Origin: Opeltia flavorubescens
Lineage: Eukaryota; Ascomycota; Lecanoromycetes; Teloschistales; Teloschistaceae
NCBI GenBank assembly: GCA_000442125.1
Contig: KE546976.1
Span: 1,426,001 to 1,490,000 of the forward strand
Direction of reading: 5' to 3'
DNA: 64,000 nt
Part shown: in pieces, positions 1 to 64,000 of the stretch
Layout of the letters: each line of letters starts with the position of its first letter
How positions within the stretch are numbered: position 1 is the first letter of the stretch
Made by a program: the position numbers and the translations under genes
The notes under the pieces: model-generated
What the model was told of the DNA's origin: nothing
What the model saw: only the letters and a program-made list of their open reading frames with translations
Databases searched by the model: none

Positions 1-324
1 GAACTCAAATGTCGTTTGACCATGCATCAAAAATCACAGCTGCCATAATTCCAGACATCAAGCATAGTAAATCCAGAAATAGTTTAACGTCGGCGGATAT
101 CCGGAACTTCATTCGTACCGGAATTGCATCATGCTTTGATATGCCCACCACAAGACATCGTACAACTGTGATAGCACCGATGTAAAGTGCATAAAGCATG
201 GCATGAAATGCGTTGCTAATAGGTCATAATCCATCAAGGGGTATCCGATGTATATACGTCGCTCCTCCATTCCCACGTACAAACCGAACAACAAAAACCA
301 ATCCATGACTCACACATCCCAACC
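1..324. other. 3' flank of the hexosaminidase gene
   Basis: Short open frames on both strands overlap here, but none has a recognisable product or good start context. I see no gene, repeat or RNA. It is probably the 3' untranslated and intergenic DNA of the following minus-strand gene. Confidence 0.5.
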
Positions 325-2151
325 TCAAGGTCCCAAACATTGGCTACCATTTGTCCCCATGGTACAGAAAGGCATCTGTACCACTCCAGCTCCAACGCCT
401 CTCCCAATCAATCTCTCCCTCCACTCCCCCAACCTCCTTCCTGCATCTACCAAACTACGATTGTTCCCTTGCTCATCTTTCGCCCCAGCCCACAAGACTT
501 CCGCAGCGGCCGCCGCTCTTGGCCATACCACCTGATCAAAGTTGACGGGATCCACGAGCTCAGACCATAGATAGACTTCCGCACCGAGAACAAGATGCGA
601 GGAGTTGACGGGGATGTTGTTTATAGGGTCGTAGGTGTACATGAAGTGCCAGTTTTTAAGTGGCGAGCAGTAATCTAGGAAGGGAGAGGTGGTAGAAGAC
701 TGAGGATCGAGCCAGGCGCCATGACCACAATCGAGGTACTAAACACACATTAACCACGGCCACGTCAGGGGTGAAAGACGTACCCAATAATTATAATTCC
801 CTGCAATAACCTTATGACCCATGGCCACAGTCTTTGCGACAGATTCATCACTCAACCAAGCCTGAACCAAAACATCATTGCCCAGCGTGAGATTCCATTC
901 CAAAAGCATCTCTTCCCAAACCACAGGCGTCATACCCGCAGCTCGAACGTACCCATGGTTGAAATCGACGAATTGTTGCATCAGAGGTTGAAGGATGGCA
1001 GAATCATTGGATTTGACAGTATCGTCGAAGAGATAGGAGTTTTTGTTGACCTCATCGCCACCGGTATGAAAGTATGCACTGTAGGATGCGACTCGCGGTA
1101 ACAGATCTTCCCAGAGTTTGTTCAAAAAGGTATACACCGCAGAGGAGTTGAGCTTCAAGCCACCACTAGGTGGTTCATTGGCATACGTCGACCAGTCGGG
1201 CTGAATATTGAAACCGGCGATGAGTTCGGGATAACTATTGGCAATAGAAGCCGTATGACCTGGAGTATCGATCTCGATGTAAACCTCGACACCCCTATAC
1301 ATCCCATACTCTTGAATTTGAGCAAGATCTTTACGACTGTATGATAGACCTGATCTGTACGCGCCTTTACCGGAGAGATTGGGAAGAGCAGGAATATCAA
1401 GAGGCCAGCTTTGGGAATCCGTTGCATGGAGGTGAAGGCGATTGAATTTGTTCCATGCTAGGACATCGATTGTATGGAGAACAAAGGAAGGTGGGTAGTA
1501 GGTACGAGCAACATCCATGCTGAACCCTCGATGGCTAAACTTGGGCGAATCGACAATACTGACGGGCGCATAGGGAGAGTAGACGCCGCCATTCGTAGAA
1601 TGTTGGTAGAAAAGCTGAGTGAAAGTGTCCAAAGCTCTTAGAACTCCAATGCTGGAGATTGCAGTAATCTCAACAGCACCGGAAATCGAGACAGACAGTG
1701 TATACTGCTCATTCNCCTCCCCAGCCAGAGGCCTCAGAATAGCAGCCGTATCCGTCTCATTTTGTTGTATAGTCACACTCCGTAGATACGTTCTTGATCC
1801 ATTGCTTGAGGGTTCAAAGTTGGAATTGCGGGGATGGAATTTCCACGGCACAAACTTGTCTTTGAAAAGCTGATCTTGTGTTCGTTGGATGGCGGCTTGA
1901 ACGATGGCATAAGAGCTAGCAGTGTTGAGAGTCGAGTTGATTGTCGCATTGGATGAAGCCGTCTGATTGAATTAGCATCGAATCCGCATTAAGAACAGAC
2001 GGAATACCTGATTTGCGATGGAATAGCCAAAAGTGACATTAGGCGCGATCCAAACCACGCCAACACCATGCTGGTAGGATAAAGGTAAAGGCCATATCGC
2101 TGATACGATTGATGTATGGTAGATTAGGATGAAAGAAAGACGACCGAACAT
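325..2151 (-). CDS. Secreted beta-N-acetylhexosaminidase, GH20
   Basis: Glycoside hydrolase family 20 exo-enzyme that removes terminal N-acetylglucosamine, in fungi mostly from chitin oligomers during wall turnover. Three exons, all joined in phase 0: 2151-2008, 1962-784 and 738-325, about 578 aa. The start at 2151 gives an N-terminal hydrophobic signal segment (MFGRLSFILIYHTSIVSA). The first part is the GH20b-type domain; the TIM barrel follows, with HRGFSMDVAR, the catalytic Asp-Glu pair in HTGGDEVN (about residues 351-352), and DCGHGAWLD carried across the second splice. The last exon holds the usual YLWSELVDP and WPRAAAAAE blocks. An ambiguous base at 1715 leaves one codon unresolved near residue 131. 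Length and motif order match complete fungal enzymes; the exon joints are my reading. Confidence 0.93.
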
Positions 2152-3266
2152 AATGTCGATCGTGGGGGCCAGAACCAATCGATAACCCCCGCAGAAGGAA
2201 GTCGAGATTTAAAGTCTTACAACACTTTCATGAAACGTCAACGTCGCCCCTTCCTTCATGCGATCTTATGATACATCCGCCAGATTGAGTGCGCTGCCTC
2301 ATTTATACACGATTTGATGAATTGCCCCTCGTCTCGACTACATCCGAATGTACCTGATAAGAACCGGTGCGGGGAAGATGATGCGGTGTACCTGCAAGTC
2401 AGGCTGGGGATACATGCATGATCGGCGGGAAATGTACATTATTCGAGTTTACCGTGAGGAGAGTGACTGCCTGAGACTGTAGTAAGGTAGATAGCAAATG
2501 GTATGGTTAGGATCATCGACTCCGATATTCAGCTCGAAGGTATCTGGACAGCCTATGTATTCGATACCATGGTTGGAGTTGAATAAGACTCGTAGCCAAC
2601 CCATGATTGTGACTTGTCGATTCAAGTTTCATATAGAATAATATAGTAAATCTGATCGACCATGCTAGGAATTCAATCACCCATCTCCTAGGTGCGACCG
2701 CTTCGCGGAAGATACTGTTCGCCTTACGGCGAAAAGATTGTAGCGCCTTGCGGCGCGGAGGGGACGCCTGACGGCGTCTCAGATGATGATACTGTTGAAC
2801 AATGGTGACCCTGTTGGTTGGGGTTTCAGATTTGGAAATATGGAAAATTCAGTCGACCATATTCAGTATACCAAGCTTGATTGGCCACTTTCGTTACTTA
2901 GAAAGAGAAAGAAGAATCCAAGTTAAGAAGAAAATCCAAATGTAAGCAATTCTGCCACCTTCACTTTGAAAAATAAGGAGAATAGACTTAAATGTTCTGA
3001 TCTTGTTTGGTCTTGGCATTTGAGATTCCTGATTTCGATCCAATTAAAAAACACAATGATTATCAAGCATGTTTGCTTGGTCAGAAATGACAAAAGGCTT
3101 TGTCTAAGGAATCCTTCGATATGTTCGAACCTCCATACTCGTATAAAATATGCATATTATTGCTGCAATATCTTCCTCTCAATCATCCAGTCCTTTTGCT
3201 ATTTTCTTTCATTGTCAGGCATTCCTTCCTCTCCAATCAGGAAAATAAGTCATATCTCAAACCTCC
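2152..3266. other. Intergenic region with a hairpin element
   Basis: This is the shared upstream region of the divergent hexosaminidase and pirin genes. Apart from the GC-hairpin element at 2690-2780 I see no gene. A plus-strand open frame at 2966-3373 overlaps the pirin start, is rich in Cys and Ile, and looks spurious. Confidence 0.6.
2690..2780 (+). repeat. Four-hairpin GC element, copy A
   Basis: Four perfect stem-loops in a row: CCGC-TTC-GCGG (2698-2708), TTCGCC-TTAC-GGCGAA (2718-2733), GCGCC-TTGC-GGCGC (2743-2756) and GACGCC-TGAC-GGCGTC (2763-2778). It opens with GGTGCGACCG, like copies C2 and D. The surrounding DNA is AT-rich and has no such structure. It lies in the promoter-side spacer between two divergent genes. 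Confidence 0.9.
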
Positions 3267-4079
3267 ATGAAAGTCGAAGCACGCCGTTCCAAGGACCGTG
3301 GCCATGCAAATTATGGTTGGCTAGATACATATCATACATTCTCCGTCGCAAGTCACGAAGACCCAAGATTTGAACGTTTTGGTGCAATTCGAGTCCTCAA
3401 CGAAGACCGCGTCTCCCCTAAGAATGGGTTTCCCATGCACACTCATCGAAACGCCGAGATCTTCTCCTATGTCCTCAGCGGTGAATTGACACACCGAGAT
3501 TCGATGACGACTTCCGATGAGTACTTTCGAATCAAGCGTGGTGATGTCCAGTTCACGACGGGAGGATCTGGTATCTCACACTCGGAACAAAACGAACATG
3601 AAAGCGAAACAGTACACTTCCTTCAGATCTGGATCTTACCTTGGAAATCGGGCCTGACCCCACGATATCATGACTCGACGATTGACGAAGCGGCGAAACG
3701 TCATGGTTTCGTGACAATCATCAGCCCACTTCGAGCAGGGAAGAACGCATCAGTTGAAGAGGAAGAAGCGGCCATTCCATCAGTCCCAGGTACAATTCCG
3801 ATTCACGCCGATTTCCTAATGGGTGCATCAATCATCAGCAAAGGATCATCAGCAACATGGAACATCGGAGGACATGGAGCCATCACGTCGAAACAAGATC
3901 GAAAGGTCTACGTCCACCTACCGATGAGGGAAAGGAAGTCGAAGATCCGCCTAGCCGATGGGACGGTGCTTAGTGAAGGGGATGGAGCGTTCGTGACCAA
4001 TGTCAACGATGGTGATTCGCTCGTCATTGAATCGGTTGGAGTCGAGGAAGCGGAAGTCGTAGTGTTGGATTCCAATTGA
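3267..4079 (+). CDS. Pirin family protein
   Basis: Cupin-fold pirin (YhhW-like group), an iron-binding protein linked in different organisms to transcription cofactor or quercetinase activity; the physiological role in fungi is unsettled. A single exon of 270 aa. The N-terminus has the family sequence RGHANYGWLDTYHTFS, followed by FGAIRVLNEDRV and the metal-site strand MHTHRNAEIFSYVLSGELTHRDS, which supplies His-x-His and Glu. GDVQFTTGGSGISHSEQNEH follows with a further metal His. The C-terminal cupin ends in LSEGDGAFV and VVVLDS. The conserved block begins about ten residues after the first Met, so the start looks right. No signal peptide, so cytosolic or nuclear. Strong family call; no specific substrate can be assigned. 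Confidence 0.93.
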   Translation: MKVEARRSKDRGHANYGWLDTYHTFSVASHEDPRFERFGAIRVLNEDRVSPKNGFPMHTHRNAEIFSYVLSGELTHRDSMTTSDEYFRIKRGDVQFTTGGSGISHSEQNEHESETVHFLQIWILPWKSGLTPRYHDSTIDEAAKRHGFVTIISPLRAGKNASVEEEEAAIPSVPGTIPIHADFLMGASIISKGSSATWNIGGHGAITSKQDRKVYVHLPMRERKSKIRLADGTVLSEGDGAFVTNVNDGDSLVIESVGVEEAEVVVLDSN

Positions 4080-4229
4080 TATTCTCATGTTTTGAGTGCA
4101 AGACTTTGGGTCTTTGAGATTTCGTATCGTATCTGTCATGTTAAATGGATAGATGGAGTTCTCTCCCTTCAAAATCCAATCACATTCCATGTCACTGCGC
4201 ACCTTCCTCGTCTCATCTTCCCTTCTTCT

Positions 4230-4400
4230 CCCAACCCCCACCTTCCACACATTTCACCCTCGCCGGCGGTGTGCCTTCCTTTTCAGGCTCACCGCCGTCG
4301 TGCTTTCCATCGGAGTTAGGAATTAACGGGCCTTGTTTTTTTTTTGGGAGATATAGTCACGAAGGAGGGGTGCGGAAATTCCTCCTTAGGTGGGTTATAA
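4230..4400. repeat. Dispersed repeat, copy 1
   Basis: A core reading CGGAGTTAGGAATTA, then CGGGCCTTG and a run of T (4313-4349), preceded by a TTCCACA-TTTCACC-type stretch and followed by TATAGTCACGAAGGAGGGG. The same order of blocks is found near 53870-54045. The T run and loose conservation suggest an old non-autonomous element; no terminal repeats were identified. Confidence 0.55.
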
Positions 4401-5798
4401 GATCAATGTGGGTGGGTGAGGAGGTGGTGGGGAGGGGGCGGGTACAATATTTTCTTCCGGATGCGTAAGCAGGAGGAAGAACTGTACAGAAAGTTGGTAG
4501 TGTCGTAGAGTAGTGGTTCGACGTGGCAGTGGTCATGGTCGTGGTCAACGGCGATGGTGTTGTAGTGTTTCTTTCCAAAGGCATCGATGGCGAATAGGAT
4601 GGACTGAGTGTACGCAATACTAAATGTTGTTTGAAGAATTGGAATCAGTCTGCTCAACGTGTCAGCTCATAGTCATAGCCATCAATGGTGATTTGATGGC
4701 CTTTTCAACGACACCAACGACGGTGTGCTAGATGGGTTCAATATTGATGGTCTAATAACGTTGGACGGAGAGTAGTTAATATATTGATCGAGTACGAATG
4801 ATTCTTTCTGAAGACAGACATGGATGTGTACTTGAGACATGATCATATCGTATTCCACGTATTCCAAACATTCTCCTCGTACACGGTATATCATACTCTT
4901 AGATAGATGATATCTCCAGGTGCTTTCCATTTGGACCGAACGCTCCTAAGTTGAAGTAGTAGTATTCAACCTCATCTCCCAGACGTCCAGATTCGTTCTG
5001 CAAATCATCCATTTCGCGTGATGGGGACTAGAATTGACGAACATCACATCGATACTACATCTTCATACCCCCACAATGAATCAACACGATGTGAGTAAAT
5101 AGCTTGCTTGGCAGTATATGGCATTGCCTTCTTTGGGACACTTCCCAGTGATTCTCTTCTTGAAGATGGGACTCTGATTTCATTGGCAATCGATCAATAG
5201 CAATCTCGATTTCGTGATACATAGCCCAAACTGGATAGGCGCACATGCAGGCTTTAGTCAGAATCTGGTATCCTCAGCCGATCGTGGCTGTCAAGACGGG
5301 ATGAAAGACAACGTGATAATCGATGTCATGGAATTTACGAATTGATGAGGCTTCTAACTCTTATCTGCCGATATGATTGAAAGGGGAGACCACGTATGAC
5401 GATCTAGGGAGGACTTGGTTCGCAATGTCAGGCATCTGCAGAAGTGACGGGACAAGCGTATTGGGAAATCACGTTAAGCCTAATTTGGCTGACACCGGAG
5501 CTCGCCGTCCGCTGTCTTTTGAATCCCGATCTAGCAGAACAACCACATCTTACAAAGTCCTGGTAACATTTTGGAACAAAGGTTTGTGATGAATTCCACC
5601 AATTACCTCTGCTAAATTAATTCTGTATTATTATCACATGTCTCAATACTTTTGACTAAAAATATTCGTATATCCTTTCAGCTGAACACCAACTTCAAAG
5701 TCATGGCTGGAATCCTCACATTTTGCCCGTACACAACGATCTCATGTATTGATTTTGCTGAAGAAGTTAACGCCATTCTCTTAATATTCCCACAAGTA

Positions 5799-6120
5799 GG
5801 ATATGCATCATTTCGGCTGTGTGGGGGAACGAATGCTCCAACAAGCATCGGACACGGCATACGCATCCTTTGGGCCAGATCTCAATATCTGGGGACAGAT
5901 CACGCTACATTCTAGCTGTCCAACTCTCCTACATCCGGCATTTTCATCATCTCAGCCGGGTTACGCTTTCTAGATACGGTATATGCATCATTCTTGCCGT
6001 ATCTCGATTTCTATGCATCGAATATACCACCCTTCAGCCGTCGGACTTTCCTGAACACGGCAAATGCCACATTTCGGCTACTTGACGACTTCTGCATCTG
6101 GAATATGCATTGGTCTAGCT
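5799..6120. repeat. Degenerate 41-bp tandem array with ATGCAT cores
   Basis: Eight related blocks start at about 5799, 5856, 5898, 5937, 5978, 6019, 6059 and 6100, so the period is close to 41 bp apart from one 57-bp step. Each has a block like ATATGCATCATTTCGGCT followed by a looser block around ACTTTCTNGACAC. Copies differ at many positions, so the array is old or under weak selection. It ends 166 bp upstream of the start of the 152-aa gene. Weaker matches may extend it back to about 5709. Confidence 0.75.
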
Positions 6121-6286
6121 CAGGTCGAGATCCCCGATTCTTAGGCCCCCCCTCGAATATTTAAGACGGTAAAATCTGCTTGTGAAACCAACTGATCATA
6201 CCTCATCATAAGTCTTCACAACCCATTGCGTCTCTTCATACTCAGCTACCAATCTTCCAATACTCTATCAAATCAGCGGTACTGCA

Positions 6287-6745
6287 ATGTCACAAGTTTC
6301 CATCACAATTCCAATTTCTCTTTCAAAGGATTCCGAAGTTTGTCCCGTCACTTCTACATCGAAACAAACCGAGGATCCCCCAATTGTCAACACGATCTGG
6401 GGAGGTAGATTTTCCTTTCAGAACCAACTAGGGGACGACATCGTCAACGGTTACGCAAGGCATTGGACAACCGACTGGGGCAAAGAGGAGATTCCACTTG
6501 ACGGACTCGGGAACGGGCAGACAACTATAGAAAAAGCCTTCACAACAAGCACGACGAATAAATATCGTTGGTCTTTTGACGCAACACTCAAGAACGGAGA
6601 ACGTTATACCGTTGGCGAGAAAGATTGTGGATACGAGAGTACAGATTCTGGAAAGACCGTCCATTTACAGGCCATTAACAAGAACGGTTATCATAGTTTC
6701 TACATTTCTATGCCCGACAGTTCCGACTGTAGCACATCCTTTTAA
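6287..6745 (+). CDS. Hypothetical 152-aa protein
   Basis: Not recognised with confidence. The frame is open for 152 codons and starts at the first Met. The N-terminal 35 residues are Ser/Thr-rich; from about residue 37 there is a compact domain rich in Gly, Asn, Thr and aromatic residues (WGGRFSFQNQLGDDIVNGYA, HWTTDWG, DGLGNGQTT, NKYRWSFDATLKNGERYTV). The alternation suggests a small beta-sandwich. Cys occurs near positions 19, 115 and 148. There is no signal peptide. A trypsin-like protease gene starts 110 bp downstream on the same strand, and a phased 41-bp array lies upstream. A small beta-sandwich lectin or membrane-binding protein is conceivable, but nothing in the sequence decides this. 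Confidence 0.65.
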   Translation: MSQVSITIPISLSKDSEVCPVTSTSKQTEDPPIVNTIWGGRFSFQNQLGDDIVNGYARHWTTDWGKEEIPLDGLGNGQTTIEKAFTTSTTNKYRWSFDATLKNGERYTVGEKDCGYESTDSGKTVHLQAINKNGYHSFYISMPDSSDCSTSF

Positions 6746-6855
6746 TCGACAACCAAGAGTTTGATCACACACTCATTTCAGACATTCACTTTCGGTATTC
6801 GTTTACGACAATCATTTACAATATTTCTTTTCAATATTTCATCTTCGACTTAACC

Positions 6856-7641
6856 ATGAATACAAGCAGGGAAAAACAACAACACTCAAAAGATATTATC
6901 AAAGTTCCCAAGTACACAATCAAAGCAAAATTGGGTGATCCAGCCCATCAATTCTATCCAACAGTCGATGTCGTCCAAGGAGGCGGTTCCAGCTATTGCC
7001 CTAAGAACCAGCAAGCAGGGACACTTGGGGTCCGAGTCGACAGGCCTTCAAACTCAGGATTCTATTACATCGCAACCGATCACAACTTTGAAGGCTCTAA
7101 TGATTATATATGGGCTTACAACTCTGGTGGGGAGTTAGTACGGGGTCAATCAGGAAAAGTCATTGATCACAAGTATGACTGGGGCGACGACGGGACAAGG
7201 CCGATCTTGGATTGCGCACTCATTCGACTCACAACTCAATCGCAAAAGGATATCACACCTGGATTGTATCAGGGACCGAATATTCCACCCTTGATCACAA
7301 GAGGCACGAATCTCGCAACTCCAGGAATGATTGTGAGTAAATATGGCATCACTACTGGTCTCACTTACGGCCGAGTTATCCATCTCCCAAAGGGTATTGA
7401 CAAGTCCTACTCCAATTACCTCTTCGCTGTTGAGCGGTGCAGCAAGAATGGTTATCCCATGACGGGTGACTTTGGACGCCAAGGCGACTCTGGCGCTGCG
7501 GTCATTGATGAGAATTGGCATGTGTTGGGTTTGTTCATTCAATTTGTGGAAGCAAAACCACCGGATACCTTGGGTGTGGCATTTATCAATCGTATTGATC
7601 AGATTCAGGCGGCTTTGAATGTGACTTTACATGCTGATTGA
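6856..7641 (+). CDS. Trypsin-like serine protease, no signal peptide
   Basis: A 261-aa single-exon protein with the chymotrypsin-fold triad in the expected order: His in YYIATDHNFEG (about residue 79), Asp in ILDCALIRL (about residue 120) and nucleophile Ser in GRQGDSGAAVID (about residue 216). KYGITTGLTYGRV before the Ser motif and VLGLFIQF after it fit the intracellular S1/S7-like proteases often found in fungi. The N-terminus is hydrophilic, so there is no secretion signal and no obvious zymogen pro-region. It follows the 152-aa gene by 110 bp on the same strand. The substrate is unknown. The fold call is strong; actual proteolytic activity is inferred from the intact triad. Confidence 0.82.
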   Translation: MNTSREKQQHSKDIIKVPKYTIKAKLGDPAHQFYPTVDVVQGGGSSYCPKNQQAGTLGVRVDRPSNSGFYYIATDHNFEGSNDYIWAYNSGGELVRGQSGKVIDHKYDWGDDGTRPILDCALIRLTTQSQKDITPGLYQGPNIPPLITRGTNLATPGMIVSKYGITTGLTYGRVIHLPKGIDKSYSNYLFAVERCSKNGYPMTGDFGRQGDSGAAVIDENWHVLGLFIQFVEAKPPDTLGVAFINRIDQIQAALNVTLHAD

Positions 7642-8022
7642 GCATTCATGTATCGGAATTTCGGTGCTTGGAGGGTTTTGATTTGATATCGATTTCCTTA
7701 CCACAAGTCACTCTTTATGTAGCCTTTCAGCTTTTGTCAGAGTATCATATAGCAATTCAACATTGCATTCTTAACGTCGAAGGATCGTGATTCCTGGAGA
7801 CACAGATGCTATGCAGAATCAGAGTGACTCATCAAGCTTCAATCCTCGGGAATGAAGTCCAGCTTTCATCGACGATACATAGAAAATACTTCTTCTTATT
7901 TGCTATTTGAAGAAAAACAGAAGAGAGACATTTATGAACCATTGAGGTAAAGTTGTAACATTGAATTCGCTCAAACTCACCCCGTTGCATATCAAGACTA
8001 CTTATCAAGGGGAAGGATTTGA
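7642..8022. other. Convergent 3' intergenic region
   Basis: It lies between the ends of the protease gene and the minus-strand coiled-coil gene. It is AT-rich, without repeats or plausible reading frames of its own. Confidence 0.6.
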
Positions 8023-11000
8023 TCAGACAATAATCTCAACCTCACTCTCCCACTCCTCCTCATGTTCCAATTCCTCTCCCTCCCCTTCACCCTCTCCACC
8101 CACACCTCCCTCATCCTCTTCCACGTCCTCATCATCAGGCAAAGCTCCACTCATCATATACACCCCCTTTCCCTTATTCATATCGTACCCTGGTATATCC
8201 GTCAAACATGCCTCAATCTTATCCTCTTCCCCCTCCTCTGCAGCCACACCCTCCCAATACCCAATCACATCATCGATATCAGCCTCATCGTCTGCGTGAT
8301 CCGTACTCCAGTATTCAGCATAATCCCCATATGTGAGATACCGCCCCTCTGCATGACGGAGGATATGATCGGGGAGGATTTCGTTGGGATCGTAGTCTAT
8401 CACTGATTCCATCGGCCGGGCGGTAAGGATATTCGACATATCGTCTCCCTCCCCTGCGGTAGCTTGAGCAGAGTCTTCGTCTTCGATAGCGTCCTCGTCA
8501 CAGTATATCTCAAAATCCTGCCCAGCAGGGATGGACTCGTCATCTTCCAGGTTATCAGGAACATCATCATCGTCGAAGGCCCCGTCATACCCAAAGGGAT
8601 TAGGTTTCTCGTCCTCGTCCTCATAGTCGTAGGGGTCGTATGTACCCTCGTAGCCATTGGTGTTGGCCTCTTCATCCTCGTAGTCATAAGGGTCGTAGGG
8701 AGCGTCTTCGGCGTAAGTATACTCGTGGTCCCACTCTTCAGCAGGAGAGGAGGTGAGGGTCCAGCCTTGACGAATGGGTAGATCTGCTTGGTGGATTTGA
8801 AGGGCGAGAGGGGAGATTAGCTCAGCTTCGATGTCGGTGTCTTGGTTTTCTGGAGGGGGGGATTGAGGAGCTGGAGGTGTCGGTGTTGCGTTGTGGTGTG
8901 ATTTGGAGGTGTGGAATAGACCGGGGGCGGACATTGCTGTTTGATATTCGCTTGAATTGGCGGTTGAATTGGCGGAGTAGTCTGCTGTGATTGTTCGACT
9001 AGGACGATTTGCTGAGATGGGAGCTGAGGATTGGATGGCTTGGGTGCCTGTGATGAATGGCATAGGATCAGAGAGTTGAGAGGCAGGAATGTTCAAAGGA
9101 GTGGTGTTGATGCCTTGGGATTCAAGTGCATCATCTTCTCGAGCTTCTTCCCGGCAAGGTTCATCATCATCGTCTGCAGTGGTGATTTCCTCTGCCTGGT
9201 CTTCTGCATCTGCTTCACCCTCATGATCTGTGAGACCTGCCATCATACCATGGATCCCATCTTCGACTTCGTCCAGCGAGGTCAGACGATACTGGCGTTC
9301 CTCTACCGATAGCTCCTCATGAAGATAATCGGCAGACCAAGCTTCCCTCAAGTACTGGCACAGGCCGCCTGCGACTTCGCACATGTACTGCAGCTCCTCT
9401 TGTGCTGCGTGGGACTTCGCTTTTGAGGCTGCAATATGCTTCTCCATGGTCACCGTCATAGCTTCCATCTTCTCGCACAGTTTCTGCTCAAGGGCATCTC
9501 TCTCCTCTTTGATCTCCTCGTATTTCTGAGCCAGATCAAACTTCTCAGGATCGCAGCCTTGCTTCGTGAGCTCAATGTGCTTCTTCAGCTCAGCAATCTC
9601 AAGCTGGGCGTTCTCCCAATTCTTCTGGTGGATCTTCCACGTCAGGGCATTTGAGGAAGCACACTGAGTTTCGAGGAAGTCTCGACGATACTTTTCGATC
9701 CCACGTTGATGCTCTACATTTTTCAGGTTGTCAATGTGTTGATGGAGTTTGGAGATCTCGAGTTGATGACGAGCCTCATTCCTAGACGGTGATGCGATCT
9801 CGGATTGAGCGATGCCTTGGATGTCAAGCAGTAACTCTTCGATCTTGGCGTTGGCGATTTCGAGGTCGTTGTTTTTGTCCTCGATCTCATTCTTGTGATC
9901 GGCCTCACGGAATTCTAGTCTAGACTCCATATTCTCGACTGCTCGCTCTGCATCCGCCTTCTCCTCGGCCATGGTACGGATGTCAACGTCCTTCTTGTCA
10001 AGCATCAGATCGCGGATCTTGACCTCTGCATGCTGCTCAGAAAGAGCTTTCTCAGCGTTCGCTAGTTGAATGCTCTGGTTATTCATTTTCACTTTGAGGG
10101 CGTTCACCGTCGTCTTCAAAGCAAGATACAGCTCTCGCAGTACGAGATCCATAGTCTCTGGCTGTACCTCGACTCCATCAATGTGATTCTCAACGATAGA
10201 CTGGAGACGAGCACTCTCATCTTGAACGAAATTGATGCCACCTTCGAGGTTGTTGATCTTAGCTCGAAGATCTTCAATCGTCGCACCAAGCAAGATCTTC
10301 TCATTCTCATGAGTCTCATTCCCTTTCCTCCACAGCAAGAAGGTCTCATTGGCCTTCTTTTCTAGCAGCTGATACTGCTCGTCCTTTTGCTTGAGCAGGC
10401 CATCAGTATTGGCGCCACAAGCAGGGTGGTCTTCATGCTCATGTCGATATCCCGAGAGACGGATATGTTGAGTATTGATTTGGTCTTTAGCATTGACCAA
10501 TTCGTCGATGGTTTGATGGTACAGGCGCTGTGAGTGTTCGAACTTCGCCTTGTAGATGTTAGACTCTGTTTCTGCTTTCTTGAGCTGGGCGTGTAGCTGA
10601 GTGACGTTTGGCTGATTGCAGATCTGATCCTGGAGAAGAAGTATTTGCGTCCCTTGCGCGTTGATACGACCTTGCTGATCTAGGTTTAGCGATGTCAGTC
10701 GAGCCACCTCTTGTTGCAGCGGGACGACCTCCCATTGTTGAGAATGTGAATGTACAGCCTGCCACTCAACCACCTGAGAGCTCAAATTGTTCGAGAGCTT
10801 CTCTAGGCGATCAATTTTGACTGTATGGTCTTCTAATGTGGTATCTCTGGACGAGGCCTGTTCCTTGGCAGCGTTAAGCAAGGCATTTAGTCGGGCGATA
10901 TCTGTGTCTTTCTTATCTGCATTCTTCTTTGCAACCTTCTCGATATAGACCTTTCGACTCGATGCCGCCTTTGCATCTGCTTGGAGCTTGTCGATAGTAG

Positions 11001-12087
11001 TTTGGAATTCTTTCAGCTCGGCCGCGTGATCCTCCTTGAGGTCTTCGATCTCAATCCTATGGCATCGCTCTCGAGAGTCGATTGCTCGCTCCCATGAGCT
11101 AGGGCTCTGTGACTTGATGCTGGCTTTATCTCCTGACCCACCATCATCTCCGATCCCTGAGTCCTCATTGTCTGCGGCAAGCACTGTCTCAATGGTCGTG
11201 TCTGGAGTGGTGAACTTTGAGAAAATGGCAGCTCCACAGTGTGCCTCTTCTTGGACTGAGCGTTCGAAGATACCAAATGCATCGACAGTGCTGACTCTGG
11301 TTGTGGCGGTGGATGAGGATACATTGCGTGGTGTAGTCAGGCTTCTGGGAGGAGCACCGAGCATAAGCTGGTGGAAGGGATCTTCAAGCTGCTGTCGATG
11401 AATACTCGATGCAATATCCTAAGATCGATCAGTCAAATCATCACTGACAGGGGAACATGTTGATACTTACGCCCCAATGATTGGCTTCCCCACGACGATC
11501 GCCATCAGAGGAAGCAGTACATCGGCTCGGTGAACCTGGTGAAGCATTGTCGAATGTATAGGAAGCTGGAAGCTCGCACACAAAGGTAGACGGCGAGTGA
11601 TCTGAACCAGGACAGGAAGTCTGAGGAGACCCGACATCGATCTCAGAAGGGCTATCACTCTGGATGGAACTTTCGGTTGAGGTTGACTCGTCAGTCGGCG
11701 ACTGAGTCGTAACGCTCGGATGTGGCACAGGAGCAGAGGTTCGTTGAGATATATCCGAATCATCATGATCAACGCGAGGTGTTGTCTCCGCGGCTGTAGT
11801 CTGGGAGCAATCTCCATCGAGCAAAGGAGAAGGTCCTTTGTCCTTTGCACTTGTCGAAGCCTGAAGTTCTTAGACATCACTCCTCAATATTCACATCAAG
11901 GAGTCATACCTTCTTGATTTTCTTGAGCAAACGTCGAGCCGACTTTGGTTCAGAAGCCTGAAAAGTATTCAATATGCCTGCCGACGACGTTGTTGGAATC
12001 AGGACATACCTTCTTGGTCGACCCTTCTGTAGACGCGGACTTCTTTCCAAGCAAGAGCTGCTTGTACAACTTCTTGAAGTGTCCCAT
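8023..12087 (-). CDS. Large coiled-coil protein with acidic tail
   Basis: A hypothetical protein of about 1303 aa in four exons: 12087-12010, 11957-11910, 11860-11471 and 11418-8023, all phase 0. The short first exons encode a basic N-terminus (MGHFKKLYKQLLLGKKS, then SARRLLKKIKK), followed by about 130 Ser/Thr/Pro-rich residues. Most of the last exon is a long coiled coil with Lys/Glu/Gln heptads, for example HQLEISKLHQHIDNLKNVEH. A disordered Ser/Pro linker follows, then a highly acidic C-terminus that twice repeats DPYDYEDE (about 8640-8720) and ends in a Glu-rich run. This could be a scaffold or filament-type protein; no catalytic domain is visible. The three small upstream introns have good splice signals, so the longer model is preferred over the Met at 11364. 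Confidence 0.78.
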
Positions 12088-12892
12088 TCTAAAAATTAGG
12101 GGTAATTTGCTCTCAAAAAACCTCTATCAAGGAGTCACAGTGTTCGAGTACACTCGAGCTCAAAGGTATGCTATGGTCAACAAGATGGATAGGGTATCGG
12201 GTGTCAGGTGTCCGAAGAATAGTAATAGGGGTGAAGACTGGAAAGCTTGAGTATCAAAGTTCTGAAAGTCCAAGAATTTCGATATCGTAAAGGAGTATCA
12301 GTGGTATGATAGAGAAGAAAGAACAAAGGATAGAGAGACAGAACGATCAATTATATACCCAGGGAAGAACAGAGATATCCCACACTTCCTCTGTGTTGAA
12401 GAGCTATATTTCTGTTGCAACAGTATAGGGAATATGAGTTGGAGATGCATCGCAAAGTCGAGTGCCGGAGCAACGAAACGAGATGAAGGAATACTGTTGG
12501 GCGAGACAACACAAAACTTGGACATAGGAGGTGACAAAGAGTATAAGAAAACTTCTTGAATAGGAAAGTAAGGAGGTGAGACCATAACACAACTTTACTA
12601 TTGCACACTACGATATTATCGAGAATGAAAGGTGATGAGATATATAGAACACAATAAGACTAGAAAAAGCATTGAGACATTGTCCCCTATCCTTCTGAGA
12701 AATGATCCCATGACACAGTGAAGAAGAGATACGACGATGAATAAAGGAGACATCCTGATAATACTCATTTGAAAAGGTCTGGTATCTCCAAACGCCTTTA
12801 TCCTCTACACCTCTATTACCAGTCCCCTAATGCATGCAATCATAATCCCATATTTGTTCTTTCATGCAAACGTCATCCCCGAGATCATGCCA
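12088..12892. other. Intergenic: coiled-coil promoter and ARB1 3' end
   Basis: AT-rich spacer between two minus-strand genes. Small overlapping frames on both strands lack conserved features. No repeat or RNA gene was noticed. Confidence 0.6.
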
Positions 12893-14893
12893 TCAAACCG
12901 AACCCATCGTGACCATCTTTTTTCGCAAGTGATTCTTGTATTGACCAATTGTACCATCCCATCTCTTGATAGTCTTGTGTTCGCAGACCATGATATCTTT
13001 GGCGATTTTATCCAGTAATCTAGGAATATCAGCAAGAATTCACCACACATAGGAGAGACGTACCTGAAATCATGAGATACAACGACAACACCACCACTAA
13101 ATGCATTGATAGCATCTGCCAACGAATCGATAGTCGGAATATCCAATCCATTGGTAGGTTCATCCAACAACAACATATTCGGCCCATCAATCGCCAGCAA
13201 AGCGAATACAATCCTACTCTTCTGCCCTTCAGACAGCGTCCCCATCAGAGCAGTCTGTGACTCTCCTGACAACCCATATCGACCAAGTTGTTGTCGCCAA
13301 TATTGATAATCCTGACTCTTTTCCGAATACTTGTCTCTTACAAAGTCCAACGCTGATTTAGTAAGATCAAGTTGTTCCGCGGAATGTTGACTGTAAAGAC
13401 CGAGCTTGAGATGAGTATGTCGTGCGACAGTCCCTGACACCGGAGACAACTTTCCCGTCATCAAACGCAGTAGAGTCGACTTTCCCACACCATTAGGACC
13501 CACCAACGCCGTCCGACTGTCCATATCAACACCAAGATCAAGATTTTCATACAAATTGTCCGACGGCTTCCCACTGTAACCAAACGTCACATCATCAAAA
13601 GAAAGAACTGGTGGTGGTAGTTTCTCGACATCAGCGAATCGAAAAGTAAAGACTCGATCTTGATGAACAGGTTGTATGAACCCATCTGCCTCCATTTTGT
13701 CCAGAATCTTCTGCCTCGATTTCGCCTGCCTCACCAAGTTGGCATATGTACCAGCGGATGCAATGAATTTCTTGATATGTTGAATTTCCTCTTGTTGTTT
13801 CGCATATGCCTTCATTTGATTGGTTTCTTGTTCCGATCGTGTCTTGATGTAGGAATCGTAATTCCCACCATAGTAGATCAACTGTTTCCCCCTCATATCA
13901 ATCATATTCGAACACACCCCATTCAAGAAATCCATACTATGAGATACAAGGACAAGTGTTCTATCCCATTTCTTCAAATATTCTTCCAGCCACACACATG
14001 CTTCAAGATCCAAATGCGCAGTAGGGTCATCGAGTAGGAGTAGCGACGGTTTGACGAATAATGCTTTACCCAAAGCGACTCTCATTCTCCAACCACCCGA
14101 CATATCTTTGGTCTTTTTCTGTATCGTCTTTTTATTGAATCCAAGACCAGTGAGGATAAGGGAAGCTCGTGTTTGGAATGTTGAGGGATCCATTGTATCC
14201 ATTCGCTGGAAATATTAGCACGATCACCGAATCGGCACCAGAACATACCTCGTATAGATCTTCCAATATCGGGTCCTCAGGTCCACTCTTTTCCAATATC
14301 TCCTCTGCAAGCTTATTCAAACGTTCCATCTCATTCTCAGCCTCCCTGACAACCCACTCCAATGCACCCAACTCACTTGGTGGGGCACCCTCATTGAGTA
14401 GATAAATATCGACATGTTCTGGAATAGGATATTCTCGTTTGTCGATGGCCTTCAATAGTGTAGATTTGCCGCACCCGTTCTCCCCTAGCAACCCATACCG
14501 CCGACCGTAATTCAGCTCGAGGGTTGTATCTGTGATGAGAACTCTTCCGTGAAACACAAGAGAAACCGAATTCATCTTGACATCTCGACTCTGTGCCAGC
14601 GATGCCAGTACACCCGTTGTAACCCTGTCCGATAATCCATGCTTGTCCATCTGGTCAGTCAGCTTCTTCACAGTCGACATCTTCTCCTCTGTTGTAGCTG
14701 GCTGTTCGTCGTCGGGTAAAGGATCTCCGTCACCATCCAGCATAGGAGGTGTCTCATCGCCGTTGACGGAAGAGGCTGAGGAGGCATTGTTCGAAGCTGC
14801 TTTTGAAGAGACTTTTGAGGCGACTGTCTTTTTCTTATCTTTTCCTTCTTCAGCTCGTTTAGCCTGGCGGGCAGCCTTTGATGCAGATACCAT
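12893..14893 (-). CDS. ARB1: ABC-F ATPase ARB1, ribosome biogenesis
   Basis: A soluble twin-ATPase needed for maturation of 40S and 60S subunits, shuttling between nucleus and cytoplasm in yeast. Exons 14893-14249, 14205-13064 and 13019-12893 give 637 aa. The N-terminus is the basic [17 protein letters not shown] tail. First ABC unit: Walker [10 protein letters not shown], signature MSGGW, Walker [13 protein letters not shown]. Second unit: Walker [10 protein letters not shown], signature LSEGQ, Walker [12 protein letters not shown] and His switch VVVSHDFR. The last exon ends [16 protein letters not shown], a typical ARB1 terminus, across a phase-2 splice. The first Walker B reads Asp-Asp-Pro instead of the canonical Asp-Glu-Pro, which may weaken hydrolysis at that site. 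There are no membrane segments. Very high confidence in the family. Confidence 0.96.
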
Positions 14894-15755
14894 GGTATCG
14901 TTTGATAGAGTAAAGGTAGTGAAATCGAATCTCGGTGGGGCTTATCGATATAGATGTCGCAAGGTGATGGGAGATGGATGTCTCGGGACAAGACGGAGGC
15001 GAAGGTGACCAGGCAGTCCTGCAGGTAGATGTGATCGGTAGCAACTATACTTGAAATATGATATGTGAACCTTTGCAAGCACAAAGACAGTGTTGCAATC
15101 GGAAGAAAAAATCCTCGACATTTTGAGCCGCTTTCTGTTGTGCGTCACAAGCCAAGACTTCTTGCTGACTAATCGATTGTTCTTTGTTCCTTTCACTGAG
15201 TCCTACCCCTGAGCCCCTGAACCTAAGCTTTGTCCTTTTAGAATTCGTATATCGAATCAAGGCCTAACCAAAAAGCAAGCTGATATTGCGATGCAATGTG
15301 CCCGAATAACGATCATGCGAGGAGCGTATGTAAATGACATGGTGGACATCAAGAGCTCTTCCTACTGTTTGCTCTCATACGCATTTTTTTCCATTGGCAA
15401 ATGTTTGCTCCAATATCGAAACAGACAAGGTACGTAGATGGAGAATTGAGTCTCGTCATGATCACATTATGATTTATATACAGTATGACATCAATCATGC
15501 AATTTCGTGAAATGCGATTGCCCACGCCCAGCTCTTAAAGCATCACCCTAGTCCAGGATAGACTCAAGCTCTACATTTCCAGGTGATACCGCTTCGCGGA
15601 AGATTGTGTCGCCTTCGGCGAAAGATTGTAGCGCCTTGCGGCGCACAGGACATGAGGTGCTCAGGGGTTCGAAGGCGTTACCGCTTCGCGGAAGATACCG
15701 TCGCCTTCGGCGACATTGGAGCGCCTGACGGCGCTGAGGTAGTGGTCCGTCTGGA
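14894..15755. other. Intergenic with tandem hairpin elements
   Basis: The ARB1 promoter side and the 3' end of the NLR gene meet here. The distinct content is the doubled hairpin element at 15578-15736, which stops about 20 bp from the NLR stop codon. The rest is featureless. Confidence 0.6.
15578..15736 (+). repeat. GC-hairpin element, copies B1 and B2 in tandem
   Basis: B1 has stems at 15589-15599 (CCGC-TTC-GCGG), 15609-15621 (TCGCC-TTC-GGCGA) and 15631-15644 (GCGCC-TTGC-GGCGC). B2 has stems at 15681-15691, 15700-15714 (GTCGCC-TTC-GGCGAC) and 15720-15735 (AGCGCC-TGAC-GGCGCT). The linkers between stems (AAGATTGTGT, AAAGATTGTA, AAGATACC) are shared with other copies. A 36-nt unrelated stretch separates the two units. 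Confidence 0.9.
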
Positions 15756-18700
15756 CTATGATGATTCCAAGGTGCTCCAATCTGCCTCCGTTGTTATGTC
15801 ATATAAAAGTTGCATTTCACCTAATCGGTTATTGCATCTTCTTTGCCACTTGCTCTTTTGCTTAATCCAAGCGGACGTTCTAGTAAATGCAAGACTAACA
15901 TCGCCACACATGGATTCCAGTTGAGGGCCTCCCAAGACTGTAGACGCTTCAAGTGATTCCTGAAGCAGAGTCCTTGCGCATGGGTCAGAATACGGGACAG
16001 CATCAAAGAACTCCAACGGAGTGCCAAGCTGTAAATGGGTTTGGTTCGCTTGACAACCGTGTCGAAGAGCGACATCTACACAGTGATGATCACACACGGA
16101 AAAATATAAGACAGTGACACCATATTCATCTGCAATCGATACATCTGCTCCATTCTGTATCAAGAGCTCCATGCTTTGATGTCTGCATCGGGCGGCTGCA
16201 TAGTGGATTGGGATCCTTCCGTTTTCGTCGCGTACATTGACATCGAAGTCGATCTCAGGATGACACCGAAGATGTTGCAGCACTACCCTGAGCCGCGGCG
16301 AAGCAGTGACTGACATGTGAAGAAGATTTTCATTGGCCTTTCCACGGATGAAGATGTTGGCCCCACGGTCTAATAGTAAAGTAATGATATCGCCAAATTC
16401 TGTTCCTTCGGCTTTTTCCGATATACAATATTCCCAATTTTCGATACTCTCGCCATTCTCTTCCACATATTCGAACGAGGTAAATGGAGTGGTTGCAGCT
16501 TCCTCGAGTAATGTGATTACATCAACAGCATCCGACAGGTTGCGCTTGACTCCAATTGATTGATCGGCCCCCCGATTGAGAAGACACTGGACAGCATTGA
16601 ATTGACCATGGATGACAGCGGACCCCAAGGCTGTGCAAGTATAAACATCGGATAGTTGCTGCTCGCAATCGATATGGGCACCGCGATCAAGACTGTATTC
16701 AATAGCATCCAAATTCCCACTTGAGGCGGCAGCATGAAGAACATCGTTTAGTCTGCTGATGTTCTCATTGTTGTCGCAAGCCATGGATACATAGCGACAA
16801 ATGATAGCAGTGTTTCTGCGTGAAACGGCTGATTTCACTGTCTCTCGCGTGATGTGCTGATCACCTCCACGTAGCATCAGCATATCCACAATTTCATTCG
16901 CATTTCGATTGACACAGAGGTTCAACACTGCCGCGGAGTCAGGGAGGTCAAACTGGTCGCGCAGCGGTATCGGCCATTCGCTACTGATAAAAGGGTCAAG
17001 CCCAGCCTTGAGTAAGGCTTTTGCGATTGCTGGTTGTGCGGTAGATATAGCTTCTGAAAAGGCCTTGTACCATTGTACTTGAATTTGCGGTTTCTCATCA
17101 GGGGAAAAATCTGACTCTACAAGCTGACAGGCGGTCCTCTGGAGATGGAACGAAATAGCCACACGAACAGGGAACAAATCTTCATGGTTTTTCGGATATT
17201 TAGTGCTCCACACAACACGGGAGACTTGCGGAGACACCATGTGGGCATTATTTGAGAATGTGTTGGACTTCAAGAATGTGAAAATGATATCACCACAATT
17301 CTGCTCCGGCTCGCCACGGGCATGATCTGCCCAATGCGTTGCGGCATAATAAAGAAAGGGATAGTCTGACCGACGCTGATAAACTATGTTTCGGTATTCT
17401 TTTCTTTCCTGGTGTTTGAGATTGATAAACCATATATGATCAAGCTTATCATTAAAATCATCAAGACAGAGATACGTCAGACAGTACCTTGTCAGATGAG
17501 TAGGAGTTATCGTAAAGAGACGACCATGATGATTTTGGAAAAATTCATGAGTTGTAGAATGCACGAGCCTAACAAAATGACTATGCTGTTCAACAATGAC
17601 GAGACCCTGGCATGCGTGGATGATATCGTTGATCGATGTCACCCCTTCAGATTCAAAGCTTTTGTCTCCTGGTCGGACTGCAAGAGCATGGCATAATTCC
17701 TCAACTTTAAGATGTCGGCATGCATGATAAACCCAAGAGACGGTCTGTTGAGCGATGGCTTTAGAACGCGACTCTTGTTCCAAGATTCGACCCCATTCTT
17801 TCTCGTATTGCTGATCTATCGTATCCGGCAGCTCTTGTAGCGCTTGACGTAAGTCTCTGATGTTGTGGATCGATGATAATGACTTTATATGCAGCTCGGC
17901 GATCAAGAACATTCCTTTAGCTTTTGAAACAATTTTTTCGACCACCATGTTTTGAAGATCTTGGTGTTTCATCACTTCCTGCCTTACACTCAGTCCAAAC
18001 GCTTGTCCGGATAAAATGCGTTGCTGAACAACAGACATGATCTCATCGTCGGAGGCCGTAATATCAACATAAGTGGCGTTGAAGTATCGATCCCTTTGAC
18101 GTGAGGTGATAATGACGGATAGTTTACATCTCGATCTCTCCAAGAGTACTTTGATTGATCGCATAAATCGCGTTTGGCTTTCCATGTTTGTATACTCATC
18201 GAGGCCATCGATTAGGATATAAGCCTTTTCAAGTCTGGCAATTGCCTCTTGGATGACAGATTGAATATCACTGATGTCAGGTCTGGTTCTACGTCGTGTA
18301 TTGATCTGATAGAAACGATCCATGTAGGAAGGGACAGTTTCGTCTTCATGCGTAAGATGAAATTCTGGCCATACGCTTGCTAGTAGATTCTCCGGTGACT
18401 GATCATCCTTTTGTTGAATGTCACAGTAGATGCAAGCGATACCACATTTAGCTGTAGGCGGCCGGATCGAACGAAGACGTTCATAGATCATCGAACTATT
18501 CAAAGGTCAACGATCGGAGCGTAGACGGGAAGACATGGGAATGGGAACTAACACGAGAACTGTCTTACCACAGCCAGCTAGAAATGAAGATCAGAATGTA
18601 ATCAAGAATAAATAACAAAAGTCGTCATACCTGTCCCCTGACACCACAAGATATTAATATCACCCCTTTCCCAGCTTTCGTACTGGTTCAAGCTGAAAAA

Positions 18701-18943
18701 GCTTTCTTTGCTGGTAGCATACTCGGATTTATAGACATCCTTTTGTCTTTGAGAAAAGCTCAATGGTGAGAACCACTCGGTGATTATCTGGAGTCGCGAC
18801 TGATGACCTGAAGTGAAATATTAGACATGTGAGAGTCCAAACCTTGGATGATACTATATACCTCCGAAGTTGTACTGTTGGCCAATCTGAAAGCCCCCTA
18901 GATTCGCCCCCGATAACTTATATTGTGTTGATGGGTCCGCCAT
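15756..18943 (-). CDS. NACHT-ankyrin NLR with short N-terminal motif
   Basis: A fungal STAND NTPase receptor of the NLR type, about 1007 aa. Exons: 18943-18862, 18807-18631, 18577-18553 and 18495-15756. The first 36 residues hold only a short Gly/Gln/Asn motif with NLGGFQIGQQYNFGGHQ. Next is the standard pre-NACHT linker (WFSPLSFSQRQKDVYKS, then INILWCQGT), Walker A GTAGCGKTVLV formed over two splices, and Walker B AYILIDGLDEY. A winged-helix-like segment follows (TVSWVYHACRHLKVEELCHA). The C-terminal half carries ankyrin repeats, for example DENGRIPIHYAAARCRHQSM and HAAASSGNLDAIEYSLDRGA. The short amyloid-type N-terminus suggests it nucleates a partner in trans. The 25-nt third exon is small, but it restores the P-loop exactly. 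The partner is probably the divergent hydrolase 583 bp away. Confidence 0.88.
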
Positions 18944-19525
18944 GTAGAATGGTAGGAAAGCTCATACGAGAATATCAAGTAGGAAAACCCATTGAAATAC
19001 TTGATTCTGTCCATGTAGCTGAATCTAGGTTTGCTGAAGTCCAAGAAAAGATCGGAAAAGGTCCATTACATGAAGACGGATGCTGATTGCCGGATTTGCA
19101 TGACCCAATTGATTTGGTCGCGCACGTCACCAAACCGACCATGGCGGTGTCCACGTAGACTCATGCTATGCCAGCTCAAGTCCCTCAAGCGACAGCGGAT
19201 TCGGAACCATTCTGAGCCTATAGTTGAAGGTTTCTGTAGACCGACTTTTCGGGAACCGGCGTTGAAGACTGGGATCCACCAAACGTGAAATGTTGTCTGC
19301 AGTATTTCCTTATTTGTTAACGTTACACCATCTTCCGCGCGGTCAGTTCTTCCCATGATTCAACGGTAGCTCGCATGTGATGGATTCTGCACTGCCAGCA
19401 AGAAAGGCCAGGTGACTTCATTCGTTTGCGTATTGATATCCATCTTGTGATATTAATCCCAACATCCCGTCCCCGCCTTACAGGTCCTATACCTTTTCCT
19501 ATCATCTTTAGAAATCCGATTAAAT
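18944..19525. promoter_or_regulatory. Bidirectional promoter of the NLR/hydrolase pair
   Basis: 582 bp between two divergent starts. No open frame here resembles a gene. Sharing one promoter region would allow the receptor and its putative effector to be co-expressed; no specific operator was identified. Confidence 0.5.
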
Positions 19526-20722
19526 ATGGCCACAGAGTTCAAGGACGAGACGGGAGCTGAAACACTTTATACACCTGATCGCGCTGTCGTTGAGTTGGTG
19601 TCCCGTTGAAGGAATAAGTCCATGACTGATTCTCGATAGCATTTGCTTCGTACATGGACTTGGTGGTGGCCGAGTCTCCACCTGGACCAAAGGCAAGGTA
19701 CTCTGGCCTTACAATCTACTAGCAAGGGATATCCCAGACGCTCGTGTCATCACTTGGGGATACCATGCGGACATTGCACATTTCCTGGCCCCAATATCAA
19801 CAAATACAGTCAGAGATCATGCTAAGAGCCTATCCAATGCTTTGGATGGGTTGAGAAACTCACCGGAGACTTCCACACGTCCCATCATTTTCGTTGCTCA
19901 TAGTCTTGGTGGTATCGTTTGTGCTCAGGTTAGTTCTCGTATAGAACGTTGCAACAACCGTTGTTGATCACCAGCAGAGTCTGCTTCAAGCGTCTTCAAC
20001 CGGATCTGATGAGAGCGGGAAGCTTTCAGACACCACGAGTGGCCTGGTGTTCATGGGTACTCCTTTCGAGGGTTCAGATGCGACCAAGTGGGCCACATTC
20101 TTCCAAAAGGTGTCACAATTGCTGCATTTGGGGACAGTCAACAAATCACTCTTAGAGGATTTAGAAAAGGATTCCCACGAACTCAAAGTCTTGGGCGAAG
20201 ATTTTCCCAAATGGCTGAATGGACGAAACCACTCCAAAGAGAAGAAAGTCCGAGTCATGTGCTTTTTTGAAGAGTTTCCCAGTCCAGCTGTCGACCACGT
20301 AGTAACTCGTGATTCGGCAAAAATTGCAGGTTATGATGCTGTTTCTCTGCCCAGCGATCACTGTGGGATCTGCAAATTCGACAACTTCGAAGACCCGAAG
20401 TACAAGACCGTTCTGGAAACATTGAGAAAATGGGTAGATGAGATTAAGGATGCCAACAAAAGCAAGGAGACCAAGGACGTGAGTCATTCCTCGATATACC
20501 AATAGAAGAAGATACTGATGACAATCGAAGAAAGCAACCTTCCAAGCTGATAATACCAACATGGGCAAGAATTTTGGGGGGTCACAAACGATACAGGATG
20601 TTTCTCATGGCAAGAAAGAGCATATTGAGAGCAAGTTTGTCAGTACTTCTGCATTAGTTGAGATAATGAGAAGCTGAACATGACAACAGAGCTTTGGATC
20701 CAAGAATCCTGACTGGGATTAA
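19526..20722 (+). CDS. SesB-like alpha/beta hydrolase with C-terminal motif
   Basis: A lipase-type serine hydrolase of the SesB group, known as effectors of fungal NLRs. Exons: 19526-19593, 19640-19928, 19978-20478, 20531-20638 and 20690-20722, about 332 aa. Oxyanion-side motif DICFVHGLGGG is completed by the first splice; the nucleophile elbow is FVAHSLGG (about residue 112), with GLVFMGTPF after it. The catalytic His lies in LPSDHCGICKF, as usual for the group. The catalytic domain ends at about residue 285. The C-terminal exons add a Gly/Asn/Gln segment with NTNMGKNFGGSQTIQDV. The first donor (GTTGGT) is weak but required to make the conserved Asp. The last joint is uncertain: a GTTTGT donor at 20635 would instead open a longer frame to 20888. 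No signal peptide. Confidence 0.82.
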
Positions 20723-21215
20723 AGCTTCACTGGCTATACTGGAGAAGGCATTGACGAGACATAATCATCCTCATTTGGAGAACGGATACGAGGGGCGATT
20801 CTTTGGTGTGATAGATTTAGTGTACTTCTGTAGTCGAAGCTGCACATCGTATTCAATAATCAGCTCCAAGTTGATGCGAGATCCGTGACACCGATGGAGG
20901 CGAATGCTCCACGATATCACAGAGACCCAGGGCCAAGAGTGACGTAAAATACGAGATTAAAATCCAGGCTAAGGCCTTTAGAATTCTTCAGCCCTATGAG
21001 GCTCTTAACACCTGGCATCTCAATCTCTAAATTGTTGCTTTGGAACCAGTCAAGCTACCTAGAGTTTCAGTCACTAGAAAAGGACGCTTATGCTAGATCG
21101 ACTGCTCAACGATGAGAACATAAGTCTACGACTCAGCGACACAGCACCCTATCACAACGAAGGATAATTACACTCAAAACAACACCAACCCTACCACTCC
21201 TATACAAAATCGACA
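20723..21215. other. Intergenic; possible alternative end of the hydrolase
   Basis: A second frame runs to 20888 and would extend the hydrolase by about 65 residues if the alternative splice were used. Otherwise it is AT-rich spacer and SEC72 promoter with no repeats seen. Confidence 0.5.
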
Positions 21216-21839
21216 ATGACGACCGACCCCCTCGAAACATTCACCCAACTCCCCCTAACCATCGACCCAACCTCAAAATCCCTCTCCTCCCCACTCCCGC
21301 ACCTCACAGACCCTCTCACCTCCCTATCCACCCTCCAACGCTCCCTCCTCAGTCTCCCCTCTCAAATCCCCCCACCGCCCTTACCCACAAACCCAAAGCG
21401 CTCTGCTCAGATCCAAAAAATGCGCGACCAAGGCAACATCTCCCTTCGCAAAAATCCGCAAAAACCAACCGAAGCAATCCAACTTTACACCTACGGATTA
21501 GAAATGGCTTTAGGAAGACCGGGGTGGGAACCGAGCCAATTAGTGCGAGAAGAGGCGAGCTTATTGTATGCGAATCGTGCGCAGGCTTATATGGCGGGGG
21601 GGATGTGGGCAGAAGGGGCGGCAGATGCAGAATGTAGTGTTGAGTGTAAGAGGAGTGGGAATGGGAAAGCTTGGTGGAGGAGAGGGAAATGTCTTGTTGA
21701 GATGGGGAGGTGGAGGGAAGCTGGGGAGTGGGTTAGAGAGGGGATGGAGGTTGAAGGGGAGAAGGAGGGGGAGTTGGTTGCTTTGGGGAAGGAGATTGAG
21801 AGGCATGAGGAGGAGGAGAGGAGGAAGAATGGGAGATAA
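21216..21839 (+). CDS. SEC72: SEC72-like ER translocation TPR protein
   Basis: A TPR-containing subunit of the Sec62/63 post-translational translocation complex, on the cytosolic face of the ER. A single exon of 207 aa. The N-terminal part has the filamentous-fungal pattern FTQLPLTIDPTSKSLSSPLP, a Ser/Leu-rich stretch and the conserved LPTNPKRSAQIQKMRDQGN. The TPR units follow: AIQLYTYGLEMALGRPGWEP, LLYANRAQAYMAGGMWAEGA and KAWWRRGKCLVEMGRWREAG. The C-terminus is a charged Glu/Arg helix. No membrane segment, consistent with a peripheral subunit. Length and order agree with filamentous-fungal Sec72. It lies 66 bp from the convergent RPT2 stop. Confidence 0.88.
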   Translation: MTTDPLETFTQLPLTIDPTSKSLSSPLPHLTDPLTSLSTLQRSLLSLPSQIPPPPLPTNPKRSAQIQKMRDQGNISLRKNPQKPTEAIQLYTYGLEMALGRPGWEPSQLVREEASLLYANRAQAYMAGGMWAEGAADAECSVECKRSGNGKAWWRRGKCLVEMGRWREAGEWVREGMEVEGEKEGELVALGKEIERHEEEERRKNGR

Positions 21840-21904
21840 TCAAATCACGAGTGTAAGATAGCGAGGATGGAAGATTAAATTACAGTCTATTCGCTTGCCA
21901 CTGC

Positions 21905-23437
21905 TTACAAGTACAAACCCTCTGGTTCACCCTCACTCTTTGTCTTCATCACCCGTTCACGTGCTGATCGAAAATCGGCCATTTGAACCCTCATCCTTCG
22001 CTCTCTCAGTGCCATGAGCCCTGCCTCGGAACAAATCGCTTTAATATCTGCTCCAGATAGATCATCCTTCTGATTGATGAATTCATCCAATTCGACGTCC
22101 TCGTTCAACGACATCTTGGAAGTATGGAGGTTGAAGATCTTGCGCTTGGTGTTTTCTATCATACATCAGCATAATACCTCATCCAGAGAAAAAAGACTCA
22201 CGATCAGGATTCTCAAACAAAACCTTCCGATCAATACGTCCAGGACGAATAAGTGCTGGGTCCAAAGTATCAATCTTATTCGTCGCCATGATGACTTTAA
22301 CATCCCCACGATCATCAAAACCATCAAGTTGATTCAACAATTCCAACATTGTCCTCTGAACCTCTCGTTCTCCACCTGATGTAGATTCATATCTTTTGGT
22401 ACCAATAGCATCAATCTCATCGATGAAGACGATTGAAGGTGCATGTTCAGCAGCGACTTGAAAGATTTGTCGAACCAAACGTGGTCCATCACCCAGATAT
22501 TTCTGTATCAACTCACTCCCAACAATACGTAAAAAGGTTGCACTAGTTTGATTGGCGACGGCTTTCGCAAGGAGAGTCTTTCCAGTGCCTGGTCCACCAT
22601 ATAGAATGACACCTTTAGGCGGTTTGATTCCCATCTCTTCATAAAGCTCCGGATGTAGTAGCGGCAACTCAACAGCCTCTCTAACCTCTTGTATTTGTGT
22701 TTCCAATCCACCAATATCTGCATATGATTCGGTTGGAGCTTTATCAAGCTTCATGACAGAGACAAGTGGATCCGCGTCATCCGTGAGTACACCAACAACA
22801 GACACCGACTTATGATGAAGAAGTATGCTTGCACCGGGTTCCAAAAGGTCTTTATCGACAAATGACATGATGGAGACGTAATATTCCGGTCCAGTAGCAC
22901 TCGAAACAATAGCATGATCATCATCAATCATCTCTTCCAAATTCCCAACACCCATAGGACTTCCTCTCATATCATCAACACGACTTCGCTCATCAGCATT
23001 TCGATCTAAAGCATCTGAATCGGTTGTAGAGGCTGGNGCTGCAGTGTTTTGAGCCTTTGCTTTTCGTATTCTCTCTTGATTCTCGACATATTCTTCCTCA
23101 AGTAGGAGATGATCATGAACACGTTGCATTCGAAGATATTTGAGCTTGCATCTTGATGTAGGATAGATTGTAGGAAGTTTGGTGGAAGCGTTTGGACCAG
23201 CAGCTTTGCGTTTTTTGCGACCGATACGTGTAGTAGGAGGTGGAGGTTGTTCGTATTTGGGTTTTTCCTTCTTCACGATATCAACAGCCGTGAGAGTATT
23301 GAACCTGAACAATATACCTTCTTATCCTTGTCATCTTTACCATCTCCACCTGGTGGACCGCCTCCGAGGTTGGAAGTGTTGTTTCCCTATTCAGGTCAGT
23401 GATTGCGCTTGGGACGCGGGGCTGGCAGATTCACCAT
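21905..23437 (-). CDS. RPT2: 26S proteasome regulatory ATPase RPT2
   Basis: An AAA subunit of the 19S base. Exons: 23437-23435 (only the ATG), 23386-23318, about 23267-22202 and 22155-21905, about 462 aa. The microexon joins Met to [14 protein letters not shown], the N-myristoylation-type N-terminus known for Rpt2. Walker A GGPGTGKT, Walker [38 protein letters not shown] and the last splice FENPD-Q-NTKRKIF are all present. The C-terminus Leu-Tyr-Leu fits the HbYX motif that docks in the 20S ring. An ambiguous base at 23037 affects one residue in a linker. The third-exon acceptor could shift by 3 nt (23270). Its start is 408 bp from the divergent UBC1 gene. Confidence 0.95.
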
Positions 23438-23845
23438 GATGGTAAGCCAACAAACAGAGTATTGCAGAGCAAACGAGTAGTCGACCAATAAAGTTGGCAA
23501 CGAGTGACGATGATGTTGACGTGGATGGATGATGGAAGATGAAAGTGTCGGAGCGGAAAGGAAATTGACCCAAGCTTTCACCGCTTTTGAGCCTCATCCG
23601 GCAGAACGAGTTTGACGTGTTCAACCCGATATCAGTGGATCCATTCTTAAATCAATCAATGATATAATCTTCTTCATCCCTATGTGACTCATCATGGCGA
23701 AATAACTATTGTTTTTCACTTTTGCGATATTGCATTTCTTTCAACGTCATCAATCTACAGCCTAATCTTTCTGACGAGGCTACAGAAGGCAGCACTCACC
23801 ATCACTCTCTTTAATCCTCCTCGCCAAATCCGACAATAATCGACA
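23438..23845. promoter_or_regulatory. Bidirectional promoter RPT2/UBC1
   Basis: It separates two divergent ubiquitin-proteasome genes. I do not see a clear copy of the yeast proteasome-associated control element (GGTGGCAAA). Minus-strand frames at 23391-23624 overlap the RPT2 first intron and are not genes. Confidence 0.5.
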
Positions 23846-24670
23846 ATGAGTAACCGAAATCGTCGCATTGCCAAAGAAATTGCCGATATTCAGAGCGATA
23901 CCCTATCCAAAATCTCGGCAAACCTGGTTGGGAATGGAGATGATCTGACACATTTGAAAGGCTCCTTCAAAGGACCATCCGGAACACCATACGATGGAGG
24001 AACATATACAATAGATGTCAAGATTCCCAATGAATATCCATTCAAACCACCGGTGATGAAATTTGATACCAAAGTTTGGCATCCAAACGTCAGCAGTCAG
24101 ACAGTAAGCGCCTCGTCCTCAATTACTTCACAACTAACATCTACAGGGAGCAATCTGTCTCGATACTCTATCCTCAGCTTGGTCACCTGTTCTTACAATC
24201 AAATCGGCCCTTTTATCCCTTCAATCACTTCTAAGTACCCCAGAACCAAAAGATCCACAAGATGCCGAAGTTGCCGGAATGTTGATTAGAAATCCAAAAG
24301 AATTTGAAAGAGTTGCACAAGAATGGGCAATGAAATACGCTGGAGCACCAAAACGTGAGCGTGGAGAAGGAAGTGGTGGTTCAGCAACAGAATCTAAGAA
24401 ACAACAGGAGAGGAGGTCCAAGGCTGAAGAAGAAGCAGAAAGGGTTGCCAAGTATGTATTCAATCGATATCGAAACTACATGCTGATTGAAAAAGGTACC
24501 GTGGTTACAATCAAAACATGATTGACGGTTTTGTTCACATGGGTTTTGATCTTGAAAGAGTGGTTGCTGCTTTCGAGTTTGTTGGGATTGAACATAATGA
24601 TGGTGAAGAGTATGCACTTGAGGAAGCATACATCGGGGATATTACGGCAAGATTGCTTGGAGAGCCGTGA
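23846..24670 (+). CDS. UBC1: Ubiquitin-conjugating enzyme E2 with UBA (UBC1)
   Basis: A class II E2 enzyme. Exons: 23846-24103, 24147-24451 and 24496-24670, giving 245 aa. The UBC fold is complete: [11 protein letters not shown] with the PxxPP-type element, [14 protein letters not shown] with catalytic Cys at about residue 90 created next to the first splice, then [18 protein letters not shown]. After a charged linker ([20 protein letters not shown]) the last exon encodes a UBA domain, [20 protein letters not shown], and ends ITARLLGEP. This architecture is that of yeast Ubc1, which extends Lys48 chains. The divergent partner is a proteasome gene, so co-regulation is plausible. Confidence 0.95.
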
Positions 24671-25160
24671 CCTTTCTTTTCTCCGCACACTGAAATTAGC
24701 AGGGTGTTTCTGGGTGTATGCAAATCTGGGCTTATGGTGTTATTGCCTGATGGTCTACCATTTGATAAAGAAATGTATAGAATCTCGGCTTCATCTTTTG
24801 ACTCTATTGACTGATCCTGAACTATGACTCGTACGAAGCCAAGGTCCAACCTCGATGTACCTGAATATCGTTTTCTTAGCCTTGAACCGACCATAGCACC
24901 ACTGCAATCAATCGCCGGTCCGCTTTGCTGAAGATCTGCAACATCCCAACAGCTGAGGTAGATGCGGGGTACGTCGTAGCCATGTAACACACTGAACAAA
25001 CTTGGTCGGAGTGAGCAAGTATACAATCGTTTCAATGGTATATTCTTCTCAACGAAACGTGGTAATTCATGTGACGCGTCAAGCGATTCTCCCTTGCATA
25101 CAGTCTCGTTAAAACTCTCACCGTTCCAACCCCATCACCACCATCATCATCCGTGAGAAG
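24671..25160. other. Intergenic, permease promoter side
   Basis: A minus-strand frame at 24535-25035 partly shadows the UBC1 last exon and lacks recognisable domains. Nothing else was noticed. Confidence 0.55.
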
Positions 25161-26939
25161 ATGGAAAACAATAGATTATCTCAAGATCTGAAGCCAATGG
25201 AAAAAACTGAAAAGATTGATAGCGACGAAAAGTCCCCACCAAGCTATGATGGGATTCAAGTCGACCCAGCTCTCAGCCAAAGAATAACACGCAGATTCGA
25301 CTTACACATCGTCCCATGGCTTTTCGGGATATGGCTTCTAGCTTTTATCGATAGATCGAATATTGGAAATGCTCGAATCGATGGATTGGCTACAGATCTC
25401 AAACTTGATGGCAACAAATTCAACATCGCTCTAACAGTCTTTTACATCCCATATGTTTTGGTTGATGTACCTAGTAATTGGTTTGTCAAATATTTTGGCG
25501 CGAATTTCTATCTACCCGGTCTTCTCATCGCATGGGGTATTGTTGGTATGTGTACTGGTTTCGTCAAATCGTATGGAGGTTTACTTGCTTGTCGATTCTT
25601 TCTGGGTCTATGTGAAGGTGGATTACTCGGTGGAATGATTCTATACCTTTCAATGTTTTATCGACGACATGAACTTCTATTCAGGATTGGAATGTTTTAT
25701 TGTGCTGCTCCATTGAGTGGAGCTTTTGGAGGTCTTTTAGCGACAGGGCTCGCCAGCATACATCACAATGGATACAACCGATGGCCATGGATCTTCATCG
25801 TCGAAGGAGTCATCACGATTGTATACGGATTGATCGTCATTTGGTTCTTACCCGCGACACCCTCTCATGCCAGGTTCCTAACAGACGCCGAAAGAGATGC
25901 TGCAGTTCATAGGATGGGACTTGATGCTCATGGTGCAACTCCAACATCAAAGGTGGAATCAGAAAGATTTTCATGGCATTGGGTGGGTAACACAATGACT
26001 GCGCAAGGCGAAGCTGAGACATTTAGGTTCGGATGGCAACATTAAACGTCAACACTCTCTTGCTAAGCTTCAATTTCTTCGCCATAATAACACCGTACGT
26101 CCACACCACATCAAGGTTCTAACAACTAACGAAAACAGTATATACTCATTCTCCCTATTTCTTCCAACAATCATTTCAAGTCTAGGTTACGACAGTGTCA
26201 AGGCTCAATTATTTACTGTACCACCAAATATGGCAGGATTCTTTGCCGTCATTCTATGCACATTCTTATCAGATAGAATCAAAATGAGAGGACCAATTAT
26301 GATTGGTTGCTGTTCAATGGCAATTGTCGGTTACATTATGCTTTTGGTAAAGACACGTCCATTGATCCATTATGGCGGGTCAGTCCCTTTACCTTTTGAT
26401 ACTTCGGACGTTTCGCTCACATAGGTGGCAGAACATTTCTAGTTGCAGCTGGTATAGCCTTCCAAAAGACCCGTGTTTTGAGTTTCAACTAATGATGACT
26501 GCAGGTGTATTTCCAAGTTCTCCTGCAGCCATGGGCTGGTACGTATCTCTCGGGGTATTCTCGCAAATACAGCTAATCATCATAACAGGCTGGCAAACAA
26601 CCTTGCTCCACATTACGTCAGAGGTACCGGAACAGGATGGCAAATAGCAATTGGTAATTGTTCGGCTTTTGTAGCAACCTTTACATATTTGAAAAAGGAT
26701 GCGTATGTATGCAATCACGTTTAAGGGATGAAGCTGACGAGAGTAGACCCGATTACACAACTGGACATGCTATAAATGTTGGATTTTTGGTCTTCTCAAT
26801 CACGTTATCAACAATCAATATACTCTACGTAAAATGGGAAAACCAAAAGAGAGACCGCAGTGAACGCGATTACCGTCTCACGGAAGGCGATCAAGGGAAT
26901 CTAGGCTATCGACACCCTTTATTCAGATATACAATCTAA
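25161..26939 (+). CDS. MFS permease, Dal5/allantoate (ACS) family
   Basis: A plasma-membrane anion:cation symporter of the Dal5-like group, which transports organic anions such as allantoate, vitamins or small peptides; the substrate here is unknown. Seven exons: 25161-25982, 26027-26094, 26139-26378, 26432-26451, 26505-26538, 26589-26702 and 26747-26939, about 496 aa. Family marks include WLLAFIDRSNIGNARIDGL in TM1, FYIPYVLVDVPSNW, the RFFLGLCEGGLLGGMILYLS motif of TM5, and a C-half with GGTFLVAAG, FPSSPAAMGW, NNLAPHYVRGTGTGWQIAIG and TFTYLKKDA. Two exons are only 20 and 34 nt; they are needed to rebuild the TM10-11 region and fit the frame exactly. Intact. Confidence 0.92.
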
Positions 26940-27817
26940 CCAATGAAGACGACTTCCGAAGAACACACCGACTTTGCCAACTAAATATGCAGTCACAAAC
27001 CGTTTCGGACAAGAAAATCAACAGGTTGGATGTATCACCCAAATTCGGTACTGAACCGGTACATTTATGTGGGTTGTTATCGTGGGGGCGCATGTTGAAC
27101 ATGCCTCGCATATGCATGAACGTTCGGATGATCAGCAGTCAGGTTCCGGACCACTTCCTCGCCAAGTTTTACGCAAATCATCAACACCCATATGCAATCA
27201 AATACTACTTGATCAAACCTTAAGCGTGCCAATATATGTGTTGGTCGTCTCAATTTTCGTCGCTTACAACCGCCAAGATGATCATCAAGACACAGCGGAT
27301 TCAGAATCGAATGTTTGACCGAGGCTCGTTCCTACATGAACAAGGCTCGACAGACACACGATAAGCCGATGCAGCAGGCATCCATACATGGAATTGATCA
27401 ACCGGAACCCAATACAACCCGTACGGTACTGTTACCCGATTCCAAAGTCACCGATAGACCCATGAGGATGGAAAGAATCCACGCCGCGGTAAGGTCCACC
27501 ACTTCCGGTCATACTTTGTCCATCATTCCACCTATTGAGGTCGATGATCAAACGAGGCTCCGACCTACTCGGCTACCTTGAAACGGGCCGTTGCGAATCA
27601 TCTTTCAGGTGACGTGATAGTAGGCGAAGTAGTAGCTGGACCCTATCACATCAATGTTCACCCATACAATCACGATGTTGTACATCCGGCGAAGCCTTGG
27701 CCTATGGTATAAGTATGTAATCTGTCGGGTTCTGTCGTCAGGTAGATTATCGACAACATTCGCTCAAAAACGACAAACCATCAACATTCACTCGAAAAGA
27801 TTATATCCTGTACCAAG
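26940..27817. other. Intergenic, no convincing gene
   Basis: Plus-strand frames at 26987-27223, 27067-27318 and 27315-27581 overlap in different phases. One contains a hydrophobic stretch (VPIYVLVVSIFVAYN), but I cannot join them into a recognisable protein. No repeats were seen. Confidence 0.45.
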
Positions 27818-28059
27818 ATGTATGCCTGGAGCGGCGTCCTCGTACTAGCTGTCTCAGCCTTGAGGTGGGCTTCCCTAACTTCCAATAAGTACATAACTGA
27901 TACGAGTCCTCCTGCAGTCCAGTCATTGCCGGCCCGTTGCCTGGGGTACCTGCTCCAGTAGTTCCTCAAATCAATGCTAGACATTGGTATCCAAATGCTA
28001 CAATGACAACGAAGCCGCCTGGCCCAACAGCTTCTGGATGGCACCACCCTTGGGTATAA
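27818..28059 (+). CDS. Putative 62-aa secreted peptide
   Basis: Too short for ordinary ORF calls. Exon 27818-27864 encodes MYAWSGVLVLAVSAL. An intron of 53 nt with a good branch-like AACTGAT and CAG acceptor follows. Exon 27918-28059 continues in frame with SPVIAGPLPG and ends GWHHPWV. The result is a classic signal peptide (cleavage probably after VIAG or nearby) and a short mature peptide rich in Pro, Trp and His, with one N-glycosylation sequon (NAT). The context upstream of the ATG (ACCAAG) is plausible. No family recognised. It could be a small effector or signalling peptide, or a chance frame; the clean splice and signal peptide favour a gene. Confidence 0.45.
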
Positions 28060-28452
28060 AAGTTTCAGGATGTGACGGAGATATATGTTGCTCAAGGGGG
28101 AAGGGTACAACACGCAGAGCATGAGGTCTTTGCGATCTATAGCTGGTCTTATCATGTATCTATGATTTGTTGGTACAGCTTGCTGGTGTATTGGGAAAGT
28201 AATACTCGAATGATCGAGTCAAGGCGTGTGGGACATTAATTTAGTCCATCATAGAATGAAATCTCATACCCTACACGTTTCTATGATCAACATCATTCAT
28301 GCGTGAGCCCCCTTTCCTAAACTTGATTACGTAAGCATATGCCAAGACCTGTCCGCCAGCAAACCGAAAACATTGCTCTCGAATCCTTCTGAAAATCACC
28401 GAAATGTGAAACCAATTCCATAGGCAGCATCTTTGCTCGCCATATCGCCATA
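28060..28452. other. Intergenic, CCL1 promoter side
   Basis: AT-rich spacer; a minus-strand frame across 27781-28155 is antisense to the small peptide and lacks features. Confidence 0.55.
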
Positions 28453-29634
28453 ATGACAGAAGATGATATCTACCGAACTTCGACTCAATACCGATTGTGG
28501 TCCTTCACATCAGAAACGCTCGCATCACTTCGCGCAACTACCAACGCTACAGCAGCCGAAGGTGTTCGAGATGCTTTCCGCAGTCTCAATGCAGATGAAG
28601 GAGAGAACATGAACGGAGAGGTGGACTGTTTGACAATTGAAGAAGAACAAAAGATTGTGGGGTTTTACTGTCTTCGAACACTGGACTTTGTAGACTTTTG
28701 CGAATACCCGACCAATGTCAAGGTCAGTGAGAACCTTGTATCGCTGGACGAAGAATACCAACTCGTACAGGCAACTGCAGTTCAATACCTTAAGAGATTC
28801 TACCTCACCAACTCCCCCATGACATACCATCCCAAAGAAATCATGCCAACCGCTGTTTACCTGGCAATGAAATCCGAAGATAACTTTCATTACGTCAAGA
28901 GCTTTGCGGAAAAGTTGCCCAATATTACTACAGAAGATATTCTCGCTCCTGAATTCCTCCTCACACAAGGTCTACGCTTCACGTTTGATGTACGACACCC
29001 TTTCCACGGTCTTGAAGGTGGATTCATGGAACTTTTGGCGTTCACAAATGGGAAAGGACAGACTGGGCCATGGGTTGAAAAGTCGCCGAAAGATTTGAGG
29101 GATGAGATGATGGAAGTTGATCCTGCGCGGGGGTCTACAAAGCCGACAAATGTCAAAGAGCTGGTGTCACGTATACAAAATGCTCACGGAAAGGCAAAAG
29201 AAATTCTCAAGACATCGGCTTTGCTTACGGACGTCTACTTTCTCTACACACCTTCTCAGATCTGGCTATCAACATTACTCATTGTGGATGAACATTTAGC
29301 TCGTTTCTACATCGATACCAAGATACCCCCAACGGCCGACATCAAGCCAAAGCTACTCACAGTGCTCAAGACCTGTGCGGAAATGCTACGATCATCTCAG
29401 ACGGCTCAACCAGACAAGGAAGAGAAGAAGGAATTGAAGAGGATCGACAAGAAGTTGGCACAATGTCGAAACCCGCAAAAGATGGATCTGGTGGGTATGA
29501 ACAAGGCTCAAAAGCGGGACCCTGATCCGAATGGGAATGAAAGCGTCGCAAAGAAAAGAAAGTTGGAAAGAGAAAAGTCGATGAAGGAGTCAGAGGATTT
29601 GTTCGGTCCTGCACTTCCTAGGCAAGGCGATTGA
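28453..29634 (+). CDS. CCL1: Cyclin H/CCL1, TFIIH kinase cyclin
   Basis: The regulatory cyclin of the CDK-activating/TFIIH kinase module (with KIN28/CDK7), in the nucleus. MTEDDIYRTSTQYRLWSFT is the conserved N-terminal helix. The cyclin box holds ATAVQYLKRFYLTNSPMTYH, AVYLAMKSEDN and ILAPEFLLTQGLRFTFDVRH. The frame is open throughout, but nucleotides 28723-28770 (48 nt, GTCAGT...ACAG) are almost certainly an in-frame intron: removing them restores NVK-ATAVQYLKRFYL, the contiguous family sequence. The mature protein is then 377 aa. The C-terminus is a Lys-rich tail (KKRKLEREKSMKE) that may be a nuclear signal. A hairpin element begins about 35 bp after the stop. Confidence 0.92.
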   Translation: MTEDDIYRTSTQYRLWSFTSETLASLRATTNATAAEGVRDAFRSLNADEGENMNGEVDCLTIEEEQKIVGFYCLRTLDFVDFCEYPTNVKVSENLVSLDEEYQLVQATAVQYLKRFYLTNSPMTYHPKEIMPTAVYLAMKSEDNFHYVKSFAEKLPNITTEDILAPEFLLTQGLRFTFDVRHPFHGLEGGFMELLAFTNGKGQTGPWVEKSPKDLRDEMMEVDPARGSTKPTNVKELVSRIQNAHGKAKEILKTSALLTDVYFLYTPSQIWLSTLLIVDEHLARFYIDTKIPPTADIKPKLLTVLKTCAEMLRSSQTAQPDKEEKKELKRIDKKLAQCRNPQKMDLVGMNKAQKRDPDPNGNESVAKKRKLEREKSMKESEDLFGPALPRQGD

Positions 29635-30244
29635 GTCACAGCGGCCCGGATCCTATACGATGGGTTTTACCGCTTCGCGGAAGATTGTGTCGCCTACGGC
29701 GAAAGATTGTATCGCTTCGCGATGGAGATGTTTAAACTCTCGACTTCCAGGTGCGACCGCTTCGCGGAAGGTACTGTCGCCTTCGGCGAAAGATTGCTGC
29801 GCCTGACGGCGCTGGAGGTTCTTGTCCTACCGAGATCGACCTGTCAATCGATCTGCCGAAAACAAGGCTGTCGGTCTATCAAGCAGACCAATAGCGGAAG
29901 CAATGGAAGAACTGTGGCTTCTGATTGATGCATGCTGCCAGGCAGCAGTGGTCTAGGCTAGCTCGATATGGGATGGACGCGTTTTTATGGCGAGGCTGTT
30001 TTGTGGTGGGGCATGGAGCTGTGTAAGATCAATGGCACTCTACAGCCTGATAGACCCCACCATATAACCAGTCATCTCACTCTTTCATCTTGTTTCTCTT
30101 TCTAAGCTGATTCAATTGCCTTGACTGCTTCGATTGACTACACGTGAAAAACATCGCTCAACGGCCAGAACTTGATTCGAGCTTGTTGATTGCTTTACCC
30201 ATCTATAGCCCTGTCTCTTTTGTTAGCCTTGTCAGATAGAAAGT
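29635..30244. other. Intergenic with tandem hairpin elements
   Basis: It contains copies C1 and C2 of the hairpin family just after CCL1. The remainder is the promoter of the AAA gene with no other repeat. A plus frame at 29707-29928 is generated by the hairpin sequence itself (RFAEGTVAFGE) and is rejected. Confidence 0.6.
29668..29813 (+). repeat. GC-hairpin element, copies C1 and C2 in tandem
   Basis: C1: CCGC-TTC-GCGG (29670-29680), TCGCC-TAC-GGCGA (29690-29702) and ATCGC-TTC-GCGAT (29711-29723). C2: CCGC-TTC-GCGG (29757-29767), TCGCC-TTC-GGCGA (29777-29789) and GCGCC-TGAC-GGCGC (29799-29812), opening with CCAGGTGCGA as in copy D. The third stem of C1 differs from all others but keeps full pairing on both arms, a hint of conservation by structure. 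Confidence 0.9.
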
Positions 30245-33200
30245 ATGGCCAGAAATGACATATCTAGATCAAGCTCTGTCGATGACCTCGATGACATGGT
30301 CTACATCTCTGACGGAGAAGATGCCAAAGACAGCAAGAAACCGGCCGAACCTGGTATGATCCCAGCAATCAAGAACTTGTACCCCGGTGAGAAAGACGAT
30401 CTTGGTCGATACACTACGACCGACAAGGTTCCAAAAGATCTACCTCAACCAGAAGAGACTGAAGAAACCAGCCGTTATGCACTACTCATCCGTAACAACA
30501 AATGCTATGATGGCCGAAAGAGCCTTACCATCTCTTCCATCGTAATTCAAAGTCCCCTACTCAAGAAGGTTCTATGCTGGGTTTTGAAAGACTACCCATG
30601 TATGGCTCCAGAACTCGATCGTTTGGAAGTCGTCTCACCATTCCGTCCTTTCGTCCATCGCTGGCAACGACTCACGGATGCATTGAACAACGAGAAGGAC
30701 CCAGAGACGAAATCCCATATCCAACTTTTCTACGACGCCCTGAAAAAAGACCTTGAAGTTACGTTGGAAGCCCGAGACGATTTCATCACCCATCAAACCA
30801 TCACGTTCAATAGCCTTTGGATGATCTTTGAACCTGGAGATATCATCTTTACAATCATCAACAAACGTCCCATTGCTGCTAAATTGAAAACTGCCTCAAT
30901 CTTCCAAGGGAGACATGAAGATGTTTATCGTCTTGAATGTGAGATGATCTATGGTAATGGAGTGATGTTTGGTTGGGGTCAGACGAGATTTGATATTTTG
31001 GAGTTTGATGGGATGATGAAGATTCATGACCTCTCTGTGTTTCCCTTGAAGTATCATCAAGATGTCAATAAGATCAGGGGAGAGTTGATTCGTAATGGGG
31101 AAAAGTATGAGAGGATGATGGGATTTTGTCACATGCAGTATCAAGGAGTTGCTCTTGATGGTCGTCAACCTTTCTATGTCAGTCACTTTCTCCCCTTACC
31201 ATTCGATGGCTAATAGTATACCAGGTCGATAGTCGAATCGTGCTTGATCCCGACGCCTACAAATGTTACAACCCTGATCATGATATGGTCTTGAAACCAC
31301 TGGAACCGAGCTACACAAGCTTCGAAAAGCGTGACGAAGGAGGTATCGCATTCAATCTTGTGGATAAGGAACATCTACTTTGTGGTTCATCGGTCAAGGG
31401 TTATTCGCTTCGGAATAAACGTTGGCTTGACTTTTTCGTCGACAATATCACGGAAATTGAATGGAATAAGAAGGCATGGGACAATGTTGTGCTGGAAGAT
31501 GAGTTGAAGGATCTCATCTATTCATTGACAGATGGACATCGCTGGAATCATCGCGGTCTGCAGTCAAAGGGTCTTAACATTCTATTGAGCGGACCCACTG
31601 GTATCGGCAAAACTTTCATCGTAAAGTCTATCGCAGAAGCTCTTCACGCTCCTCTCTTTCACGTCACACCAGCCGATGTTGACTTGGATCCGAAAAACCC
31701 AGATCTTGAATCTCCATTCACGGATATTTTGGAGATGTGCGGTCGATGGAATGCCATTCTTCTATTCGATCAAGCAAGATCATCTCTCGATGGTGATCAA
31801 TTCGATGATGATGAAGGTCGTGAATATTCACGTAAGTTGTTCTTCTCCTTGATAGCGTCTTGACTGACGAAATCAGAACTTCTGGATGCATTGGAATCTC
31901 ACTCTGCAGCCTTCTTCGTCACATGTAACGCATTCGCAGAAGATTGTATGGATGAACGTTTACAATCGAGATTCCACATAACCCTAGAAATACCAGAACT
32001 CACTTCAACAACAAGGGGACAGAACTGGCAAAAATCTCTCGAATCCCAAAAGGATTGTAGCTTCTTCGTCGATTCGAAAGAGCTCGCTAGTTGGTTAATG
32101 AATGGCCGTCAAATTGCGAATGCTGTGACAGCTGCCAAAACTCTAGCCACCAATGGAGTTATTGAGATGAAACATCTGGATCGTGTTGTCCCTGCTAATA
32201 AAAAATCTCGACCTATCACCTTCTCGGATGATGATTGGTGTGCACCTCCTAAAAAGGAGAAGAAGAAGAAAGGGAAGAAGGTTGACGATGACGAGCCGCG
32301 ATCAAGTGACGAAGAAGCAAGAAAGGTGATCTATGACAGCGAGGATCAACTAAACAGAGACACTCCTAAGGAAGTTCAAGATGACAAGATCGACAACGAT
32401 ATTTGGAGCGCGTGGGGCAACGATCGCAAGAAAGACAAGAAGAAAGGAAAGAAGAAAGTCTCCGTTGAAGAATCTGTGATTGAGATAGTCCCAAAGGAGC
32501 CAGTACAGGCTGATGTCACTGTTGTCCCTGCAAAATCAGAAGATGACTGGGATACATGGGGCTTTGCACCCAAAAAGGACAAGAAGAAGAAGAAAATCCC
32601 CGTCGAAGAAGCTGTAATTGAACCTGCTCCCGTCCCTGAGGAGCCCATTGCACAAGATGCCGCCAGGGTCGATCCTGAAAAGGAAGATTTCGATTGGGGT
32701 ACATGGGGATGTAGTAATAAGAAAGACAAGAAAAAGAAGAAAGCCATTGTTGAAGAGCCCCTTGTTGAACCAGTTCCTGCCTTTGAAGAACCAACCCCAG
32801 CAGCTATTGAAACACAAGATGAAGATTGGGGTACATGGGGTTTTGGAACCAAGAAAGACAAGAAAAAGAAGAAAGCCGTTATTGAAGAGCCCGTTGCTGA
32901 ACCTGTTCCTGTCGTAGAGGAACCAGTCCCGACTGTGCAAGACGATGTCCCAGCTGTTACCGAAGCTCAAGAGGATGACTGGTGGGGTTCCTTTGCCCCA
33001 AAGACAAGAGGCAAGAAGTCCAAGAAGAAAGCCCCCGTCGAAGAACCTCCGGTAGTTGAATCACCACCTTACTCGCCATCATCACCAATCGTAGCCCCAC
33101 AAACCGACGCCTCAACGACCCCTCCAATCCAAGAAGAAGAACAAGATTCTTGGGGCTTATTCGTATCCAAAAAGGAAAACAAGAAGAAAGTACAAACAAA

Positions 33201-33735
33201 GAAATGGTCCCAAGATTTCACAAAAGAGGAACTCCAAGCTATCGATGATGGGGATGAGACTAGACTTAAGGAGTTGGGCATTTTCAAAGCTGTTGTGGAA
33301 GTCGATGCTGGGTTGACGGAATCTCAACGTCTTGTTGGAGATCCGGTGGAGTATGAGACTCTTGTCAAAGAATGCGTCGTCGAGGATGGTGATGAAGATC
33401 AGGAAGATGATGATGCAAATGGGGAGTGGGGATTTAAGACTTGGAAGAAATTTGATGGTGATCAATCTGCTCCCATTGAAAAGGAAACCGATCGGGTATC
33501 TCAGGAAATGTCCTCGCCACCTCAACTACCACAAATGGAAGTAGAGACCACTCCTGCACCTCCTGCTCTTGATCCAGTCCCGGTTGATGAATGGGATTTC
33601 TGGGCCTCATCCGCCAAGAAGGGCAAAAAGGGTAAAAAAGGCAGGAATGCAAATCCAGTCATGATTGAAGACCCGGTCTCTGAACCCACAAAGGTAGACG
33701 AGAAGTTTTATGAGGCATATGATCTCGCCTCTTGA
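30245..33735 (+). CDS. AAA protein with altered Walker B and Trp/Lys repeat tail
   Basis: About 1132 aa in three exons: 30245-31177, 31225-31831 and 31877-33735. The N-terminal half has the DUF7025-like region of fungal AAA proteins (FNSLWMIFEPGDIIFT, FGWGQTRFDILEFDG). The AAA core has Walker A SGPTGIGKTF, but Walker B reads WNAILLFDQARSS: the catalytic Glu expected after Asp is Gln. The sensor-1 Asn (FFVTCNAF) and arginine finger (DERLQSRFHI) are kept, so it may bind ATP but hydrolyse it poorly. After about residue 650 there is a low-complexity tail with repeated units of acidic-Trp-x-x-Trp-Gly, KKDKKKKK and EEPxxEPxP, at about 32398, 32542, 32692, 32821 and 32974, with weaker copies to 33600. 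Function unknown. The tail could be a multivalent binding platform. Confidence 0.85.
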
Positions 33736-34130
33736 GCTGGAGGGGGATACGAGGGTTAAAGCTTGTTGTTGTTGTGATGCCACAGTTGGTGAAGATGGAT
33801 TTTGTCCTTTTGATGGGGAGGAAGGGTGGTATTATAGGTCGTAATGATTAGGTTGGGTGTGGGGATGAAATCGTTGGATGTAATGATTTCCATGACTTAT
33901 CTGTCGTTTCCTCCCCCGGTTTGAGTGGCGACAGTACTGGATTTGGTTGGTATAGTTCTTGTATGCTGTAACTGAGATATCAGCAATGGAATTCCATGAT
34001 CATCGATGTTCGGTTCGTATTCAAGCTGATCCGACGTGCATGTGATACAATAATGTATAGAAGGAAATAAAAAATTAACACTGAAATGGTATTTGTCGTA
34101 AATCAATACACCAAGTTTATATATGCTGCA
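33736..34130. other. Convergent 3' intergenic region
   Basis: AT-rich DNA between the AAA gene and the transporter gene stops. No repeats or credible frames. Confidence 0.6.
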
Positions 34131-35942
34131 CTATGGACCCGCACCTCCACGACCTTCCTCTCCACCACCACCACCATCCCTCTCCCTCCTCCCCTTCAAT
34201 CGTAGAAACTCCCCCAATGCACCACCGACACTTTGTTTCCTACCCCCTTCACCAGCATCCTCCCTCCTCTCCTCACCCTCAACATCCCCTTCCTCCGGAC
34301 TCCTCTGCGACCTAGTCTTCCTCAAAGCATCCAGCCTCGGTCTCCTCCTCGCCGCTGCAGCCGCAGACGGAGAATCATGAACCCCTCTCCGCAACGAATC
34401 CGCCACTATAGCGCTCAGGGATGATGAGAGTGGAGACATGAATGGTGCGGGTCTGAGATGAGCCATTGAATTTCGGGATAGAGTTGATGGGCGATCGGGT
34501 TTGGAGGGGGAGAGGCGGCGGGGGAGATTGGAGTTGGAGCGTTGAGCGTCTGATGGGAGGAGAGGGGTTGAGATTGTGGATTCTAGGTTTTGTGTGGGAC
34601 GCGTTGGAGGTGTGTAGAAGTTGTCTTGGGAGGAGGTCCAGGGGTTTTCGGTGAGGGGTGTTTGTGGTTGAGACGACGATCTCTGAGGGGTATGAGGGAG
34701 GTGGGAGGAACTTGGTGAAGATTGAGAACCGCCGTTGAAGGTGACGCTTAGGGATGATTTTCGTCGATTTGTTTCTTCGATTTCTGACGTTTCTTCATCC
34801 ACCAAAACGATGGCTTCTTCTTCGTCTGTAGGTTCGTCATCATTGTCATCTTTCGATCTTCCGCTGGTGATCAGATAGACCCCGATGAAAGTCAAGAGAC
34901 AACCTCCAATGAACTTTCCCACTCTTGCTGCTGTTGCTGATTCAAAGTCTCGATAAAGAACAGCACTTCCAATGATGACAGATAATGTGAACAAGACAAA
35001 TTGCGTGGGGATGACTTGAGTCGAGTCGAATCTTTGTAAGGCCCGATTGATGTATCGGATTTGCATGACAGCAGATGCAACAAGTATAACAACAAGAAGA
35101 TATGTGATGGGAAAAGTAAGAGTGCGCCAGAGAGTTCCAGAGAGAAGGGATGCAACGCCTTTGGTTGACAGAGCAGTGTATCCACCGAACAACCCAACCA
35201 ATCCAAGGTCAATCAGGATCGATTTCTCTCCATATTTCCCACTTGCCCATATCAAGACAATTATACAGACAGCCGTGATGCCAAGGTAAAGTTCGAACTC
35301 CCATCTTGTGATTGCAGACCAAATGTCGTCGGGACCCATCCTATGTTCAGAAGTCTTTGCACTTAACACCACAACAACTGCACCAGCAACAGCCACAAGG
35401 ACTCCACCAAGATCCCTGACTCGAAATCTTTCTTTGAGTAGCCATGGTGCAATGATACAATTCGAGACCAGTGCCACAACTCCAAGTGGTGATACGATCG
35501 AAGCAGGAGCGAATCCATATGCGAGAAAATTGCCGCATTCGCCGATAGTCATTAATATGATCCCTGCCCACCAATATGGTGAACTCAAGTACGTCCTTGT
35601 ATCTGAAGTCGTGTTCTCCCTCTCTAGAGGTTTGACGGTAGATTGTGACGAACTTTCCGAGCTGAACGAATGCCGCGGGGTATCGGCAGATGCAAGATTT
35701 GCCTTTGATCTCTCCTCCGCAATCTCTTCCTGTTGTGTACCATATCCATTTCGAACCTCCTCTTTCTCTTGATCATCCTTTTCTCGACTCAAACGTATAT
35801 GAGCATATCTTTGGATATTGAGGGCGAAGGATATCAAGATGTTTCCCACAATAGCTGTGACGATCCCGATTACTGACGACCATTCTCGAACCGTGTCTCC
35901 ATTAATTGTCGGAGCGACGTCATTTGGTGGTAGGGTGTGCAT
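34131..35942 (-). CDS. NIPA-type magnesium transporter (DUF803)
   Basis: A single exon of 603 aa. The NIPA/DUF803 membrane domain runs from about residue 20 to 385: an N-terminal TM (VIGIVTAIVGNILISFALNI), a hydrophilic Ser-rich insert, then WWAGIILMTIGECGNFLAYG, APASIVSPLGVVALVSNCII and the EMT/DMT-like ALNRA-type signature IRYINRALQRFDSTQVIPTQ. VLFTLSVIIGSAVLY and GCLLTFIGVYLITSG close the domain. About nine TMs are expected, at the plasma or endosomal membrane. The C-terminal 200 residues are a cytosolic, Ser/Pro/Arg-rich, low-complexity tail with many possible phosphosites, ending in a poly-Gly/Glu run. Mg2+ transport is inferred from the family. Confidence 0.92.
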   Translation of the reverse strand: MHTLPPNDVAPTINGDTVREWSSVIGIVTAIVGNILISFALNIQRYAHIRLSREKDDQEKEEVRNGYGTQQEEIAEERSKANLASADTPRHSFSSESSSQSTVKPLERENTTSDTRTYLSSPYWWAGIILMTIGECGNFLAYGFAPASIVSPLGVVALVSNCIIAPWLLKERFRVRDLGGVLVAVAGAVVVVLSAKTSEHRMGPDDIWSAITRWEFELYLGITAVCIIVLIWASGKYGEKSILIDLGLVGLFGGYTALSTKGVASLLSGTLWRTLTFPITYLLVVILVASAVMQIRYINRALQRFDSTQVIPTQFVLFTLSVIIGSAVLYRDFESATAARVGKFIGGCLLTFIGVYLITSGRSKDDNDDEPTDEEEAIVLVDEETSEIEETNRRKSSLSVTFNGGSQSSPSSSHLPHTPQRSSSQPQTPLTENPWTSSQDNFYTPPTRPTQNLESTISTPLLPSDAQRSNSNLPRRLSPSKPDRPSTLSRNSMAHLRPAPFMSPLSSSLSAIVADSLRRGVHDSPSAAAAARRRPRLDALRKTRSQRSPEEGDVEGEERREDAGEGGRKQSVGGALGEFLRLKGRRERDGGGGGEEGRGGAGP

Positions 35943-36177
35943 CGAACGTTAAGACGTCAAGTCTTTGGCATGCGACAGGCTCACTTTCGACAACGAGGCT
36001 TCCCGTGGCAAGGAGGGCGTGAGTTGGGATGGATAAGCATTGTTGTTGTCAGCATCAAGGCTGCAAAGAAATCCTCGTCATGGCCTCATCGTGCATGTCA
36101 TAGCCAAGACGCTAGAAATCGTTGTATCGTGATGCTGACTAATACAGATCACTCGCCTGATTGGGTAGACTAACCAA

Positions 36178-37365
36178 CTATTTATTAAACCACCTTTCTA
36201 TGTCGAATCTCTCCCCTCTTGGTCCGATCAAAATTCCCCAATCTCGTAGTCTTTTCACATCCCAAATACAATAGCCCCATTTACAAAAAGCGACCGGGGA
36301 CGGCCACCTCCGTTGTCCAGGTGACATCTTTATCCTACCATAATAATCCATCAACTCTTCTCTGTACCAGCAGAACCACCACCAGCCTTTATTGCACAAA
36401 TATGTCCCTAGCGGTGCGTCGGACCATCTCGTAAGAGGTTTTTTGGCGACATAATCGGTCCTCCCGCAAGATATCGAGAAGGCTTGCGTGTAGAGTGTTG
36501 ATTCAAGCGTAGAGCCTTGTGCCATCGGTTCGTCGAAGACCACAGGANAGGGAGAGTGGTTGGTGTAGCCCATCTTCAGAAGTAGACGTCGTATGATTGG
36601 TTTTTGATCACCGATCGTGGCTCGGATATCCTTCTTATCCCATTTGGATTTGTGCTTGAGTACGCGGTTGTCGATATACCATTCCTGAAGGAAGAAATAT
36701 ATACACTCCATCTCTTTGAACTCCCATGCTGTGAGTGTTTTCAGGTAGATCTGGACTACGAATTCATGGATCATTTCTCGCGATGATGGATGGTAGGCCA
36801 TTGAGCAGAGAACCCAGAAACGCCATAGAGCGCGGTGGATGCGATAGATTTCGCATTGGGAGGGTGGTTCCTCTGTTGATGCTACTTCATGGTAATTATT
36901 GTAAGTTTTTGGCCGGCGACAGCAGGAGTGGATGAACTCTTCTGTCAAAGTATTAGTGTCTTGGTAAAGCGTAACGATATCTTCTAGGGCTTCAAACGGA
37001 TTTTCCAATATATCGACTTTGCAAGCTCGTTTCTCATTTGAAAATTGCTCATACATCTCCCGCTCGATGTTCAGCGTTAGAGTATCTAGCTTGATATCAA
37101 GGTCTGCTGGTGGTATATCATCAGGATCACCCTTGCCAAGGTGTAAGTTGAGAACGAAGGTGGCCAATTTTGAGATCTGGCGGTGTTCAGCGTTGTTGAG
37201 AGCTTTGGTGAATAGATGTTTGTAACGGGCAGAAACGAAAGATTTGAGAAAAGGGTAAGCTATTGTAAGATTGTGTAATGTGATGGGATCTGGTGCTTCG
37301 GATAGGACCATGTAAAGTATCTCTGGTGGTAGAGTGTGTAATCGACTGGAATTTGATGAAGACAT
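36178..37365 (-). CDS. F-box-like protein of unknown target
   Basis: 395 aa, single exon. The N-terminus RLHTLPPEILYMVLSEAPDP is an F-box-type helix pair, which would bind Skp1 in an SCF ubiquitin ligase. The rest is the long, mostly helical region typical of fungal F-box proteins without named substrate domains, with aromatic-rich segments (CIYFFLQEWYIDNR, NKGWWWFCWYREELMDYYG) and a basic end (FDIERWFNK). An ambiguous base at 36548 gives one unknown residue. There is no signal peptide. Fungal F-box-like proteins diverge quickly, so the specific role is open; a degenerate F-box without ligase function is also possible. Confidence 0.72.
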   Translation of the reverse strand: MSSSNSSRLHTLPPEILYMVLSEAPDPITLHNLTIAYPFLKSFVSARYKHLFTKALNNAEHRQISKLATFVLNLHLGKGDPDDIPPADLDIKLDTLTLNIEREMYEQFSNEKRACKVDILENPFEALEDIVTLYQDTNTLTEEFIHSCCRRPKTYNNYHEVASTEEPPSQCEIYRIHRALWRFWVLCSMAYHPSSREMIHEFVVQIYLKTLTAWEFKEMECIYFFLQEWYIDNRVLKHKSKWDKKDIRATIGDQKPIIRRLLLKMGYTNHSPXPVVFDEPMAQGSTLESTLYTQAFSISCGRTDYVAKKPLTRWSDAPLGTYLCNKGWWWFCWYREELMDYYGRIKMSPGQRRWPSPVAFCKWGYCIWDVKRLRDWGILIGPRGERFDIERWFNK

Positions 37366-37771
37366 ACCGAGACGTACAGAACACAGACAAGCAGGATATT
37401 GGAAATCGGGAAGATTTTGCTGACGAGGAATGTGTCATAAGGTTGGAGCATTTGAGCACATTTGAGTGGATTTTCCATTCTTTTGGCATGTAACGTTCTC
37501 ATCACGATATACCAACTTCGTAGGTAAAGGTCTTCACTTGAATCTATTGAATAAGAGCGACAGATATTTGACCTCCGTGGTTTGAATTCATTCTATTAAT
37601 ACATTGCTTGAGAGTTCCGTCTTGACTCAAAATCAGAAAGATCTATCTCCCCATATCATCTCAAATGTTGTCACCATCAACCATCAATCCCCCTGTCGTA
37701 ACACCACTAGAAAACCCCATATCCATCCCTTCATCTTTCCAAAATGGATCAAGTTGGAAGAATAAAAACTC
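37366..37771. other. Promoter side of the F-box-like gene
   Basis: AT-rich spacer with shadow frames antisense to the F-box gene. No gene or repeat noticed. Confidence 0.55.
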
Positions 37772-38626
37772 TCAAGAACCCCCAGAGGAACCCCCAGAGG
37801 AACTCCCAGAAGAACTCCCAGAGGAATCCTCAGAATAATAATCCCCTGAGTCAAAAGCATCACCTCCATCACAAGAAGCCTTCACAAAACACATCCCCAT
37901 CATTGTGGTATTCCATTCAATGCCAGGATAAGCCTTTTTATATTGAACAGAACCTTTGACAATTTCCTGGTTGCATTTTGCTGCGAAATCTGGGTCGTTG
38001 ACGAAAGCGTCGGTTATTTTACCGTTGCAGCCGCCATTCTGACGTTTCGAAAACTTGGGCTTGGGGTTGGATAGATATTGGAAGCGTTCTATAGCGGATG
38101 TTAGAGAGGGAGATGAATGGGGTATGAAGAGGGAAGATCATAGGTGACTTACGCTTGATGGGGACTCCTCGAGGCATGATCCTATCATTACGTGTAGGGA
38201 GTTTAAGGCTAGCTGGAACAGCGAGAGAAGGAGTGGGGATATCGGAACGAGTGGACATGACATCCCCACATTCAATGTATCCATCTGAGGTATGGACGCA
38301 AGTTGTAGCGGTATCATCGTCGGTGTCGTCAGCAGGTTCAATGTCATCAGAGTCATCGTCATCGGCGGCAGCAGTGGCCACGGTGACGGGGACCATCATG
38401 GTAGAAGTGTTGGCACGTTTGGCAGGGACGACATTGGCTTTTTCGATGCCTTGAGATTGGGAACCGGTAAGGTCGAGACGCTTGATGGCTTTTGAGGGGA
38501 TTAGTATGGCTGGGATTGATGTCGAAGAGCGTCGGGCTTACTTTTGACAGGGACGACATATCCAGTCACGCCATGGATAGCAAGAGTAGTGAGGCCAATG
38601 ATGGCCGAGATGAGTATGGACTTCAT
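37772..38626 (-). CDS. Secreted protein with KR sites and Ser/Gly tail
   Basis: A 245-aa hypothetical pre-pro-protein built from exons 38626-38542, 38488-38153 and 38088-37772, which I reconstructed because no single frame covers it. The signal peptide MKSILISAIIGLTTLAIHG is strong. Likely Kex2-type dibasic sites follow (VVPAKR, FSKRQN). Between them is an acidic stretch (DDDDSDDIEPADDTDDD) and TTCVHTSDGYIECGD. The last exon has four more Cys (six in all) and GIEWNTTMMGMCFVKASC, then a Ser/Gly repeat tail encoded by near-identical 12-bp units at 37775-37835. No family recognised. It may be a processed secreted protein or candidate effector. Splice phases (1, 1) fit exactly. Confidence 0.72.
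37775..37835. repeat. 12-bp coding tandem repeat (Ser/Gly)
   Basis: About five units of the type AGAGGAACCCCC on the plus strand encode SSGS/SGGS on the minus strand, at the very end of the secreted protein. Such arrays change length easily, so the tail is probably variable between strains. Confidence 0.75.
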
Positions 38627-39215
38627 CTTGGTTGTTGGTGGGATTACTGGATATTAGATGAAATGTCAGCTAGTGACTACGTCGAGTATCCTGAGCCTGG
38701 TGTAGTTGGAGGGACATGACATACAGATTATGCTGGTGTAACTGATTGTAATGCGGGATAGATGAGTATCAGGATTAAGAAATGATTCGAAAGAGTTGCC
38801 AAAGGAGTGGACAGGAGAGTGGTAGGAAGGAAGAAGACGGTGACAAGAGAGGACTTTCTGTGCCCGCAGTAGGGCGCCTCTGATCACATGAGAATGGAGA
38901 AATCAATGCAAAAGCTCCGATGAACGAACATTTCATCCCGTGTTCCAGACGGAAACAGTGATTTTTCACCTTGCACCCATGGATGAATGGAGACATGAAA
39001 GCAACGAAAGGCATTCACAATAGAAATGATAGCCCAAGGAGACTTCAAGGGGATAGATGCAGAGAGTGAAGTCAGAATCAAGCTTCTTGAACTCGAATGA
39101 AGAGTATCCGGGTTGGTAATCACCCAGGTCCATGACCATTCATCGATTAATTGACCTCTTGACTGTACGCCTGTCAACTCAAGTCGTCAACCTTATGAAT
39201 CCAGAATCCACGAAC
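38627..39215. other. Intergenic between two secreted-protein genes
   Basis: The promoter of the KR-site protein gene lies on the left. Small antisense frames have no recognisable content. No repeats were noticed. Confidence 0.55.
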
Positions 39216-39677
39216 CTACTCCAAAGACAACCCATCCAAAGCCTCCTCCCTCCCAACACCAGTCACATCAACCCACAACCCACTATTCCCCACCTCCCTA
39301 CTCCCCCCACTAAACATCCTCCCACCCACACAATCCTCAATAATCTCATCCACAGCCGCAACAACCCTACTCATCTCCTCCTTCACCCTAAACACATAGA
39401 ACAATCGAACTTTGATCACACAACCCTCGTAGCCTTGAGAGAGGGGGAGTTGAACTGTGCCTTTTGAAGGGAAAAAGGGGGTTGTGAATGTGTAGATTGG
39501 GTCGGGGTATTTTTGTAAGAGGAGAGAGAGGGCGCGGGTACAGGATGAGGGGGTTAGAGGCGGGGAGGTGCGGGATTGAGGACGACATCGACGTTGGATG
39601 GCGGATGGTGGGGGGATTAGGAGGGTGGATGTTAGGTTGAGGTAGAGGGAGAGGAGGATAAAGATGGGGATGTACAT
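39216..39677 (-). CDS. Small secreted protein with four cysteines
   Basis: 153 aa, single exon. A signal peptide (MYIPIFILLSLYLNLTSTLL) is followed by an Arg-rich segment (IQRRCRPQSR) that may hold a processing site. The mature domain has four Cys (RRC, SSC, EGC, EDC), allowing two disulfides. The pattern YPDPIYTFTTPFFPSKGTVQ, LPLSQGYEGCVIKV and IEDCVGGRMFSGG recalls a recurrent but unnamed family of fungal secreted proteins of about 150 residues. I cannot assign a function. Codon use is GC-richer than the spacer around it, which supports coding. Confidence 0.72.
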   Translation of the reverse strand: MYIPIFILLSLYLNLTSTLLIPPPSAIQRRCRPQSRTSPPLTPSSCTRALSLLLQKYPDPIYTFTTPFFPSKGTVQLPLSQGYEGCVIKVRLFYVFRVKEEMSRVVAAVDEIIEDCVGGRMFSGGSREVGNSGLWVDVTGVGREEALDGLSLE

Positions 39678-40022
39678 AGTTGAGTGTATGTAGTATTATT
39701 TCGACCTGATCGTTGAGTTTATCCTGTATAGACCGGAGAGGAGGATGGCAACGAAAAGGCTGCTTGTTTTGTCCCATTTTGTTTGAAATCGATGTCGACT
39801 AAAGAGAAACTCCACTTCGCCAACGAAGATCCACACCATACCCACGTTTCGTCCGGTTCTGCGCCAATAAGCGATGGATAATGCAGGTACAGCCGCAATA
39901 TCGGAAACATTCGGTGGGCGCGAAGAATGATATGCGATTGAAGTAGTGGAGTCTATATCACTAAGCGCAGTATGCCTGACACCGAACAAATGCAAGGAAT
40001 CCAAGATCCCAACGATAAAAGT
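39678..40022. other. Intergenic spacer
   Basis: Short region between two minus-strand genes. Shadow frames only. Confidence 0.55.
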
Positions 40023-41765
40023 TCATGCAACAGCAAACTTGCTCCTCGCTCTCAACTTCGCCCCATACCACCAAAGAACCCACATTCCAATTACACCCAA
40101 ACAACTCAAACCTCCAAGTAAACTGACACCCTTACCAACTCCAAGATTGATAAAGAGTGGCCTCGCAAACAAAATACTTCCACATGCCAAACTACTTCTC
40201 AAGAAATCATTACTCGCAAACAAACTTGCAGCATAAGTCGGATAACTCAAAGGTACATAGACAAAAATACATTGAAAGACAATGAATGCAGATGCAGCGT
40301 AAATCGTGATACCGATAACCGAGGCAATCCAATGTATAGAGGGGTTTGCGGTCCATGCGAATAGAAAGAGTCCGATGACAGGTCCAAATGCGAAGACAAG
40401 TGCAGGAACAAGACGATGTTCTTGTGCTCGCATACCGTTTGCATTGATGTCGGGGATGAGGTAGAAATGTAGGTATGCTGCGTAGATAATAATTCCAATG
40501 GCACAAGCGACGAGTACACATAGAAAGACCAAACCGTTCTCTCCGATATTGAATCCATACATGGGACCGTAGACCAGGGGAAAGACTTCGAAAAAGGAAT
40601 AGTAAATTCCATATATAATACTGGAATATATATTGACGAATGCGATTGCTGGATCTTTGATTGAAATTTCCATAGGTTTGATTAGAGCGTCGATGAGGAT
40701 TGCAGAAGGTTTTAGAGAACGTTGATCAATTTCCGATTGTGCCATTAATCGAGTATCACCGGTAAGCTTTCGTAAGCGTGCGGCACGTCGAAGAAGGATG
40801 TTTGGAGTCGATGTCTCGGGTGTACAGAGTAGCATAAGAATCAAGATTGGACCAGATATCCAAACAATCTCCCAAAGTGACCAACGCCAACCTTTGACAG
40901 GTACGGCAAATCCAGAAAGTAGAGGACCAAGAGCGGGACCACAATAGGCTGCAGATACCCAAAATGCCATTGCATAGGGAAATTTGAGAAGTGAGAACAT
41001 GTCTTGCATTGTTGCACCTCCAGTAGCCAGACAGGGTGATCCAAGAAATCCTTGTAAAAATCGAAGGACAAGTAAAGCACCAAATGATTCTGCAAGTGCT
41101 GTTGGAATTGATATGATGACGAAGAGTGAAAATGTAATCATATACATTGGATTCCGACCTATGACTGGGATTTCACTGAGAGGACTGAAAAAGAGAGGAC
41201 CGATACCGTATGCGAGGACATAAAGTGCCAAAGGAAGTGAAGCTGCTGTTGGACTGACATGGAAGACTTGTTCGACTTGTGGGATACTTGAGGTGTAAAT
41301 GGCGCTACCGGAATAGACAGCAAATGTGTATAGACAGATTTGGGAAGCGACAAATATTCGTTTTCCTCGTGACCAATTTTGTGGATTCGCAGGGTCATCA
41401 GTTGTATACCAGTCGACAAGGATAGTTCCATCAGATGTTTTCGTAGGTACAACAGGGACTGATTTTGTCCGTTCGAGGGATAGTTCTCTTTCAACATTCG
41501 CACGATCTGGTGTCCATTGTCGAGTACTTTCCCGACTTTTCGTACGGGTTAAAGCTGCTTCGGGATCTCGATTGGCGATCGGAGGTTGATTCGAATCTGT
41601 ATCGGAATTGGAGGGTTTCTCCTTGAGATTTGAAGAGTTGAGAGCAGTATTGTAGGCTTCTGGCAATTCAAAGTCGGGCCTCTCTTCAGGATATTGAAAA
41701 TACTTGTTACCAGAAAGATATCGAATGATTTGGCCAATAGTTGACTCTCTGAAAAGGTCTGACAT
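40023..41765 (-). CDS. MFS drug/polyamine antiporter (DHA1, TPO/FLU1-like)
   Basis: 580 aa, single exon; a 12-TM proton antiporter of the DHA1 group that exports polyamines or drugs at the plasma membrane. The N-terminus MSDLFRESTIGQIIRYLSG, with YFQYPEE, is typical of this fungal clade, followed by a cytosolic Ser/Thr-rich linker and DDPANPQNWSRGKR, the hallmark before TM1. LALYVLAYGIGPLFFSPLSE is the motif A region, RFLQGFLGSPCLATGGATMQD the TM4-5 motif, and MLLCTPETSTPNILLRRAARL the central PET loop. The end ARSKFAVA follows TM12. Complete. The exact substrate is not predictable. Its start is 540 bp from the divergent promethin-like gene. Confidence 0.93.
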   Translation of the reverse strand: MSDLFRESTIGQIIRYLSGNKYFQYPEERPDFELPEAYNTALNSSNLKEKPSNSDTDSNQPPIANRDPEAALTRTKSRESTRQWTPDRANVERELSLERTKSVPVVPTKTSDGTILVDWYTTDDPANPQNWSRGKRIFVASQICLYTFAVYSGSAIYTSSIPQVEQVFHVSPTAASLPLALYVLAYGIGPLFFSPLSEIPVIGRNPMYMITFSLFVIISIPTALAESFGALLVLRFLQGFLGSPCLATGGATMQDMFSLLKFPYAMAFWVSAAYCGPALGPLLSGFAVPVKGWRWSLWEIVWISGPILILMLLCTPETSTPNILLRRAARLRKLTGDTRLMAQSEIDQRSLKPSAILIDALIKPMEISIKDPAIAFVNIYSSIIYGIYYSFFEVFPLVYGPMYGFNIGENGLVFLCVLVACAIGIIIYAAYLHFYLIPDINANGMRAQEHRLVPALVFAFGPVIGLFLFAWTANPSIHWIASVIGITIYAASAFIVFQCIFVYVPLSYPTYAASLFASNDFLRSSLACGSILFARPLFINLGVGKGVSLLGGLSCLGVIGMWVLWWYGAKLRARSKFAVA

Positions 41766-42305
41766 TGTAAATACAAGGTAAAAGATGTAAGAGGTAACAG
41801 TCTCGAGATGAGATGAAAGAAGAAATCATCTTGCACGAGACGAACTGTTTATAAGATTCACCCAGAGTAAGAGTTGGATTATAGATCAGCAAAGAGTCAT
41901 ACTGCAATGGAACATTCCGAACAAATTGTGTCATCTTTACAATCGGAAGGATTACTTTCCGATTTCCACATACCAAAAAAGATATAAGCTTGCGATCCTT
42001 TAATTGGACTTTACCCGTATGACCGAGCATAAAATTACAAATCCATGCTGAATAAAGGATGGTTAAATTCCGAGCTTCCGGATCAACCTTAAAATCTTGG
42101 CAACTCTAAGTCCGTGTGCCGACATATGGTACACTAGCCACATGCGCGTCATGCGCTCTCGTCACTGACCCTGAAACTTGGTTTATGACATCTCTATCAC
42201 ATAGTCGACTGGAAGATCCTTTAATCTACCCAGCCAACCGCTCGTCTAAATTTCCATTCAAAATTCACACCTAATTAACAACCTCAATAAAAAACATTGT
42301 TGAAG
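41766..42305. promoter_or_regulatory. Bidirectional promoter region
   Basis: Spacer between divergent DHA1 transporter and promethin-like genes. Two minus-strand frames here read through the transporter's 5' leader and are not separate genes. Confidence 0.5.
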
Positions 42306-43115
42306 ATGGCGGAAATGGTCTCAGGTCTAGCTGGCGGGCTTCAAGGAAGTCTTACCGGCATGGTCAACAAAGGCTCTGCATGGCTCGACAACATCTTCCC
42401 ACCAGAGAAAAGAAACGAACTTATGGCCAAGATATCAAAATTCGCAACCGAAAAACCAATGATGGCTGTACGTATCCCCTAAATCTCCCCGAACCATTTC
42501 TAACATCAACAGTCATTCATCCTCTCACACCTCGCCCTCTCCGGTGTACCAATGGGTCTTTTCGTAATAATGACAATCACAGTCGTCATATTCTCAATCA
42601 TCGTCGCCCTCATCCTCGCAGTCCTCGCCGCAGTCCTATTCTCCGTCGCTTGTGTCGGTTTCGCTCTCATCATCTTACTTCCAACACTCTTCATCACAAC
42701 AGCCGCAGCTTCTTTCATATGGTTATGGGGATTGGGTGCTTTTTATATCTTGAAATGGTTCAATAAGAAAGAGATTCCAGGAATACACAAACCTATGGGG
42801 GAGGGAATAGAGGGGGAATTGGGTTTGGATGCTTTGACTGGGGATAAAGCACCTCCTGAGAAAGCCAACGGACATGCGAATGGAAGTGCGAATGGAAAAC
42901 CGAAGGAGGGAAAGAAGGATGGGCAGGCAAAAGAGGGGAAGAAGGATGGGGTGACGGGTAAAGTTCCCGGTGGAGACAAAGTGAATGGCGCGGCAAAGAG
43001 TACAGGAATTGATATCAATAATCCAAAAGAGGCGGCTGATGTGGGGAAAGTTGCTGGGAAGACGGGAAACGTCAATCAAGCCGTGAGCGGTGTGAAAGGA
43101 TCAGTCGGACTTTGA
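42306..43115 (+). CDS. Promethin/LDO-like membrane protein
   Basis: About 254 aa in two exons (42306-42467 and 42513-43115). After a short amphipathic N-terminus (GGLQGSLTGMVNKGSAWLDN) there is a long hydrophobic region of about 80 residues, GLFVIMTITVVIFSIIVALI through LIILLPTLFITTAAASFIWL, probably two or more hairpin-like membrane segments. The C-terminus is cytosolic and Lys/Gly/Asn-rich (KPKEGKKDGQAKEGKKDG). This layout fits the promethin family (yeast LDO proteins, human LDAF1), which work with seipin at lipid-droplet sites in the ER. The match is by architecture and motif feel, so another small ER membrane protein remains possible. Confidence 0.75.
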
Positions 43116-43522
43116 CAGCACACATTTCTATCCACATTCATCGTCTATCATTTTGTTCATTCTGCAGTCGGGATCAGCGTGGCGTTTCGGACAGTCTGAG
43201 GGTATAGCATGACATCGTTGTATATATCATTGATTATCTCATGGACATTGTTCAGTAGTCATATAGCACATACACAAATATCACGAGAGTTGAAAGCAGG
43301 TTCCATCTGATATAAATACATATACTTAATGTATGACAATGTTACAGGATTATGCCTCCGGCGGGTCCTGCCGGACAGGCCCTCCTCGCTTCGCTCGATT
43401 CTCAAGCTTTCATAAGAAGAGAAACAACATAGAATCCAAAATCTTCAATTTCACAACCCAAAAATCCTATCCTAAACCTCCCTCCCCTTCCCCTGATCTC
43501 CCCTCAAAACCATTCGTCCAGA
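43116..43522. other. Convergent 3' intergenic with class-2 hairpin
   Basis: It holds the hairpin cluster at 43352-43396 and otherwise AT-rich 3' DNA of two convergent genes. Confidence 0.6.
43352..43396. repeat. Class-2 GC-hairpin element (copy F)
   Basis: GCC-TCC-GGC (43354-43362) and GTCC-TGCC-GGAC (43365-43376), then AGGCCCTCC and CTCGCTTCGCTCG. The order CGCC/TCCGGCG plus CCTGCCGGA matches the hairpins repeated at 56935-57535 and is distinct from elements A-E. Confidence 0.75.
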
Positions 43523-44440
43523 TCAACTAGATAAAACCTCCGGAGCAATAACATAACTAGGATACCCACTATTAACCTGCTCCCCACTCGTCCCCCCTCC
43601 CGGCAGCACCCTGAGGTTAACAGCAGCAACCTGACTCCCCTCCATCCCATCCCCCCCCTGCGGCCCCCCAGCCGTACAATACAACCCCGCCATCCCGAAA
43701 ATCGCATCCCTACACCTAACCATATCCGGGACTTGAGCTACCCCATCCCCCTCCGGTAACCAAATCCCAACCGCGCATCCTTCCCCACCGTTTTGGTTCC
43801 AGTGCCACATCCCCTTTCCGTATTGCGGGGATTGAATAGCGGTGCATAGATCTTCGAATTTACATTTGCTGACGTCGAGGTTGGGCGTTGCGGAATCAAA
43901 GCTATCGTTGGAAGCGGCGGGTTTGGGTAGACATTGGACGCCGTAGTAGGATGGTTCGTCGGTATACCATACAAATGGTGAACCATCTATATTTGGCGTT
44001 CCATCTTCATGTACGGTACAAGTATCCCATTCTTCACCCGTTTGTACCTTAGGACCGCAGGGGTCTGTTGGTGCAGGAAGCGCATAGGGGCCAGTTGTGG
44101 CGGTTAGTTCTGCGAGGATGGAGGATGGGATGGCAGTTTCGAGTGGGATGTCGGAGATATCTGCTGTGGAGAACCAGGCGTCGATACTAGCTTCTGCGGC
44201 GGCTTCTTCTGGAGACAAGGAGTAAGAGGTTGGGGATGGGATTTCGGCGTAAGCTGCGTAATCGGCTTTTTCTTGAAGGAATTCTTGTTCGATTAATTGT
44301 TGCGCTTGAGCTAGGGTATAACGATCTGTAGGTGTTGCGGCGGTATCGGCGGCGACTTGTTGAGGACGTGGAGCTGCAATTGGTGTTGAAAGGACATTTT
44401 GAGCTAAGAGGAGGATTATGGAGAAGAGTAATGAAATCAT
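43523..44440 (-). CDS. Secreted protein with eight cysteines
   Basis: 305 aa from the Met at 44440, which begins the signal peptide MISLLFSIILLLAQNVLSTP; a Met 15 codons upstream (44485) is possible but would weaken it. The pro-like region (residues 20-120) is Ala/Glu/Gln-rich and includes ADYAAYAEIPSPTSYSLSPE. The mature part has eight Cys (DPC, DTC, VQC, SKC, DLC, EGC, VRC, LYC), enough for four disulfides, with FVWYTDEPSYYGVQCLPK and GKGMWHWNQNGGEGCAVGIW. Several fungal secreted proteins share this Cys/Trp layout without a named function. Coding use is supported by GC-rich third positions near the 3' end. Confidence 0.78.
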   Translation of the reverse strand: MISLLFSIILLLAQNVLSTPIAAPRPQQVAADTAATPTDRYTLAQAQQLIEQEFLQEKADYAAYAEIPSPTSYSLSPEEAAAEASIDAWFSTADISDIPLETAIPSSILAELTATTGPYALPAPTDPCGPKVQTGEEWDTCTVHEDGTPNIDGSPFVWYTDEPSYYGVQCLPKPAASNDSFDSATPNLDVSKCKFEDLCTAIQSPQYGKGMWHWNQNGGEGCAVGIWLPEGDGVAQVPDMVRCRDAIFGMAGLYCTAGGPQGGDGMEGSQVAAVNLRVLPGGGTSGEQVNSGYPSYVIAPEVLSS

Positions 44441-44942
44441 CTTGATGAAAGTGAATGATTTGACGAATGGGGATATTAGGATCATGATAGATATTATATA
44501 TCGATAAGTGAGGATATTTCGGGATTTTGCCGACCCGTCATGTATACTTTATCAAGTAGATGGATCGGATATCAAATGAAACGTTCGCAGCGACGATATT
44601 AGCGCGAGGCTTTTCAAGCGGCTGTTTGTTTCTTCGGTCGCGCAAAACGTCGCGGGAAGATGACATGATGGAAGATTCAGTGATTCGAGTAGAGAAGAGG
44701 GAGATAAATTTGATGGAGTTGTGTAAAGAGAAGGATTGACAGCGCTCGAAGAAGGAAACCTCACCGAGATCTCAAAACATGGAATAAGCAATATTGAACG
44801 TATTTCCATTGATAGACCATATATCCTGCCTCCTGTCCATGCCACGTAACCTGATGAAAAGCGCAAAACATTCCGAACAAAGCGTATTGCCGTTTTACCG
44901 TGCGCATGCCATTTTCTTGTCTTTAGAAAAAAAGCGGGTATC
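44441..44942. other. Intergenic spacer
   Basis: The promoter of the eight-Cys secreted protein and the 3' end of the coiled-coil gene. A minus frame at 44552-44980 overlaps the coiled-coil gene end in another phase and is rejected. Confidence 0.55.
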
Positions 44943-45998
44943 TCAAAATAAACCTTTAACCATGTCAAGACAATCATCAACCGTATTTTCCAAACATCCT
45001 ATTCGATTTTTGAGACTTGTATTTTCCAATTGTAATATCCCAACCAGATTCCAAGCTTCAGAGTCGACCTTTTTGGATGTTGATGAAGACTGACGTTGAG
45101 GAATCTCAGGAGAATTGAATGTAGAAACTGAAGAGACGGACATTGCTGGTGAAAATAGACTGTCAACTTCCGAATCAACACTCATTTCACTTGCTGTACT
45201 TGTCCTACTCTTCCATGTTTTTTCAGGTTGACTCTCGATCTCACGGCGTGCCTCCTTTTCCTGAGCAAGTTGATCAACAAGATCCATCATTGCTTTATCC
45301 TGTTCCTGCATCTTGGCCGTCATATCATCCAATTGTATCTTCAAATGTCTTGTCCTCATTTCAGCTCCTTCCAACTCTTCAGCCTGAACTTCTTTCTCCG
45401 CCAATACATCATGTAATGCTTCACAGCGTTCTTTGTAGGCTGCTTGAAGCTTCAATAGAAGACCCTCCGCGTTTTGTTGTAAATTCTTGAAGGATGATGG
45501 AGAGAATGGGTCGGCATATGGAGAATTGAGGGCGGATTTGACATCAAGGTCATGCCATTCATCGTGTGTAGTGAGTGGAGGTTTGGGAGGACTCGACTTG
45601 GTACTGAATAGAGAAAAGCGACTGGTGATTGGAGGTTTTCGAGGTTTGTCGTCGTCGGGCATGACTTCGACTGGATCTGATCGTTCTCGAGTAGGCGAAG
45701 GGATTATAGAAAACGTAATGGGCTCAGATTCACCACTGAACCAGTCGGCGATTTTGTTTGTAGGTCGTTGAGTTGGTTGAGTCTGGCTGAGATCATGAGT
45801 GATCAAGGGTGGAAGGTGACGAGTGGTTAGGACAGTAGACGACGATTGGTGTGTCAATGTCGGTGGTTTTGGCAGTTCAAGAGGACGGTCATGGTCGGAT
45901 GCATAAGGAATTGAGCTGTCAGGAGGCTGAAGATATGGACTGGACTGAGATCGAGTGTGAGATTTGCGAGGTTTAGAAGGTGAGAGCCAATTGTACAT
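44943..45998 (-). CDS. Coiled-coil protein, 351 aa
   Basis: I place the start at MYNWLSPSKPRKSH (45998); the frame extends upstream to 46229, but that extension is Cys/Leu-rich and unlike the rest. The N-terminal 180 residues are a disordered Ser/Pro/Thr region with several PP and SSP motifs. A coiled coil follows, from about NLQQNAEGLLLKLQAAYKER through LEGAEMRTRHLKIQLDDMTA and QEKEARREIE. A second short helix ends it (ILQLENTSLKNRIGCLENTV). It resembles fungal cytoskeletal or septation-type coiled-coil proteins in make-up only; no family is recognised. The divergent neighbour is the T5orf172 gene. Confidence 0.75.
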   Translation of the reverse strand: MYNWLSPSKPRKSHTRSQSSPYLQPPDSSIPYASDHDRPLELPKPPTLTHQSSSTVLTTRHLPPLITHDLSQTQPTQRPTNKIADWFSGESEPITFSIIPSPTRERSDPVEVMPDDDKPRKPPITSRFSLFSTKSSPPKPPLTTHDEWHDLDVKSALNSPYADPFSPSSFKNLQQNAEGLLLKLQAAYKERCEALHDVLAEKEVQAEELEGAEMRTRHLKIQLDDMTAKMQEQDKAMMDLVDQLAQEKEARREIESQPEKTWKSRTSTASEMSVDSEVDSLFSPAMSVSSVSTFNSPEIPQRQSSSTSKKVDSEAWNLVGILQLENTSLKNRIGCLENTVDDCLDMVKGLF

Positions 45999-46791
45999 GG
46001 AGGTGAGGAGGTTGGTGTTCTGGAATGTGAAGTGTGGGAGTAAGGGCGAGGCGAGGCGGAGAATTGCGGTCGCAAACGGCCTGTCCTTGAGCTCTACCTG
46101 CAACTCCCTCCTTGTGATAGAATCGTCAGTGGTAAGTAAAAGCTCCGAAAGTGCAGCTTCAGGATGCAGCTCAACTACATTAAGACGACAGATTGCGAAA
46201 CAGCAAAGGGGAGGTTGGGCGCCGCACAAACCCCTGTCATCCCGCGTGGTAAAATTGTGGCGGGGTTTTCCCTCGGTCGCAAACTTCGTTCACCGGCCTG
46301 CAATTTCACTTCACTTTTCAACCACAAAAGATATCAAGACAACTCTTCGCATCATAGATCTAAGATCGTAGTACATCATCAGCTCTTGACAAAGCGATAA
46401 GTTGTCGACGTCGCGCGGAGGCTTAACGCATAGCATTTCACTCTCTGGCCGTTAAGGTAGAGCGGAGCGGAGAGGAGAGGAGAAGCGGAGAACCGGCCAT
46501 GTGATTATCTATACGGAGGGATTATTTATACGGAGGTACTTTCCCCGGAACCCAAGTCAGATGTGTGTCCGAAGAAGAACATTTCGTAGGCTGTAATTCA
46601 CCAGGTGGTTGTGCATAAAGAAGCTGAGTCACCAAGCACTGCCAATCCCAGCCACTTTGATTCCCCTACAACTAATTCACTGCTCTGGGACTCTGTAATC
46701 TCCAACCTACTCTACACTTGTTTTTTTTCTTTGTCCATTTCAATCTTCTTCTCAATAATCATCTCATACATCTCTCTTTGACGACTAGACA
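45999..46791. promoter_or_regulatory. Bidirectional promoter with CGGAG-rich tract
   Basis: 793 bp between divergent starts. From 46440 there is a purine-biased tract with repeated CGGAG/GGAGAG, then two copies of ATACGGAGG about 20 bp apart (near 46511 and 46530). A T-rich stretch lies just before the plus-strand start, as is usual in fungal promoters. Confidence 0.5.
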
Positions 46792-48024
46792 ATGCCATTC
46801 ATTCCACATACACCAGAATCTCGAATCACTCGATCCGATTCCAGAGATGAAGCAACAACATGCAAAGGCACAACCATAAATGGAAGACCATGTCGAAGAG
46901 CCTTAGATGTCCGTAGAAGCAACCATGGCGTACTTGCCGTATTACCAAATGGAAATCCAAACGCGGACAGCGCCGCTGCATTCTTCTGTTGGCAGCACAA
47001 AGATCAAGCAGAGACTATCACGTCAACTACTCAAGCAGCACATGTCTTACCATTAAGGGGAAGAACAAGCACAGATACACTCGTTGAAAGGTTAGGATTG
47101 ATCGATCTTGAAGATAGAAAACGAAAGAAGATAAAACCAATAAGAAATGAAGGTTTACCAGACAAATGGCAAGAAATACCTGGACCACTTATGACAGTAT
47201 CAACATCCGGGATTCCACGACCACCAAAGCGACGTCCTCATCCACTGCTATCCTTCCTTTGCTGTGGTAGCGCAGATGAACCTGAACCTCGTCATCCAAA
47301 GCCTCGTCGGGAGATGTCGTATAATCCAAACGCATCCCTCCCTAGTCATCTTCGACAAAACCAAATAAACCAACACAATCAACGACCACATTTACAAAGA
47401 GATCCATCCTCTCAAACCCAAGACCTACTAACCTGGATCCCAAAAACCCTCTCCCCACAAATAACATCCCTTCTTCTCGCTGAACTCGCAAAACCAATCT
47501 CCCATCACGACGAGGAAGGCTATATCTACATGTTCTGGCTAACAACGATCGCTACATCCACCTCGGACGCTTCAAAACTACTCACCCCATCTCCAATGCC
47601 CAGTCCAGGCTCTTCTCCTCAACCAAAGTCCCACAACACTCCCAACTCAAACTCAAAGATCCTACTCAAAATCGGTCGTGCAATCAATGTTCAAAGGAGA
47701 ATGAATGAATGGACTAGACAATGCGGGTATAACCTCAGTCTTATACGCTTTTATCCGTATCTTCCGTCATCGACCCCACAATCTTTTCCGTCACGTCATG
47801 GAGTAACACAACCGGCGATGACACCGAAGAAAGTCCCACATGCGCATAAGGTGGAAAGGTTGATTCATATTGAATTGAGTGAGAAGAGAGTGAAGAGGGA
47901 ATGCGAGACTTGTGGTAAGGAACATAGAGAGTGGTTTGAGGTTGAGGGGGATAGAAAAGGTGTGAAGGGTGTGGATGAGGTTGTTAGGAGGTGGGTTCGA
48001 TGGGCTGAGAATACGACGAAATGA
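46792..48024 (+). CDS. T5orf172/DUF1766 (GIY-YIG-like) protein
   Basis: 410 aa, single exon. The N-terminus has a Cys/His region (TTCKGTTINGRPCRRALDVR, FFCWQHK) that resembles a small zinc-binding unit common to these fungal proteins. The C-terminal domain, from about residue 245, has the T5orf172 features: EEGYIYMFWLTT, LLKIGRAINVQRRMNEWTRQ, VERLIHIELSEKRV, then CETCGKEHREWFEV. The family is related to GIY-YIG nucleases and in fission yeast includes Mug113 (meiotic expression). Nuclease activity is inferred from fold and not shown. The central part is Pro/Ser-rich and disordered. Confidence 0.86.
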   Translation: MPFIPHTPESRITRSDSRDEATTCKGTTINGRPCRRALDVRRSNHGVLAVLPNGNPNADSAAAFFCWQHKDQAETITSTTQAAHVLPLRGRTSTDTLVERLGLIDLEDRKRKKIKPIRNEGLPDKWQEIPGPLMTVSTSGIPRPPKRRPHPLLSFLCCGSADEPEPRHPKPRREMSYNPNASLPSHLRQNQINQHNQRPHLQRDPSSQTQDLLTWIPKTLSPQITSLLLAELAKPISHHDEEGYIYMFWLTTIATSTSDASKLLTPSPMPSPGSSPQPKSHNTPNSNSKILLKIGRAINVQRRMNEWTRQCGYNLSLIRFYPYLPSSTPQSFPSRHGVTQPAMTPKKVPHAHKVERLIHIELSEKRVKRECETCGKEHREWFEVEGDRKGVKGVDEVVRRWVRWAENTTK

Positions 48025-48466
48025 GAATCCATGAGCCATGTTTGATGTACATGTGTAGGGTATATTAAGTATGATTACGAACATATACGATAGATCAGAA
48101 ATATGTATGTCAAAGATGTTTGATACATACGGAAATAAATTCCTAGATCATATACAGTGTCTCGAATTCAAACTCGGCGAATAGCATATCTGCCAATCAG
48201 GAACGTGAAACCTTTTCATTACCCAAGACTTGTTTTCATGTTTCCTTCCTTTCATTTCTTTTCTTTTCGTTCCATTCGATAACTTGTCTTCCAGGTGCGA
48301 CCGCTTCGCGGAATATACTGTTCGCCTTCGGCGAAAAGATACCAGCGCCTTGCGGCGCGAGCGGACGCCTGACGGCGTCTCCCATACAAAACCAATCCGT
48401 CCAAACCCCCTCATCAAGGAAAACACCCACCTACCCCCATCATCCTCTTCCCTTTCACACACACCC
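48025..48466. other. Convergent 3' intergenic with hairpin element
   Basis: The spacer between two stop codons contains copy D. A plus-strand frame (48230-48661) and two minus frames run through the hairpins and are rejected as genes. Confidence 0.6.
48290..48381 (+). repeat. Four-hairpin GC element, copy D
   Basis: CCGC-TTC-GCGG (48301-48311), TTCGCC-TTC-GGCGAA (48321-48335), GCGCC-TTGC-GGCGC (48345-48358) and GACGCC-TGAC-GGCGTC (48364-48379). Same order as copy A, 45 kb away, and preceded by CCAGGTGCGA. Confidence 0.92.
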
Positions 48467-50132
48467 TCAAAGCTTAAACCCCCCCGGCACCGCCCTCTGA
48501 AATATCCCCATCCCATCATACTTCTTACTCACACTTCTCAAACTCCCCCTATTCCCCGCTCCATACCCCCCAATCGGATCCTGTCCCGGAGCAGCATAGT
48601 TCAAATACACATACTCATTGCTCTTTCCCTCTTTTACACTCGCCTCCTTCGACAACTTTAACCAAGTATTCGCCGCTGCTGTGATGGCTGCGTCGTCGCT
48701 TGGAGATACCCAGGATACTGTGAGTAAAGCGAGAGCGAGATTTCCATCACTAGGGTCTAGGCCTAAGGAGTTGGGCTGTCCGTTTCCGTTGGTTGCGGGA
48801 CCTTTTGTATAGATGGCTACGGGGAGGGGTTGGAATGATAGTGAATATACGAGTCCCAGCGATAATTTTATGGGTTGGAGAGCTGTATCTGCTGCCTGAT
48901 ATATCGAAGTTAAGAGAGTGGGTGAGAGGCCGTGAGTTAGTGTTATGAATAATGCACGTTTCCCAGGCGGGGAGGTTGTGGCGAGTTCTACGGTGAAATC
49001 AGTGAGGGCGGAGGTGCGGAGGGTGTTTAGGATTTGGGGCTGGATTGAAGTGAAGGGTTGGAATGTTGATGGGTAGGGTTTTGCGGGGACGGCGGTGTAG
49101 GCATAGTGGTTTACTATTACCCATGATCCGGCTGTGAAGGCGTAGCTGTGGATGAGGGCGGCGTAGGGATCGTAGGGCTGGGAATTTGCTGTGAGACATT
49201 AGTTGAGAAGTGAGAGAAAGGGACTCGATATACCGAGATTGACAAACGCTGAAACATGTTGTGGCATCGTTGACAGTGGATACGTGATTTGCCCTCCCCA
49301 GAATAAACCAGATTCAAAAGACTTGATCTCAAACCTTGTAACAATACCGAAATTGTTTGATCCTCCTTTTAAAGCTTTGAAAAGATCCGGTATTGAAGCA
49401 TTGACATTGAGGACTTTTCCAAAAGGGAGGACGACTTCATAATTCAAGATATTATCACAAACCAATCCATACCTCCCAGAAAAATAAGAAACTCCGCCAC
49501 CTGTTATCAAACCACCTGCACCTACAATAGCAACTCTACCTCCAGGAATCCCAAGATTAATAGCATCCAATTTCGAATAAATATCTGCCCATCGATTCCC
49601 AGGTCCAATACTAACTTTCTTTCTATCAGCAGAAATATCAACTTGTTTGAAAGCAGCCAAATCAATCGTCACACCAGAAGGTTGTGTAGCGGCTCCTTTT
49701 TGAGGTGTATGACCACCAGATTTGAAACCGAATTTACATTCATCGGTGAAATTTGTGTACACATTTAAGGCGCTGAGGATGTAGACTGCTGTGGAAACAT
49801 CGGCGGTGGTTGTAGGTTCAACGACACAATTTGGGGTAACGGATTGTTCTTGTTGTGACCAGAAAGAGGTTGATGTTGTTGTGTAGAAGGGGGAGACGGG
49901 GTATGCGACTTTTGGACCTAGGACATAGGATAGACCGGCGCACTAGAAAGTTAGATTTGAAGTGGGGGAGGGAAGTGGAACGTACACATGTTCCTCCAGG
50001 TTTGTTAGTGATAGCTGCGAGGATGGTATTTAGAGATGGAAGACCAGCGGGAGGATTTGGGAGAGCGCGGTCATGCAGTGGAGATGAACAGACATATGAG
50101 ACAGCGGTAAGAAGAAACAGAAAGGGCTTCAT
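48467..50132 (-). CDS. Secreted FAD-linked oxidoreductase (BBE-like)
   Basis: Berberine-bridge-enzyme-type flavoprotein of about 525 aa. Exons: 50132-49986, 49942-49234 and 49188-48467. MKPFLFLLTAVSYVCSSPL is the signal peptide. The FAD domain has VKSGGH-like FGFKSGGHTPQKGAA (the His is the usual covalent FAD site), VSIGPGNRWADIYSKL, GGRVAIVGAGGLITGGGVSY and LFKALKGGSNNFGIVTRF. The C-terminal substrate domain ends with a BBE box around VYLNYAAPGQDPIGGYGAG. The family oxidises carbohydrates or alkaloid-like metabolites, often in secondary metabolism or extracellular sugar oxidation; the substrate is not evident. No biosynthetic cluster is seen next to it. The splices are phase 0 and phase 1. 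Confidence 0.91.
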
Positions 50133-51300
50133 GATGCGATCGTGACCACGAGACCTCGACTTACAGAAGGATTCTCTCAACCATCATCTTATAGACTGAT
50201 GTCGCATCAAAGTAAAGATACTAAACATCATCCAGGCAAAGGTCCGAAAGTATAAACATGTAGTCTTCAAACAGAACGACTAGGATATAAGCTCTAAAGA
50301 AATAGAATGATCGAAATTGGAAGTAAATTGCGATAGTCAATTGCTAGATAATGTACCAAGTTATTAACTTGCATTAGTATCAGGGGCCGGCACATGGCTA
50401 GCGTGTGGGGAGCTGTCATTATCCAGGCACGGGATCAGCCTTCAGTCAGACTAAGAACATCCTGGTAGTAGTCTATCGGTAGCAATGAAGTACTATTGGC
50501 GCCATCTTTCTAGAATAACAGGCGGGATGATGTTTGGATCTTCAATTTGCCGTCGTGTAAACCAGAAGTCTAGACATCAAGTTCTTCCGCGACGACGTCG
50601 AAGGCTTGGGTGAAGATTGCACTAGACAAAGCTTAGCAAACAGGGACATGCAAAAATAATGAAACGTAAAATAAAAAGAAAAACCATTTGTTGAAATATA
50701 CGAGAAAGTAATCGAAGTCGTGTCAGATAGATTCTGTGCGACAAGGTAGGTCAAGGAAATTGGAGGCGAATTGCCGAAGTTACGGGAAGGAGTTTCCGAG
50801 AGATTCTCAAGGGTACGGGAACACGAAGAACAAGTATGGTGTAAGCAAGTCAAAACACACCAATTCGACGCGCAATAGTCAAGGTACAAGACTGTGATGA
50901 AGAGTGCACCAGAAACTCGACTCACAAATGGTCCATGCTAGTCAGTCAACCTGCGGTCATATCGTCAAGACGCGGAATTGCCGTTGCTCGCGCGCACCTT
51001 GAGCCCCACATCAGCACTAGCAAACCATGACCGAGGCCGAACTCAAATACGAACGAAGAGCATCCTTTGAATGGGATTTTTGTGGGGAAAGGATACCGTG
51101 CATGGCTACTTCAATGTTACCCTCGTATCTCACCTATTTTTGAAGGACGAGGTTCTCGTATCACAGATACGTAATACTTCTGCTCCGTTCTTTTATTTAA
51201 ACATCATACTCACCCCTTAGACCAAAAATCCAGAGTCAACAACACTCGTTCAGACCCTCGATACTTAGATCCCCCTTCGGAGCCCGGAACGTTCACCAAG
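50133..51300. promoter_or_regulatory. Long divergent intergenic region
   Basis: 1.17 kb between two divergent secreted-protein genes. A minus-strand frame at 50542-50925 is Ser/Cys-rich and could be part of a spliced gene, but I could not build a convincing model. No repeats were seen. Confidence 0.45.
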
Positions 51301-52134
51301 ATGTTGCACTCACTGTCTCTCTTCCTACAACTCCTTCCATTCACTCTCTCCGCACCTACACCAGCTGACATCAACGTTGAAACTCTCAAACCAATACAAA
51401 TATCGAAATTCAATTTCAACACTTTAAATACCTCTTTCAACTTCAAGAACCCCAATACAAAGGTCAAGACAATCTGTCCACAGTCCAGACTTGAAACAGA
51501 ATACACCCCATGTGCAGATCTAGCAGTGTCTTCCCATCTTACACCAGGAGATACAGCCAGTGACTTCCACCTCTCTCTCAAAGAAACCTACACCTCTGGG
51601 GAAACCTACAACGTCGTCCTCGCCACAAAGGAAGTCACCAATTCCTTTGTATCGACTCCCAGGAAATTCGACGTACCTATTGAATCAGTCTACACCTTCC
51701 AACCATTCTCCATACCAGAAATCTTCACATTCTCCCCTTCTGGTCGTCCAGGAAGTTCTCCATATCAGACTCTAAACTTCACCATCACAGACAACAACGA
51801 CGAGGGAAAGGCGACAACGAAATGTACGACTCAATGGGTAAGTGGTGAAAAGCCCGAGGGAGAAATTCCATGCGTCGACCCGAGTTTTACTTTTCACGTC
51901 AACGATTTCAACGGAATCGGACAATTTACCCTGATGCTTAAACATACATATTTTTTGAAGGCTGGGATGGACATCTCTGCCTCAGGGGATTTGACTCTGA
52001 ATAATTCGACACCAGATCCAAACTTTCAATGTACGTATGGTGCGAGTGGGGTTGAGTCTTGTGGGATTCCAGATGGGAAAGCACCGCTTAAGGCACCTAT
52101 TACCTATGTCGACAACATGGATTGGTGGTGGTAA
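51301..52134 (+). CDS. Secreted protein of unknown function
   Basis: 277 aa, single exon. A signal peptide (MLHSLSLFLQLLPFTLSAPT) is followed by a beta-rich, Thr/Asn/Phe-rich body. Six Cys are spread through it (KTICPQ, YTPCAD, TTKCTT, EIPCVD, FQCTYG, ESCGIP). Motifs include TASDFHLSLKETYTSGETYN, YQTLNFTITDNNDEG and GIGQFTLMLKHTY. It has the look of a fungal cell-surface or apoplastic beta-sandwich protein but matches no family I can name. A Trp-rich C-terminus (VDNMDWWW) is unusual. The next gene downstream is another secreted protein on the same strand. Confidence 0.75.
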   Translation: MLHSLSLFLQLLPFTLSAPTPADINVETLKPIQISKFNFNTLNTSFNFKNPNTKVKTICPQSRLETEYTPCADLAVSSHLTPGDTASDFHLSLKETYTSGETYNVVLATKEVTNSFVSTPRKFDVPIESVYTFQPFSIPEIFTFSPSGRPGSSPYQTLNFTITDNNDEGKATTKCTTQWVSGEKPEGEIPCVDPSFTFHVNDFNGIGQFTLMLKHTYFLKAGMDISASGDLTLNNSTPDPNFQCTYGASGVESCGIPDGKAPLKAPITYVDNMDWWW

Positions 52135-52538
52135 TACTAGAATTGAGGGGAAAATTGATGGGACGTTGTTAATGACAACGCTGAGCTGCTGGAGTCGTAA
52201 GAGGTCTCTGAGGTGTAGTGGTGTGTAGATCTCCCAGCCTTCAATATAATCTTGGCTGTTGTGGCGTTCCATCGTTCTCAATTCGGTGAACTCTCGTTAC
52301 TGAATGCCAAGACTGGTCAAAGAAGGCGCCACATTACTGTTCTTCGAGAGAGGCTTGTAGAGGAATCGATTTCTTCTTTCCATCAGCAGTGGCCTTGTCA
52401 TGTTAATATGAGGACCGATTTGAGAGGGTGTTGAGTGGATGCGATAGGTATAAATACCATCCCCTTGATCGAAACCGAAATCTGTGTCCCCTGTGTATCC
52501 GTTCATTTCCGGAAATCGAAAGTCCAGTATTCTCCGTA
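52135..52538. other. Intergenic between two secreted-protein genes
   Basis: No repeat or gene noticed. It contains the promoter of the CBM-like protein gene. Confidence 0.55.
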
Positions 52539-53391
52539 ATGATCATGAAGGCCGTCGTGAAGTTGACTTCAGTACTGCTGTGCTGTGCTGTGAACCCTCT
52601 CGTATCAGCGACATGCAACACGGGCAACAAGTACATCCCCACCCCACTCACCACAGACCCACCCCTGGCTGATGATATATACCAGCTGTTATCGAGCCTT
52701 ATTCCCTTCAAACAGTCCCTCCGTATATTCCACCAATTCAGCTTTTTGTAACACCTACACCACAACAATCAATACAATGACAACCGGTTTCCCAAACAAA
52801 GTCATCCCTCAAGGTTGTCAAACACTATCAAGTCGTATCAGCTCAGCCTGTTCTTGTAACCCAGGCTTACCTACACAAACCACAACATCATCACCATGTT
52901 CACCAACACCAGCCATCAACATTGTCAAAAACGGTGGCTTCGAATGCGGCGGGTTTGCAGGCTGGGTCAGAAACACAACCTATTTCGGTACCATAGACCT
53001 CTTCCGCGAAGGTGATCAATCACCAACTGCTGCTTATTACTCGGATGGTCTTCATAACGGGGATCCTACTGCTTCAACTTTGAGCCAGAATATCACAGTG
53101 ACGGTTGGAAAAACGTACGTCGTGACGTATAGAGTGACGCAAAATGGTTGTGGAGATGGTTATGAGGGGTTCCTTCGAGTAAAGGTAAATGGCCTGGTTG
53201 TGAGTGAGCAAGATGCTTGCAAGTTACCATTGTATACCTATACCAATTTTGCTGGGGGGTTTACTGCGACGACTAATCCGACGCTTCTGGAATTTGCGTT
53301 TTCGAATCCGGGGTTTCAAAGTTCGCCGCAGATTGTTATTGATAATGTTGTTGTTGGACCGAGTAATGCTCGATTGTACGCAAATAGGTAG
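52539..53391 (+). CDS. Secreted protein with CBM4_9-like domain
   Basis: About 265 aa from two exons (52539-52630 and 52686-53391). The 55-nt intron is needed to join the signal peptide (MIMKAVVKLTSVLLCCAVNP, Met 52539 or 52545) to the Cys-rich N-terminus NCYRALFPSNSPSVYSTNSA, which resembles other fungal secreted modules. After a Thr/Pro linker, the C-terminal domain has the carbohydrate-binding jelly-roll pattern VKNGGFECGGFAGWVRNTTY, ASTLSQNITVTVGKTYVVTY and SSPQIVIDNVVV. It probably binds a polysaccharide or cell-wall surface; it has no catalytic part. It is the last recognisable gene before the gene-poor end of the window. Confidence 0.8.
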
Positions 53392-56300
53392 GGTTGAGTG
53401 TGGATAGAGGGTGGTGCAGGAGTCAGAGGCGTTGTTACTGCAAGCGATCCGGTGCAACGGTAGCCACTACGTTCTTTCGTCGTTGAGTCAGTTCAAAGAG
53501 GACATGTAGTCGTAGATATAGTAACAGCCCCATGTACTAGCTGTGAGTGTATGGAGTTTGGTTGGATGGTCAAGATTGAACTTGAGTTGGGTGCTGCATG
53601 ATGGGCGACCATGCACCAAGTAGAATAATGGGAAGTTTTAGGCGAGATGCCGAATTATCTGGAAGGATTAGGCGAAATCTTTTTCTCCCTCCTAATGTTA
53701 GTGATCTGCTTTCGCAATTTGCAAGAATCGACCTCAATATCTGGGACTTCCTTCTCATGCTCACTCAACCACATACCTTCCGTCAATTCACCCTCATCGC
53801 TGCCGCACTTTCCATTGGAATTTCGACAGCGAGCCAAAATCAAGATCTCGATCCAATCATACAATCGACGATCTCAATGTCCGCAACTTCCTTCTCTTGC
53901 TCGATCAACCACCCACCTGCCGCAAATTCACCTCATCGACGACGCACCTTCCACCGGAGTTAGGAATTAGCGGGCCTTATTTTTTTTTTTTTTTTTACCT
54001 CCGGTATATAGGCATCGCGTCGTTCACGGAGGGTGGGTGGGTGTGGAGGCGGCGGGGTGGTGGTGGAACCAATTTTTGAAATGAGCATACTGGTGCACGC
54101 AGTGCACTGATTGTTGATTGAAGTAGTGCATCTTGTAGCTATTGATGGGTAGAATACTTAGATCAAATGTATCCTGCTTGGACTGTGCATTGAAGTGCCT
54201 TTGTCGTCTGTAACGCAGGTGAACAGCCCATGAGTAGTTGAAGTCTCCAACGCACCAACACCCAACCCACGCTCCACTGCTTGACATAGCTGACGAGACA
54301 AACATTCACATGATAGACTGAATAGACGATATACTGGTGAGGAATGACATGCTGGAGTGGTGAATTCGAAGCGGTGAGCTCTTTGTTTACAGACGGCACC
54401 CAGAGGCGTCCACCACCGGAAACGACACCACCAAACATGACAACAACTGGCGAAGGACAACTCCTACATGAACAGAGTATTCCGAGTAGATCATGTTCTC
54501 ATCTTTGGTTAACGTATCTACTGACGGCAGCCACTTACACTCAACAGTATACTCACCAGGTCACTCGACAACGCACCACAATACGACAATCTCGTTGAGA
54601 ACACACCGTATAGCACATACCTACTACGGCCCTCGACTTTGGAATGACATTTGTACAGAAGAACATCATATCTACGACCTACCAAACTCGAAACCACACC
54701 GTCCGCTGCATCTGAACCTACCTTCACCAACAACCAGCCATCCGGGTGCTCCATCAACATTGCGACAACCTCAAATCTTCAATTCAAGAGTGGAAAAGGT
54801 CTTTGGAAGGACATGAGGCACTAAATGAGACAAGAGAGGGACAGCCGGGGTGATAGAGGAAAAGATACCGGCCAAAAGTCTGGATTGCTCCACTGCCCTT
54901 ACGGGTCCTAAGCTCACCATTGAACAGTCTGCACCGAATGTCTTGCGTTAGTCCTAACAAACACTCAACTTGCTACCGAGCTTAACTCCGATCACTGCCT
55001 ACATCAAAGACGCCAATGGGAAGAAGGGGTCACATCTCGATATTGGGGGCTATATGAGAATGGTGTTTATACTATCATCGTCACAGTCACGCATTACCAG
55101 TACCTGTCTCTGGTAGATTTCGGGTTACCGCTCCAACATCCATCTCCTTCCCGTATGTATCTCGAACAAGGAAGCCTTACCCGCAAGGACTGGATGCCAA
55201 CCAACCGACAATCTCGTCTCGGCGTGTGCCAAATGTATCAGCATAGGAAGTGCAATGGGCACAATAAGAGGTGACAGAAGTCAAGGAAATTCACTGTCGC
55301 AACAATGGCATGCACAAAAACAATGAAGCTTGACGAATAAGAGGTGGAACAAGTACAAGGCGGTTGGATGAACCCGAACCAAAGATATCTTTCAACCAAG
55401 CAGAAACAGCAAGAGGCCGAAGTCACATACCATGATAGACACGGACAACACATCTTCCTCCCTAGCCAAACCAAGCATTCACGCCCCGGCCATGCGAACA
55501 ACCTACGGAATCAAGACGCGATTGATGGATTCAGATAAGAGGGAGATGAATGTTGCGACAACCAGAATGGCAAGATAAGCCAAGTGCGCATAGCGAATGA
55601 ATGAAGGTAGGGTGCTCATTCTGTCATGTCGCGATGGTGAAGATGGACCGTCTACGGTGGATCCAAATGCAAATCGCAGTCGACGGATTGAAGGATTCAG
55701 CTGGTGGCTAACCGGTCTCCCAGCCAATATTAACGCCACCATCGCTTAGCTTGAAAATTCAAAAACGCGACTTTACGCGGAACACTTGCGGCGTCGCGTG
55801 GACACAATTGTTGTCGAAAGAGGCTCTCGGAGTCCCGATGGGGCTTGTGCGATGAGCTGTTGAATATCTAGGGACTGAGGACAAATTGCCGGATATGTCG
55901 CATAGCAGTTTGCTAAGTCTTACGCTTTCAAATCAGAGGGGACCAGGTGCAAATGAAACAACGTCCGTTTGACTCACCAGTGCATACTGGATGCACCAAC
56001 CTATGTCGAGTGGATGCAAAAATCGAATATGGACAGAGTGGTTGAACTGCATCTGAGGCTTCAAGCGTTTACTGTGTAAAGTAAGTAAATGTTTGTCCTC
56101 GAGCAGAAGCTTCGACCTGCAGCATCTGCGTTCACTTCCTCAGACCCCTGGCGGGGTCTTTCGTGTCGTTCTCTTGATGCTTTGGTCTGCGCTTCTGCTC
56201 TCGGTAGAAAAGTGATTGAACTCAATCTAGATAAGTTATTCCAACGTTTGTTTCTATCTCCTAGCTGTATCCTGTTGAAACAAAGTCTACTCGACTTATG

Positions 56301-56880
56301 TGAATACCATTCAGGGAATTTTGCAAAGTTTGCAAAGTGGCGTACGAAAGATGAATGACGCGGTATACTCGACGACTTATATCAGTCAGTTCCAACAACC
56401 CCATCGCTCGTATAAGGTCAGCTTCGGTAAAGGCTGCCTATTAAAGGAGAGGAGGCTGATAAAGGGATTCCGTGTTTGTCTTGAAGCAGAAGTTTCAAAC
56501 TTCGCCAACTGAGTTCGCTCTCTCCGAGCGTGGAGAGCCATTCGTACCCCATAATTGTTGCCTCGGCCACCGCTTCTGCTCATGACGATTCCTTGTTGGT
56601 AGAATAGATCTGAAATTTATGGTAGCTATGGCATTTCAAGCAAGACCCTTTTTCTGATTGTTGAACTCGTTCCATCGATGTCTTCCGTTGACCCTGCTGT
56701 ACCATGTTATATCGCTGAAGATGTAACAGCGTCTCGGGTCTAGAAATTTCCAGGTATGCAAGCTTCTTACAAACTCAATCTGGGTTCCGTGTTGGTAAGC
56801 GTATGCCTCCGGCGGCCCTCCCGGGGGGGTCTTCCCAGACGGGGTGTCTTTTCTACTGATATACTCGGTTTCGATGCTCG
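53392..56880. other. Gene-poor region, left part
   Basis: No intact gene recognised. It contains a 139-bp duplication and dispersed repeat (53733-54045), scattered short frames, and at 56140-56160 a perfect hairpin GACCCC-TGGC-GGGGTC. A minus-strand frame near 54160-54310 contains Gly-Asp-Phe-Asn, which occurs in LINE endonucleases, but it is too short and shifted to call. Confidence 0.5.
53733..54045. repeat. Duplicated dispersed repeat, copies 2a and 2b
   Basis: The block TTCCTTCTC-TGCTC-ATCAACCA with following TTCACC and CTTTCCATTGG/CTTCCACCGG occurs at about 53749 and again at 53888, 139 bp apart. The second copy continues into GGAGTTAGGAATTA, GCGGGCCTTA, a run of T and TATAGGC...CACGGAGGG, as in copy 1 at 4230-4400. 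Confidence 0.6.
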
Positions 56881-57540
56881 GCCTAACCTAGACGTAATTG
56901 TCAGTCCTAGCCTAACCATAACGACTTTTGTTTCGCCTGCGGCGACTCCTGCCGGAGGGGCCCGCCCTAACATTCCAAGCAATTTTCAGTTAATGACCTG
57001 GCTTCGAACGCGTTCTAAAAGTGTTTCACAGCTAACTCTAACACTAACTCTAACTCCTAACCACTTCGCCTACGGCGACTCCTGCCGGAGGGGCCTTTCC
57101 TAAACCTCAATGTGCTCAATTGCCTAACCTAGCCTAACCCAGGCGTATTTCCTAATCCCAGCTTCGAACGCGTCTGAAAGTGTTCCACCTAACTCTAACC
57201 TAACTCTAACACCTAACCGTTTCGCCTGCGGCGACCCCTGCCGGGGAGGCCTTCCTAACCCTCTCATATACTCAATCTACCATCCTAGCCTAACCCGAGG
57301 CGTTTATCTTAATCCTGGCTTCTTAACGAGTTCTGGAAAGTGTTTCACATGCTAACTCTAACCTAACTCTAACCCCTAACCAATCGCCTTCGGCGAGTCC
57401 TGCCGGACGGGCCTTTCCTAACCCTCGAGTAGGTTCAATTGCCTAACCTAGCCTAACCCAGGCGCAATTTGAATACCTAGCCTAATTAAAACGACTTTGT
57501 TTCGCCTTCGGCGACTCCTGCCGGAGGGGCCTACTCTAAT
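56881..57540. repeat. Hairpin array interleaved with telomere-like sequence
   Basis: Five GC hairpins of the form CGCCTNCGGCG followed by CCTGCCGG and GGGGCC or GGCC start at 56935, 57067, 57223, 57385 and 57503 (steps of 132, 156, 162 and 118 bp). Between them are blocks rich in CCTAACC, CTAGCC and CTAACTCTAAC, which resemble degenerate telomeric repeats of the CCCTAA type, plus a conserved GCTTCGAACGCGT-TGAAAGTGTT segment. Units are clearly related but diverged. The array ends at about 57535. Confidence 0.8.
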
Positions 57541-58559
57541 AGTGGAGGAGAATGCGGTCTTAATTCTTAAGTAAAGGGGGGCGTGAGGTGAGCACTTTGA
57601 CCGAGCTGGAGTCAATTAGACCGTATGATTGGAAGGATAAGGAGATCTGGTCTTGATGCTGTTTATCGTTTGGGGCGATACGCAAGGCAACCATCGTTGA
57701 TTCCAGATCTCAATGCTCCAGCTGGTATGTAATCTCCACCGCTCGTCGGGGTATTGATATCATGCCTTCGCTATCAAGACTTCCTTTTTATCGCACTGTG
57801 TCGATGTCAGCTCTACGTTGGATTATAAGTGTAAACATTCTCACCCCAGCTATGGACAGCCAGATATTGTACGGCCGCGGGCAGTCCTGTTTTGGATCTG
57901 GACTGGGTTATTCTATCCACCTCCTAATACTTTTGCGCCTTGCCTGATGCTATTAAGGAAGGTGTGATAATTCAGATGGACGTTGTCTGTATATGGCTCA
58001 TGGAATACGTTGTTGGAACTTTAAGCCAAACCGAACTCAAAATATCGTATCAGGGTCCATCTGAGGTAGCCGAAGTTTCTCCGACTCCGCAATCTCTCCT
58101 TTGCTTCAAGTCATATTATTCCATTTCGACAGGCAATTTCCTTCGCTCCCAGGGTTTTTCAGGTGACCTGTGACTTTTGCTGTTTGGCACGATGCTCGGG
58201 ATAGAACGGATCGCCAGTTTGCAAAGTCGATTTTGTCCGATAACGCACAGTCGATGATTCGATGAATAGCGTAAACGATAGCGATAATATATTCGTTACG
58301 ATAATTATAGCTTGTGCAAGGTTGTACTGAGGAGCGCTATCCCCTCTGGTCTATATTTGACCGGGTTAATCGAAACTTAGCTTTCCCTATCACTGCTGCC
58401 CTCGTCGACATTTATATTTGAGATTTCGATGAAAATCGTACCGCAGCGTGCCTCGTCACTATCTATATATGGAGACTTTGGTCCTCTTCTGCGATTGGGA
58501 TTATTTTAGTNTAGATCAGCTAGTGTATCAAGCGCTGGAAATACCTCCAGGTCCCCTTA
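57541..58559. other. Unrecognised degenerate DNA
   Basis: Short frames on the plus strand only (57762-57947, 57940-58173), with no motif I know. An ambiguous base lies at 58511. No clear repeats. Confidence 0.45.
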
Positions 58560-59530
58560 CCTAACGAGAGCAACTTTCCGAGAACGCTACCCCGGAATGG
58601 GTGACTGGAAACAATTGGACCTCTATCATAAACTCTTATTGCTTACATCGACCGAGAGACCGACAACGCTGGTGCTTAAAATGCGCCTATTGATTTATCT
58701 TCGGATAACAGCAACGATGGAAACCCTCCAAATCTTCAAAACCAGCAGCCCCAATAACAGCAACAACGACAGCAGGCTGGTTCGACTCATCCCCCAAATA
58801 TCTCGATTGAACTGGAAGATGATGTCTCTGATATCAACGCTGGTGGAGCCAATACTTCCATTGATCTATCAAGTAAAAGCAGCAGCGACGTCAGAGATCT
58901 CAATCCTCCCATCGACCAAAAGCTTATTTATAATCTCTTGGGGGAGAACATCAATTGACGGATGCGTATGCGTCTTCCTAAATAATCGCAATACCACCAC
59001 GAACAGTATCGCTGCGACCACAAAACTCTCATTAAACTTGAAGAGCGTACGGGAGAGCTAGGGGAGCTCTAAGACCCTCGGAGGTTGAGAAGCACCAGCT
59101 TGAATACTCTGCTGGATAGCGCCGCCAAGCTTAGAGTGTACAACAAGCCAGCGACAAAGAGGGAAGGAAAGGAAAGTGTAGAAGTCTAATAAGGAGATGG
59201 AGAGTTGAAAGCCGAAGTAGTCCTATCAGAACCGAAAGCTTGATGAGGACAAGGGCAATCGAAAGGTAAAATATAGCGAAACAGATCACTAAGTACAAGA
59301 CAGGGCTTAAAATGATCCACTAATGAGATCCACATGGCCAGTGAGGAACAATGATATGTATCACGGAAAAAGGAAGAGCGCGCTACCAAAAGCAAAGCAA
59401 ATAATGCGCGAGTAAGAGAAAGGAAAGAGAAGAAAGTGGAAAAGCTGGAGAAGGAACTGGATACGGGAAGCGTATAGGAAGTTGATTATCATGACCAACG
59501 CGAGTCAATTGAGCTTGTGAGTGTTAGAAA
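58560..59530 (+). pseudogene. Decayed ORF with internal repeat and coiled-coil-like end
   Basis: Reading one frame through several stops gives two similar segments, IDLSSDNSNDG near 58690 and SDINAGGANTSIDLSSKSS near 58830, followed by a Lys/Glu-rich stretch from 59030 (LEERTGELGEL and beyond) in which stop codons accumulate. The pattern is that of a former protein with a repeated Asn/Ser/Asp segment and a coiled coil. Parent family not recognised. It is possibly a transposon gag-like or host gene remnant. Confidence 0.4.
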
Positions 59531-60019
59531 AAAGTAATGATAAACACCCCCATCCGCTACAGTCTACATGGATGCCCCTTGAGGAGATGCTTAGATTTTC
59601 GCGGAATATAGGAAGTGTTATTTAGGCAGACTTGTGCAGAAAAGGGGACTCTCGATACATTTCTTAAGGAGCCTTTGTGGAGACTGAACCCGTTGCAAAG
59701 GGGGGAGCACTGCGGTCTACCAGAGTCCATAAAGAAGAAGAAAAGTTCTCTGTACCGACAACTGTGTATGAAATATAGGTTTAATTAGGCAACCTAAATC
59801 AGATCAACAATTGATAATTTACTAACTGGAACCTCCTAATCAAAAATATAACGCTGTGCAGTCGAATACGGTCACAAGAGAATATGGTTTATCATTCAAC
59901 CATCGATAGAGTAGAATATGGGCATAACAATGCAAGCAGGAAGATGCATCAGACCAAAACTATAGAGATGTGATAATAAAGGTATAATATACGACATGGC
60001 TATCCGCTGTCCAGCCTCC
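59531..60019. other. AT-rich spacer
   Basis: No repeats or gene seen. Confidence 0.5.
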
Positions 60020-60409
60020 TCATCCCCCCCAACTCCTCAAATTTAACCAATCTTCCCACTCATACATCGGCTCGCCAGCCCCCGGGTTTTGTTGTAATAA
60101 CGGCTCGTCAGCTTCCTCTGCTGTGATCTTCCATGCAATCCCAGGTAGCCCCATCTTCGACACCTTGTTGCTTCTTAAGGTCGAGATCGTCAACGAAGTG
60201 GCTCTGGCAACGCTTGGGTTCTCTTGTAATAATGTCTCATTGGCTTCCACTGCTTTGATGCCCGGTGCAACGGCAGGCTTCACCTCTTTCGTAACGGGCG
60301 CGGTTTGAGGCTTCTTAAGATCGAGATTGACCACGATACGGGTCTCGAATTTGATGTTCCTCTTATAATCAACGTCGAAGTTGATCTTCTTGACAGGAGA
60401 GTCGGTCAT
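60020..60409 (-). CDS. Possible small protein, 129 aa
   Basis: An open frame starting MTDSPVKKINFDVDYKRNI. It contains an imperfect internal repeat: PGIKAVEANETLLQENPSVA and PGIAWKITAEEADEPLLQQN, both with Glu-Ala-(Asn/Asp)-Glu-x-LLQ-(Glu/Gln)-NP. The first 40 residues are Lys/Val-rich. There is no signal peptide or known domain. The frame is open in DNA where neighbouring frames are broken, and the start has an A-rich context, which slightly favours a real or recently lost gene. The flanking DNA has several decayed repeats, so it could equally be part of a mobile element. Confidence 0.35.
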   Translation of the reverse strand: MTDSPVKKINFDVDYKRNIKFETRIVVNLDLKKPQTAPVTKEVKPAVAPGIKAVEANETLLQENPSVARATSLTISTLRSNKVSKMGLPGIAWKITAEEADEPLLQQNPGAGEPMYEWEDWLNLRSWGG

Positions 60410-60719
60410 GTTCTTGATATGTGGTCGTTTATTCTAAGACCGTGCACAGCTGATGCGGCCTGGATTGAAAAACATTAGTCATGGCCGTACTAGAAGTAAA
60501 GCTAGCGACTTACCAACTCGAAGCATTGAATTGCTCTCCTATCACCGCGTTAACCTATTCAATGACAAGCTTGATTCCACTTTTGTCCCCAAGATGATAT
60601 GTCTGTTAGAGAACTGCCGTACGGAAAACTCTTCGTCTGCTGAAATCCTTTCAACACTCTCCGGTCTAGGGTCAGGTGCGACTGTCGATATTTCCCCCTT
60701 CAGCTTTCTGGTGTTCTCT

Positions 60720-61045
60720 TCTTGCTTGGTTGGAGGTCTGCGGACGTATTGATACTGTTTATATCAGTGACTGCGGCGGTCGCGACGACGAAGCTTGACC
60801 GACTCTCTGGTACGCTCGTCTTGCTTGGTGTGAGGTTTGCGGACGTAATGAAACGGTTGTAGTGGCGGCGACGCAGGTGGCGGTAGCGATAAGGAGTCTT
60901 TGGTTTTCTGATTGTCCCTTTTTACCTGAATGTAAGGTTTGTGGGCGCAGTGATACATGACCACTAATTTGACTCTTGCTCCCTCTTCGGCTCTCCGGTA
61001 CGCTCGTCTTGCCTAGTGAGATATTTGCGCGCGGAGTAATCACGT
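60720..61045. repeat. Degenerate tandem repeat of about 95-105 bp
   Basis: Four related segments begin near 60723, 60817, 60925 and 61010. On the plus strand each has a TTGCTTGGT/CCTAGTG-like block followed by GAGGTTTGCGGACGTAATGA or a variant of it. In the minus frame 60759-61043 they encode VSLRPQTLHSGKK and VSLRPQTSHQARRAYQR, so the unit was once coding or has stayed open by chance. Confidence 0.55.
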
Positions 61046-61611
61046 TGGTTCATGGGATCAAGGTGTCAAATATCTGATAGAGGGTGATCACGGGTCTCAC
61101 AAAAGTCACCATTACGAAATCTCCAAAATCATTGTCAACAGTCCGACGATTATCGTGACTGCCGTCCGATTTGTGAAATATCGGCGAATTATTCACTCGC
61201 GATGGTGATTTCCAATCGTTGTTCAGTGTTTTCACCGACTACCTTCCATTGGAATATCAAATTTTTGCCCTGTTTTTTCTTCTTTCTGTTTTTTTTCCCG
61301 CATATAGTAGACTCGCCCTGGTGCGAGATAAACAAGTTTCGTATCCTGACGTTCGCATATCATGGCAAGGTCCCTACCACCAACGAAGATGCATTGGCCG
61401 AGAACGTAGTCTTCAATCGAAACACACTGAGCAATCCCTGGGTATTCAGCAAACGCGAACAGTAGCGGGCTAGGATAGAGACCGAGGTGCATATATTTTG
61501 ACCTACCCGACTTCACTGATGTGACAAAGGATAGCTAGAGCGAGACGAGTAAGCTTTCTCTACCTTTGTCTGTTACTATGCCTAGCCCCTCTATCAATTA
61601 TACATCGTGTT
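61046..61611. other. Unrecognised DNA with a copy of a later repeat
   Basis: The stretch 61425-61490 matches the reverse complement of 62925-62985 (AGCAATCCCTGGGTA, then AACGC and AACAG blocks). No gene. Confidence 0.5.
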
Positions 61612-61680
61612 TGCGCCGTTCAGCGCTGACTTCTTTCGCCGAAAGCGACAGTATCTTACGTGAAGCGGTCGCACCTAGAG
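61612..61680 (-). repeat. GC-hairpin element, decayed copy E
   Basis: Read on the minus strand: CTAGGTGCGACCGCTTC, then AAGATACTGTCGC, TTTCGGCGAAAGA and GCGCTGAACGGCGC. The order equals that of copies A, B2, C2 and D, but the stems are broken by single changes (GCGG to ACGT, GCCTTCGGC to GCTTTCGGC). It is the only copy in this window on the minus strand and the only one in the gene-poor part. Confidence 0.82.
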
Positions 61681-62760
61681 AGATAAAGAGAACCATTTTA
61701 TCCAAGTTTTACTCCTCTATAGCTTTAATCAGATTTTCTTCCTCTAATCGAGTTCGTAGCTTGGAATATATAAATCCGGGATACATGTGGATTGGGATTA
61801 GGTTATTCCTTTTGGTAACCTAGTCAGTAAAGTAATGCATTTATAACATTATATATTGAAAAGTATTTCCACAGACATTTGTTTGAAATAATTCGACGGA
61901 ATGTTTTTTAGTACGTCGAGTGCCGAAGATTTACCCAATCCGCAATTCTAGCCCCTGAACCCTTTAACCCCTTGACCTTTTCTCCACTAAACTCTTATCG
62001 GCGCATATACCAACCAAACATTTACCTACCTCTGTTTCCAGATTTGATAGTAGATAATTAGCGATCACTAGGTAGATTACGGCATGTAAGTACAGTCAGG
62101 GAAACATACCAACAACAATCCATTCAGACAACTCGAATCAAAGGCTCAGCTGGTCTGGTAATCACATCATGGTCGAAGGAGACAGAGGGAATTGTCGGTT
62201 ATTGTCAGCGTTGCTACTTTTTGTTATTAATTACGGCTTCAAAACACTCTGATTTGATCGTCCTCCCGTCCAGCTTATCCTCCATGTCCATTGATGTGAA
62301 ATGATCCGTTGTCCCCGTTTATTCCAATGCGCACTTGATACGTATCCTCGATTTTCAGCGCGGTAACAACGTTTCACTTATATTGACCTCTATATCTGAC
62401 CAACCATTATATTATTCTAGTCTATTCCATCTCACTCCGCCTTCGATTGACTCTATTACTCTTGTCTCCACGCACAGTAATTGGGAAAAGTCTATCTATC
62501 TCCGTCTTATCCTCTTTGTATTCCAGTCTTTACAACGCTGTCCTTTTTAATAATGTCCCAGGGGTAGGTTTTGTCCGTAGTAGTCTTAGTGTCTGGATCT
62601 ATTTATACCCTTTTCCATCCTTCAACACATCCAGCTGTTATTGTCTGCCAGGCCCAACTCCCTCTCTTTCGTTGCCTTCTATTGACTTCAATACCATCTA
62701 TGGCCTCCGGTAAAAGTGATCTAATTTGGCTTTAATGATACTGCTTCCTGACTAGGGTAA
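61681..62760. other. AT-rich gene-poor DNA
   Basis: Two short plus frames (62335-62550, 62447-62713) lack recognisable features. No repeat identified. Confidence 0.45.
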
Positions 62761-63330
62761 TACTTCGCTATTACTGTTTATAATACGCTCGGTCTGCTTT
62801 CTATTTCGGCAATGTCTATTATCAACACCACTTGGCTCGTCTATCGTGCTTGAATTTCTCCATCGATGCTTTCTTTCTCCGTTCGCTTTCTCTTCTGGCT
62901 TCTCGTGCCCGCGCTAAACCTTCAGCTACTATCCTGGCGCGGTGCTGTTTGCGTTCGCTGACTACCCAGGGATTGCTATTGTACGTATATAAGGTGATGT
63001 GCCGCATGTTTCTGGGCCTGGAACTCTACGTATAACTCCTGCGTCATAAAGGCTGGGCTCCTGAGAGATACCGCATGTGTCTCTGGTAGGTATCGTGCTG
63101 CCACGGGAGTTCTAGTTTAATACCTTCGCGGCTACTGTTTATAATACGCTCGGTACGCCTTACGTTTCTACAATTTATCCCGGCAATATCTGCTATTAGT
63201 ATAGCTTGGCTTATCTATCGTGGTTCTATGTTTACACTTCTCCGTCGGTGCCTTCTCCCTCCGCTTACGTTCTCTCCTGGCTCCTCGTACACACGCCAAA
63301 CTCGGGCAGCTGTTCCAACCGTCTCTTTAG
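62761..63330. repeat. Diverged tandem duplication of about 360 bp
   Basis: Segment 62761-62930 (TACTGTTTATAATACGCTCG ... CTTGGCTCGTCTATCGTG ... CTTTCTTTCTCCGTTCGC) recurs at 63136-63300 with many substitutions. On the minus strand the first copy keeps a 61-codon frame rich in Arg, Lys and Glu (EGLARAREARRESERRKKAS), while the second copy is broken by stops. This looks like a remnant of a transposable-element protein end. Confidence 0.6.
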
Positions 63331-64000
63331 ATATCCTGACATCGACTTCACTAGAACAGCCACTTGTCGCTGAAGACTTTGCATTCTACTTGTGTATTGC
63401 TCTCGAGTAAGGAACTATGATCAATCCTCCATGCCTTCGGTGGATGGTGGATAGGGTATGAGAGACGAGGCAAGATGAACTGCTGGCAATATCTAATTGT
63501 CGACAAAGCGAAGATCAATCGAACAGCTATGGATGTAGAAAATAGGAATATACCTTATAGATTGATGGCTCTCTCGTCGCATCTTTATTCACCGTCTTTA
63601 TCGCTTGGTGGACGTCCCATACTCGTATAACGGGCGGTTGATAATTAGTTACGAATGGTACTCGTGGAGTGTATTGGCCACAGGTGATGGTCGTTGGAGC
63701 GGTAAGGTACAGAAGAAACTGGACACAGCGTAGTCGTTACGTCGGCTTCAGCTGTTGTTGTTCTCCACTTCAACTACAGCGACAAAGGGTAACCGAGATA
63801 TGAGAGGGGAAGGCGAGATGAGCTGTTGGTGAGGTACACTATAGTGAATGTCAGCCAGATGGTCACGGACACAAGAGATGGGTATTTGCCGTGTAGATTT
63901 ATGACGGAAATGCTCCGATATGGCCTGAATGTACACCTAAATTATCGCCTGGATTGCAAGAATTGCATATAGCTTATTAGGAATTCGTATATATACCTTT
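63331..64000. other. Window end, degenerate repeats
   Basis: Two similar segments about 338 bp apart (near 63451 and 63789, both with TATGAGAG and GATGA-CTG-TGG blocks) suggest continued duplication. No gene recognised. Confidence 0.45.

Follow-up and report, generated by a model that had tools for sequence, protein, structure and literature searches.

A motif shared by the products of a divergent NLR/SesB-type hydrolase gene pair in Opeltia flavorubescens: a candidate family of NLR-associated amyloid signaling motifs

RESULTS AND DISCUSSION

Elsewhere in fungi, tags at the ends of a receptor and its partner pass on an amyloid shape, by which the partner is switched on. Within a 64,000-nucleotide stretch (the window) of the genome of O. 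flavorubescens, a fungus that probably forms lichens, an NLR gene and a hydrolase gene lie head to head, and the question raised by this locus is whether their products are connected by such a tag and, if so, to which motif family it belongs. In our assessment, the two genes probably encode a receptor and an effector wired by a short common amyloid signaling motif, by the mechanism proposed below, and the motif is best read as a putative new family of NLR-associated amyloid signaling motif, set apart from the published families with which it was compared. Instead of an effector domain, the NLR begins with a short N-terminus, its neighbor is of a known NLR-effector type (SesB), and the same motif occurs at the NLR N-terminus and the effector C-terminus in the window, in Flavoplaca limonia, in Gallowayella concinna, and in a second pair of the same genome (C14).

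Gene models of the pair

Both gene models confirm the divergent NLR/hydrolase pair with a common N-x-G-G-x-Q that the initial annotation had described; it spans positions 15756-20722 (Table 1), and its gene structure, domains, and matched, conserved motif can be read directly from the sequence. The NLR exons on the minus strand (18943-18862, 18807-18631, 18577-18553, and 18495-15756) encode a product of 1007 aa, to which the database protein P0121 is identical over all 1007 aa. The PFAM matches are NPHP3_N (1.1e-24), NACHT (1.9e-8), GPIID_WHD (1.7e-6), and Ank_2 (4.5e-21). That this NACHT-ankyrin receptor has hardly any N-terminal domain was borne out, as no PFAM domain was found upstream of NACHT but only a short leader of about 30 residues (MADPSTQYKLSGANLGGFQIGQQYNFGGHQSRLQ), which is predicted to be unfolded (pLDDT below 50 for residues 1-29; in the AF2 model, helical structure begins at residue 32). 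Two leader segments had been pointed out, NLGGFQ and NFGGHQ, and both are present; since NFGGHQ spans intron 1 and is absent from the leaders of all five other species, only NLGGFQ counts as the leader motif, and a role for the second repeat was dropped.

The hydrolase exons lie on the plus strand (19526-19593, 19640-19928, 19978-20478, 20531-20638, and 20690-20722). The match to Abhydrolase_6 (1.3e-5) is barely past the cut-off, and the AF2 model of the homolog P0002 resembles solved lipases. The tail ends in NTNMGKNFGGSQTIQDVSHGKKEHIESKFSFGSKNPDWD, and similar C-terminal ends in some of the database homologs (SFHFGSKDVGD, KFNFASKDDDDE) support the last splice. As previously noted, NFGGSQ is present in the C-terminal exons of the 332-aa model. 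In the AF2 models, confidence is low for both the NLR leader and the hydrolase tail.

Table 1. Features of the NLR/hydrolase pair (window positions)
Feature	Position	Strand	Basis
NLR gene: short leader, NACHT (NPHP3_N), winged helix, ankyrin repeats	15756..18943	-	Gene model, PFAM, database protein
P-loop GTAGCGKT of NACHT	18561..18637	-	Gene model; intron 2 splits it (18637-18631 + 18577-18561)
NLR leader motif GANLGGFQIGQQY, residues 12-24	18872..18910	-	Conservation island
Intergenic region, 582 bp, between the two divergent start codons	18944..19525	.	Gene models
SesB-type alpha/beta hydrolase, 332 aa	19526..20722	+	Gene model, Abhydrolase_6, AF2 model of homolog
Predicted nucleophile Ser111 in AHSLGG	19902..19904	+	Aligns with nearly invariant position, 44 homologs
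Predicted catalytic His247 (SDHCGICKF)	20359..20361	+	Aligns with nearly invariant His, 44 homologs
Hydrolase tail motif GKNFGGSQTIQDV, residues 298-310	20564..20602	+	Second of 76,924 window peptides, foreign-NLR profile

Shape and conservation of the motif

The motif first described, N-[FL]-G-G-x-Q, is real, but the common unit is longer and framed differently (GxNxGGxQxGQ): the full form reads G-x-N-[YFL]-G-G-x-[QN]-x-G-Q, of which N-x-G-G-x-Q is a part, and its center can be N or M as well as Q. Among the leaders of the window NLR and of five other species (n = 6), residues 12-23 have a mean pairwise identity of 81%, versus 26% for residues 1-11 and 38% for residues 24-34; all six leaders follow [NSK]-x-G-G-x-Q-x-G-Q, with near-identical spacing in the tails. 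The motif is found in all five other-species NLR homologs with a predicted leader and in 8 of the 15 close homologs of the hydrolase; the remaining seven predictions stop or diverge ahead of it. Among the database proteins, the terminal segment is missing from 8 of 14 close NLR homologs and 7 of 15 close hydrolase homologs, which we take to be a matter of annotation. The tail of the close hydrolase homologs is mostly GKNYGG[IT]QTGQD; the window copy has diverged, I replacing the G of the homologs (QTIQ versus QTGQ).

In four Teloschistaceae species (Xanthocarpia ochracea, Blastenia crenularia, F. limonia, and G. concinna), the NLR and hydrolase homologs have consecutive locus tags on contigs equal in listed size. 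The Heterodermia homologs, with distant locus tags and contigs of differing listed size, are not adjacent. Both gene ends are readable only in F. limonia and G. concinna of the four, so that these and the C14 pair made up the three further pairs for comparison. The initial annotation had named dissimilar segments in homologous pairs as evidence against a shared motif; in all three pairs, the segments resemble each other.

Is the match more than chance?

The segments are short and biased in composition, and aligned alone, the two from the window show a weak similarity (shuffle p 0.013), as might be expected if Gly/Asn/Gln-rich disordered termini resembled each other by coincidence. Paired with its own tail, the window NLR scores 31, and seven of eight other tails give it a higher score. 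A profile was built from the NLR leaders of the five other species, with the window excluded, and applied to all stop-free six-frame 13-mers of the window (n = 76,924). First in rank was the NLR leader, at 32.2 bits, followed by the hydrolase tail at 16.2 bits and a third peptide at 13.4 bits; in a set of 86,963 peptides, the 11 that scored best with this foreign-NLR-leader profile were all hydrolase tails. Throughout the genome, the pattern N[YF]GGx[QKNH]xGQ, which neither window end fits, had three matches, two of them being the C14 pair, versus none in the reversed control. For GGxQxGQ, there were 17 matches versus 7 in the reversed control, one of the 17 being the window NLR and another lying at locus L043, followed at once by a stop in its frame. 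The homologous pairs already go far toward refuting coincidence, which is scarcely credible in view of the profile ranks, the pattern matches, the C14 pair, and the conservation island.

Whole-genome searches with the two peptides of the window each returned the query alone. The Gallowayella leader had no match in such a search and missed even the window NLR, so that the failure of a short query to match carries no information. Co-variation within the orthologous group was not seen; of four pairs, C14 alone had its top score with its own partner.

Other NLR/SesB loci in the same genome

The C14 locus is a second divergent NACHT-ankyrin/SesB pair with its own variant of the motif, more closely matched than that of the window, in which 10 of 13 residues are identical between the two ends. 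A genome-wide search with its hydrolase tail gave three matches, namely, itself, a C6 protein, and the adjacent NLR leader (E 0.0046). The same tail had one candidate in the protein database and no match at E up to 10, which says little on its distribution, as the search needs shared exact words. A third divergent pair, C7, combines SesB with an NLR-like protein that has TPR repeats, and carries the PP motif at both ends, which are the only two PF17046 matches in the 34.4-Mb search. At three other loci, SesB lies just ahead of NACHT on the same strand, an in-cis version of the pair wiring. Further SesB matches in the genome are found at C9, C11, C13 (second place), and C2. The location of the motif in predicted-unfolded segments, the adjacency in several species, and the second pair with its own matched variant can likewise be read from the sequence.

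Proposed mechanism and wider reading

In the mechanism that we propose, the ankyrin repeats of the NLR would sense a cue, upon which the NACHT domain would oligomerize and bring the disordered leaders together. The GxNxGGxQxGQ segments of the clustered leaders could then nucleate a cross-beta stack, which would template the same segment in the flexible hydrolase tail. Clustering would turn on the lipase/esterase activity, and the active hydrolase would probably lead to cell death, in defense or allorecognition. For the window pair, we infer oligomerization, the amyloid fold and its formation, templating, enzyme activation, and cell death.

The common segment might instead act as a non-amyloid docking peptide, recruiting the hydrolase to the NLR by heterotypic binding or co-aggregation; templating and docking look the same in sequence, and there is a systematic difference between effector and NLR copies (mostly QTGQD versus QIGQQ). 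We nonetheless find docking improbable: G, N, and Q make up 42-53% of four motif segments, with 0-2 charged residues, the polarity and gene layout are the same as in proven amyloid pairs, and the identity of 10 of 13 residues between the C14 ends is a likeness that homotypic stacking would predict.

On the amyloid reading, a wider interpretation can be offered tentatively. The motif would be a further fungal amyloid signaling family, so far seen mainly in lichen-forming fungi, running two or more mutually insulated channels within a single genome (Q-centered in the window, N-centered in C14) beside the PP channel. It might also serve a third, non-NLR protein that contains pentapeptide-like repeats and two copies of the motif and that could be an amplifier, scaffold, or decoy of the N-centered channel. 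Two diverged versions of a motif and a PP pair in one genome make a natural test of channel separation by short amyloid motifs, and a further family in lichen-forming fungi would offer a way into the immunity or allorecognition of lichens. Of 197 papers matched in the open-licence PMC literature, the 15 titles listed included none on lichen NLRs, nor was the new motif found in print in that literature.

Comparison with known amyloid motif families

The few amyloid signaling motif families named for fungi in the literature consulted are HRAM, sigma, PP, PUASM 1-2, and the provisional GDQN. The suggestion that the pair carries matching amyloid signaling motifs, diverged or new in class, is supported, as the motif fits no published family compared; in the profile search proposed initially, the Pfam PP and sigma profiles recognized their controls and not the new motif. 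It is unlikely, in our view, that we are dealing with a degenerate motif of PP/RHIM type or a single-unit sigma motif, which would leave the wiring the same and remove the separate family.

The N-to-N spacing of the new motif is presumably RHIM-like, a point kept out of the evidence. The RHIM core G-(I/V)-Q-(I/V)-G compares with G-[TF]-Q-I-G in the NLR copies and mostly G-[IST]-Q-T-G in the tails. The new-motif peptides had no Pfam match to RHIM (we take the profile to be PF12721) in a run without a positive control, and a solved-structure search with the motif alignment returned nothing at E up to 10.

The PP family (HELLP/SBP/PNT1) shares with the window pair a SesB-type lipase effector with a C-terminal motif, an NLR N-terminal motif, adjacent genes, and, in the NLR copies, a G-x-Q-x-G core. 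The G-x-Q-I-G core of the NLR copies recalls the G-phi-Q-phi-G core common to PP and RHIM (PMC7885112). However, PF17046, which represents PP and is "misnamed SesB" (PMC12261475), matched both C7 peptides (6e-8 and 1.9e-5) and none of seven new-motif peptides at E up to 10, and on the new profile, the two PP motifs scored about -1 bit versus 24-38 bits at six sites of the new motif (four being training sites). The PP pseudopalindrome NxGxQxGxN (PMC9815663) has another N spacing than N-x-G-G-x-Q-x-G-Q, where GG precedes the center, GQ follows it, and the center can be N or M, and a separate PP pair coexists at C7.

With sigma (sesA/sesB/het-eN), the pair has in common the SesB effector, the NACHT-ankyrin NLR, a G/N/Q-rich motif, and the GGTQ string, which is found in sigma submotif B (PMC3321046). 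Sigma, however, comprises three A/B submotifs in 25-27 aa, whereas the new motif is one unit; PF17106 found none of the seven new-motif peptides but matched the tail of the sigma control P0039 at 5e-16, and in the whole-genome search, it had no match at E up to 10. PUASM (FxGxGxQxxGxGxF, with PNP_UDP effectors) and GDQN (NxxxGxQYxxxGxGDQNxVSxxxxQxN, with SesA) likewise have matched, Gly/Gln-rich NLR/effector termini, but by eye neither pattern fits (PUASM being compared as the first PNP_UDP motif). The new motif may be one of the orphan NLR motifs (NLR34, NLR39, etc.) of Wojciechowski 2022 (PMC9815663).

The HRAM system of NWD2/HET-S has a HeLo pore former in place of the lipase and a 21-aa beta-solenoid repeat, and the HET-s repeat profile PF11558, run without a positive control, had no match among the seven new-motif peptides. 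What it has in common with the window pair are adjacent genes and the receptor-to-effector transfer, from the N-terminus of the NLR to the C-terminus of the effector.

The NLR/hydrolase pair and its homologs

The window sits on contig C12 of the 34.4-Mb genome (G000), and both genes of the divergent pair proposed in the initial annotation could be modelled, on opposite strands and 582 bp apart. The NLR model is identical over its whole length to the database protein P0121. Regarding the hydrolase, the predicted catalytic residues Ser111 and His247 fall in nearly invariant columns of an alignment of 44 homologs, and a structure search with the AF2 model of the homolog P0002 gives solved lipases and esterases (E-values as low as 1e-6, modest TM-scores of about 0.4). 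The named proteins among the best 12 hydrolase and best 14 NLR matches come from lichen fungi, mostly Teloschistaceae (Lecanoromycetes; taxonomy looked up for four genera and Heterodermia), and thus the host species is probably lichen-forming.

Coordinates of the features described
Feature	Position	Strand	Details
NLR gene	window 18943-15756	minus	four exons, 1007 aa; NACHT (NPHP3_N), winged-helix and ankyrin parts
SesB-type hydrolase gene	window 19526-20722	plus	five exons, 332 aa
GC-rich word clusters	window 2699-2755, 15590-15734, 29671-29812, 48302-48357, 57386, 57504	plus	
C6 protein	L049 (G000:C6:1660000-1665500), start codon 2993	minus	intronless, 411 aa
PP motifs of the C7 pair	L042 (G000:C7), 1536907-1536981	plus	PF17046
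PP motifs of the C7 pair	L042 (G000:C7), 1534973-1535020	minus	PF17046

The clustered GC-rich words are short and palindrome-like (CGCTTCGCGG, GCCTTCGGCG, GCCTTGCGGC); they occur 15 times in the window and once in other loci of the same genome that together span about 202 kb.

A shared motif at opposite ends of the two proteins

The NLR leader (...LSGANLGGFQIGQQYNFGG...) and the hydrolase tail (...NMGKNFGGSQTIQDVSHG...) carry related motifs. A leader is present in six of the 14 close NLR homologs (P0121-P0134, one being the window's own protein), all six with the motif, which reads G-x-[NSK]-[LF]-G-G-T-Q-I-G-Q-Q in the five other species; the remaining eight predictions begin downstream of it. 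Mean pairwise identity of the six sequences is 81% over residues 12-23, against 26% before and 38% after, which at the sequence level makes the motif an island of conservation. It lies within a stretch left unfolded in the AF2 model (NLR residues 1-29), as are tail residues 305-350 of a homologous hydrolase.

Fifteen hydrolase homologs (P0001-P0012, P0019, P0030, P0033) reach 50% identity or more, and eight of them contain the motif: GKNYGG[IT]QTGQD in six, GKNYGGSQTGDD in P0008 and GNSYGGTMTGQD in P0004, with three of the eight (P0003, P0006, P0030) belonging to the single genus Flavoplaca and having the same motif. The other seven predictions stop or change sequence near the motif position. 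Since P0005 and P0010 share 167 of the 168 residues that precede the tail junction, and only P0010 continues into the tail, the P0005 prediction suggests an intron left unspliced there.

Outside the lichen class, the SesB homolog P0013 (Trematosphaeria pertusa, Dothideomycetes) has GPNYGGFMVGQSD at its tail (residues 301-313), a hint that the motif may be more widespread. A different common tail, by eye roughly GNVDNRGVxNNGGVVMGNAY...ITGSVxYYG and perhaps another signalling motif, is found in the SesB homologs P0018, P0020, P0022, P0026-P0029, P0050 and P0052.

A profile built from the five foreign NLR leaders only was run against 86,963 13-mers from the other fetched proteins (of 170) and the two modelled hydrolases. 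The top 11 were all hydrolase tails, the window's ranking 10th (16.2 bits) and the 11th (Lecanora, 14.2 bits) barely exceeding the best non-tail site (14.0 bits). Among 76,924 peptides from all six frames of the window, the first two places went to the leader of the NLR and the tail of the hydrolase, bearing out the matching ends that had been proposed. Direct pairwise shuffling was weaker than the profile test for the window pair (p 0.013); the homologous pairs proved alike at both ends as well (Flavoplaca, p 0.0012; Gallowayella, 0 of 5000 shuffles attaining the score, as for the second pair of this genome, on C14). Seven of the eight other tails outscore the window hydrolase's tail against the window leader, and the window tail has QTIQ in place of QTGQ; its motif reads as a diverged copy.

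Hydrolase and NLR locus tags are consecutive, on listed contigs of equal length, in Xanthocarpia ochracea (002007/002008), Blastenia crenularia (001287/001286), Flavoplaca limonia (003183/003182) and Gallowayella concinna (003668/003669). Both motif ends are readable only in the latter two; the Xanthocarpia and Blastenia predictions lack the hydrolase tail, and that of Xanthocarpia also the NLR leader. In Heterodermia, the tags are far apart (hydrolase Q9195_005472, NLR Q9195_001648) and the listed contigs differ in size, so either linkage is not universal or these two genes are not partners.

Further pairs in the same genome

The C14 NLR (L029) has a NACHT followed by a winged helix and ankyrin repeats in the next frame, and starts with MAKNNTSVTLITGNNYGGQNTGQVNAAD; its divergent SesB neighbour ends in ...HTSISGANYGGMNTGQLNASGGSFTLGVPPK. 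Searched against the whole genome, this tail finds three places, namely itself, a protein on C6 (E 4e-4) and the adjacent NLR leader (E 0.0046). The pattern N[YF]GGx[QKNH]xGQ matches the same three places in 34.4 Mb and its reverse none; with the centre unconstrained, the same three compare with one for the reversed control. The window pair does not fit this pattern, with L instead of Y/F in the NLR and I instead of G in the hydrolase. The C6 protein carries the motif twice (STFSGANYGGFNSGQMN and GTFSGPNYGGIRIGVDE), has pentapeptide-like repeats in its C-terminal part (PF13599, 1e-6, 29.1 bits, under the cut-off of 38), and is possibly a third component.

A third divergent pair, on C7, joins a SesB to an NLR-like protein (by Pfam TPR repeats and DUF7779, NB-ARC character by eye, leader exon outside the gene model). 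It carries PP motifs on both strands, and these two account for every PF17046 match in the genome search, where sigma (PF17106) had none. This pair is a natural orthogonal control within the same genome.

Overall, with gene models predicted from DNA, three of the ten SesB loci examined (window counted) are divergent NLR pairs, all with matched ends; in three a NACHT lies right behind the SesB on the same strand, and in four no NLR was found within about 5 kb by query matches. The same-strand loci (L036 on C13, L038 on C12, L048 on C8) are apparently fused receptors; at L036 both matches are in frames listed as 708 aa. One of the nearest NLR paralogs, in L030 (G000:C5), seems to have a long N-terminal region upstream of 4618, apparently helical as judged by eye from the frames, and no short motif leader.

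Proposed mechanism and relation to known motif families

By analogy with NWD2/HET-S (PMC5485727), NLR oligomerisation would bring the leaders into a cross-beta seed, which would template the hydrolase tails and so switch on the lipase. It is possible that the shared segment serves non-amyloid docking instead.

Excerpts of PMC12261475, PMC9815663 and PMC3321046 give HRAM, sigma, PP and PUASM 1-2 as published fungal families of amyloid signalling motifs, and the first adds GDQN provisionally and labels PF17046 'misnamed SesB'. None of seven new-motif peptides matches PF17046 or PF17106, both of which recognise their own controls, in line with the diverged or new class suggested initially; the published sigma, PP, PUASM and GDQN patterns do not fit either. 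A profile of all 16 new-motif sites gives the two PP motifs of the C7 pair about -1 bit. Across 266 kb (window and loci), the best sites are the four training sites of the window and C14 pairs (37-38 bits); the C6 protein's two copies, which were not in the training set, follow at 31 and 24 bits, and the next-best site has 11.4.

In PMC12261475, one matched NLR/effector pair sufficed for a 'bona fide motif'; with more than one such pair, the new motif qualifies on that measure. Judged from sequence, our claim of novelty concerns the motif family; the system itself is of a known kind. The family is set apart from the named ones, a comparison that leaves aside the orphans of PMC9815663 (NLR19, NLR34, NLR39 and others). 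The G-x-Q-I-G core of the window-type NLR leaders resembles the PP/RHIM core, as presented in part of PMC7885112, and the new motif may be distantly akin to PP/RHIM.
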